The notes under the pieces: generated by a model
Told to the model about the DNA's origin: nothing
What the model saw: the letters and a program-made list of their open reading frames with translations, nothing else
Databases searched by the model: none
Translations under genes and position numbers: made by a program
Shown: positions 1 through 37,050 of the stretch, one piece after another
How positions within the stretch are numbered: position 1 is the first letter of the stretch
How the letters are laid out: each line of letters starts with the position of its first letter
Source of the DNA: Clostridiales bacterium
GTDB lineage: Bacteria; Bacillota; Clostridia; Peptostreptococcales; Acidaminobacteraceae
Assembly: GCA_021107455.1 (NCBI GenBank)
Contig: JAIOSU010000109.1
Coordinates: 1 to 37,050 of the forward strand
Direction of reading: 5' to 3'
DNA: 37,050 nucleotides

Positions 1-244
1 AGTTTCTATTTTTTTTTAATTCTGCAACGTTTTATACTGTAAATTACAGGTTTTAGTACATTGTGATTTTGCGTGATAGTTCAAAATATCATGTGTTTAT
101 CATCTGAATTTCTAAAGAATAAAGCTTCAAACACAGTGACAAAGCTAATGTTAAGCCTAGCATCACACTGTCCATACTCATTTTTGAATGCCAATGGGTA
201 ATTCCATATATTCATTTTATTCAATTTATTGATAATGCGAATAA

Positions 245-260
245 AAGAAATCGATTCCTT
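245..260. promoter_or_regulatory. Candidate LacI-type operator downstream of the GH30 gene
   Basis: A 16-bp imperfect palindrome, AAGAAATCGATTCCTT, has only one mismatched pair and a central CG. It shares the AAATCGATT core with the palindrome at 4776-4793, in the promoter of the glucan operon. It lies 10 bp past the GH30 stop, where it could control a further minus-strand gene outside the left edge. The rest of 1-270 has no gene that I can support. The function is inferred only from similarity to the other site. Confidence 0.4.
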
Positions 261-270
261 AAAGTTGTAT

Positions 271-1629
271 TTACTGCTCTTTCAATACAAAAGTTGTAAT
301 AGAATGATCCGGTAAATTAATGTTTAATCCTTCTCCATCAACAACGAGACCAAGTTCTGCAATCCAACCTTCGTTTTGTGCCACCACGACTATATCACCA
401 TTTGGATTTCTGAAGGCAACAGCATGCACATCTTCTTTTGTCACACTAATTTCGAGTCTTTTAGCTCCAACTTCGATGTATTTCGAAAAATGTCCGATAT
501 AGTAATACGAGTTATTATAAATCAATTCCTTTTTATTTCGATCATACATGATCGGCGCTTCGCAATAGTTATAAACGTGATTTGGTCCTCCGGTTTCATT
601 AAGCACCAGATTCCAATCTATCCATCCTCGACTCCAATTGTTGAAATCTCCAATGATGTTGCGACCATAGCGTTCACAATTTGACCAAGATCCCAAATAA
701 CCGTTAAATTCTGCATTTTCAGAGGTGGTTGTCAACTCCACACACCCTTCAGTAAACAGAATGTGTTTTTCAGGGAATAAGTTGTGTAACGCAGATAGAT
801 TTTCATACGCTTCACTGACATACCAGTGATTCCCCGTTCCCCAAACATATTTTGCAGCTTCAGGATCTGATAATACCACTGCTCCACGTTCAACAATCAC
901 ATCTCGGTTATGATCCCATATGATAATTTTCGTCTCTGGGCACGATCTTTCCAAAACTGGACCCAAATGGTTCTTAACAAAATCTCGTTCCTCTTCAGCT
1001 GTATAGATGCAAGAATCCCACGTCTGAGTAGCTAACGGTTCATTTTGAACACTTACCCCCCAGATATCAATTTCACGTTGCTTCATTGCGTGAACAAACT
1101 TAGCGTAATAATTTGCCCATGACTCATAATATTCAGGTAGTAATTTGCCACCATAGTTCATTTCTTTTGTATCTTTCATGAAGGCCGGTGGACTCCATGG
1201 GGAGGCAAGTATCTTTATTGGCTCATTTGAATACCTCATAGCATCTTTGATCATTGGAACTACCCACTTGTCTTCTCTTGATATATCAAAGGATGCAAGT
1301 TCCTTGTCTCCCTCTTCAACATATGTGTAATTCTCAAGGGAAAAGTCACAAGAATGAATATGGACACGCCCAAGCACATACCCCAATCCTTGATCTTTCG
1401 AAAAATAAGCACGAATTGCCTCATCTCTCACTTCAGTTGGCGCTTCAGATAACGTGAAAGCTGCCGACTCAGTAAATGCACCGCCAAATCCCATAAAATC
1501 CTGATACTCATGTTTGCTGTTAATGACTATCACATCTCTTTTGGGGTCATAGTGGCCAGTTTGTCGCTCAGGTAATTGCATCCAGTATTTTGTATTGATA
1601 ATACTTTCATACACTCTCCAATCTCTCAT
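271..1629 (-). CDS. Glycoside hydrolase family 30 enzyme (beta-glucanase/beta-glucosidase type)
   Basis: A 452-residue retaining glycosidase of the GH30 (clan A) TIM-barrel type. The acid/base motif is VQNEP, with Glu197, and the nucleophile motif is LFTEGC, with Glu294; MGFGGAFTESAA near residue 46 and ASPWSPPAFMK near 142 are also typical of the family. No signal peptide is seen, so the enzyme probably acts in the cytoplasm on imported oligosaccharides. The start ATG follows the stop of the upstream phosphorylase without any gap, and its own ribosome binding site is weak, which suggests translational coupling. GH30 members include beta-1,6-glucanases, beta-glucosidases, glucosylceramidases and xylanases. 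Pairing with a beta-glucan phosphorylase favours a beta-glucoside or beta-1,6-glucan substrate, by inference. The family is near certain; the substrate is not. Confidence 0.93.
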   Translation of the reverse strand: MRDWRVYESIINTKYWMQLPERQTGHYDPKRDVIVINSKHEYQDFMGFGGAFTESAAFTLSEAPTEVRDEAIRAYFSKDQGLGYVLGRVHIHSCDFSLENYTYVEEGDKELASFDISREDKWVVPMIKDAMRYSNEPIKILASPWSPPAFMKDTKEMNYGGKLLPEYYESWANYYAKFVHAMKQREIDIWGVSVQNEPLATQTWDSCIYTAEEERDFVKNHLGPVLERSCPETKIIIWDHNRDVIVERGAVVLSDPEAAKYVWGTGNHWYVSEAYENLSALHNLFPEKHILFTEGCVELTTTSENAEFNGYLGSWSNCERYGRNIIGDFNNWSRGWIDWNLVLNETGGPNHVYNYCEAPIMYDRNKKELIYNNSYYYIGHFSKYIEVGAKRLEISVTKEDVHAVAFRNPNGDIVVVAQNEGWIAELGLVVDGEGLNINLPDHSITTFVLKEQ

Positions 1630-4600
1630 TTATTTTCGCTTATAAACCATGACAATTTTTCTCACCTGACCCGTTCGGATCTTCAGTGCCAAATCTCCTC
1701 TGATTTCCTTTATGCGCTTTCCATCAACCAAATAGTAGTCCACCATTACTTGCTCTGAATAAGTTGAAAGTGAAGTTTCGTTTTCGATGATGAACTCAAT
1801 TGTTGACAGTAAAGTTGTCCTTACACGGCCTTCATGGAAAAAATCCGCATGAAGGATTGGGCGTGGCGAGAAAACAAGCTCATCAGTATACTGAAATACT
1901 GATTCTCCAAACATCATAATGTTCCAAATGCTCAGCATCTCAGCAGTCGAGCCACTTAGCCTAGCTACAAAACCCTGCCCACGAACCCTTGGATTAGGAT
2001 TCAAGCTACTGGCAATAAAGCTGGAATTCTCAAGCGTTGAACGACCATATACATTTGGATCCATAAAACAGACCAAATTTGACTTTATTTCCTCAAAAAA
2101 CTCATCATAAAGACCACCTTTTAACAGCCCCAAGATATATTTGTAAGTCATATGCAAAAAGTTGCTTTCTCGCTCCAACCAACCAGGAGTAAATGCTCTT
2201 ATTCGACCAAGTTCATAGCTCATCTCATCCAGCATACCACTTGTTTTATATGTTTTTAATGCTTCATCATATAAATCAGATGCTTTGATTCGACTATATA
2301 AATGAGTATTTTCATCAGTTGTGCCAATTTTAAAACTCCGTGCAGGAGCTTCTAAGAAACTTGGAACTTTTTTCATATCAAATGATTTTATCTTGACTGC
2401 ATCAAGACCATAAGGCGTTTTATAACCGAGCGCTTCATAATCAGTGGCAGTATATGTGAGATAAGTTGGAATCATACCTTCACTGCATTCTTTTGAACGC
2501 TGAACACCGTCCATCAACACTTTTTCAGTCTTGTCTAAAAAAGATATGAGGTCCGAACTACTTACAATGACTTCTCTGCCATTTATTCCTGTTTTTATGC
2601 GTTCCCTAAAGTTTTCACGAATCGTAGCCAACTCATCCCATCTCTGGAATAAAGTTAAATCTTTTGAGAGCACTCGGCTTATCGCGATGAAAAAATCATA
2701 ATTTTCCTCGAGCAAACTAAATTCTTTTGTGCAATTTCCCTTTAAAAATCGTACAATACGAACAAGCTCAATGGTTTCGCTCATCCCCGAGGCAAAAACA
2801 CCCGGCAAGCCATTCATCGCATCATTCCAACCTGGTTTATTGGCTTCCATTTCAATCCCCATACCGTACGGATCCAGTGATGAAAATTTATTGAGCACAA
2901 GTGTCAAAAGCTTTTGAACCAAATTTGTCTTATAGATTTCACCTGATTGTTTCCTGACCCAGTTGGACTGATTGAATCGATTTGAATGTGCTTCTTCTTC
3001 AATGGCACCATATTGTCTAACTTCACCATTACTATCAAGGCCATGTTTTTGATTTCTAGGTAAAACTGTGACAGGACTATCGAAATATTGATACGTTGTG
3101 TCCTTATACAGTAACTCTATAAGCTGATCAGGAAAAATGCTGAGATAACTTTCAATCAGATCAAAATTATAAGTCCAATGATCCACCCAGAATCCTTCCC
3201 CAAAGACCGCTTCAACATGTTGAATGGCATGGGAAAGCACTTTATCCATAAATGCCTCTTCAGATATCCTCAGCTCGACTTCATTAAGCAAAATTTGCAT
3301 GCCTAATTTTCCGGGAGTGAATTTACCTTTGAATACTTCTTTCAGTTCTTCTTGATTGGCAGTGACATATTGATCAATTAGTTTCTGTGCGACTTCCTCA
3401 TCTATTGTGAATGTTGTTCCTTGCACACCCAAAGGGTTATACCCATCCAGCTGAATTAGATCCATGAATACCTTTACATTAAAAATTCCAGCATCGGGTA
3501 CAAAGAAGACATCATTCCGTCTGTTTTGATTTACATCTCTAAAGTTACCATTCCCTTGGGAATAGAATTCTGGTGACAAAGTGAAAAAGTTATAGTCACG
3601 TTCTGGATCTCCATGTTTTCTTGAGAAAACATGATAAACTTTTTTGTGATCACCCTCACCAAAAACCAAAGGATACCCACCTCGTAAAGTATTATCCAAG
3701 AAGTTTTGCTTGATATATGCATCAAAAAGTGGAAAATTGCTCTTTGTATCGACAACGTCGACCAGTGAATCTATCATATCCACAGCCTCTTTAAATTTAC
3801 CTGTGATAAACTCTTTTTTTGAAATCGATATTGCCTTTTGATTAATGATAGAAACCTCAGAAACATGGCCGATTATCGTGTTGATTTCTATACTTACGCC
3901 CTTTGGAACTGTTTTTGAAACCGGGGTAAAGCCACAAGGTACTTTATTGACGATAACTTGATTGTTGAGATCAAGGTCAGCAAGTTTTCTTCCCATCAAC
4001 CCAAATGGCATAGTCAATGATGTATCATATCCAAAGATTAACTCTAGATCAACAATCGGTCTTATAAGTTCGTGATCTTCAATGAATGATAAATAAAAGT
4101 GGCCTTTACTATGTGATGATACTTCAGCTTCATCACCACTAGATGCTCTAAACTTGTAAAATGGGATGTTGTTAGCTATATTTTCAACACCCATCCAAGA
4201 GACCATCAAATTTGACATATTTTTATAGCTTTCATTTGTTGCACCCGAGGGCAGGATATTGGCAATACCATCAACTACATCAATAAGCCTGTTTTCACCG
4301 AGATTTATGATTTCCACAGTTCTCACAAGTCCAGCAATAGGTTCATTTGTCAATCCAAAATAAGTCACTTTATAATGAATATTCCTAGATTTATTGATTT
4401 CTTCCACTGAAAAATGTTCTCTTGATATATACATATTTCTTACAACATCATCATGAGTATTAACCGCAAACGGTTCAAAATATTCGCCATCAACCCTGAC
4501 AAAACTTCTAAATCCATATTTATCAACATACTGATAACTCGTATTTGCAGGGAAGAACTCTAGTATAGGTTCATTTTTATCCTTAATACCAAAACTGGTT

Positions 4601-4740
4601 ATTCCTTGTCCACGATTTGCATAAAATGCCCATATCGGAATCCCTTTAACCCCCGCAATACCAGGTAAAAAACTAGAGAAAGTTTTTTGTTTATCATAAT
4701 TTTCTATTACAAACTGATTATCTTTAAAATAGTAACTCAC
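1630..4740 (-). CDS. GH94/GH149/GH161-like beta-glucan phosphorylase
   Basis: A 1036-residue protein of the inverting oligosaccharide phosphorylase superfamily, which cleaves beta-glucans with phosphate to give alpha-glucose-1-phosphate. The N-terminal section contains FSSFLPGIAG and FYANRGQG. The catalytic region has PGWNDAMNGLPG, with the probable general acid Asp640. The length (over 1000 residues) and the N-terminal motif fit GH161-type beta-1,3-oligoglucan phosphorylases better than classic cellobiose phosphorylases of about 800 residues, but I am assigning the family from memory of its motifs. The start is GTG, with AAGGAGG four bases upstream. There is no signal peptide, so the enzyme is cytoplasmic. 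It is the first gene of an operon with the GH30 enzyme and has a palindromic operator overlapping its promoter. Phosphorolysis would save ATP compared with hydrolysis, which suits a fermenting anaerobe. Confidence 0.85.
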   Translation of the reverse strand: MSYYFKDNQFVIENYDKQKTFSSFLPGIAGVKGIPIWAFYANRGQGITSFGIKDKNEPILEFFPANTSYQYVDKYGFRSFVRVDGEYFEPFAVNTHDDVVRNMYISREHFSVEEINKSRNIHYKVTYFGLTNEPIAGLVRTVEIINLGENRLIDVVDGIANILPSGATNESYKNMSNLMVSWMGVENIANNIPFYKFRASSGDEAEVSSHSKGHFYLSFIEDHELIRPIVDLELIFGYDTSLTMPFGLMGRKLADLDLNNQVIVNKVPCGFTPVSKTVPKGVSIEINTIIGHVSEVSIINQKAISISKKEFITGKFKEAVDMIDSLVDVVDTKSNFPLFDAYIKQNFLDNTLRGGYPLVFGEGDHKKVYHVFSRKHGDPERDYNFFTLSPEFYSQGNGNFRDVNQNRRNDVFFVPDAGIFNVKVFMDLIQLDGYNPLGVQGTTFTIDEEVAQKLIDQYVTANQEELKEVFKGKFTPGKLGMQILLNEVELRISEEAFMDKVLSHAIQHVEAVFGEGFWVDHWTYNFDLIESYLSIFPDQLIELLYKDTTYQYFDSPVTVLPRNQKHGLDSNGEVRQYGAIEEEAHSNRFNQSNWVRKQSGEIYKTNLVQKLLTLVLNKFSSLDPYGMGIEMEANKPGWNDAMNGLPGVFASGMSETIELVRIVRFLKGNCTKEFSLLEENYDFFIAISRVLSKDLTLFQRWDELATIRENFRERIKTGINGREVIVSSSDLISFLDKTEKVLMDGVQRSKECSEGMIPTYLTYTATDYEALGYKTPYGLDAVKIKSFDMKKVPSFLEAPARSFKIGTTDENTHLYSRIKASDLYDEALKTYKTSGMLDEMSYELGRIRAFTPGWLERESNFLHMTYKYILGLLKGGLYDEFFEEIKSNLVCFMDPNVYGRSTLENSSFIASSLNPNPRVRGQGFVARLSGSTAEMLSIWNIMMFGESVFQYTDELVFSPRPILHADFFHEGRVRTTLLSTIEFIIENETSLSTYSEQVMVDYYLVDGKRIKEIRGDLALKIRTGQVRKIVMVYKRK

Positions 4741-4775
4741 ACAGCCTCCTTATTCGCAATTCGGAACTCCGAAAA

Positions 4776-4793
4776 AACGTAATCGATTTCGTT
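4776..4793. promoter_or_regulatory. LacI-family operator overlapping the glucan operon start site
   Basis: The 18-bp sequence AACGTAATCGATTTCGTT is palindromic except for one mismatched base pair and has the central CG typical of LacI/PurR-family operators. It begins 7 bp after the predicted -10 box on the minus strand, so it covers the transcription start of the phosphorylase/GH30 operon. The repressor is very likely the adjacent gene at 4843-5853. Confidence 0.75.
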
Positions 4794-4799
4794 GCCTCT

Positions 4800-4827
4800 A
4801 TTTTAACAGATGTTCATTTAAAAGCAA
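4800..4827 (-). promoter_or_regulatory. Sigma-70-type promoter of the glucan operon
   Basis: On the minus strand, TTGCTT (4822-4827) and TAAAAT (4800-4805) are separated by 16 bp. The predicted start lies near 4793, inside the palindromic operator, so binding of the repressor would block initiation. Confidence 0.55.
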
Positions 4828-4842
4828 ATAAAAAAAAGTACA

Positions 4843-5853
4843 TTAATTTGTACTTTCTCTAATAATCAGTTCCACCGGTACTCTTTTTACGATACCCGGT
4901 GCTATATTCGTTTCTTGGTTTATGAGTGCTATCAAGTGTTTAGCAGCCTCAGTTCCAATCATCATTTTGTTTTGAGAGACCGTAGTAAGTGAAGGTGATG
5001 TATAACGCGTCAACTCGATATTATCGAACCCTATCACCGAAACATCCTTCGGAACTTCATATCCCAGTTCTTTAAGTGCGATTATTGCACCTAGAGCTAT
5101 ATCATCACTCGCTGCATATATAGCATCTGGAATACCACTATTTTGCTTGATCAGTTGTAACAAAGCGTTTTTACCACTGTTATAATCATAATTGTAGGCT
5201 TCAACTACTAAATTCTCGTCCACTGTCATCGTATGATTTTCAAGTGTGTCTTTGTACCCCTGCAAACGCTCCAGTGCCGAGAAGGAACGCATTGGACCAG
5301 CTATGTGGGCGATGTGCTTAGCTCCTTTCAGCATCAGATATTCGAGTGCCATTCGAGTCCCCTGAAAGTTGTCAGAAATAATTGTTGGAACATTGATCAG
5401 CCCATTGTCAACTGTGACTATCGGGATTCCACTCTCTGTCAATTCCTTTAAATTTGTATCATCCACATCTACTGTCAAAATAAGAACGCCATCGATATTC
5501 TTATATTTACACCACTCCAGATACGTTAATGATTGTGCGCCAACCCTTTTAGACACAAAAGTCACTTCATATCCCAGGGCTTCAACATATGACTTAAATT
5601 CTTGTAAGACCCCACTAAAAAAGTGATGCTCAAGACCGATATTCAAATCTTCACTAAATAAGATACCGATTGACCAGCTGTTTTTTGTTTTGAGCAGTCT
5701 GGCATTGGAATTTGGGACATATCCCATCTCTTTTGCAAGCGCTATAATCTCTTCTTTTCGTTTTTTGCTCACTTGGTTTGAATTGTTCAGCGCTTTGGAA
5801 ACCGTACTTGACGCACAACCAGCCCTCTTTGCGATATCATAAATAGTTACCAT
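4843..5853 (-). CDS. LacI/GalR-family transcriptional regulator
   Basis: A 336-residue repressor. An N-terminal helix-turn-helix (TIYDIAKRAGCASSTVSKAL, residues 3-22) and hinge helix (YVPNSNARLLKTK) are followed by a periplasmic-binding-protein-like effector domain with the usual VSVIGFDNIELTRYTSPSLT segment near the end. An in-frame ATG eight codons further upstream exists. I chose this start because AGGAG lies eight bases before it and the helix-turn-helix then begins at the usual residue. The gene stands directly upstream of the phosphorylase/GH30 operon in the same direction and probably represses it through the palindrome at 4776-4793. The inducer is likely a beta-gluco-oligosaccharide, by inference from context. 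Confidence 0.93.
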   Translation of the reverse strand: MVTIYDIAKRAGCASSTVSKALNNSNQVSKKRKEEIIALAKEMGYVPNSNARLLKTKNSWSIGILFSEDLNIGLEHHFFSGVLQEFKSYVEALGYEVTFVSKRVGAQSLTYLEWCKYKNIDGVLILTVDVDDTNLKELTESGIPIVTVDNGLINVPTIISDNFQGTRMALEYLMLKGAKHIAHIAGPMRSFSALERLQGYKDTLENHTMTVDENLVVEAYNYDYNSGKNALLQLIKQNSGIPDAIYAASDDIALGAIIALKELGYEVPKDVSVIGFDNIELTRYTSPSLTTVSQNKMMIGTEAAKHLIALINQETNIAPGIVKRVPVELIIRESTN

Positions 5854-5965
5854 TGTCTTCTCTCCTAGTAGATCCATAAAGACCTACATTTGGTCTCATT
5901 TGTCTTGTCTCAAATACTTTACTTATTCATTCTATCAAGAAAACCTACTTAATAAAAGTGGTTAG

Positions 5966-6880
5966 TCAAAAGACTTCACCAATTTTATTCTCCAACCATC
6001 CTTTAATTCGAAAAATACGTTCAGCCTCTTGGTTTTTTCCATTCCATATGAGTTGATTAAGCTCATGTTCCAACTGATATACAGTAAGTCGAGTTTGTAT
6101 GTCATCATATTTATGAGTGATTGTACTCGATTCAAAGATTGCCCTAATAAGTGGCTCAAACTTCATACCATTATCTGGAGGGTAGATGCACCAATGTATC
6201 AGATGAGATAGTTCAAAATCCTGTTCTCCAAACTGTGAGCACTCCCAATCAATGATTCCTGCCAACTTACCCTCGTTAATAATAATGTTTTTTGGGTGTA
6301 GATCATTGTGTATAAGCCTTGCTCCAATTTGTTGATCCAAACAAGACATATTGGAGTTCAAAAATGCAAAAGCCTCATCAATCACTTTTTTATTTTCTTG
6401 GCTAAAGTCAATTGTAGACAATGTCGTTTTTAGAATTTCCACATATTTCTCATGCCCTTCTCGCCAAGTTTTTAAGAATCTTGGAATCGTTGGCACATAA
6501 TGCCCAACATCATAACAAGTATCTCCTATGCCATGCAATTTTTCCAGAAATTCTGCAATCTGAAGCCCAATGTCATAGATCTGCCGGTCTGTCAATTCTG
6601 GAAGTACATCGAACAAATCTTTACCTACAATGTAATCACAAATCATGTAGTGGTAATTCTCATCCAAAATTGTCCACGAGCCACTAGCATGAACTTTTGG
6701 TACTAAATCTAGTGTCTTCACACGTTGCAGCTGAAGTACCTCATCCAAGGCTGATTTGGAAAGTCGAAGCATAACCCTGCGATCTATCAAATAATCACTT
6801 ACTCTGTGATTTTCTTGAAACTTTTCAATTTTTACAGCATTTATATTATTTGACTTCATCAATTCCAGAATCTCTTGCAT
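5966..6880 (-). CDS. Aminoglycoside phosphotransferase-fold kinase (APH family)
   Basis: A 304-residue member of the APH/choline-kinase fold. The catalytic Brenner-type motif IHNDLHPKN (catalytic Asp about residue 193, Asn about 198) and the metal-binding IIDWE motif (Asp about 211) are intact, so it should be an active ATP-dependent small-molecule kinase. The substrate could be an antibiotic, an amino sugar, choline/ethanolamine or a homoserine-like alcohol. Family membership alone does not show resistance. I chose the ATG with GGAG seven bases upstream; a longer reading from TTG at 6922 lacks a ribosome binding site. The gene is separated by about 110 bp from lacI and appears to be a single transcription unit. 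Confidence 0.85.
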   Translation of the reverse strand: MQEILELMKSNNINAVKIEKFQENHRVSDYLIDRRVMLRLSKSALDEVLQLQRVKTLDLVPKVHASGSWTILDENYHYMICDYIVGKDLFDVLPELTDRQIYDIGLQIAEFLEKLHGIGDTCYDVGHYVPTIPRFLKTWREGHEKYVEILKTTLSTIDFSQENKKVIDEAFAFLNSNMSCLDQQIGARLIHNDLHPKNIIINEGKLAGIIDWECSQFGEQDFELSHLIHWCIYPPDNGMKFEPLIRAIFESSTITHKYDDIQTRLTVYQLEHELNQLIWNGKNQEAERIFRIKGWLENKIGEVF

Positions 6881-6978
6881 GACTCGACTCCATAGTAATA
6901 TTTTTTTGATTTTTCTACACAACCGCTAATACCAATTGCTTGGAAAGTTTTTCTTATATATGTTAAACCGTACTTATT

Positions 6979-7007
6979 ATTGTATACTTTGACACAAAAC
7001 AGCACAA
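6979..7007 (-). promoter_or_regulatory. Predicted promoter of the APH-fold kinase gene
   Basis: On the minus strand, TTGTGC (7002-7007) and TACAAT (6979-6984) are separated by exactly 17 bp. The start would be near 6972, giving a leader of about 90 nt before the kinase ATG. The support is only consensus match and placement. Confidence 0.4.
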
Positions 7008-7051
7008 ATCTGAATGATGATGCTGAAAGTATTCTACGTTGAATTAATCTT

Positions 7052-7801
7052 TTAGATTATCTTCCTTAAAAATATGAAAGTGTCATGATCAGATAAATCC
7101 TCATCAAAAACATAACCGGAAGTCTTAAAAGCTTTGAGACCTTCCACAGTTTCTATCTTATTTTCTGCCATAAATTTGACCATTTCTCCCCTGGCCATTT
7201 TTACAAGAGTTCCTTTTTCAATCACTTTTCCTTCTATTATCTCCCCAAATATACACGTGACAAATCGGATGTCGGGATTCAAATGCCTAGAAACACATTG
7301 ACTGTACTCTTTGGATGCCAAGTTCACAATGCAATGGCTTTCTGAAAAAAGTTGGTCAGCAATCTTAGTACTCCAAAACTCATATAGCGAACTGAAGTCA
7401 TCCCCTTTCATTTTGGCCTTCATTTCCAATCTGTATGGAGCAACACCATCAAAAGGCCGCAACAAGCCATAGAATCCAGACAATATTCGCAAATGTTTTT
7501 CAAGATATGCATATTCATCGGTTTCCAGCACACCAGCAGCCATTCTCTGATATTGTATACCTTCATATGCTATGAGTGCAGGAGTTAACCGCTCGAACAA
7601 ATCCATACTATACATTCGATTATGGTTTAGTTCTGCAATATTGTCACTACACTGCCATAACAATTTCAACTCTGGTCGTCTCAATCTTTTTATATAGGAC
7701 AACAAACATTCCGATTCTTCAATAAATTGTGGCAATTGATGGTAACTCAACGAATCTGTGTCTTTTTTCATTTTTTTTGCAGGTGATATAATGATTCTCA
7801 C
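7052..7801 (-). CDS. yaaA: YaaA family protein (DUF328/UPF0246), peroxide stress/DNA-binding
   Basis: A 249-residue protein beginning RIIISPAKKMKKD, the signature start of the YaaA family, and retaining the internal LSGFYGLLRPFDG and FVTCIFGEIIEGK-type segments. In E. coli YaaA lowers intracellular free iron during peroxide stress, and structural work links the fold to DNA binding. The start is GTG, preceded by GAGGAG that overlaps the stop codon of the upstream ArsR-type gene (3-bp gap), so translation is probably coupled. The length is normal for the family, and the gene is last in the MFS/ArsR/yaaA unit. Confidence 0.93.
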   Translation of the reverse strand: MRIIISPAKKMKKDTDSLSYHQLPQFIEESECLLSYIKRLRRPELKLLWQCSDNIAELNHNRMYSMDLFERLTPALIAYEGIQYQRMAAGVLETDEYAYLEKHLRILSGFYGLLRPFDGVAPYRLEMKAKMKGDDFSSLYEFWSTKIADQLFSESHCIVNLASKEYSQCVSRHLNPDIRFVTCIFGEIIEGKVIEKGTLVKMARGEMVKFMAENKIETVEGLKAFKTSGYVFDEDLSDHDTFIFLRKII

Positions 7802-7804
7802 GAT

Positions 7805-8875
7805 TTACTCCTCAATCTTTTTGAAATCTTTCAACATTTTTTGATAAGCAGATTCCAAATAATCAAAGTTCACTTTATAATTATATCTTCCTTCTCGTTT
7901 ATCCAGCAGAATCAATTTGCTGGATGTCAGGTTACCGATATGATAGGAGATCGTTGCTTGAGAAACACCAAGAATTTCAGAAATCTCCTTGGCCGTCTCA
8001 ACACCCTGTGCTATCATTCTGACCACTTCATACCTGGTTTTATCTCCCAGATTCTTGAACAGGAGGACACGCTCTTTCAGTTCACTTTCTTTTGCGTTCC
8101 TGATTTTTTCCATGAGAGCTTCAACATCCAGCCCCCACCTGATGTACTGGACATTACTACGTAAATTGAATTCCAAAATGTAATTATTTATTACAGAAAT
8201 CAAAATATTGCCATTTGGTAGGAGTTCTTTACTCAGCATTTGATTGCTCATCTCAAATATTGCTTCTCCATCAGTTAAAGTCAGTTGCTTAATGATTTTT
8301 TCTCCCATTTTTACGACTTCGCTTTCCCGTACCCGATAAAACGCATCAAAAATTGGTTCAATGATTTTAATAAGTCGAATCCATTCCTGAGTCGTCTCTT
8401 TGGGATGTCTTAATAATTTTGATATCTTCCAACGTTCTTCATCACTCAGTGGAATTTGCTCAAGCAGTTCTATATGTGAGTCCATTCCCATTGCATCCCC
8501 ATTTTCATGAGTGTCCCGCACACCAATGAGCAGCGATTTCAATTTAGCTAGAAAACAGTTCAATAATTCTTCTTCGCTTCGACTGGTAATGAACTCCAGG
8601 TAATCTCCTGCGGATTCATAACCAAAAGGAGCATATGATTTTGACAAAAGAGAAGGCAGACTCTGATCCTCAAAATAGAATTTTTGAATGTCTGCCTCAT
8701 AAGGCTTCAATGCTTCCACATAGGCTTCATATTCTTTCATTGCCTCTTCGGGAACATACTCCATGTAAGGACTCGACTCAAGCTCTTTTCTATATTTTTT
8801 ATCGAAAAAAATGGACTCCGGGAAAAAAAGCAAATCGACTATTCTGCTTTCAACTGGGAAAAATTCATATCGCAT
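7805..8875 (-). CDS. ArsR-type winged-helix regulator with long N-terminal domain
   Basis: A 356-residue protein. The C-terminal part, about residues 260-350, is a winged helix of the ArsR type: LGDKTRYEVVRMIA and ILGVSQATISYHIGNL, followed by a KREGRYNYKV wing. The N-terminal 250 residues are a helical domain that I do not recognise beyond its use in large ArsR-like regulators; it may bind an effector. It overlaps the 3' end of the MFS gene by 37 bp and has its own AGGAGG. It probably regulates the exporter, and a candidate operator lies in the MFS promoter spacer (10169-10178). No clear metal-binding cysteine cluster is visible near the helix-turn-helix, so a metal sensor is less likely than a drug or metabolite sensor. 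Confidence 0.85.
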   Translation of the reverse strand: MRYEFFPVESRIVDLLFFPESIFFDKKYRKELESSPYMEYVPEEAMKEYEAYVEALKPYEADIQKFYFEDQSLPSLLSKSYAPFGYESAGDYLEFITSRSEEELLNCFLAKLKSLLIGVRDTHENGDAMGMDSHIELLEQIPLSDEERWKISKLLRHPKETTQEWIRLIKIIEPIFDAFYRVRESEVVKMGEKIIKQLTLTDGEAIFEMSNQMLSKELLPNGNILISVINNYILEFNLRSNVQYIRWGLDVEALMEKIRNAKESELKERVLLFKNLGDKTRYEVVRMIAQGVETAKEISEILGVSQATISYHIGNLTSSKLILLDKREGRYNYKVNFDYLESAYQKMLKDFKKIEE

Positions 8876-10125
8876 GGTTCCTCCTTTTCAACCTTCAAGA
8901 ATGGTTTTCTAAAATAAATAGTTGCACCTAGTACTATGATGCCTACAACTCCAAATGTCAAACCTGCCGAGAACATATCAATGCCAATACCGAATAAAAT
9001 CTGACCTATTGGAATCGTCGCAATCAATCCAAGATCCATAACCGAACCTACACGCCCCATATATTCTCTCGGAACTATGGTCTGAAACATCGTTCCTAAC
9101 GCTATATTTACAATTGTAACAAATAAACCGATCAAGAAAAACATGGATGTTATCAGTATCATTGGAATTGTATTGGTTGCAAAATTTAGTATAAAACCAG
9201 TGCTGGAGAAATAAGATAGAACGAGGACTAAGATACTGATCAGGAAGAATGTCATTATGACCAATCTTCCAATTTCAATTTTCTTTGCACGTTTACCAAG
9301 CACTAACGGAGAAATCAACATCGACCCAGCAAAGATGGCTGAGACAGCACCATATTGTATTTCAGTCCCTCCAAGAACATCTATTATGACATATATGACT
9401 CCAATGCTCATCAAAGGTCCTAACGAGAAATTTAGAAACACACCAAAAGCGATGATGTTAAGCAGAATTTTATACTTTTTAAGTATACCTATGCCTTCCA
9501 CAAAATCCCTTTTGAAATTATGTAGATCAAACCTTTCAGGTTCTTTATTGCTTTTAGGGATATTAATGTTCATCTCAAGGATAGCTGAGAGTACAAAACT
9601 TACCGCATTGACAACCAAAATAATTTGAAGCCCCAAAATTGCGTATAGAGCTGATGCGAGCATCGGCGAGACGATATTTGCTGTACTGGATATGACAGAA
9701 CGTACACTGTTGGCATCAAAAAGCTGATCCTTTTCAACAATACTTGGAATCACGGCAATCATTGCACTACCAAAAAATATTTCAATGATTTCCAAAACAA
9801 TTACAAGAGTATAAATACTAAAGAGACTCAACCCATTGTTCAAATAGAAATAAATCGCATATCCACCAATCAGAACACCATTCAACAAATCAAGTCTTAC
9901 AATCATCTTCTTGCGATCAAACCAGTCTCCGAAAACGCCAGCTATAGGTGAAAGAAAAATTCTCGGGAGTATTGAAATCGCAATCAACGATGCAAACTGT
10001 GTTGCTGATCCTGTAATGGCAAACACATAAAGCGACAAAGCAAATTGTTGCATATTCGAACCCATTATCGATGTTACTTTTCCAATCATAAGTTTTCTAA
10101 AGTCTTTATTTTTTAAGATGTTCAT
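8839..10125 (-). CDS. MFS exporter, macrolide-efflux (MefA-like/MFS_3) type
   Basis: A 428-residue protein with about 12 hydrophobic segments. It carries the MFS loop 2-3 signature in the form GVFGDWFDRKK near residue 65 and the MGRVGSVMDLG segment in the second half, as in MefA-type efflux proteins. It should use the proton gradient to export a drug or metabolite; the substrate is unknown. The ATG is preceded by AGGGTGA. It is first in an operon in which an ArsR-type regulator overlaps its 3' end and yaaA follows. A sigma-70-type promoter with a palindromic spacer lies just upstream. Confidence 0.88.
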   Translation of the reverse strand: MNILKNKDFRKLMIGKVTSIMGSNMQQFALSLYVFAITGSATQFASLIAISILPRIFLSPIAGVFGDWFDRKKMIVRLDLLNGVLIGGYAIYFYLNNGLSLFSIYTLVIVLEIIEIFFGSAMIAVIPSIVEKDQLFDANSVRSVISSTANIVSPMLASALYAILGLQIILVVNAVSFVLSAILEMNINIPKSNKEPERFDLHNFKRDFVEGIGILKKYKILLNIIAFGVFLNFSLGPLMSIGVIYVIIDVLGGTEIQYGAVSAIFAGSMLISPLVLGKRAKKIEIGRLVIMTFFLISILVLVLSYFSSTGFILNFATNTIPMILITSMFFLIGLFVTIVNIALGTMFQTIVPREYMGRVGSVMDLGLIATIPIGQILFGIGIDMFSAGLTFGVVGIIVLGATIYFRKPFLKVEKEEPCDMNFSQLKAE

Positions 10126-10156
10126 ATAATCACCCTTTCAAATATTAGATAATTAT

Positions 10157-10185
10157 ATTATAGAATAGATACATGTATAAGTAAA
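10157..10185 (-). promoter_or_regulatory. Promoter of MFS/ArsR/yaaA operon with palindromic spacer
   Basis: On the minus strand, TTTACT (10180-10185) and a perfect TATAAT (10157-10162) are 17 bp apart. The spacer contains the perfect 10-bp palindrome ATACATGTAT at 10169-10178, which is where a winged-helix repressor would exclude RNA polymerase. The regulator is probably the ArsR-type protein of the same operon, by inference. Confidence 0.65.
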
Positions 10186-10225
10186 TAGTTTTTCATAATT
10201 AATTTAGACAAATATCTAATCGTGC

Positions 10226-10262
10226 AATAAAAAATGGATGCCCCCTTTCGGATGGCATCCTT
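10226..10262 (-). terminator. Rho-independent terminator after the amidase gene
   Basis: On the minus strand, GGATGCC (10254-10260) pairs with GGCATCC (10236-10242) around an 11-nt loop and is followed by ATTTTTTATT. It begins a few bases beyond the amidase stop and closes the catabolic gene cluster. Confidence 0.85.
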
Positions 10263-10265
10263 CAT

Positions 10266-11732
10266 TTATGGTGTCATTGGAGGAAGCGTTCTACTTTGTG
10301 ACAATTGTTCGAATCCATAAGCTATTTCGAAAAGTGTGGGTTCATCCCATCGCCTTGCCATGAACTCAATGCCAATCGGCACCCCAATTGGCGCTTCATG
10401 ATTTTTCTTCGAGAACCCCGCTGGAACAGTAACAGCTGGAAAACCCAGGGTAGATGCCAACATGCCATTTCGACCTTGTTGAGTTTGAAGCCCCACATGC
10501 TGAACAAGAATATTTTGATGTGGATAAACAAACGCATCCAACTTATACTCTGCCATAACATAGTAAGCAAGACTTCTATTCCTAATTATGTTTAAAAGTT
10601 TATCTTTATAGCCTTCCAGTTGATTAGGATCTTCCACTTGAGCACATTCCTTTATAAAATCTGCAATGACCGGGTACAATCGGTCGCTGTTTGCAAGGTA
10701 TTGGAAGTTTGGTACAGGACAATCAGCCGCGTTTGAAAAATAAAGATCCAGTTGCTTTTTAAACTCGTAATATTGAACATCACAATCTTTTCCGATACGG
10801 TTCATTTCAAATTCCGGCACATCAACAACAATTACTTCTGCGCCGTTATCAACCATCAACTGGAGTGATTCTTCCATAATTCTATTTACATCAGCATCAT
10901 TCCCCTGTGCATTTGAAAGCAGTCCCAGTCTTTTGTTGCGCAGCCCATCCAGTTTCAAATGTTCAGTGTAGGAAGTAGGTATATGACCACTCTGTTCAGC
11001 ACTTAAAACATCTTCCGGGTCAAAACCAACACATACATCCAACAAGATAGCCACATCCATAACACTTCTGGTAAGTGTTCCTGCTGTGTCCTGAGTCTCA
11101 GTGACGGGTATGATCCCTCCTCTAGATAAGAGTCCTGTCGATGGCCTAAATCCTACCAAATTGTTTGCACTTGCAGGACTGCGCACAGAGTTTACCGTAT
11201 CAGTACCAAGTCCACTGACGGCAAAATTCGCAGCGACAGCTGCACCTGTGCCTCCAGAAGACCCTCCAGGCGTTCTGGTCAAGTCATATGGATTCAGCGT
11301 TTGCCCCATCAGAGTTCCATCTGTGAAACCATGACAAGCAAATTCCGAAAGATTTGTTTTTGCAAGAATCACAGCGCCAGCTTCACGAAGTTTTTCAACT
11401 ATAAAAGCATCCCTTGTTGGATGATTCTCAGCTAATAAGACACTTGAAGCCGTTGTTGGCATATCCATTGTATTGATATTGTCTTTGACGACAATTGGGA
11501 TCCCATGGAGATTACTTAACTTCCCTTTGTTCTTTCTTTCCAGATCCAATCTCTTGGCATCGTCTATCGCGTGTTTGTTAATGGTAACAATTGAGTTTAA
11601 CTTTGGTCCCTCTTGATCGTATGTTTCAATACGATCAAGATAAAACCTCGTCAACTCTAAAGATGTGATTTCATTCTTTTCCATTGCGTTTTGCAATTCC
11701 ATTATACTCTTTTCCAGTGGTTGAAATATCAT
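10266..11732 (-). CDS. Amidase signature family enzyme
   Basis: A 488-residue Ser-cisSer-Lys hydrolase. The catalytic Lys is in GIPIVVKDN (about residue 83), the bridging Ser in TPGGSSGG (about 158-159) and the nucleophile in TVNSVRSPAS (Ser about 182). The usual GG before the nucleophile is VN here, a subgroup variation. I chose the ATG with AGGAG ten bases upstream; an ATG six codons earlier lacks a binding site. There is no signal peptide. It is the last gene of the sigma-54-headed cluster, 34 bp after the FAH-fold gene, so it probably hydrolyses an amide or ureido group of the imported compound or of an intermediate such as oxamate. That substrate is a guess from neighbours. Confidence 0.88.
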   Translation of the reverse strand: MIFQPLEKSIMELQNAMEKNEITSLELTRFYLDRIETYDQEGPKLNSIVTINKHAIDDAKRLDLERKNKGKLSNLHGIPIVVKDNINTMDMPTTASSVLLAENHPTRDAFIVEKLREAGAVILAKTNLSEFACHGFTDGTLMGQTLNPYDLTRTPGGSSGGTGAAVAANFAVSGLGTDTVNSVRSPASANNLVGFRPSTGLLSRGGIIPVTETQDTAGTLTRSVMDVAILLDVCVGFDPEDVLSAEQSGHIPTSYTEHLKLDGLRNKRLGLLSNAQGNDADVNRIMEESLQLMVDNGAEVIVVDVPEFEMNRIGKDCDVQYYEFKKQLDLYFSNAADCPVPNFQYLANSDRLYPVIADFIKECAQVEDPNQLEGYKDKLLNIIRNRSLAYYVMAEYKLDAFVYPHQNILVQHVGLQTQQGRNGMLASTLGFPAVTVPAGFSKKNHEAPIGVPIGIEFMARRWDEPTLFEIAYGFEQLSQSRTLPPMTP

Positions 11733-11766
11733 AATTCTTTCACTCCTCATAGGCTTTCAAAGCAAT

Positions 11767-12645
11767 CTAATCCATGATATTTCTTAGAATTCCAACGCCT
11801 TCAACCACACTCTCGATCACATCACCCTTTTTGAGATAAACTGGAGGAATCATTCCCGCACCGATACCGGATGGCGTACCTGTGATAATAACGTCACCAG
11901 GAAATAACGTCATTCCCTTTGAAAGGTCAGAGATCACATAAGGAATATTGAAAATGAAATCATCCGTATTTCCGTTTTGCCTCAATTCACCATTCACCTT
12001 GAGTGAAATGTTAAGATTATGAGGATCGACAATTTCATCAGCTGTAACAATATATGGACCAAGCGGGGTTGTATCATCAAGTCCTTTCGCATAGGCATAT
12101 TGAGTCAAAGTTTTCTGAATATCCCTTGCAGTGATGTCATTGGATATGGTGTATCCAAAAACATAGTCCATTGCCTCTTTTTCAGTGACGCGACTACATT
12201 CTTTTCCTATGACCACCGCCAACTCCACTTCATAATCCATCATCGAAGAAATTCCGGCATGTAAACTTATGTTCCCATTGTGTGCTACGGCCCGATTGAC
12301 CCTACGCCAGAAATAACTGCAATGCTTAGGCCTTATATACTCAATACCATTGATGTGGCAGGTCTCTTTTACATGTGATACATAGTTCTGAGATACAGAA
12401 ATTATATCTCTTGGTTTTGGAATTGGTGCGAGCAACACGACCTCATCAATCGGCAAACCACTGCAAATCTTATCGGCAATATTTTTCTTAAGCCGCTTTC
12501 TCTCTTGTTCTGTGATGCCCTTAATAAGATCGACCATATTTTTGTAATCAAGACCCAATTCATTGATCGAATAGATTTCAGTTCCACAATTGGAAAGTAC
12601 ACCGATGCTTTCCTCAGAATTATACATATAAGTTGCAAACTTCAT
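11767..12645 (-). CDS. Fumarylacetoacetate hydrolase (FAH)-fold enzyme
   Basis: A 292-residue protein with an N-terminal cap and a C-terminal FAH domain. The metal-binding acidic residues are in MDYEVELAVVIG and in the YTISNDITARD motif, and TPSGIGAGM closes the active site. Family members act as acylpyruvases, oxaloacetate decarboxylases, 2-hydroxyhepta-2,4-diene-1,7-dioate isomerases, and in some annotations ureidoglycolate lyases. The family member cannot be named from sequence. In this cluster, a lyase or hydrolase releasing glyoxylate or pyruvate would feed the nearby aminotransferase, by inference. The ATG has GGGAG seven bases upstream. Confidence 0.88.
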   Translation of the reverse strand: MKFATYMYNSEESIGVLSNCGTEIYSINELGLDYKNMVDLIKGITEQERKRLKKNIADKICSGLPIDEVVLLAPIPKPRDIISVSQNYVSHVKETCHINGIEYIRPKHCSYFWRRVNRAVAHNGNISLHAGISSMMDYEVELAVVIGKECSRVTEKEAMDYVFGYTISNDITARDIQKTLTQYAYAKGLDDTTPLGPYIVTADEIVDPHNLNISLKVNGELRQNGNTDDFIFNIPYVISDLSKGMTLFPGDVIITGTPSGIGAGMIPPVYLKKGDVIESVVEGVGILRNIMD

Positions 12646-12746
12646 CAGTTATCTCCCTATCATTAATTTTATAATAATCCATGCACGTCTGATCTGTACA
12701 GACACCGAAAATAAATCGGTCAGAGTGTAGACGTTATATTTCACTG

Positions 12747-14039
12747 TTACTTAGCATTAGCAAATTGAGGCTCAACTGATTTAGATACGTTTTTGTGAGC
12801 TAAAGTTTCCTCTACAACCACATTTTTTCTACCGTAGAAAACATCTCGATCCAGTTCCTTTTCACTAGCTGCGACAAATGTTGCACAGAACACGTCATCA
12901 ACAACATTTAACGGTACTCTAGTAATAGCGAGAATCCAATCAATACCAGCAAACAGAGCAACTCCCTCTAGTGGGATACCATTGAGTGCAAACACAATTG
13001 CTATTGCCACAATTCCACCACCTGGAACCATTGTGTTTCCAAAAGAAGATAATACCGCGGTCACACCAAGCATTACCATTGCAGACAAAGACAATTCAAC
13101 GCCCATGATTTGAGCAATCGTCATACTTGCTAACACAGTCAATAGAACGCCTCCATCTGTATTAAGCGTACCTCCTAGTGGATTGACAAAGTTCGATATT
13201 CTCTTGCTGATGCCCATGTTTTCTTCTGAATCCAGCAACTTCATCGGAAGAGACATTGCTGACGAAGTAGTGGTTGCTGAAACAATAAAGGTGCGTTTTA
13301 CGTTTGCAAACAATCTGAATAGGCTTACTTTTGCATATGCAGCAACGCTCATTCCAACAATCAATAGGCAAGCGATATTTGCAACAGTAATAACAACAAT
13401 AAATTTAAAGAGCGGAACTAGAATTTCAATACCATTTTGACCGATCATATTTGCTGTAAGTGCAAATATACCGATTGGAGCAAAATTCATGATAATAGTA
13501 ACAACCTTCATTATAAGCACATTCATATCCAGTATAAAATCGTGAATTCTCTTGATGGGCTCAAGGTGTTTATAATACGATATGGTAATACCTACAATCA
13601 CTGCAAAGAGGATGATCTGAGTGATTGAGTTGTTGTTGAATGCCACAAAAATATTCTTTGGTACGAATGACATAATTGCATCAGAAACAGTCATCCCCGT
13701 TGTATTTCCTGTGTATTCCGACAACTGGATATTAATAAGTCCCGACCCAGGTTTAAACACAAAACCAAACAATACAGCAATTGCTCCCGCCAAGGAACTT
13801 GTAAGTACAAATGAAAATAAAGTTTTAAACCCTATGGAACCCAAATCTTTAATCGCCAATGTCATAACAGATTCCAATAGCGCACCAAAAACCAGGAATG
13901 GAACCATCATAGAAATCAGATTGATAAATATATCTCCTAAAATCTTAATGTAGATCGTGTTCTTACCGAAAATTACTCCAACTGCAATACCAAAAATCGC
14001 GGCGAAAATCATTTTCTTAGAAAATGATAGCTTTTTCAT
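12747..14039 (-). CDS. Dicarboxylate/amino acid:cation symporter (DAACS family)
   Basis: A 430-residue membrane protein with about eight hydrophobic helices plus two re-entrant hairpins. The first hairpin carries ATTTSSAMSLP, and helix 7 carries NPLGGTLNTDGG, corresponding to the NMDGT cation/substrate site of GltP/SstT relatives. It imports an acidic or small amino-acid-like solute with sodium or protons. Lying between the DUF1116 and FAH-fold genes, it is the probable uptake system for the substrate of the cluster, and its type suggests a negatively charged or zwitterionic compound. GGGGG precedes the ATG by seven bases. The altered NTDGG motif may mark a substrate different from aspartate/glutamate. 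Confidence 0.92.
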   Translation of the reverse strand: MKKLSFSKKMIFAAIFGIAVGVIFGKNTIYIKILGDIFINLISMMVPFLVFGALLESVMTLAIKDLGSIGFKTLFSFVLTSSLAGAIAVLFGFVFKPGSGLINIQLSEYTGNTTGMTVSDAIMSFVPKNIFVAFNNNSITQIILFAVIVGITISYYKHLEPIKRIHDFILDMNVLIMKVVTIIMNFAPIGIFALTANMIGQNGIEILVPLFKFIVVITVANIACLLIVGMSVAAYAKVSLFRLFANVKRTFIVSATTTSSAMSLPMKLLDSEENMGISKRISNFVNPLGGTLNTDGGVLLTVLASMTIAQIMGVELSLSAMVMLGVTAVLSSFGNTMVPGGGIVAIAIVFALNGIPLEGVALFAGIDWILAITRVPLNVVDDVFCATFVAASEKELDRDVFYGRKNVVVEETLAHKNVSKSVEPQFANAK

Positions 14040-14057
14040 ATAAGTACCCCCATTTTT

Positions 14058-15470
14058 TTAGATTCTATTTGCTAATTCTAATACCGCTTTCTCAAAACAC
14101 TCAATAGGTGCATTAGTAATTCCTGCGCCGATGAACCCCACTCCAGCGTTTTTGTGCGCTATACCTGTTGTAATGATTGGCAAAATTCCTGTTTCCAATA
14201 CTTTTCTTACATCAATACCACTTGGCCCACCTCTAAAGTCAAGATTCGGCATGGAAAAATTAGAGTTCTCTGCAAATGTGATTTCATACATTTTTTTCGT
14301 AATTACCAAGCAATCCTCTGAATTGCCACCGACGAATTGTACAATCGCAGGAGCACCGGATAATGCAAATCCGCCTACACCACCAGCTTCAGTGATGGCA
14401 CTATCCCCCATATCCAAATTCGCATCTTCTTTTGAGAAACCAGGAAGATAAAGACCTTCAACAAATTGGGAAGGTCCAGTGAACCATACATTACCCTCAC
14501 AACCGCTGACCCTAATTCCAAAATCCACTCCATTTCTGGATAGCGCTGTAACAATTGTACTGTTTTTTACTCCATGAGCCGCATCAAGGCTAGCTTTTAA
14601 AGCTGGCATTGAAAGACTTAAAAAATAATGGTCATTTGTATTGAGATTATTGAGCACTCTCATAAATACATCTTCTTCGAGTTGAGCTCTTACTAAAAGT
14701 GGAAACAATTCTTTCATGAATAAACTGCTTCCCGCTTTGTTCCTGTTGTGACATTCATCTCCCATATGCAGCGCTTGCGAAATCATCGAACGCAAATCAA
14801 TTCCGTTTGAACCGGAAAGGACTTTGTGTAAAGTTTCTGCAAGTTCACCATGAACCCATCTGAAATTTTCAATCACATCTTCATCATAGGCTCCAAATCG
14901 AAGTACCTTGGCTCTACTTCCTTCAGTCAAAGGGCAAAACGACATATTCCCATGCTTTACATTCTTTACGACGTGTACATACATGGATGCTGAGATTACA
15001 CCAGCCATTGGCCCCACTGCGCCATAATCGTGACATGGAGCAAATGTTATCTTTCCAGATTCCACAAATTCAATCGCTTCCTCTGGTGTCTTTGCAAACC
15101 CCTCAAACAAAACCAAACCGATAATCGCACCTTTCATTGGTCCACACATATGATCCCATTCAATGGGTGGTCCTGCCTGCAGAATCGTATATGGAGTCAT
15201 GTTAGGAATTACATCAATAGCCTTTGCAACATCAACCAATAAAGGTTCCGCTTCAAAAAAACGATTCATCGCTATTTGATTGGCTTCATTTATTTCTTCT
15301 GAGTATAGTTTATTTAAAGCAGCCAACATTTCATCGTTTTTGGTGCGAGGTGGAGTCCATTCAATGTTCAATGTCTCAACTTCTTGATCGGACATTGATT
15401 TGCTGAAAATATCAGTGCCAACATTGATGGCTTTAATATCTGATTTTAAAAACTGGTTAATTAAACTCAT
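14058..15470 (-). CDS. DUF1116 protein, AllG/YlbE-like oxamate carbamoyltransferase subunit homologue
   Basis: A 470-residue DUF1116 protein. Signature segments are LQAGPPIEWDHMCGPMKGA, CHDYGAVGPMAGVISASM and, toward the end, GIAHKNAGVGFIGAGI. In E. coli the homologue YlbE (AllG) works with FdrA (AllF) and YlbF (AllH) in oxamate carbamoyltransferase, which converts oxalurate and phosphate to oxamate and carbamoyl phosphate. Here the gene overlaps fdrA by 4 bp (ATGA), strong evidence that the two products form a complex. No DUF2877 (AllH) gene and no carbamate kinase is in this window. The protein is somewhat longer than the E. coli one, with an extra N-terminal stretch. The precise carbamoyl or acyl substrate is unproven. 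Confidence 0.88.
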   Translation of the reverse strand: MSLINQFLKSDIKAINVGTDIFSKSMSDQEVETLNIEWTPPRTKNDEMLAALNKLYSEEINEANQIAMNRFFEAEPLLVDVAKAIDVIPNMTPYTILQAGPPIEWDHMCGPMKGAIIGLVLFEGFAKTPEEAIEFVESGKITFAPCHDYGAVGPMAGVISASMYVHVVKNVKHGNMSFCPLTEGSRAKVLRFGAYDEDVIENFRWVHGELAETLHKVLSGSNGIDLRSMISQALHMGDECHNRNKAGSSLFMKELFPLLVRAQLEEDVFMRVLNNLNTNDHYFLSLSMPALKASLDAAHGVKNSTIVTALSRNGVDFGIRVSGCEGNVWFTGPSQFVEGLYLPGFSKEDANLDMGDSAITEAGGVGGFALSGAPAIVQFVGGNSEDCLVITKKMYEITFAENSNFSMPNLDFRGGPSGIDVRKVLETGILPIITTGIAHKNAGVGFIGAGITNAPIECFEKAVLELANRI

Positions 15471-16948
15471 GCTTTTCTCCTCCTAATCACTTCCGCAGCT
15501 ATTCTTGCAGCCTCAGCATTACTATCCGCAACGATAACCCCAGCAGAAATTAAGATGTCTTTTTGCTTTTGGAGCCCTTGGAAATCTTTCTCTGTACCAC
15601 ATACAGATGCAATGATTACAATAGAACTGGATATAGCCTTTGCTTCTTTAATAGCTTTAATTGCCACACCGGCAGGATCTTCATGTGCTCCGTAACCGAG
15701 TACAAAATCAAGTAGAATTACTGCTGTATCGTCATCTTTAGCTACTTGAACAATTTTTTCGTTTCTGAGTGTTGGATCAATCATAGGATGAGGTCTTCCA
15801 GTTGTAAACTGATCATCACCTAAATCCAAGAATAAGTGCCCTTTTGATGAGTCACCCAAGCAATTATTAAATACGTACTTTGATTCACTGCATAGTGTTC
15901 CCCCGCAAAAAAGTCCTTTCACATTTTTTTGTTCTGCAGATAGTTTTTTCGCCATTTCATCTGTAAAAGATAAATCTTTGGTTACCAGATTAAGTTTGAT
16001 CCCAGTTGCCTCAAGTGATTTCAAAGCAGCTTGTTCGAAGGTTGACGCAAAGAGAAGGTTGTTTCTATCTGCCAAGCTTTCCATGTAGCCCATGAAACAT
16101 ATGATGACCGTTTTACCACAATGCTCTGCAGATGAGATGATCTTGTTGGCAACGGACTTTGATGGTGGTTTCGAAATAAGAATTATACACTCTGTCTCTT
16201 TGTCATTTTTTAGGGCTTCAAGGGCATCAATCATCATAATGCCTCCGATTTCCTCACTTAAATCCCTACCTCCAACTCCTATCGCATGTGTAATTCCTCC
16301 ACCAAATCTGTCTATAAGGACTGTAACTTCCTGTATTCCTGTTCCAGTTGCGCCAACCACTCCAATATTCCCTTTTCGGATGTCATTAGCAAAACAGAGC
16401 CCCTTATTATTGATAATGGATGTGCCACAGTCTGGTCCCATCATCAGTAAGCCTTTCTTACTGGCATAAGTCTTAAGCATTTTTTCTTCTTGAATGGACA
16501 CATTGTCACTGAACATCATGACGTTCAGACCACTAAGCAATGCTTTTTGTGCCTCAATATAAGCATAGCGTCCAGGTACTGAAATAACTGCCAAATTGGA
16601 ATCCGGTTGATGATTCAATCCGGTTTTTTGGCTTACTGGCACATGTTCTGACGAGCCACCAGTTCCACCACTTTGTTTCTTCTTCAAAAGCAAGGCATCA
16701 ACTGCTTTAAGCACGACATCTTTTACTGTGCTGTCACTAGTTTCAAAAGCGATGATCAAATCATTGGGAGTTGCATTTTCTGTATCCGAATTCGATAGTC
16801 CTCGATCCACAAGCAGTCCTTTGTTAAGCTGCGTCCCCATACAAATGGACGCCTCCAACACTCCAGGAATCTTGGTGATCTCAGAAGTCACTATCATTAG
16901 TGTTACAGAATCATAGTACTTATTCTGATTGATGATTGCATATGACAT
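15467..16948 (-). CDS. fdrA: FdrA family protein (AllF-like; acyl-CoA synthetase fold)
   Basis: A 493-residue protein with the FdrA N-terminal module (DSVTLMIVTSEI at residue 13, then MGTQLNKGLL and NATPND), a CoA-binding-like Rossmann domain from about residue 115 (LAVISVPGRYAYIEA), and ligase-CoA-like domains containing IGVVGATGTGIQEV and GVGGRDLSEEIGG. The fold resembles the succinyl-CoA synthetase alpha subunit. In E. coli FdrA (AllF) is a subunit of oxamate carbamoyltransferase in anaerobic allantoin use. AGGAG precedes the ATG by seven bases. It lies between the aminotransferase and DUF1116 genes and overlaps the latter. The family is certain, and the reaction here is inferred. It is shorter than E. 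coli FdrA (about 555 residues). Confidence 0.9.
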   Translation of the reverse strand: MSYAIINQNKYYDSVTLMIVTSEITKIPGVLEASICMGTQLNKGLLVDRGLSNSDTENATPNDLIIAFETSDSTVKDVVLKAVDALLLKKKQSGGTGGSSEHVPVSQKTGLNHQPDSNLAVISVPGRYAYIEAQKALLSGLNVMMFSDNVSIQEEKMLKTYASKKGLLMMGPDCGTSIINNKGLCFANDIRKGNIGVVGATGTGIQEVTVLIDRFGGGITHAIGVGGRDLSEEIGGIMMIDALEALKNDKETECIILISKPPSKSVANKIISSAEHCGKTVIICFMGYMESLADRNNLLFASTFEQAALKSLEATGIKLNLVTKDLSFTDEMAKKLSAEQKNVKGLFCGGTLCSESKYVFNNCLGDSSKGHLFLDLGDDQFTTGRPHPMIDPTLRNEKIVQVAKDDDTAVILLDFVLGYGAHEDPAGVAIKAIKEAKAISSSIVIIASVCGTEKDFQGLQKQKDILISAGVIVADSNAEAARIAAEVIRRRKA

Positions 16949-16989
16949 TTTTTCACTCCTAAATTTCTTTTTTTCTTTGTAATACCGAA

Positions 16990-18144
16990 CTATTTAAGAA
17001 ATGTTTCAGATATTGATTTTGAAGCTGTTCCTAATTCAACTGGATATCCCAGCTCGAATAAAGACATCTCAATAGCACCCATAATTGCATAAATATCTAA
17101 TTTATGGATTGAACCCAAATGCCCAACTCTGAAAATCTTACCTTGTAATTTTTGTAGCCCTCCTCCCAATACTACACCATATTTTGATTTTAATATATTT
17201 GAAAATTCCTTAAATACTATTCCATCAGGCATATGAATAGCTGTCACTGTATCAGATTCATATCCTGCTTCTGCATAAAGTGATAGCCCCATAGCTTTTA
17301 TTGCGTTTCTTGTAGCTTCCGCCATAAGAGAATGTCTCTTCCATACATTCTCTAGTCCTTCCTCTTCGAGAATATCAAGAGCTTCTTTTAAGCCAAACAG
17401 CAGAGTTGTTGGTGGCGTGTATGGCATTTGATACTCTTCCATTTTCGCCCTTACTGCTTTATAGTCCCAATACCATTTTGGCAACTTCGATTCCTCTGTA
17501 AGCTTCCATGCTCTTTCACCCACAGCGATCATGCTGAGTCCAGGAGGTAACATGAATCCCTTTTGAGAAGCTGTTATTGCAACATCCACTCCCCAAAGGT
17601 CAGTTTCAAAAGGCATACAGGCAAGTGAACTCACAACATCTACAATCAATAATGCAGGATGACCACTTAACTTCATCATTTTGCCAATCGACTCAATATC
17701 ATTTGTGATTCCAGAAGTTGTTTCGTTTTGTGGCAAGCAAACTGCTTTGATTTCATGATTTAAATCGTTCTTAAGGACCACTCCAATTTCTTCGGACCTT
17801 ACAGTCTCACCCCACTCCTTATTGACTTTTATTACATCAACCCCATAATTTTCAGCTATGAGTGCTACCCGTTCACTAAACAACCCATGACATGCTACTA
17901 CAATTTTATCACCAGGAGAAAAAAAGTTGACTATAGCCGATTCCAGTCCACCACTGCCTGAACTGGGGAAAAATAAGATATCATGATCCGTCCTAAATAC
18001 TTTCTTCAAGGATTTTAAACAATATTTTAAAAGCGCTTCAAATTCAGGACCTCGATGATTGATCAGAGGCATCGACAAACTTCTTAATATTCTAGGCGGT
18101 ATATTTGTAGGGCCTGGGATTTGTAAATATTCATCTCTTTCCAT
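16990..18144 (-). CDS. Alanine/serine-glyoxylate-type aminotransferase (class V, PucG-like)
   Basis: A 384-residue PLP-dependent enzyme of fold type I, class V. The Schiff-base Lys is in TASQKGFMLPPGLS (about residue 195) and the PLP-binding Asp in LIVDVVSSLA (about 169). QIPGPTNIPPRIL at the N terminus is typical of alanine-glyoxylate, serine-glyoxylate and ureidoglycine-glyoxylate aminotransferases. The start is the ATG with GGAGGG five bases upstream; it overlaps the end of the threonine-aldolase-like gene by 14 bp, so the pair is coupled. A role in making glycine from glyoxylate, or oxalurate from ureidoglycine as for PucG, would supply the FdrA/DUF1116 system next door. This link is inference. 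Confidence 0.85.
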   Translation of the reverse strand: MERDEYLQIPGPTNIPPRILRSLSMPLINHRGPEFEALLKYCLKSLKKVFRTDHDILFFPSSGSGGLESAIVNFFSPGDKIVVACHGLFSERVALIAENYGVDVIKVNKEWGETVRSEEIGVVLKNDLNHEIKAVCLPQNETTSGITNDIESIGKMMKLSGHPALLIVDVVSSLACMPFETDLWGVDVAITASQKGFMLPPGLSMIAVGERAWKLTEESKLPKWYWDYKAVRAKMEEYQMPYTPPTTLLFGLKEALDILEEEGLENVWKRHSLMAEATRNAIKAMGLSLYAEAGYESDTVTAIHMPDGIVFKEFSNILKSKYGVVLGGGLQKLQGKIFRVGHLGSIHKLDIYAIMGAIEMSLFELGYPVELGTASKSISETFLK

Positions 18145-19198
18145 TATTTCCCTCCATTGATAGTGATTCAATTATATATTCGACCGCTGCGATGACTTCA
18201 TGAAGGTCGTTTTCATCAATACCATAATGCGTAACCATTCTAAATGATGTGTCAGAAATTTTTTTAGCTTTAATTCCCTTATCCAACAATCGTCCTAGGA
18301 AAGCGTCGATTGATATGGGCAAGTCTTCAAGCGAAGCAGTGACTATATTCGTATGAATCCTAGAGGGATCCACTTTCAATCTGCCAACTTTTGATAAGCC
18401 TTGTCCTAGAATCTGGGCGTTTTTATGGTCCACTTCAAGCTGTGGCAACATTGTATTTAGTGCTACAATTCCTGGTGCCGCCAAGAATCCTGCTTGTCTG
18501 AAACCTCCACCGATTCTTTGTTTGATCCACCTCGCCTTTGCTATAAACTCTTTGTCCCCGGCCAGTATGGCTCCAAATGGTGCAGCTAATCCTTTTGTCA
18601 GGGCAAACATTACTGTATCCACGTTCTTAACAATCTCCTTGACAGATTTTTTTGAGGCGGCTGCAGCATTAAATATTCTTGCACCATCCAAATGGACTGG
18701 AATGTTATGTTTTTTAGCCAAATCACATATAGCATTAATATTTTCAAGTGGTACGACTAATCCAGCATTTAAATTGTTCGTATTTTCAAGGCAAATCAAT
18801 GAAGTTTTAGCATATTGAATTCCTTTTAGTTGAATCGCGGCTTCCATTTTCTTAATGTCATAGACTCCATCAGGAACTTCAATCGACCTGGTCTGTACTT
18901 GTGATAGAGCAGCAAGTGCACCGACCTCCAAATTATAAATATGTGAAGTGTCACCCACAATGACTTCTTCTCCACGGTTCGTTAGGGTCATAACCGCAAT
19001 TTGGTTGCCCATTGTTCCTGAAGTGACAAATAGAGCATCTTCTTTGCCTAACAAGCTCGCTGACAGCATCTCAAGTTCCCTTACCGTTGGATCCTCACCC
19101 ATAATATCGTCACCGACTACTGCACTATACATAGCTTCTCTCATCGCCTTTGGAGGCTGAGTTACAGTGTCAGAGCGAAGATCAATGAATTTATTCAA
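18131..19198 (-). CDS. Threonine-aldolase-like PLP enzyme
   Basis: A 355-residue fold-type I enzyme beginning NKFIDLRSDTVTQPP, the family signature. The PLP Lys lies in ALTKGLAAPFGA (about residue 202), the ring-stacking His in GDTSHIYNLEVGA (about 86), and Asp171/Arg174 in VHLDGARIFN, matching the arrangement in LtaE. The start is TTG, chosen because AGGAGG precedes it by six bases and because any longer reading would run through the sigma-54 promoter. The reaction would be retro-aldol cleavage of a beta-hydroxy-alpha-amino acid to glycine plus an aldehyde. TKGLAAPFG differs from the common SKGLGAPVG, so the substrate may not be threonine. It is the first gene of the sigma-54-dependent cluster. 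Confidence 0.87.
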   Translation of the reverse strand: MNKFIDLRSDTVTQPPKAMREAMYSAVVGDDIMGEDPTVRELEMLSASLLGKEDALFVTSGTMGNQIAVMTLTNRGEEVIVGDTSHIYNLEVGALAALSQVQTRSIEVPDGVYDIKKMEAAIQLKGIQYAKTSLICLENTNNLNAGLVVPLENINAICDLAKKHNIPVHLDGARIFNAAAASKKSVKEIVKNVDTVMFALTKGLAAPFGAILAGDKEFIAKARWIKQRIGGGFRQAGFLAAPGIVALNTMLPQLEVDHKNAQILGQGLSKVGRLKVDPSRIHTNIVTASLEDLPISIDAFLGRLLDKGIKAKKISDTSFRMVTHYGIDENDLHEVIAAVEYIIESLSMEGNNGKR

Positions 19199-19244
19199 AT
19201 CATTTCCTCCTACGTTTGTAATGTTTTCAACACTACTATAATAG

Positions 19245-19260
19245 AGCAAGAAGCATGCCA
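19245..19260 (-). promoter_or_regulatory. Sigma-54 (-24/-12) promoter of the catabolic cluster
   Basis: The minus strand reads TGGCATGCTTCTTGCT. It matches TGGCACGN4TTGCW with one difference, and the GG and GC dinucleotides are correctly spaced. Transcription would start near 19233, about 35 nt before the TTG start of the aldolase-like gene. The PrpR-type activator is encoded immediately upstream. Confidence 0.85.
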
Positions 19261-19318
19261 GACACATACACAGTTCATATCAATCAATATTAATGAATTA
19301 GTGTTGGAATTTGATTTT

Positions 19319-19336
19319 TGAAACAATTGCGTTTCA
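19319..19336. promoter_or_regulatory. Candidate upstream activator site 1 (TGAAAC-N6-GTTTCA)
   Basis: TGAAACAATTGCGTTTCA has perfect 6-bp arms around a 6-bp centre and lies about 95 bp upstream of the predicted sigma-54 start, the usual enhancer distance. The same arms and spacing recur at 19365-19382, and a further GAAAC half-site lies at 19343-19347. The probable ligand is the adjacent PrpR-type protein. Confidence 0.65.
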
Positions 19337-19350
19337 TTACGAGAAACACA

Positions 19351-19396
19351 AATGGTTCAGCTTGTGAAACATTTTCGTTTCACAAGCTGAACCATT
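19351..19396. repeat. 46-bp perfect inverted repeat: hairpin and probable activator site 2
   Basis: Two 20-nt arms are perfectly complementary around the 6-nt centre ATTTTC. The outermost base of one arm is part of the stop codon of the sigma-54 activator gene, so the RNA hairpin would form directly behind that gene. No long T run follows, which makes it a weak classical terminator. The inner part, TGTGAAAC-N6-GTTTCACA, repeats the palindrome at 19319-19336 with centres about 46 bp apart, so the element probably also binds the activator. The dual role is inferred. Confidence 0.7.
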
Positions 19397-21330
19397 TATT
19401 GTTGTAACACATCCAAATTATATTTCTTCATTTTTCTCCATAAAGTGGTTCTGGATATACCAAGTTCCTTTGCAGTGAAATTAATGATCCCTAAATTTTT
19501 TTCCAGGGCATTTATTATCATTTCTTTTTCTGAACTGACAAGCATACTTCTTTCCTCAAGCTTAAAGTTGATAGTGTTGGATTTATGTTGATGATCCGGT
19601 GTTGTATCACTTTTTATATGGTCCATCACAATAAAGTTTCCCTCAATATCACTCAATTCAATATAAGAATGTTTTGAAACAACCATCAACCTTTCAACAA
19701 AATTCCTTAACTCTCTGATATTTCCTGGCCAATTATATAAACTCAAATACTTTAATACCTCATTACTCAAAGTGATTTTAGGTTTACTCAATTTTTGACT
19801 GTAATATTGGATGAAGTGTTCTATTAGGTATGGAATATCCTCGTGTTTTTTTCTTAAAGGCGGAATTACAATCTTCAAAACATTAAGTCTATAGAATAAA
19901 TCTTCCCTGAATTTTCTTTCTTGAACCAATTTATGGAGATTTCTATTAGTTGCTGTTATGACCCTTACATCAATGGGGATCACTTTGTTGTCTCCAATCC
20001 TCATCACTTGCTTTTCCTGAAGTACTCTTAACAATCTTCCTTGAATCAATGGATTCATTTCGCAAATTTCATCCAAGAATATCGTTCCCCGGTGCGCAAG
20101 TTCAAACAGTCCTCTTTTACCCTTTTTGTCAGCCCCAGTAAAAGAACCTGGAGCATAGCCAAAAAGTTCTGACTCCAATAAATTTTCAGGAAGTGCCGCA
20201 CAGTTGACCGCTACAAAAGGACCTTCAGCCTGATGGCTATAATTGTGGATGCTTTGAGCCATGACTTCCTTACCAGTACCTGTTTCTCCTTCGATTAAGA
20301 TAGTTGAATTTACTTTCGCATATTCTTTACCAATTCTAACTGCTTCTTTAGTTTCTTTACTGACGCCAATAATTTCATTGAAAGTATATTTTGCATACAG
20401 TCCTGTAGTGTAAATCTCTTTTCTGATTTTCTCTTCCATTCTTTGAATATTATTTACATCCTGAAGCATGGATATTCCATCTACTACTTCGCCATTGATT
20501 TTGACAGGTATATTCGAAACCATGATTTTACTGTCCCGAATATTCTTAATAACCTCCATGTCTCCAATGCCACTACTCAACACATCAGTAAGTTCAAGTT
20601 GCGGAAGCACTTGGTCTATATGCATTCCAATAACGTCCATACCGTTTATATTCAGCAATTTTTCTGCTGTTGAATTAAAAATATTCAAATATCCATCTTT
20701 ATCGACGGATATTATTCCATCCCTGGAATTCTCCACTATAGTTCTAAACCTTTGCCCCTTTTTGTTTTCCTCATGCATGGCGATTGCCACTCGTCTGGCT
20801 TCTTCTATCGCACTTATGATTGCCTCTTTTCCGGTCTTGATCACAATCGGTTTGATCCCATGTTTAATCCCATAACGTGCGACAACACCACCGCCTATCG
20901 CTACTTTGACCCCTTCACTTGAAATAAGAGCAAGTTTGCCCTCAACTTCCTTCTCATTTGCCACGGGAACAATCTGGAATTTTGTACCGGATACTTTTAT
21001 ATAAGTTTCGATTGCACTAACCATGTTATCAAAGGCTATAATAGCAATCTTCTCGTTAAATTTTTCAGCTTCTTTAACTGCATTGAATATATCAATTACG
21101 GTGATTGGAATAGGTACAGTAGGCACATTTAGGCCACCATCCTTCAACAGAAGTTGTGTGCCACCTCTTGCAATAATTACATCATAACCCTTTTCTTCAT
21201 ACTCTTTTGCCAAACCAAGACCTTTTTCCATAGAACCTTCGATTATATGAATATTCTCTAAGAATCCAGAAGCTGCTGATTCAGCTACCTTCACTAAATC
21301 TTTTGGAATTATTATTGCAATCTTAACCAT
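19396..21330 (-). CDS. PrpR-family sigma-54-dependent transcriptional activator
   Basis: A 644-residue regulator. An N-terminal PrpR-type sensory domain (about residues 1-185, with [11 protein letters not shown] and [10 protein letters not shown]) is followed by a PAS domain (about 195-300, [13 protein letters not shown]), a sigma-54 AAA+ domain (about 315-545) with Walker A GETGTGKE, the sigma-54 contact loop GSFTGA in place of the usual GAFTGA, and the arginine-finger region, and finally a Fis-type helix-turn-helix ([18 protein letters not shown]). The ATG is preceded by GGGAGG; a longer GTG reading has no binding site. It should sense a metabolite through the PrpR/PAS parts and activate the sigma-54 promoter at 19245-19260 through the palindromes beside its own 3' end. 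Confidence 0.94.
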
Positions 21331-21378
21331 TGAAACCTCCCGACTCACAATAAAGCTTCATTATGCACTACTTTCTTC

Positions 21379-21407
21379 ATTATATCGATATAAACGCCTA
21401 CTGTCTA
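21379..21407 (-). promoter_or_regulatory. Sigma-70 promoter of the sigma-54 activator gene
   Basis: On the minus strand, TAGACA (21402-21407) and TATAAT (21379-21384) are exactly 17 bp apart. A perfect palindrome, TATATCGATATA (21381-21392), overlaps the -10 box and could be an operator, possibly for autoregulation. The remaining bases up to the RnfC gene show no sigma-54 promoter. Confidence 0.6.
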
Positions 21408-21543
21408 TAAAGCTAAATTAACTATTCAAGCCTTACAAACATCCTCATAATTTTTAATCACTCTTTCAATGTTCTCTGTGAAAAGCTTCATATTTCGGGT
21501 ATGAAAAAAATAAGTGCACTTTTTACGGGTCACAGGAGGCATT

Positions 21544-22857
21544 ATGAATTTAATCAAATATTTGACAACAAAGGGTGTTAAAATCCCTGACCATAAAGAA
21601 ATGACTCGAGATTTGAATGTAGTAAATATCAAAACTCCAAAACACCTTTACTATTCAATGGACATGCATATCGGAAAGCCAGCCAAACCAGTTGTAGCTG
21701 TCGGTGATAGCGTGAAAATAGGATCGCTTCTGGGAAAAAATCAAGGCGGAATCTCTGCAAATATTCATTCTTCAGTATCAGGAAAAGTGATCTCTATTGA
21801 TGAAGATGGAGGATTTAGGGGAAAATGTGAATTGATCACCGTCGAAAATGATTATAAGGATGAGAAAGTAAAACTAAAAGATTTGGGCGACGATATCAGT
21901 ATAGAAGAGTTCACAAAAAGGCTTCAGGAAGCTGGAATAACTGGCAAGGGAGGTGCGGGATTTCCTACGCACATCAAATACGAAATGGAAAAACATGAAG
22001 CCGAGTATTTGCTGATCAACGGAGCAGAATGTGAACCCTATTCCACCTCAGATCATAGGTGTATGGTTGAATATGCAGATGAAATTGTTAAGATAACCAA
22101 TCTTATCATGAAAATATACCAAGTGGATGAAACCTATATCGCTGTAGAGAATCAAATGCCAGAGAGCAAGCGGGCTCTGAATCAAGCAATAAAGAAGAGT
22201 CACTCCAAAAGCATTAAAGTATATGAACTCCCCTCAATTTATCCTCAAGGTCATGCCGCACTTCAAATAGACAAGGTACTTGGGATTGAAACAAAAGAAA
22301 AACAACGTTCTGGAGATGTGGGAGTACTACAATCAAATGTGTCTACAATCAAGGCGATACACGATGCAGTTTTTAATAATGAAACTTTTTTTAGGAGAAT
22401 TATCACCGTAACTGGACCAATGATCAAAACTCCAAAAAATGTAATGGCAAGAATAGGGACTGAGGTAGCTCATTTAGTTGAGGAATGTGGTGGCTTTTAT
22501 GACGGGGAGAGAATCAATATAACCGGTGGACCTATGATGGGTAAATCCTTTGGCAATCTTAGCCTTTCAGTTGATAAAGATACTACAACTCTGCTTTTTT
22601 TGAAAAGGCATTCTAAAACTGAGGAAAAGGCATGTATCAGATGCGCTAGATGTATCGATCACTGCCCTGTCAGCCTACAACCGATTCTAATAAGTTCGGC
22701 CTATAGAACCAGAGAATATGATCTGGGAATTACCTTAAAATCTGAAAGTTGCATCAATTGTGGAATATGCTCATATATCTGTCCTTCCAAGATTAATCTG
22801 CTTGATGATATTCAAAATTTGAATAAAGAACTGGAGGGAAAAGATGATGATCAGTGA
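21544..22857 (+). CDS. RnfC-like electron transport complex subunit
   Basis: A 437-residue RnfC homologue. An N-terminal barrel-sandwich segment (KGVKIPDHKEMT to GKVISI) is followed by the NADH/FMN-binding domain with GITGKGGAGFPTHIKYEME and NGAECEPYSTSDHR, a SLBB-like section, and a C-terminal module with two 4Fe-4S motifs, CIRCARCIDHCP and CINCGICSYICP. RnfC is the NADH-oxidising, peripheral subunit of the ion-translocating ferredoxin:NAD oxidoreductase. The ATG is preceded by AGGAGG; a GTG ten codons upstream is less likely. It overlaps the RnfD-like gene by 14 bp. The usual partners RnfG, E, A and B do not follow, so this may be a specialised two-subunit unit. Confidence 0.88.
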   Translation: MNLIKYLTTKGVKIPDHKEMTRDLNVVNIKTPKHLYYSMDMHIGKPAKPVVAVGDSVKIGSLLGKNQGGISANIHSSVSGKVISIDEDGGFRGKCELITVENDYKDEKVKLKDLGDDISIEEFTKRLQEAGITGKGGAGFPTHIKYEMEKHEAEYLLINGAECEPYSTSDHRCMVEYADEIVKITNLIMKIYQVDETYIAVENQMPESKRALNQAIKKSHSKSIKVYELPSIYPQGHAALQIDKVLGIETKEKQRSGDVGVLQSNVSTIKAIHDAVFNNETFFRRIITVTGPMIKTPKNVMARIGTEVAHLVEECGGFYDGERINITGGPMMGKSFGNLSLSVDKDTTTLLFLKRHSKTEEKACIRCARCIDHCPVSLQPILISSAYRTREYDLGITLKSESCINCGICSYICPSKINLLDDIQNLNKELEGKDDDQ

Positions 22858-23827
22858 ACTGAAAGCACCTTTTATAAGATCAGAAGCTACAACTCATGGC
22901 ATTATGAGAGACGTGCTTATCGCTTTGATTCCAGTCTCTGCCATGGCAATAGTCTATTTTGGAATTCGCAGTTTACACATGATCATTCTTGGAATTGGAT
23001 CCGCTGTATTTTTTGAATACTTTTATCAAAAGGTCATGAAAAAAGAGAGCACTATAAAAGACTTATCCGCGGCTGTTACTGGTCTTCTGATCGCACTCAG
23101 CCTCCCACCTACCGCTCCACTTTGGATAGTGCTATTCGGAACAGCAGTAGCAATAATTTTTGTTAAACAACTTCCAGGAGGAATAGGAAAAAATACATTC
23201 AACCCAGCAGTTTTATCGAGGGTGCTTATTAAAATTCTTTTCACTCCACTGATCACCAACTGGGTACTCCCGGGACCCGATGCGGTCTCAGCAGCTACTC
23301 CACTCAGTCTCATTGGTTCAGACACCAGTGTTTCAGCCTTGATTTCCTTTAGTGAAGTACCTTCATTTTACGATGTATTCATGGGGAATATCGGTGGAAA
23401 CATTGGTGAAACTGTGAAATGGGCCATCCTTTTGGGATTTGCATATCTTGTAATCAGAAAAGTAATCAGCTTTTGGGTTCCTATATCCATGTTGGGCGGA
23501 CTTTTCCTGACCATACTTTTGTTTGGAAAATCAGATTTCAATATTGCACTTTATCATTTAACAATTGGAACAGCAATGTTTGCAGCCGTATTTATGGTTA
23601 CGGATTACACCTCCGGCCCTATGATTAAAAAAGCAAGAATCTATTATGTACTGCTAATAGGAATCATTACAGGCGTATTAAGAATACTGTTTTATTTACC
23701 GGGAGGCGTTGGCATAGCTATTCTGATCATGAACGTACTGGCTCCGGTCCTAGATGGTGTATGTACACCTAGAGTCTTCGGACACACAGGAAGAACCATA
23801 CCGGTTTCGTACGTGTTCAGAAAATAA
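22844..23827 (+). CDS. RnfD-like membrane flavoprotein subunit
   Basis: A 327-residue membrane protein with about nine or ten hydrophobic segments. It contains GLLIALSLPPTAP, NPAVLSRVL and DAVSAATPLSLIG; the Thr of SAATPL corresponds to the covalent FMN site of RnfD/NqrB. VMNVLAP-type hydrophobic ends are followed by GVCTPRVFGHTGR, close to the family terminus. GGAGGG precedes the first of two ATG codons by five bases. Translation is coupled to the RnfC gene by a 14-bp overlap. In complete complexes, RnfD carries electrons across the membrane arm, and here the electron acceptor is unknown because no RnfG, E, A or B gene is visible nearby. Confidence 0.87.
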   Translation: MMISELKAPFIRSEATTHGIMRDVLIALIPVSAMAIVYFGIRSLHMIILGIGSAVFFEYFYQKVMKKESTIKDLSAAVTGLLIALSLPPTAPLWIVLFGTAVAIIFVKQLPGGIGKNTFNPAVLSRVLIKILFTPLITNWVLPGPDAVSAATPLSLIGSDTSVSALISFSEVPSFYDVFMGNIGGNIGETVKWAILLGFAYLVIRKVISFWVPISMLGGLFLTILLFGKSDFNIALYHLTIGTAMFAAVFMVTDYTSGPMIKKARIYYVLLIGIITGVLRILFYLPGGVGIAILIMNVLAPVLDGVCTPRVFGHTGRTIPVSYVFRK

Positions 23828-23854
23828 GCTCAAAATAATTAAGGAGGTTTTACT

Positions 23855-24610
23855 ATGAGATTTACAGACAAAGTTGTATTAATTACAGGGGCCTCAGGTG
23901 GTATTGGTACCCAAGTTGTTAAGCGTTTTGCTTCCGAAGGCGCTAAGATAGTACTCGTCGGAAGAACAAAAGAGAAACTTGAAAAAACAGCAAAAGACTT
24001 GGAACTCAAATCAGATGCATTTCTCATTGTCGCGGGGGATGTTACAAAAGAATCCGACGTGGAAAACTATGTGACAAAGACCAAAGAACATTTCGGTAGA
24101 ATTGATGTTTTCGTCAACAATGCTGGAATCGAGTCCAAATTTGAAAGTATCATGGAGACGGATAGCGATGCGATGTCCAAAGTACTGGATGTCAATTTAA
24201 AAGGAGTTTACTTCGGACTAAAACATGTATTGAAAGTCATGACTAGTCAAAAGTTCGGCAGTATCATCAACACGTCTTCAGTTGCTGGGTTAATTGGATT
24301 TCCCAATATGGCTCCTTACGTGGCTTCAAAACACGCAGTAATCGGTTTGACCAAAACCGCAGCACTGGAAGTGGCTAGCTATAACGTTAGGGTCAACGCC
24401 ATTTGTCCTGCTCCTGTTGACACTCAAATGATGGAGGACATTGAAGAAGCTGGAGGTATGTCACGAGAAGATTTTGCAAGTGCGGTCCCTCTTGGCCGTT
24501 ATGCCAAACCAGAAGAAATCGCATCTCTAATCGCTTTTTTAGCATCTGATGACGCCTCATATATTACAGGTAGCGCTTATCCGATTGATGGTGCTATGAC
24601 CAGCAGTTAA
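23855..24610 (+). CDS. Short-chain dehydrogenase/reductase (classical SDR)
   Basis: A 251-residue Rossmann-fold oxidoreductase. The dinucleotide-binding motif is TGASGGIG (residues 11-18), followed by NNAG and the catalytic Ser (NTSSVAG) and YVASK motif. Residues after the second strand (VGRTKEK) suggest NADP preference but do not prove it. It follows the RnfD-like gene by 27 bp, with AAGGAGG before the ATG, and probably shares its transcript. It may oxidise or reduce an alcohol or carbonyl intermediate, such as a hydroxy acid or an aldehyde from the aldolase-like enzyme, with the Rnf-like pair reoxidising the cofactor. This functional link is inferred. Confidence 0.9.
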   Translation: MRFTDKVVLITGASGGIGTQVVKRFASEGAKIVLVGRTKEKLEKTAKDLELKSDAFLIVAGDVTKESDVENYVTKTKEHFGRIDVFVNNAGIESKFESIMETDSDAMSKVLDVNLKGVYFGLKHVLKVMTSQKFGSIINTSSVAGLIGFPNMAPYVASKHAVIGLTKTAALEVASYNVRVNAICPAPVDTQMMEDIEEAGGMSREDFASAVPLGRYAKPEEIASLIAFLASDDASYITGSAYPIDGAMTSS

Positions 24611-24621
24611 GCGTAAAATGA

Positions 24622-24645
24622 AAGGAGTCCTTAATTGGACTCCTT
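24622..24645 (+). terminator. Hairpin after the SDR gene
   Basis: AAGGAGTCC and GGACTCCTT form a perfect 9-bp stem around TTAATT, 12 bp past the SDR stop and between converging genes. The downstream tract is AATTGCGATTG, with no strong T run, so it is a plausible but not ideal terminator in either direction. Confidence 0.55.
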
Positions 24646-24686
24646 AATTGCGATTGTAAAACATTTTAGTTTAAGCAATATCTCAA

Positions 24687-26069
24687 TCAAATATCAAACA
24701 AATTATTTAATGCTTCTGATAAACTTGGATGTGTAAAAATTCCATCTCTTAATTGCTCATATTTCATACCTGCCATCATTGCGATCTGAACCATCGCCAA
24801 AATTTCTCCACCTTGATATCCAAGTATGGCTACACCTAGAATCTCATGATTCTCTTTATTGATCACTGCCTTCATAAAACCTTTAGTAACTCCCTCTTCA
24901 ATAGCTCTCCCTAAGTGCTTCATCTCCAGTTTTCCGATTTCAATATCAAACCCATTTTCTTTTGCTTGTGCTTCTGTTAATCCTACTCTTCCAAGTTGTG
25001 GCTCTATGAAAAGTGTATAAGGAATCATTCTGTCATTTATATTTCGTTCTCCTTTTCCAAATAAATCATCTATAACAATTCTATAATCATCATAAGCTAT
25101 GTGAGTAAATTGTGGTCCACCTTTGACATCACCGAGCGCATAGATATGATTTACATTAGTCTTTAATTTCTCATCTACTTGAATATCCCCGTGATCATCT
25201 ATTTTTACATCTGTATTTTCTAGATTCAACTCTTTGGTAACAGGAACCCTGCCAGTAGCAAGCATAAAGTGGGTACAATCTATTTTACTTTTCATGTTGT
25301 CTTTTTCATAATGCAGAACGACCTTACGATCACTACTTTTAACTTCGGTCGTTTCTGTATTCAACAAGAATTCAATTCCATCTTCCTCAAGTATTTTTTG
25401 AACTCTATTGGAAATATCCTGGTCCTCATGTTTAATAATTTTATCGCCGCTACCAATCAATGTAACTTTACTTCCAAATCTTCTAAACATTTGCCCAAAC
25501 TCCAGTGCAATATATCCAGTCCCCAATATTATCAGATGTTCTGGAAGTTCATCCAGTTCCATAATAGATGTTGAATCATAATAGGGCACAGTTTCTAGGC
25601 CTTTTAATGGAAGTATGTTCGGTTTTGATCCCGAATTTATAAAAATCTTCTCTGCTTTTATGCGTTGCTCTCGGCCATCATTTAACTCAATCAAAATCGT
25701 GTGATTATCTAAAAAACTTGCTTTTCCTTTATACAAATCGATATTCTCATTCCGCTCAATAGACTTTTCTATCGAGGATCGAAAAGCCTTGACGATATCA
25801 TTTTTTCTTTGCATTACCTTTTTAAAATCCAGCTCCACATTTTTTGCGAAAACACCTAGTTTTTCACTGTTTTGAACTCTATGATGTAAATTTGAGCTTG
25901 CAATAAGTGTTTTTGTCGGAGTACACCCAAAATTAATGCATGAACCACCAAGTTCATTCATTTCTATCATTGCTACAGTCTGTCCTCTTCCTGACAAATC
26001 TGTCATTAGTGGATTGCCCGCTTGTCCGCTTCCAATTATTATTGCCTCATATTTTTTTATTTCTGTCAT
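24687..26069 (-). CDS. FAD-dependent pyridine nucleotide-disulfide oxidoreductase (class I)
   Basis: A 460-residue flavoprotein of the dihydrolipoamide dehydrogenase/mercuric reductase group. It has an FAD-binding motif (IIIGSGQAGNP), the redox disulfide in GGSCINFGC (Cys44, Cys49), a second NAD(P)H-binding Rossmann motif (IILGTGYIALEFG), the FAD motif HIYALGDV, and the C-terminal dimer/base segment THPSLSEAL. AAGGAGG lies before the ATG. No lipoamide-enzyme genes surround it, so a housekeeping LPD is unlikely. It may be a RclA/YkgC-like reductase or a thiol/metal reductase. It appears to be a single-gene unit; a pair of TATCCT-containing inverted repeats lies upstream (26124-26186). Confidence 0.9.
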   Translation of the reverse strand: MTEIKKYEAIIIGSGQAGNPLMTDLSGRGQTVAMIEMNELGGSCINFGCTPTKTLIASSNLHHRVQNSEKLGVFAKNVELDFKKVMQRKNDIVKAFRSSIEKSIERNENIDLYKGKASFLDNHTILIELNDGREQRIKAEKIFINSGSKPNILPLKGLETVPYYDSTSIMELDELPEHLIILGTGYIALEFGQMFRRFGSKVTLIGSGDKIIKHEDQDISNRVQKILEEDGIEFLLNTETTEVKSSDRKVVLHYEKDNMKSKIDCTHFMLATGRVPVTKELNLENTDVKIDDHGDIQVDEKLKTNVNHIYALGDVKGGPQFTHIAYDDYRIVIDDLFGKGERNINDRMIPYTLFIEPQLGRVGLTEAQAKENGFDIEIGKLEMKHLGRAIEEGVTKGFMKAVINKENHEILGVAILGYQGGEILAMVQIAMMAGMKYEQLRDGIFTHPSLSEALNNLFDI

Positions 26070-26123
26070 CTTGATCCTCCTTCATTCCAAACAACACAAA
26101 ATACTTGTCAATTCAGTCTATTT

Positions 26124-26142
26124 TTATCCTAACCTCGGATAA
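26124..26142. promoter_or_regulatory. Candidate operator upstream of the disulfide oxidoreductase
   Basis: TTATCC-N7-GGATAA forms a 19-bp inverted repeat 55 bp upstream of the oxidoreductase ATG. A degenerate relative, TATCCTGAGATAAGGA, lies at 26171-26186. TTGACA on the minus strand (26106-26111) has no good -10 box at 16-18 bp. The whole gene-poor stretch 26070-26554 holds only this, the microgene at 26214-26364 and the rsgA terminator. Confidence 0.3.
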
Positions 26143-26213
26143 CTTAGCAGCTTCGATAAATGCATCATTCTATCCTGAGATAAGGAAATAAGTAGCACTT
26201 ATCGGCTAAAAAA

Positions 26214-26330
26214 TCAAACTGGAAACAGGTTCGTCTCTGGCACTAGAAACAGGCCAACATTTCCATCTGCAATAGGAGTGAAATCTGAGCAACAATTATT
26301 CAGAAAATATAAACCACTTTTCTTCTTCAT
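26214..26330 (-). CDS. Possible second half of a frameshifted small gene
   Basis: A 38-codon reading frame begins with ATG and encodes a basic start (MKKKSGLYFL) followed by NNCCSDFTPIADGN and a hydrophobic end (NVGLFLVPETNLFPV). Its own ribosome binding site is poor. It overlaps, in another frame, the microgene starting at 26364. The two would join into one 49-residue protein if the TTTT run at about 26303-26306 lost one base. I do not recognise the protein. It may be a pseudogene, a frameshift, or noise. Confidence 0.25.
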   Translation of the reverse strand: MKKKSGLYFLNNCCSDFTPIADGNVGLFLVPETNLFPV

Positions 26331-26364
26331 ATTTTTCTCTAACTTTATCAAGAATTTTACCCAT
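26296..26364 (-). CDS. Microgene or 5' part of a frameshifted small gene
   Basis: A 22-codon frame with a strong ribosome binding site (AGGAGG five bases before ATG). The product is highly charged, MGKILDKVREKYEEEKW followed by FIFSE, then TAA. The quality of the binding site in an otherwise gene-free stretch suggests translation. The frame ends directly after a TTTT run where the overlapping frame (26214-26330) continues. It could be a leader peptide, a small protein or a decayed gene; the family is not recognised. Confidence 0.35.
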   Translation of the reverse strand: MGKILDKVREKYEEEKWFIFSE

Positions 26365-26509
26365 CGTAGCCTCCTATATTAATACTGTATTGTTTTCTTA
26401 CCCCCCAACATATTTTCTTATTCATAAACCAAATATATACTTTCTTTAAACCTAAGATGTCTTGATCTCAACGAGACGTCCGGAAATTCGCGTGATGATA
26501 AAATAATAA

Positions 26510-26549
26510 AGCCCGAACCATTCAACTGAAATTCTGAATGGTTCGGGCT
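26510..26549 (-). terminator. Terminator of rsgA (copy 1)
   Basis: Perfect 15-bp arms, AGCCCGAACCATTCA and its complement, enclose a 10-nt loop. On the minus strand it is followed by TTATTATTTT. It starts 6 bp past the rsgA stop. Confidence 0.9.
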
Positions 26550-26554
26550 AAATT

Positions 26555-27634
26555 CTATTTATAATGCTTTATTTTATTATACTTTGAGATGTTTTTGAAC
26601 TTCTCATTTTTCTTTTTGAGATAGTCATCTCGATTTTCTGAATAATCATCTTCAGCTTTCAGTTTCAAGTAAGACTGCCAACGTTTTTCGGACAGCTCAC
26701 CATCCCGAATTGCATCATAAACGGCACATCCAGGTTCACTCGTATGTGTACAATCACGAAAGCGACATTTGTCAAAGTAGACTTCAACATCTTGAAAAGC
26801 CATGTCCAGTCCCTCATCCGCATCCCACATGCCAAGTTCTCGCATACCCGGTGTATCAACAAGCATACCACCAGCAGGCAGTAAAATCAGTTCTCTTCGA
26901 GTTGTCGTATGCCTGCCGCGATCATCATTCCTAAGTTCCTGGGTTTCAATTGTTTCCCTACCCGTCAACCAATTGATCAGCGTAGATTTTCCAACACCTG
27001 ATGACCCTAAAAGAGCAACTGTTTTGCCCGGTGTTATGTAAGACATCACATCATCAAAGCCTTCGTTCGTTACCGCTGAAATACCCAAGAGATCTACACC
27101 ATTTCCGACAGAATCAGCTGCCCTGAACTTGCTGTAAATATCATCGCACAAATCCACCTTTGTTAGAACCACTACAGGTGTTGAACCGCTTTCCCATACA
27201 AGCACTAAGTAGCGTTCCAATCTTCGAAGATTAAAATCACTATTGACCGACATGCATATGAAAGTTGTATCAATATTTGTTGCGACCAACTGCTCTTCAT
27301 TTGACTTTCCAGCTGCCTTACGAATGAAAGCACTTTTCCTTGAAAGCACTTGATGAATGATTCCGTTCCCATTTTTACCATTATCGCGATCTAGCATAAC
27401 AAAATCGCCTACAGCAGGAAAATCACTAAGATTCCTGGTCTGATGCCTATATTTACCTGATACTACAGCAAAAAAATCATCATTCTCTGTTACAACACGA
27501 TAGATATCCTTTGACTGCGAGAGCACCCTTCCCAAAAATAAATCTTTAAACTCTGAGGCTTCTTTTGCCAATGCATCACTTAGTCCATAATTTTTCAATT
27601 TGTCATAGCGCATGCACAGCACATCCGATTTCAT
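26555..27634 (-). CDS. rsgA: Ribosome small subunit-dependent GTPase RsgA, copy 1
   Basis: A 359-residue circularly permuted GTPase that assists late 30S assembly. An OB-fold (about residues 30-110) is followed by G4 (LTKVD, 158-161), G1 (LGSSGVGKST, about 209-218), G2 threonines (RGRHTTTRRE), G3 (VDTPGM, 259-264) and a zinc site Cys290, Cys295, His297, Cys303. Neither possible ATG (codon 1 or codon 8) has a good ribosome binding site, so the start is uncertain. It lies 42 bp after the response-regulator gene and may be read from that operon. Its 3' part is nearly identical to a second rsgA at the right edge of the window. Confidence 0.93.
   Translation of the reverse strand: MKSDVLCMRYDKLKNYGLSDALAKEASEFKDLFLGRVLSQSKDIYRVVTENDDFFAVVSGKYRHQTRNLSDFPAVGDFVMLDRDNGKNGNGIIHQVLSRKSAFIRKAAGKSNEEQLVATNIDTTFICMSVNSDFNLRRLERYLVLVWESGSTPVVVLTKVDLCDDIYSKFRAADSVGNGVDLLGISAVTNEGFDDVMSYITPGKTVALLGSSGVGKSTLINWLTGRETIETQELRNDDRGRHTTTRRELILLPAGGMLVDTPGMRELGMWDADEGLDMAFQDVEVYFDKCRFRDCTHTSEPGCAVYDAIRDGELSEKRWQSYLKLKAEDDYSENRDDYLKKKNEKFKNISKYNKIKHYK
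26632..26824 (-). repeat. 193-bp direct repeat inside rsgA, copy A
   Basis: This stretch matches 36858-37050 with two differences by hand comparison (fixed offset of 10226). It ends abruptly on the left, inside the rsgA coding region, where the two genes differ at 28 of the last 77 aligned positions. The right limit of the repeat is unknown because the window ends. Confidence 0.95.
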
Positions 27635-27676
27635 GAAGCGGTACCGGGAGCTTTCCCGGTTACGTCTAAATTAAAA

Positions 27677-28309
27677 TTAGAACCATGCACTATTTTTATC
27701 CTTTAAAATCTCGATGACTTGTTTGCGGTCATTGCCACCAAGTTTTTTGTAAATATCACTAATATAATTTCTGACTGTTCCGTGACTGATATTTAACCGG
27801 CTTGCAATTTCTTTATTTGTAAGTTCTAGTATGAGCAAATCAATAATCTCCTGTTCGGTTTTGTTGAAGGAAGAGTTATTAAAAGTAGATATGGACTTTG
27901 CCAATTTTTGTGCAATATCATTCGGAATGATTATTTCATCTTTAATACAGGCTTTAATATTTTCAATGAGTTTAGTTGCTTTAATATCTTTCAGAATATA
28001 ACCATCCACTTTAGCGCTAAAAGCATCAAAAATAAGCTTTTCGTTTGAAAAAGTGGTCAGCATAAGCACTTTAATCTTATCATTGTAGTCTTTAATCATT
28101 TTAGTGCTCTCTATACCACTTAAAACAGGCATTATGGCATCCATAAGCACTATATCAATAGGGGCATCTGAACTTTTAATATAATCAAATGCCATTTGTC
28201 CGTTTTCACAAGTTAAAACAACTTCAAAATCATCTTCAAGATCTAACATCCTCTTAAGACTATTTCTAATGATCTCATGATCATCGACAATTATTATTTG
28301 CTTGCTCAT
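27677..28309 (-). CDS. NarL/LuxR-family response regulator
   Basis: A 210-residue two-domain regulator. The receiver domain has acidic Asp9/Asp10, phospho-acceptor Asp57 (VLMDAIMP), the switch Thr (LMLTTF) and Lys107 (YILKD). The C-terminal LuxR-type helix-turn-helix contains LTNKEIASRLNISHGTVRNY at about residues 163-182. GGAGG lies four bases before the ATG. It follows the histidine kinase gene by 34 bp, so the two form a cognate pair. The target is probably its own operon, which includes the large membrane-anchored protein upstream; this is inferred from gene order only. Confidence 0.93.
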   Translation of the reverse strand: MSKQIIIVDDHEIIRNSLKRMLDLEDDFEVVLTCENGQMAFDYIKSSDAPIDIVLMDAIMPVLSGIESTKMIKDYNDKIKVLMLTTFSNEKLIFDAFSAKVDGYILKDIKATKLIENIKACIKDEIIIPNDIAQKLAKSISTFNNSSFNKTEQEIIDLLILELTNKEIASRLNISHGTVRNYISDIYKKLGGNDRKQVIEILKDKNSAWF

Positions 28310-28343
28310 AGTTCCTCCTGTCTGAAATGGAATAGGTCGTTAT

Positions 28344-29495
28344 TCAAGGTATGGGAAAGGGCAATACAATCCTAACCTCACAGTTGTTATGAGCTGTAAT
28401 ACTATACTCACCGCCATAGCTCTTTAGTTTTTCTTTAATTTGTGTAATTCCAAAACCATAGACAATCGTGTCAAAACCTTCTCCATCATCTTCGATGCTG
28501 ATTAAAATATTACTATCAGCTTCAATCCTTATCATAATATTTTTACAGTGGGCATGTTTTAATGAATTGGTAACGCTCTCGAGGATAACATTGTAAATAA
28601 TAGTATTGAGTTTTCTGGGGATTTGATTACTAATACTCAATGCATACTGAATGGATATAGATGTATTGTTTTTGATGTTGGAAACAAACATTTCTAGGAG
28701 TTCCTCAAGTTCAAGAGTCGTCATAAAATCATCAGAATTCTCGATTGTTTTTCTTAAAAGGGCCATTGTGGTACTGATTTGATCTTCGACATTGGAAAAA
28801 TGGTCATCGGTTAATACATTAGACTTTATGAGTTCCATTTTCTCGGCCTGTAAGGATAGATTTATAGAAACGAGCATATGTCCAATGGAGTTATGCAGCA
28901 TATAGGCTATTCTGGATCGTTCTTCATGGATTGCTAGTTCTTTTATTTTTATTGCGTAAGTGCCTAGTTCTGCAAATGCTATATTTCTCTCTGTAAGGAC
29001 TTTGTTGTATTTTACTCTTTCTATGATTTGCATCTTCGATATATACAAGGTAGTGAGGACAAATATGAGAACAACAATATCCCGAGTCATATCATAGGAA
29101 TATCCCATTGTGCCTTTGTAGATGTAAATCATAAAAGGAAAATATACCATAAAAGTAATGGACGTGAAAGCCATGCTGTATTTATAAGAGAATGCAAATA
29201 TGCAGTCTCCAATAATAAGAAGAACAAACAATAATTCAAAAGTGGATCGATCGAAATAAGTGAGGCAGAAAACAACAATCATTTGAATGATTAAAACAAT
29301 TTTAGCTTTTGCATTTACCCCTTCGCTTTTGTAATACTTATAATGGCTGACACTTGAAATAATCAAATTAACGGTTAAAAATAAACAGGGCAAAACGGGA
29401 TTATCATTGAACATGAAAACCACTACGTATGAACAAACATAATTTATATACATGATCAGCGTTAAAAACTTGTGCGTTTTAATGTCTATATTCAT
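28344..29495 (-). CDS. Sensor histidine kinase, HisKA_3 (NarL-partner) type
   Basis: A 383-residue kinase with about five or six membrane helices in residues 8-165 and almost no extracellular domain, so it probably senses the membrane or a membrane partner. A short coiled linker leads to the dimerisation/phospho-acceptor helix EERSRIAYMLHNSIGHML; the His is followed by Asn rather than the Asp usual in this family. The ATPase domain has N-box ESVTNSLKHAHCKN and G-box motifs IEDDGEGF and GFGITQIKEKL. It is cotranscribed with the response regulator and lies 35 bp after the large exported protein gene, whose product may be its ligand or target. Confidence 0.92.
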   Translation of the reverse strand: MNIDIKTHKFLTLIMYINYVCSYVVVFMFNDNPVLPCLFLTVNLIISSVSHYKYYKSEGVNAKAKIVLIIQMIVVFCLTYFDRSTFELLFVLLIIGDCIFAFSYKYSMAFTSITFMVYFPFMIYIYKGTMGYSYDMTRDIVVLIFVLTTLYISKMQIIERVKYNKVLTERNIAFAELGTYAIKIKELAIHEERSRIAYMLHNSIGHMLVSINLSLQAEKMELIKSNVLTDDHFSNVEDQISTTMALLRKTIENSDDFMTTLELEELLEMFVSNIKNNTSISIQYALSISNQIPRKLNTIIYNVILESVTNSLKHAHCKNIMIRIEADSNILISIEDDGEGFDTIVYGFGITQIKEKLKSYGGEYSITAHNNCEVRIVLPFPIP

Positions 29496-29530
29496 ACAAT
29501 CACCCTATTTAATCATATCATAAATGACTA

Positions 29531-31537
29531 CTACTTTTTAAAATCAAAAATACTTTCTAATCCTAGAGAAGCTTTTTCACCATTTGGACCCGACATTTCA
29601 AAATCATAAATACCTGTCAGACTAATATAATTTTTCTCATCATTAAAATAGCCCTGAATTGTGAAATCTACAGCTATGCTACCATCCGAGTCGCTGTAGT
29701 TTATATAATCTGATAATACAATATTGTTTCCATCGATTCTCATAACATAAGGGTCGGGATTGTTACCAAATAGAGCAACAACATTTCCATCTAATTCCTT
29801 AATCTTAAGAGAGTTATCAAAAACTTTATTCATTAATGAACTGAAAATAATCTGCTTTTCGTCTTCTGTAAGATCTCCACTTATAAGAGTAACATCAGTA
29901 ACAGTTTGGGTACCGTTCCAGTCACCTATCATACTATATTCAACAGTTTCCTCTATAGGGATTTCTTCATTATTATCCCATTCGATTGTGAAATTCTCTA
30001 AATGCTCGTCAGAGGTTAACTCATCTAAAACATCTGAAAAATCAGCATCTAATAATCCTATACTGTCTTGATCTTCTACAACAACATATTCTTCTGTAGA
30101 GTTTTGGTGACTTAGTAAGTAATGGACTCTACTTTTTTCCTCAGCTAAAAATTTTTCCATTAAGGAGATTTCATTGATGAGTTTATTATTCAAATCATCA
30201 ATTTTTTTGATAAACTCAAGATCTTTATTCCTGTTTTTTAGGATTGAACTATCGAGTGTTCTATTTAATTCATAATGGCTTTTTAGAATATTAAAATCCT
30301 CATCAGATAGTTTTAGATCGTCGACAGTATAATAGAGCTCGGAATCATCTAATGTATCCGTAATTTTATCCGTTATGGTACTCTTAACATCATCTTTTAT
30401 AGTTTTTAGAATATTATCTGAAGTTGCAAAGTTAAAGACTTTTTGAGTGCTTGAATAACCGTCTTCATATTCATCAGTCACATAATTTGAAGTTGCTTCT
30501 ATAATTGCACCGACTTGGGTCACCGAATTGGCGCCCTCTTTTAATATGTCATCTGCAAAAGAGGTTCCAGTGCCATATGCCTCTTTGATCTGTATGGCTG
30601 TAAAAGCAGACAGTCTTACAAAACTCTTTATAAGATTACTTTTATGTGTTTTTACTATGATTTCTTTTGTCTTAACGAGTTCTAGGTACTCAAGTCTGTT
30701 AATCTCTTTAGCGTTAACAAGGGTATAGAGTTGATTATAATAATTGTTTGTATTTGTTTTTGCGTTTTCATATTGCTGAGCTTCATAACTTCTACTTTCA
30801 AAAGGGATTCTATCGTCAATGTCAGAGTATTTTTCCCAGTCCTTTTCAAAGATTTCCTCAACAATTGACCCCTCAGCATCATATAAATTGTCAGCATACA
30901 CATTGGGCAAATTAGTATTAATGATTATTAAACAACACATAAGTGTAGAAAGCATTTTAGGCATCTTCTTCTTAGATAGAGCCCTGATGATTATAAGTAT
31001 TATAAAAACAATAAGCCCAACTATACACATCAGTGTGGCAGCTTTCAGTCCTTGATTGACTGAGATGTTATTATCTATAAAAAGTGCCAGACCACTTGTA
31101 TCAAACAAGTATTCTGTATCAAAAGCGCCATCGTAATCAACGTCTTGGTAAACAGAATCAATGTTCAGACCGTTTTTTACATTCATATAAACATCAAAAT
31201 CACCATCTTTGTTTTTATCCCAGGAAGCTGATACTAAAATTCCATTGTTGTAGTAACTGCGTCTTTCGTAATAACTATCATTATTGTCATCATCATCAAA
31301 AATAGTATCATAGCTTGAATTCATGTTAAGAATACTAATGGTCCCTATGCTGTCCATGCCATACTGATCTGTTTGTTGACCGCATGACTTATCAGACACG
31401 TAAGCACCTTCATTGAAAATCATCGATTCTTGAGGATTGGAGGTATAATCTTCATAAACAAGATATCCATTAACAGCAAAAAAACCAAAACTGATAAAAA
31501 GCAAAACAAGTAAAAATAAATCAACTATTTTTTTCAT
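29531..31537 (-). CDS. Large membrane-anchored protein with calcium-loop motifs, unknown function
   Basis: A 668-residue protein that I do not recognise as a family. A membrane helix (about residues 5-25) leads to an outer domain with two DxDxDG-type calcium loops, DKNKDGDFD (107-115) and DVDYDGAFD (132-140). A second helix (about 165-185), a short basic cytoplasmic loop (RALSKKKMPK), and a third signal-peptide-like helix ending NLPNVYAD (about 195-216) follow. The remaining 450 residues are mostly helical and acidic, ending in a beta-rich domain starting SMIGDWNGTQTV. The layout looks like two exported proteins fused. The start ATG has AGGAGG seven bases upstream. It is the first gene of the operon with the histidine kinase and regulator. 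Confidence 0.8.
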   Translation of the reverse strand: MKKIVDLFLLVLLFISFGFFAVNGYLVYEDYTSNPQESMIFNEGAYVSDKSCGQQTDQYGMDSIGTISILNMNSSYDTIFDDDDNNDSYYERRSYYNNGILVSASWDKNKDGDFDVYMNVKNGLNIDSVYQDVDYDGAFDTEYLFDTSGLALFIDNNISVNQGLKAATLMCIVGLIVFIILIIIRALSKKKMPKMLSTLMCCLIIINTNLPNVYADNLYDAEGSIVEEIFEKDWEKYSDIDDRIPFESRSYEAQQYENAKTNTNNYYNQLYTLVNAKEINRLEYLELVKTKEIIVKTHKSNLIKSFVRLSAFTAIQIKEAYGTGTSFADDILKEGANSVTQVGAIIEATSNYVTDEYEDGYSSTQKVFNFATSDNILKTIKDDVKSTITDKITDTLDDSELYYTVDDLKLSDEDFNILKSHYELNRTLDSSILKNRNKDLEFIKKIDDLNNKLINEISLMEKFLAEEKSRVHYLLSHQNSTEEYVVVEDQDSIGLLDADFSDVLDELTSDEHLENFTIEWDNNEEIPIEETVEYSMIGDWNGTQTVTDVTLISGDLTEDEKQIIFSSLMNKVFDNSLKIKELDGNVVALFGNNPDPYVMRIDGNNIVLSDYINYSDSDGSIAVDFTIQGYFNDEKNYISLTGIYDFEMSGPNGEKASLGLESIFDFKK

Positions 31538-31634
31538 AGTATTGCCTCCTTTTACTCTATTATAAATGTGAACCAATGGTATTTCAGTCATAAGAGTGTC
31601 ATATGACACCTTTCAGAATCCTGGGAGCACATAA

Positions 31635-31669
31635 AAAATCGCCCGAGACAATGCGACTGAGGCGATTTT
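31635..31669 (-). terminator. Terminator after the beta-propeller-like lipoprotein gene
   Basis: AAAATCGCC and GGCGATTTT form a 9-bp stem around a 17-nt loop, 22 bp past the stop of the gene at 31692. On the minus strand the stem runs into ATTTTTTATG. Confidence 0.75.
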
Positions 31670-31691
31670 AATAGAAATTACTTATGCTTAA

Positions 31692-32711
31692 TCAGTCCGG
31701 AATTTTTGCATAGCGCATATTACCATCTTCACCGTACACGAATAAATGTCCATTGAATTCTACTGCACAGTATGCACTAAATGAAACGTCATCTTCTGTA
31801 AAGAGCTGCTCCCAAGTGATTGCATCGGTGGAGACTGTGGCGTTGCCTGTGCCATGAAGTGCGATAAAGCGAGATTTGCTATCCACTAGGAATACGGATC
31901 CACCTGGCTTCACAGATGTAATTTTCGAACCATCAAAAGCGAAATTATCGTAATCTGCTGGTAAAAAGAACATTGAACCATTATAAAGTATATCTGTTGC
32001 ACCATATACCATCTCTTCAATGGTGACCATCTGTGTCCATGTGGCAAGGTCACCGCTACTCCAGATGCCATCGCCCACAGCATAATAGGTACCGTTATAT
32101 TGTGCGAGTTTATAAATTGAAGCTGCGTAACCTGACGCAGTTTGAAAATAGACCTCTGATAGCGGGTTGCCAACTTCAGCCTGATACCTGATGTATTTGA
32201 GCCCATCCGATGAGGTGCATAAATAGCCTGTGTCCACGTCGATAAAGCGGCTACCATCATACATTGCAGTGTTAAAGAGATGATAGTCCTGTCGTGGGGC
32301 ACTGGTCCAACTTTTACCATCTGAAGTAAAATGCGAATTGTTGGTATCATATACAGCAAACTGCCCGCCAGCCAAAAAGGCATCATAGAAAGGATACGGA
32401 GCAAGATCTAGAGTCAAATCCCAATTGATCCCGTCAGAAGAGAAATAAATAGACATACTATCTGTTCCGATTAATCCACCCGCAAAAGGATGCACTTCAT
32501 TTAGTTCAATACCCCCTGTGATGATGTCTGTTGTCCATGTAGAATCTGGTGCTGAAATAGTGATTTCTGCACTGCCAGATGATGGATCCACTGGCTCGGC
32601 ACTGTTCTCCACGGTTACTGCTGTTTCGTCTCCACCTGAGCTACAAGCTGTGAGCGAAAATAAAAGCATAATGCCTAATATAATGATAATGTACTTCTCT
32701 GATAATCTCAT
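31692..32711 (-). CDS. Lipoprotein with sialidase/BNR-like repeats
   Basis: A 339-residue secreted lipoprotein. A basic and hydrophobic signal is followed by the lipobox LTACSS (lipidated Cys at about residue 23) and a Ser/Pro/acid-rich linker. The rest contains at least four repeats of the type SSDGINWD, TSDGKSWT, SSGDLATWT and STDAITWEQ, resembling Asp-box/BNR blades of a beta-propeller. No catalytic residues are evident, so a binding or structural role is more likely than an enzyme. The gene appears more GC-rich than its surroundings (31 G/C in 32041-32100), suggesting separate acquisition. It is divergent from the cysteine-peptidase-like lipoprotein gene. Confidence 0.82.
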   Translation of the reverse strand: MRLSEKYIIIILGIMLLFSLTACSSGGDETAVTVENSAEPVDPSSGSAEITISAPDSTWTTDIITGGIELNEVHPFAGGLIGTDSMSIYFSSDGINWDLTLDLAPYPFYDAFLAGGQFAVYDTNNSHFTSDGKSWTSAPRQDYHLFNTAMYDGSRFIDVDTGYLCTSSDGLKYIRYQAEVGNPLSEVYFQTASGYAASIYKLAQYNGTYYAVGDGIWSSGDLATWTQMVTIEEMVYGATDILYNGSMFFLPADYDNFAFDGSKITSVKPGGSVFLVDSKSRFIALHGTGNATVSTDAITWEQLFTEDDVSFSAYCAVEFNGHLFVYGEDGNMRYAKIPD

Positions 32712-32750
32712 AATACTCCCCCTCTTGTTTATCAGAATCTTGCATATTCA

Positions 32751-32778
32751 TTGTATCACAGAACTGTGTAAATAAAAT
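32751..32778 (+). promoter_or_regulatory. Candidate promoter of the 801-residue lipoprotein gene
   Basis: TTGTAT (32751-32756) and TAAAAT (32773-32778) are 16 bp apart, 58 bp before the ATG. The spacer holds the inverted repeat CACAG-AA-CTGTG (32757-32768), a possible operator shared by the divergent lipoprotein genes. Confidence 0.35.
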
Positions 32779-32835
32779 CCCTCCTGGGTATATGACTAAT
32801 GTATGTACTTAAATGCGTTATAAAGGAGGCAAAAC

Positions 32836-35241
32836 ATGACTAAGAAATTTTGTTCAATTGCTTTCTGCTTCTTATTGTTAACAAGTTGTCAATCAAACAA
32901 CTCACCCGATGTTTCAACCAAGGACGTTTCAACCATTGATACTCCTGTTGAAATATCTGAGACAGAAACCATTACTGAAAATGATCCAATTGAGACAGAA
33001 ACAAAACAAACTGAAGTTTTAACAGAATTACCCACAGAGCCGGTGATCAAGAAAAACGTTGAAACCAATGAAAAACACACACTGATTTATAGTGCGATGA
33101 CAAATCCCGAAAAGAATCAAATTATGCTTGAATCAGTGACCATAGACATTAATGCTCCCGAATCCATTCAACTTGAAATTCACTCAATCGAAATAGAGCA
33201 AATGGGTTATGACTTTATTGTACCGGTAACACCTATATTCGAGATCGATGCAGGGGGCTCTTTTTTCGATGAACCCGTTATACTATCCTACCCACATGAT
33301 GAAGATGATTATTCAAATTATTATGGTTTTTTTTATGATTCGGAAAATGACACCATTGAAATGCTCCCCTTTATCAGAAAAGCCACTCAAACTCAATTCT
33401 ACACTAACCATTTCAGCAATATTTTCATCGCCCAAATGACACCTGAAATGAGTCAACATTTTCAGGAACGAAAAGATGTAGTTACACCATTTCAAGTGGG
33501 ATCAGATGACTTCAGATTCGTCAACAATGGCTCTTATGCTGCTCCGAACGGTCATTGTGATGGGCAAAGTCAAGCAGCCATGTGGTATTTTAAGAACATC
33601 CGTCTCAAAAACATGGATGATCCTAGCACCGCACTTCATCAATTGTATGACAATAATCTCAATGATTTCAGGACACCGAATTTTTGGTACGACGATAGTT
33701 GGCTGTATCGATTTGCTAGTAGCGTTCAAAAGGATGAGCGTTCAGGATACATATTCGGACTATTGCATTTGGATACAGACATATATACAGAAGATGTAGA
33801 CCAGAATGATCAATATGTGTTCGACGCATTTTATCTCAGTATGCTTCTTGCCAATAGACCACAACTTATCTGGATATGGAACAGTGACGCCAGTACTGGT
33901 CACGCTCTCATAGCCTACGCGATCAAAGGCAATCGCCTTTATGTTGCTGATCCAAATTATCCTGGTGCAGAACGCTATATCGAGTTTGTAGATGGTGCAT
34001 TCAAGCCTTATGGATCAGGTGCGAATTTCAAGGAAATTGAAGCCAGAGGTGAGACCACTTACACAGAATTTCAATTTTTGGGAGAATTTGCGACAATTGA
34101 TGAACACCAAATTGAAACCAGATGGAGAGAAGTGACCTCCGGACAGCTGTCTAATGAATACTTCCCATATTTTGCTGTCATTTCCGAAACAGGAAATGTA
34201 TGTATCCAAAAGTACAAGTTTAAAATTGAACCCATTGACAATACACCCGATGAATTTCAGTTTACATTATTCAGCCCGTCAATGGAAAAATATAACTTAA
34301 CTGATGCAACTGGAACAGAAGTTTTATCGCCACCATTTGAAATGATAAATCTGGAACCATTCACATATGTACTTGAAGAAATCAATGAAGGTGATAATAC
34401 CATTGGTGTGTTGATCGAAGGTAAAAAAGGACTCGGTTCAACTTATGATTGGGCTGGATTTCAGTGGCTGCAGATATATAATGATACGGACTTGCTGCTT
34501 CAAGCTGATAAAACATCTGTAAAACCTGGTGATACAGTTACTTTAACAGCAAAAATGGATAGTGGCATTGATATCTCAAATCAACTTGAATGGGTTGTTG
34601 AAGGTGAAGTCAAATCAATCCAAACGACGGAATATGAGTTTTCCTCAAGTGAAATAGGTACTTTTGCCATAGAAGCTGTATTATTCGAATCAAATCTTCG
34701 AAAACAAATACTCATCGAAGTGACTGAAGATCCCATAGAGCCCGTACAGGAAATTCAAGAATCTGAATCTACTAAAGTTTCAGGGACTTATTCCTGCACA
34801 TTCTTACTATCCAGTTATCTAACTGAGCCAGATACAAATTTCCAAGATGATCCTTGGTACACTGCCGAACAAAAAGTGCAAATGGCAAAAGAAAGCGCTG
34901 CAAGTCTACAAGAAGCTTTTTCAGAAAGAGTTGGAATCCAGAATGTTGATCGTAACAACTTCCGGGTTACCGTACACGATGATGGCACCTGCTCCATTGG
35001 ATTTAGTGATTTTCTTGGCTTTAACATGGCTTTTTATTCTGTAGGTCCCGTACCTTTCAACGGTGGCAATGTGACTTTCGACATTACGCATAATGGCAAC
35101 CAATTCTCTGGAATTGTCCAGTTTGAGCTGGCTGATGATGGCGTCGAGATGTGGGGTAGAGTAAGAAAATCATCTAGAGACAACCAATACAATTGCTATA
35201 TAACTGCAACGTACGAATTTGAAGGTTATAAAGGGGAATAA
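32836..35241 (+). CDS. Lipoprotein with papain/C39-like cysteine peptidase domain
   Basis: An 801-residue exported lipoprotein (lipobox LLTSC, Cys18) with a long Thr/Glu-rich linker to about residue 75. A beta domain (about 80-205) is followed by a cysteine-peptidase-like domain: NGHCDGQSQAAMW with Cys241, TGHALIAYAI with His356 and VADPNYPG with Asp372, in the order Cys-His-Asp of papain-like enzymes. An Ig-like segment (LLQADKTSVKPGDTVTLTA, about 555-635) and a C-terminal beta-rich domain (SGTYSCTFLL onward) follow. The catalytic residues are present, but peptidase activity is inferred; a transglutaminase-like or bacteriocin-processing-like role is also possible. AGGAGG precedes the ATG. 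It is a single-gene unit with its own terminator. Confidence 0.83.
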   Translation: MTKKFCSIAFCFLLLTSCQSNNSPDVSTKDVSTIDTPVEISETETITENDPIETETKQTEVLTELPTEPVIKKNVETNEKHTLIYSAMTNPEKNQIMLESVTIDINAPESIQLEIHSIEIEQMGYDFIVPVTPIFEIDAGGSFFDEPVILSYPHDEDDYSNYYGFFYDSENDTIEMLPFIRKATQTQFYTNHFSNIFIAQMTPEMSQHFQERKDVVTPFQVGSDDFRFVNNGSYAAPNGHCDGQSQAAMWYFKNIRLKNMDDPSTALHQLYDNNLNDFRTPNFWYDDSWLYRFASSVQKDERSGYIFGLLHLDTDIYTEDVDQNDQYVFDAFYLSMLLANRPQLIWIWNSDASTGHALIAYAIKGNRLYVADPNYPGAERYIEFVDGAFKPYGSGANFKEIEARGETTYTEFQFLGEFATIDEHQIETRWREVTSGQLSNEYFPYFAVISETGNVCIQKYKFKIEPIDNTPDEFQFTLFSPSMEKYNLTDATGTEVLSPPFEMINLEPFTYVLEEINEGDNTIGVLIEGKKGLGSTYDWAGFQWLQIYNDTDLLLQADKTSVKPGDTVTLTAKMDSGIDISNQLEWVVEGEVKSIQTTEYEFSSSEIGTFAIEAVLFESNLRKQILIEVTEDPIEPVQEIQESESTKVSGTYSCTFLLSSYLTEPDTNFQDDPWYTAEQKVQMAKESAASLQEAFSERVGIQNVDRNNFRVTVHDDGTCSIGFSDFLGFNMAFYSVGPVPFNGGNVTFDITHNGNQFSGIVQFELADDGVEMWGRVRKSSRDNQYNCYITATYEFEGYKGE

Positions 35242-35250
35242 CACAAACGA

Positions 35251-35284
35251 AAAAATCCCGTTGAATTGAATCAGCGGGATTTTT
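35251..35284 (+). terminator. Bidirectional rho-independent terminator
   Basis: AAAAATCCCG and CGGGATTTTT are perfect 10-nt arms around a 14-nt loop, so both strands end in a T run. It serves the lipoprotein gene on the plus strand and could also stop the minus-strand CheX-like gene. Confidence 0.9.
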
Positions 35285-35338
35285 CATTAGAAGATTAATC
35301 CGAATTATTGTGTACAAGTACAGAGATAGCCCTTTATA

Positions 35339-36205
35339 TCACATGCTGAGAATCAAACAAATGTCCCCAAGATCAGTATGGAATGGAATTTTGTACAAAT
35401 TATCTCCCACTGGAGCAAAGTTTTCTTTATGGCTCTGAATTTCCAAGTCAAACTTCAAATCCTTGTCCGACATATTCACTGCAAATAGACCATTGTGAAG
35501 GTTTAGGAATTCTTTGCAAACATCAATTGTGAACTCATTAATAACTTCTAAAGTCTCACCGGCATACTTTGAAGAAAATAAAACTAAAACCTTCTCGTTT
35601 GCAGTATATGCAGTATAAATTTCTTGATTGCCTTTTATTTTTTGTTCAAACAAATAATTGTAATGCTCATCACCACTCAATTTTTCGGGTTCAGAAATAT
35701 AAACGTCATTTGTTATGAATCGAATGATATTTTTGTAAAATAGTGTTACATACTCTTTTATGACATGATCCTCTGTCCTTATTATGTTATAGATCACTTC
35801 ATCAACTTTGCCATTTTTAAGTTCATCAAACGATTCGTCTGAGAGCCCATGTTGTTTTTTGTAAGTGTTCATTGCTTCAGCAAATTCTTCAAGAGTCATA
35901 TATCCAAGATCCACTATTGTTTGAGCCATTTTCAGATGCTCAGATTGTTGCATATTTAAGATAATTTCAAGATTTTCTTCCGTCAAATAACCGAATTCTA
36001 CAGCAATCTCACCAAATCTTTTATCATGCTTCTTTTGTAGACCATTAATAACCACAACTTGGCTTGGAGTTAAGAATCCTTTATCGATTGCAATCATACC
36101 TAGTCTTAATCTAGTGCTTTTGATGCTTTGAAAAACTATATTGAGCTCCCCAGCAGAAATGAGATCATTGTTGAGTAAAAACTGGCCGAAAAATTGGGTA
36201 AACAT
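35339..36205 (-). CDS. MshEN-like repeats fused to a CheX/CheC-type phosphatase domain
   Basis: A 288-residue protein. The first 115 residues hold three repeats of a pattern seen in MshEN/GspE-N domains: FGQFLLNNDLIS, RLGMIAIDKGFLT and RFGEIAVEFGYLT, each followed by an amphipathic helix; such domains can bind c-di-GMP. The C-terminal part (about 125-288) resembles CheX-type CheY-phosphate phosphatases, with the E-x-x-N signature in CKEFLNLHNG (Glu232, Asn235). The ATG has AGGAGG upstream and lies one base after the stop of the CheY-like gene, so the two products surely act together. No other chemotaxis gene is in view. The repeat assignment is by pattern only. Confidence 0.75.
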   Translation of the reverse strand: MFTQFFGQFLLNNDLISAGELNIVFQSIKSTRLRLGMIAIDKGFLTPSQVVVINGLQKKHDKRFGEIAVEFGYLTEENLEIILNMQQSEHLKMAQTIVDLGYMTLEEFAEAMNTYKKQHGLSDESFDELKNGKVDEVIYNIIRTEDHVIKEYVTLFYKNIIRFITNDVYISEPEKLSGDEHYNYLFEQKIKGNQEIYTAYTANEKVLVLFSSKYAGETLEVINEFTIDVCKEFLNLHNGLFAVNMSDKDLKFDLEIQSHKENFAPVGDNLYKIPFHTDLGDICLILSM

Positions 36206-36206
36206 T

Positions 36207-36569
36207 TTATACCTCCTTGCAATACTTGCCGATTGTTCTCTCAAGTATATCTGCCTCAACTGGCTTTTGAATGAAATCAACTGCACCAGCCTTAAGTGCC
36301 TTACTTAAATTGTCTTTAGTGCCCACAGATGAAAGCATAACCACTTTTGCCATCTTGTCAAAAGCAATGATTCCATTTACTGCGCCAATACCATCTAGTT
36401 CTGGCATGATAATATCCATAAATACCAAGCTGGGCTTATTCTCTTTGTAAATATCTATAGCAGAACTGCCATTGGATGCTTCTAAAATCTCAAAATCTCC
36501 TAGTTCAAAAATCATATTCGTTAATTGTCGCCTGATCATTGTAGAATCGTCACAGATCAATATCTTCAT
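36207..36569 (-). CDS. CheY-like single-domain response regulator
   Basis: A 120-residue receiver domain without an output domain. Asp7/Asp8 (ILICDDST), phospho-acceptor Asp52 (VFMDIIMPELDG), switch Ser (VVMLSSVG) and Lys in FIQKP are all present. GGGGG lies six bases before the ATG. It pairs with the CheX-like phosphatase gene that starts one base after its stop. There is no kinase nearby, so phosphate must come from a kinase encoded elsewhere. It may signal to the flagellar motor or to another partner. Confidence 0.93.
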   Translation of the reverse strand: MKILICDDSTMIRRQLTNMIFELGDFEILEASNGSSAIDIYKENKPSLVFMDIIMPELDGIGAVNGIIAFDKMAKVVMLSSVGTKDNLSKALKAGAVDFIQKPVEADILERTIGKYCKEV

Positions 36570-36698
36570 TGTATCCCCCTTATGTATATTTGTTAATAAA
36601 TTTTAACATTTATTCCAGCTCTAATCAATTTCTTTTAGTAATCATCATCATTATTCAATAGACTCCTCAATTGGTTGGAACCTTTGTCGATAGTGCAC

Positions 36699-36751
36699 AA
36701 ATAAAAAAACTTCCAACTTACAAACCTATATCTAGGTCCGAAGTGGAAGTT
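36699..36751 (-). terminator. Terminator of rsgA copy 2
   Basis: TGGAAGTT/AACTTCCA arms (36744-36751 and 36708-36715), with an inner ACCT/AGGT pairing, are followed on the minus strand by TTTTTTTAT. It lies 30 bp past the rsgA copy 2 stop. The sequence is unrelated to the terminator of copy 1. Confidence 0.75.
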
Positions 36752-36780
36752 CTTTCATATGGAATCTCACATCCCAAATT

Positions 36781-37050
36781 TCATTTATAACTTTTAGTCT
36801 TGTTCATTTTAGAAATGTTTTTAAATTTTTCGTTTTTTCTCTTAATATAATCCGCTTGATTTTCTGAATAATCATCTTCAGCTTTCAGTTTCAAGTAAGA
36901 CTGCCAACGTTTTTCGGACAGCTCACCATCCCGTATTGCATCATAAACGGCACATCCAGGTTCACTCGTATGCGTACAATCACGAAAGCGACATTTGTCA
37001 AAGTAGACTTCAACATCTTGAAAAGCCATGTCCAGTCCCTCATCCGCATC
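36781..37050 (-). CDS. rsgA: RsgA copy 2, 3' portion only (gene runs off the right edge)
   Basis: The last 89 codons of a second rsgA. It includes the zinc-site motif CRFRDCTHTSEPGC and the C-terminal helices. Up to about 25 codons before the end it is identical in protein to copy 1 at 26555-27634, then it differs (QADYIKRKNEKFKN against RDDYLKKKNEKFKN, and a different final segment). The rest of the gene lies outside the window, so integrity and start cannot be judged. Having two rsgA genes about 10 kb apart is unusual, although divergent RsgA paralogues do occur in Bacillota. Confidence 0.9.
   Translation of the reverse strand, partial: DADEGLDMAFQDVEVYFDKCRFRDCTHTSEPGCAVYDAIRDGELSEKRWQSYLKLKAEDDYSENQADYIKRKNEKFKNISKMNKTKSYK
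36858..37050 (-). repeat. 193-bp direct repeat inside rsgA, copy B (truncated by window end)
   Basis: Partner of 26632-26824, in the same orientation and at an offset of 10226 bp. Two substitutions were seen, one in CCGTATTGC and one in TATGCGTAC, against CCGAATTGC and TATGTGTAC in copy A. Confidence 0.95.

Follow-up and report, generated by a model that had tools for sequence, protein, structure and literature searches.

Crossed flanks around a near-identical tract in two rsgA copies of a Fusibacter-like bacterium suggest homologous recombination with conversion and crossover

Interlocus gene conversion between bacterial paralogues leaves a near-identical, sharp-edged tract inside otherwise diverged copies, and the affinities of this tract differ from those of its flanks. 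The rsgA pair analysed in this work resembles such conversion in both respects and departs from it in that the flanks have been exchanged as well, so that conversion has to be supplemented by a crossover or by a phase error. A second known process is the Campbell-type, or ends-in, insertion, in which homologous recombination is combined with gap repair. The meaning of ends-in is taken here from work on human cells (PMC3974634). As in a Campbell-type insertion, a segment lies between two direct hybrid copies of its target gene (the right copy being split over two contigs), the sequence between the proposed invading ends is target-derived in both copies, and a relative (genome G002) has an empty site, whose left side consists of 97 + 211 bp. 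On the other hand, neither a circular donor nor a circular form of the segment was seen in the assembly, and part of the segment is native genus DNA. A third comparison is offered by SpyCI, an example of an integrative element that inserts into a host gene, mutL (PMC4129442). Insertion within a gene is shared with elements of this type; in contrast to them, no integrase was recognised in the rsgA segment, the shared stretch lies within the gene, is hundreds of base pairs long and is bordered on either side by diverged homologous sequence, and both copies are full-length open reading frames, in the case of copy B by prediction. Among the titles and abstracts listed in our literature search, none concerns this rsgA gene pair.

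The window, that is the whole stretch of DNA analysed, is the entire contig C163 (37,050 nucleotides) of a Fusibacter-like bacterium (genome G000), whose assembly comprises 333 contigs and 3.5 Mb at 96.4% completeness and 4.8% contamination. The rsgA pair was the only direct repeat of at least 40 bp found in the window (seed 15). Copy A (26555..27634, minus strand) is a complete open reading frame of 359 codons and carries PF03193 at residues 96–270 (E 2.5e-50) and TIGR00157 with 162 bits against a cut-off of 100, which places it above both cut-offs of the RsgA (YjeQ) family of GTPases; the product of this longer rsgA type is a putative ribosome-assembly GTPase. Copy B, on the same strand, is cut by the right end of the contig. 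The two copies align without gaps at an offset of 10226 (26555–26824 against 36781–37050), equal to a repeat period of 10,226 bp. Only 2 differences (at 26708 and 26747) occur in the 193 bp of 26632–26824, against 28 in the last 77 bp of the genes (26555–26631); these counts, first reported by a sequence-only reading of the window, were reproduced exactly. The sequences past the two stop codons differ, in agreement with its description of the terminators as unrelated.

The missing part of copy B was sought on a neighbouring contig. Contig C199 starts with residues 1–223 of a second rsgA in the fitting orientation, and its bases 1–101 are identical to window 26964–27064 at every position. Because of this fit and the gene order in relatives, bases 1–668 of C199 are taken as the apparent continuation of copy B after a gap of 139 bp (26825–26963), and the end of C163 and the start of C199 probably form one gene. 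Joined by 139 N, copy B gives a single open frame of 358 residues, unknowns counted. Over the full alignment the divergence is not uniform: the 101 identical bases are followed by a drop to about 72% (408 of 567 aligned sites) beyond 27064. This is a second sharp edge, invisible from the window alone, and it is a caution against calling conversion from a near-identical repeat that reaches a contig end until the adjoining contig has been examined as well. The near-identical tract thus measures about 433 bp (26632–27064), with sharp edges at 26631|26632 and 27064|27065, and is referred to below as T. In copy A it is preceded on the forward strand by the tail X1 (26555..26631) and followed by the head Y1 (27065..27634), all on the minus strand. 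In copy B the tail X2 occupies 36781..36857 and T runs from 36858 to 37050, where the contig end cuts it, also on the minus strand; the head on C199 is called Y2. Near-identity is restricted to the tract, of which 139 bp are unseen in copy B, and divergence stands on either side. A third copy of the tract was not found anywhere in the assembly.

A simple recent duplication was ruled out, the head and the tail being far too diverged (159 differences at 567 sites, 108 of them at third codon positions, and 28 at 77 sites, respectively). Strong conservation was also considered as the cause of the middle identity and rejected as unlikely: between species the tract diverges about as much as the head (copy A matches locus L042 at 317 of 433 positions in the tract and 410 of 570 in the head), and both differences among the 294 tract sites seen in both copies are at third codon positions. 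An inversion between inverted copies was rejected as well, since it would not fit a segment that lies between the head of A and the tail of B.

The parentage of the flanks was read from relatives. Scanning of genome contigs yielded 12 loci, and 8 genomes were then searched whole; seven of these contain exactly one match of at least 72% identity, and the best match in the eighth reaches 51%. The closest relatives of the pair are L040, from the MAG LH_M70 (taken as one genome with G002 and G041), and L041, from Fusibacter bizertensis WBS. The tail of copy A is 92.2% identical to L040 (71/77) and that of copy B 67.5% (52/77), the two tails agreeing with each other at 49/77. In the head the order is reversed, with 71.4% for copy A and 90.7% for copy B. 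Among the sites that distinguish A from B, L040 has the base of A, of B or of neither at 17, 125 and 17 positions of the head and 23, 4 and 1 of the tail; for L041 the counts are 28, 103 and 28 in the head and 21, 5 and 2 in the tail (Fisher p of 7e-14 for L040 and 1e-8 for L041, for sites that are linked and not independent). In the head tree copy B groups with L040 and L041 (100/100) and A falls outside, in an unsure place with L046 (78/85); the head rejects a grouping of A with L040 and L041 that leaves out B (p-AU 0.0002). The 77-bp tail tree contains no well-supported branch, and the converse grouping, B with L040 and L041 to the exclusion of A, is barely rejected (p-AU 0.046), a weak test given so short a foreign tail. 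As assembled, the flanks are crossed: copy A appears to combine a resident-type tail with a foreign head, and copy B a resident-type head with a foreign tail, so that the outer flanks of the pair are of target type and the inner flanks of donor type.

The tract, on the other hand, is of resident type in both copies. Its identity to L040 is 93.1% on the N side (94/101 in copy B), 90.6% in the part opposite the gap (copy A only) and 93.3% on the C side (180/193), and it stays between 0.87 and 0.98 in 60-bp windows inside the tract. The tract tree joins A to B (70/70) and places them near L040 and L041 (66/81), with weak support for both groupings. The resident-type sequence in both copies identifies the donor of the tract. 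The two single-nucleotide differences name no donor, since L040 has the base of B at 26708 and that of A at 26747. The event looks recent, because the tracts of A and B differ at 2 of 294 sites and each differs from L040 by about 7%. A search for closer kin of the foreign head of copy A pointed to no donor lineage: by protein, the best matches among 393 genomes of the order are C199 of the genome itself (80%), G002 (79%) and F. bizertensis (79%).

The neighbourhood of the genes agrees with this parentage. On C199 an RNHCP gene (PF12647) precedes and overlaps rsgA. RNHCP also stands beside rsgA by protein match at L041, L042, L043 and L046, and at L045 a DNA match runs across both genes. Copy B keeps the whole RNHCP gene and copy A only a stretch matching its 3' end (27619..27641, minus strand), homology to the relatives ending at 27641. 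Contig C21 of G002 contains one rsgA, with an RNHCP gene 5' of it (a homologue of C199 646–1041, 92%) and sequence of the C163 left flank 3' of it, in stretches of 97 bp (82% identical) and 211 bp (87%). These two pieces (L078 5685–5781 for window 26129–26225, and L078 1–211 for window 25918–26128) are separated by 5.5 kb more in G002 than in the window. Judged by these matches, G002 is an empty site, with one rsgA that bridges the left flank on C163 and the first gene of C199; G002 is 77% complete, and a second rsgA copy could be missed there. When the left flank was searched in 6 genomes, it was substantial only in G002 and the other 5 were without it. Of the three other same-genus genomes searched, only G002 carries this rsgA type; G001 and G003 lack it. 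Genome G001 was ruled out as a second empty site, as it has neither this rsgA type nor the left flank. Most simply, the ancestral resident gene would consist of the A tail, the tract and the B head, and the DNA between the copies would be extra at this site.

The single genes of relatives could also be read the other way round, with A and B as an ancestral pair of direct repeats of this lineage, the tract recently converted without crossover, and the single gene of the relatives produced by deletion. We regard this as distinctly unlikely. It would equally yield X1–Y2 genes in G002 and F. bizertensis and would make an insertion into G000 unnecessary. But the seven genomes with a match of at least 72% have one gene each, which would require losses elsewhere; the tract is near L040 over its full length, so the deletion point would have to coincide with the conversion edges, or the conversion would have to be repeated; and the RNHCP gene is truncated before copy A and whole before copy B.

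The sequence-only reading had favoured recent gene conversion between old paralogues. Its core is supported, in that the middle of two old, diverged copies appears to have been homogenised recently. Conversion alone does not suffice, because plain conversion would keep its own parental flanks on both sides of each gene, and as assembled neither copy has them: the single rsgA of the relative matches the tail of A and the head of B. The crossed flanks therefore suggest that a crossover accompanied the conversion, or that the assembly swapped phase. We hypothesize, with a probability of roughly 0.55, that the two rsgA genes are reciprocal hybrids that arose by homologous recombination, with crossover and conversion, between the resident gene and a diverged second copy. 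The parents would be the resident rsgA (type c, linked to RNHCP) and the second copy (type e), which would have arrived with other DNA amounting to about 9.8 kb. Sequence of c would have taken the place of the central 433 bp of e, and the exchange would leave the e segment between the copies in the order left flank–X1.T.Y1–segment–X2.T.Y2–C199. This arrangement would fit a Campbell-type insertion in which a gap or break in e was repaired from the c template, i.e., an ends-in insertion; the scheme would involve a crossover and an intermediate in circular or tandem form, with conversion and crossover in either order. Ordinary homologous recombination by known mechanisms is sufficient, and no new system is involved. 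If the joins hold, conversion and crossover together make two chimaeric GTPases and relocate several kilobases. The locus preserves a clean natural trace of recombination between genes with only about 72% identity in the head: each edge of the tract can be placed to the base, and relatives reveal the parentage of all four flanks.

The chief rival, which we consider rather unlikely, is that the assembler crossed between the genes inside the identical stretch. The real genes would then be X1.T.Y2 (resident) and X2.T.Y1 (second copy), and the 433-bp tract would have passed from c to e by plain conversion. The swapped pairing reproduces the gene of the relatives exactly, together with its neighbourhood in G002, and the contigs break within the tract. 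Strain variation is present as well: the end of contig C10 overlaps the start of C163 by about 349 bp with 5 differences, which is a sign of strain mixture in the assembly. A phase swap would, however, require the segment to be a circle, or C163 to contain a second false join inside, despite the native chromosomal genes there. The contig ends bear on this further. There are 76 identical bases at the start of C163 before its first difference from C10, and 77 at its right end past the last difference between A and B, which suggests an assembly graph with k near 77, a figure absent at the start of C199 (101 identical bases) and at the end of C10 (about 107). Counted from the tail edge, the identical runs between A and B are 76, 38 and 77 bases long. 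If k was near 77, the tract of copy B, with its own bases at 26708 and 26747, would have given the join of X2 to the tract a separate path in the graph. Such a path is silent on which head comes next; head-to-tail phasing spans the 317-bp stretch 26748–27064, of which 139 bp are unseen in copy B. That copy B lies on two contigs with these 139 bp unseen is also an observation against the insertion.

The mixture of strains could be carried further, to a pure assembly chimera in which the middle of e is in reality diverged and the assembler substituted the middle of c at two short conserved stretches. A 20-bp run common with L042 does occur near the head edge (27039–27058). We find this very unlikely: two independent false joins would be required, the tract of copy B is no plain copy of that of A, and a separate diverged middle was not found on the contigs of the assembly, where a contig below the length cut-off could be missing.

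The segment between the tracts (27065..36857, about 9.8 kb) is absent from this site in the same-genus genome G002. Beyond the head of copy A it encodes a LuxR-type response regulator (27677–28309, minus strand) and a histidine kinase (28344–29495, minus strand), a related pair of which is found in G003:C32. Three proteins follow within 29531..35241, of 692 aa (minus strand), 339 aa (minus) and 801 aa (plus), none with a match in Pfam, PHROGs or NCBIfam. By domain match, the remaining genes encode a 315-aa protein with a c-di-GMP-binding MshE-related domain (35339–36286, minus strand) and a CheY-like receiver (36207–36569, minus strand). A scan of 7 of the 9 open reading frames of at least 100 aa between the copies, two nested ones being left out, revealed no integrase, transposase or replication gene. 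Searched with the segment DNA, 8 of 13 genomes (counting G000) gave any match, and besides G000 the matches were substantial only in G002, G016 and G003. At the protein level, and with G000 included in each count, the 801-aa protein occurs in 2 and the 315-aa protein in 16 of 393 genomes of the order (E 1e-10), and the 692-aa protein in 3 of 41 genomes of the family (E 0.001). A donor locus carrying the segment genes was not found among these same 393 genomes (801- and 315-aa proteins) and 41 genomes (692-aa protein), and plasmid and phage collections contained nothing matching the 692-aa protein. The reading as a phage or plasmid element was rejected on that search and on one for this rsgA, with no relative of it in 27 candidate stretches of viral contigs; 184 plasmid records contain an RsgA relative, all less than 60% identical.

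A wholly foreign insert was rejected in part, as window 35850–36635, with the CheY and 315-aa genes, is 88% identical to G002:C128. These two genes, by that match, appear native to the genus. In G002 they adjoin a DUF5698 gene, and further on stand a transport-like block and homologues of the first 7 kb of C163; in G000 the transport-like block is on C10, the contig whose end overlaps the start of C163. The DUF5698 gene of G000 is on C267, with a phosphatase-like gene (named from its translation) in the place that CheY occupies in G002. Because the CheY and 315-aa genes are elsewhere in G002 and the DUF5698 gene has a different neighbour in G000, some of the segment has probably been relocated inside the genome. 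The segment is thus not simply a foreign element, which also counts against the insertion. A more speculative idea, to which we give very little credence, is that an integrase-free unit of about 10 kb moves by homologous recombination and carries within it an rsgA copy that serves as its attachment gene. Every insertion would then produce two hybrid rsgA genes of full length, and the host function would never be lost.

Copies A and B differ from other RsgA (YjeQ) GTPases in being of a longer type that exists alongside a relative of about 300 aa encoded on C130 (C130:12233-13048, 30% identity), which is probably the canonical RsgA. The search of the own genome returned three more RsgA relatives, with identities of 30–44%, that are not part of the hybrid pair.

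At the left end of the contig, the sequence at 1-349 overlaps the end of another contig of the same assembly (C10, 12555-12904; sequence L131) over about 349 bp with 5 differences. The start of C10 is in turn overlapped by the end of contig C267 over 462 alignment columns at 87% identity. The G000 assembly seems to be a mixture of strain variants.

Adjoining RnfC- and RnfD-type genes were observed at 21514-23827 (TIGR01945 and TIGR01946 above cut-off), and the ORF that comes next is, judging by its translation, short-chain dehydrogenase-like and not a further Rnf subunit. At the junction 26128|26129, 5.5 kb that is present in the same-genus relative G002 (sequence L078) is absent here. The absent part contains transaldolase-, phosphoketolase-, TetR- and glycosyltransferase-like ORFs, which were named from translations only, and a leftover piece of the 3' end of the glycosyltransferase-like ORF is retained at 26129-26225. 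A hairpin recognized by eye at 27643-27660 (7-bp stem, 4-base loop) lies one base upstream of the point at which the homology before the complete rsgA copy stops.

Between the two rsgA copies, two ORFs at 35339-36569 overlap as called; one encodes a CheY-like receiver, and the product of the other carries a c-di-GMP-binding MshE-related domain. The two genes also adjoin each other in G009 and G063, and a single DNA match covers both in G016. On its upstream side, the DUF5698 gene has different neighbours in different genomes (L118 14225-14842; L127; L164): the CheY-like and MshE-related pair in G002, a phosphatase-like gene together with some further genes (about 4.1 kb) in the same-genus genome G001, and the phosphatase-like gene directly in G000.
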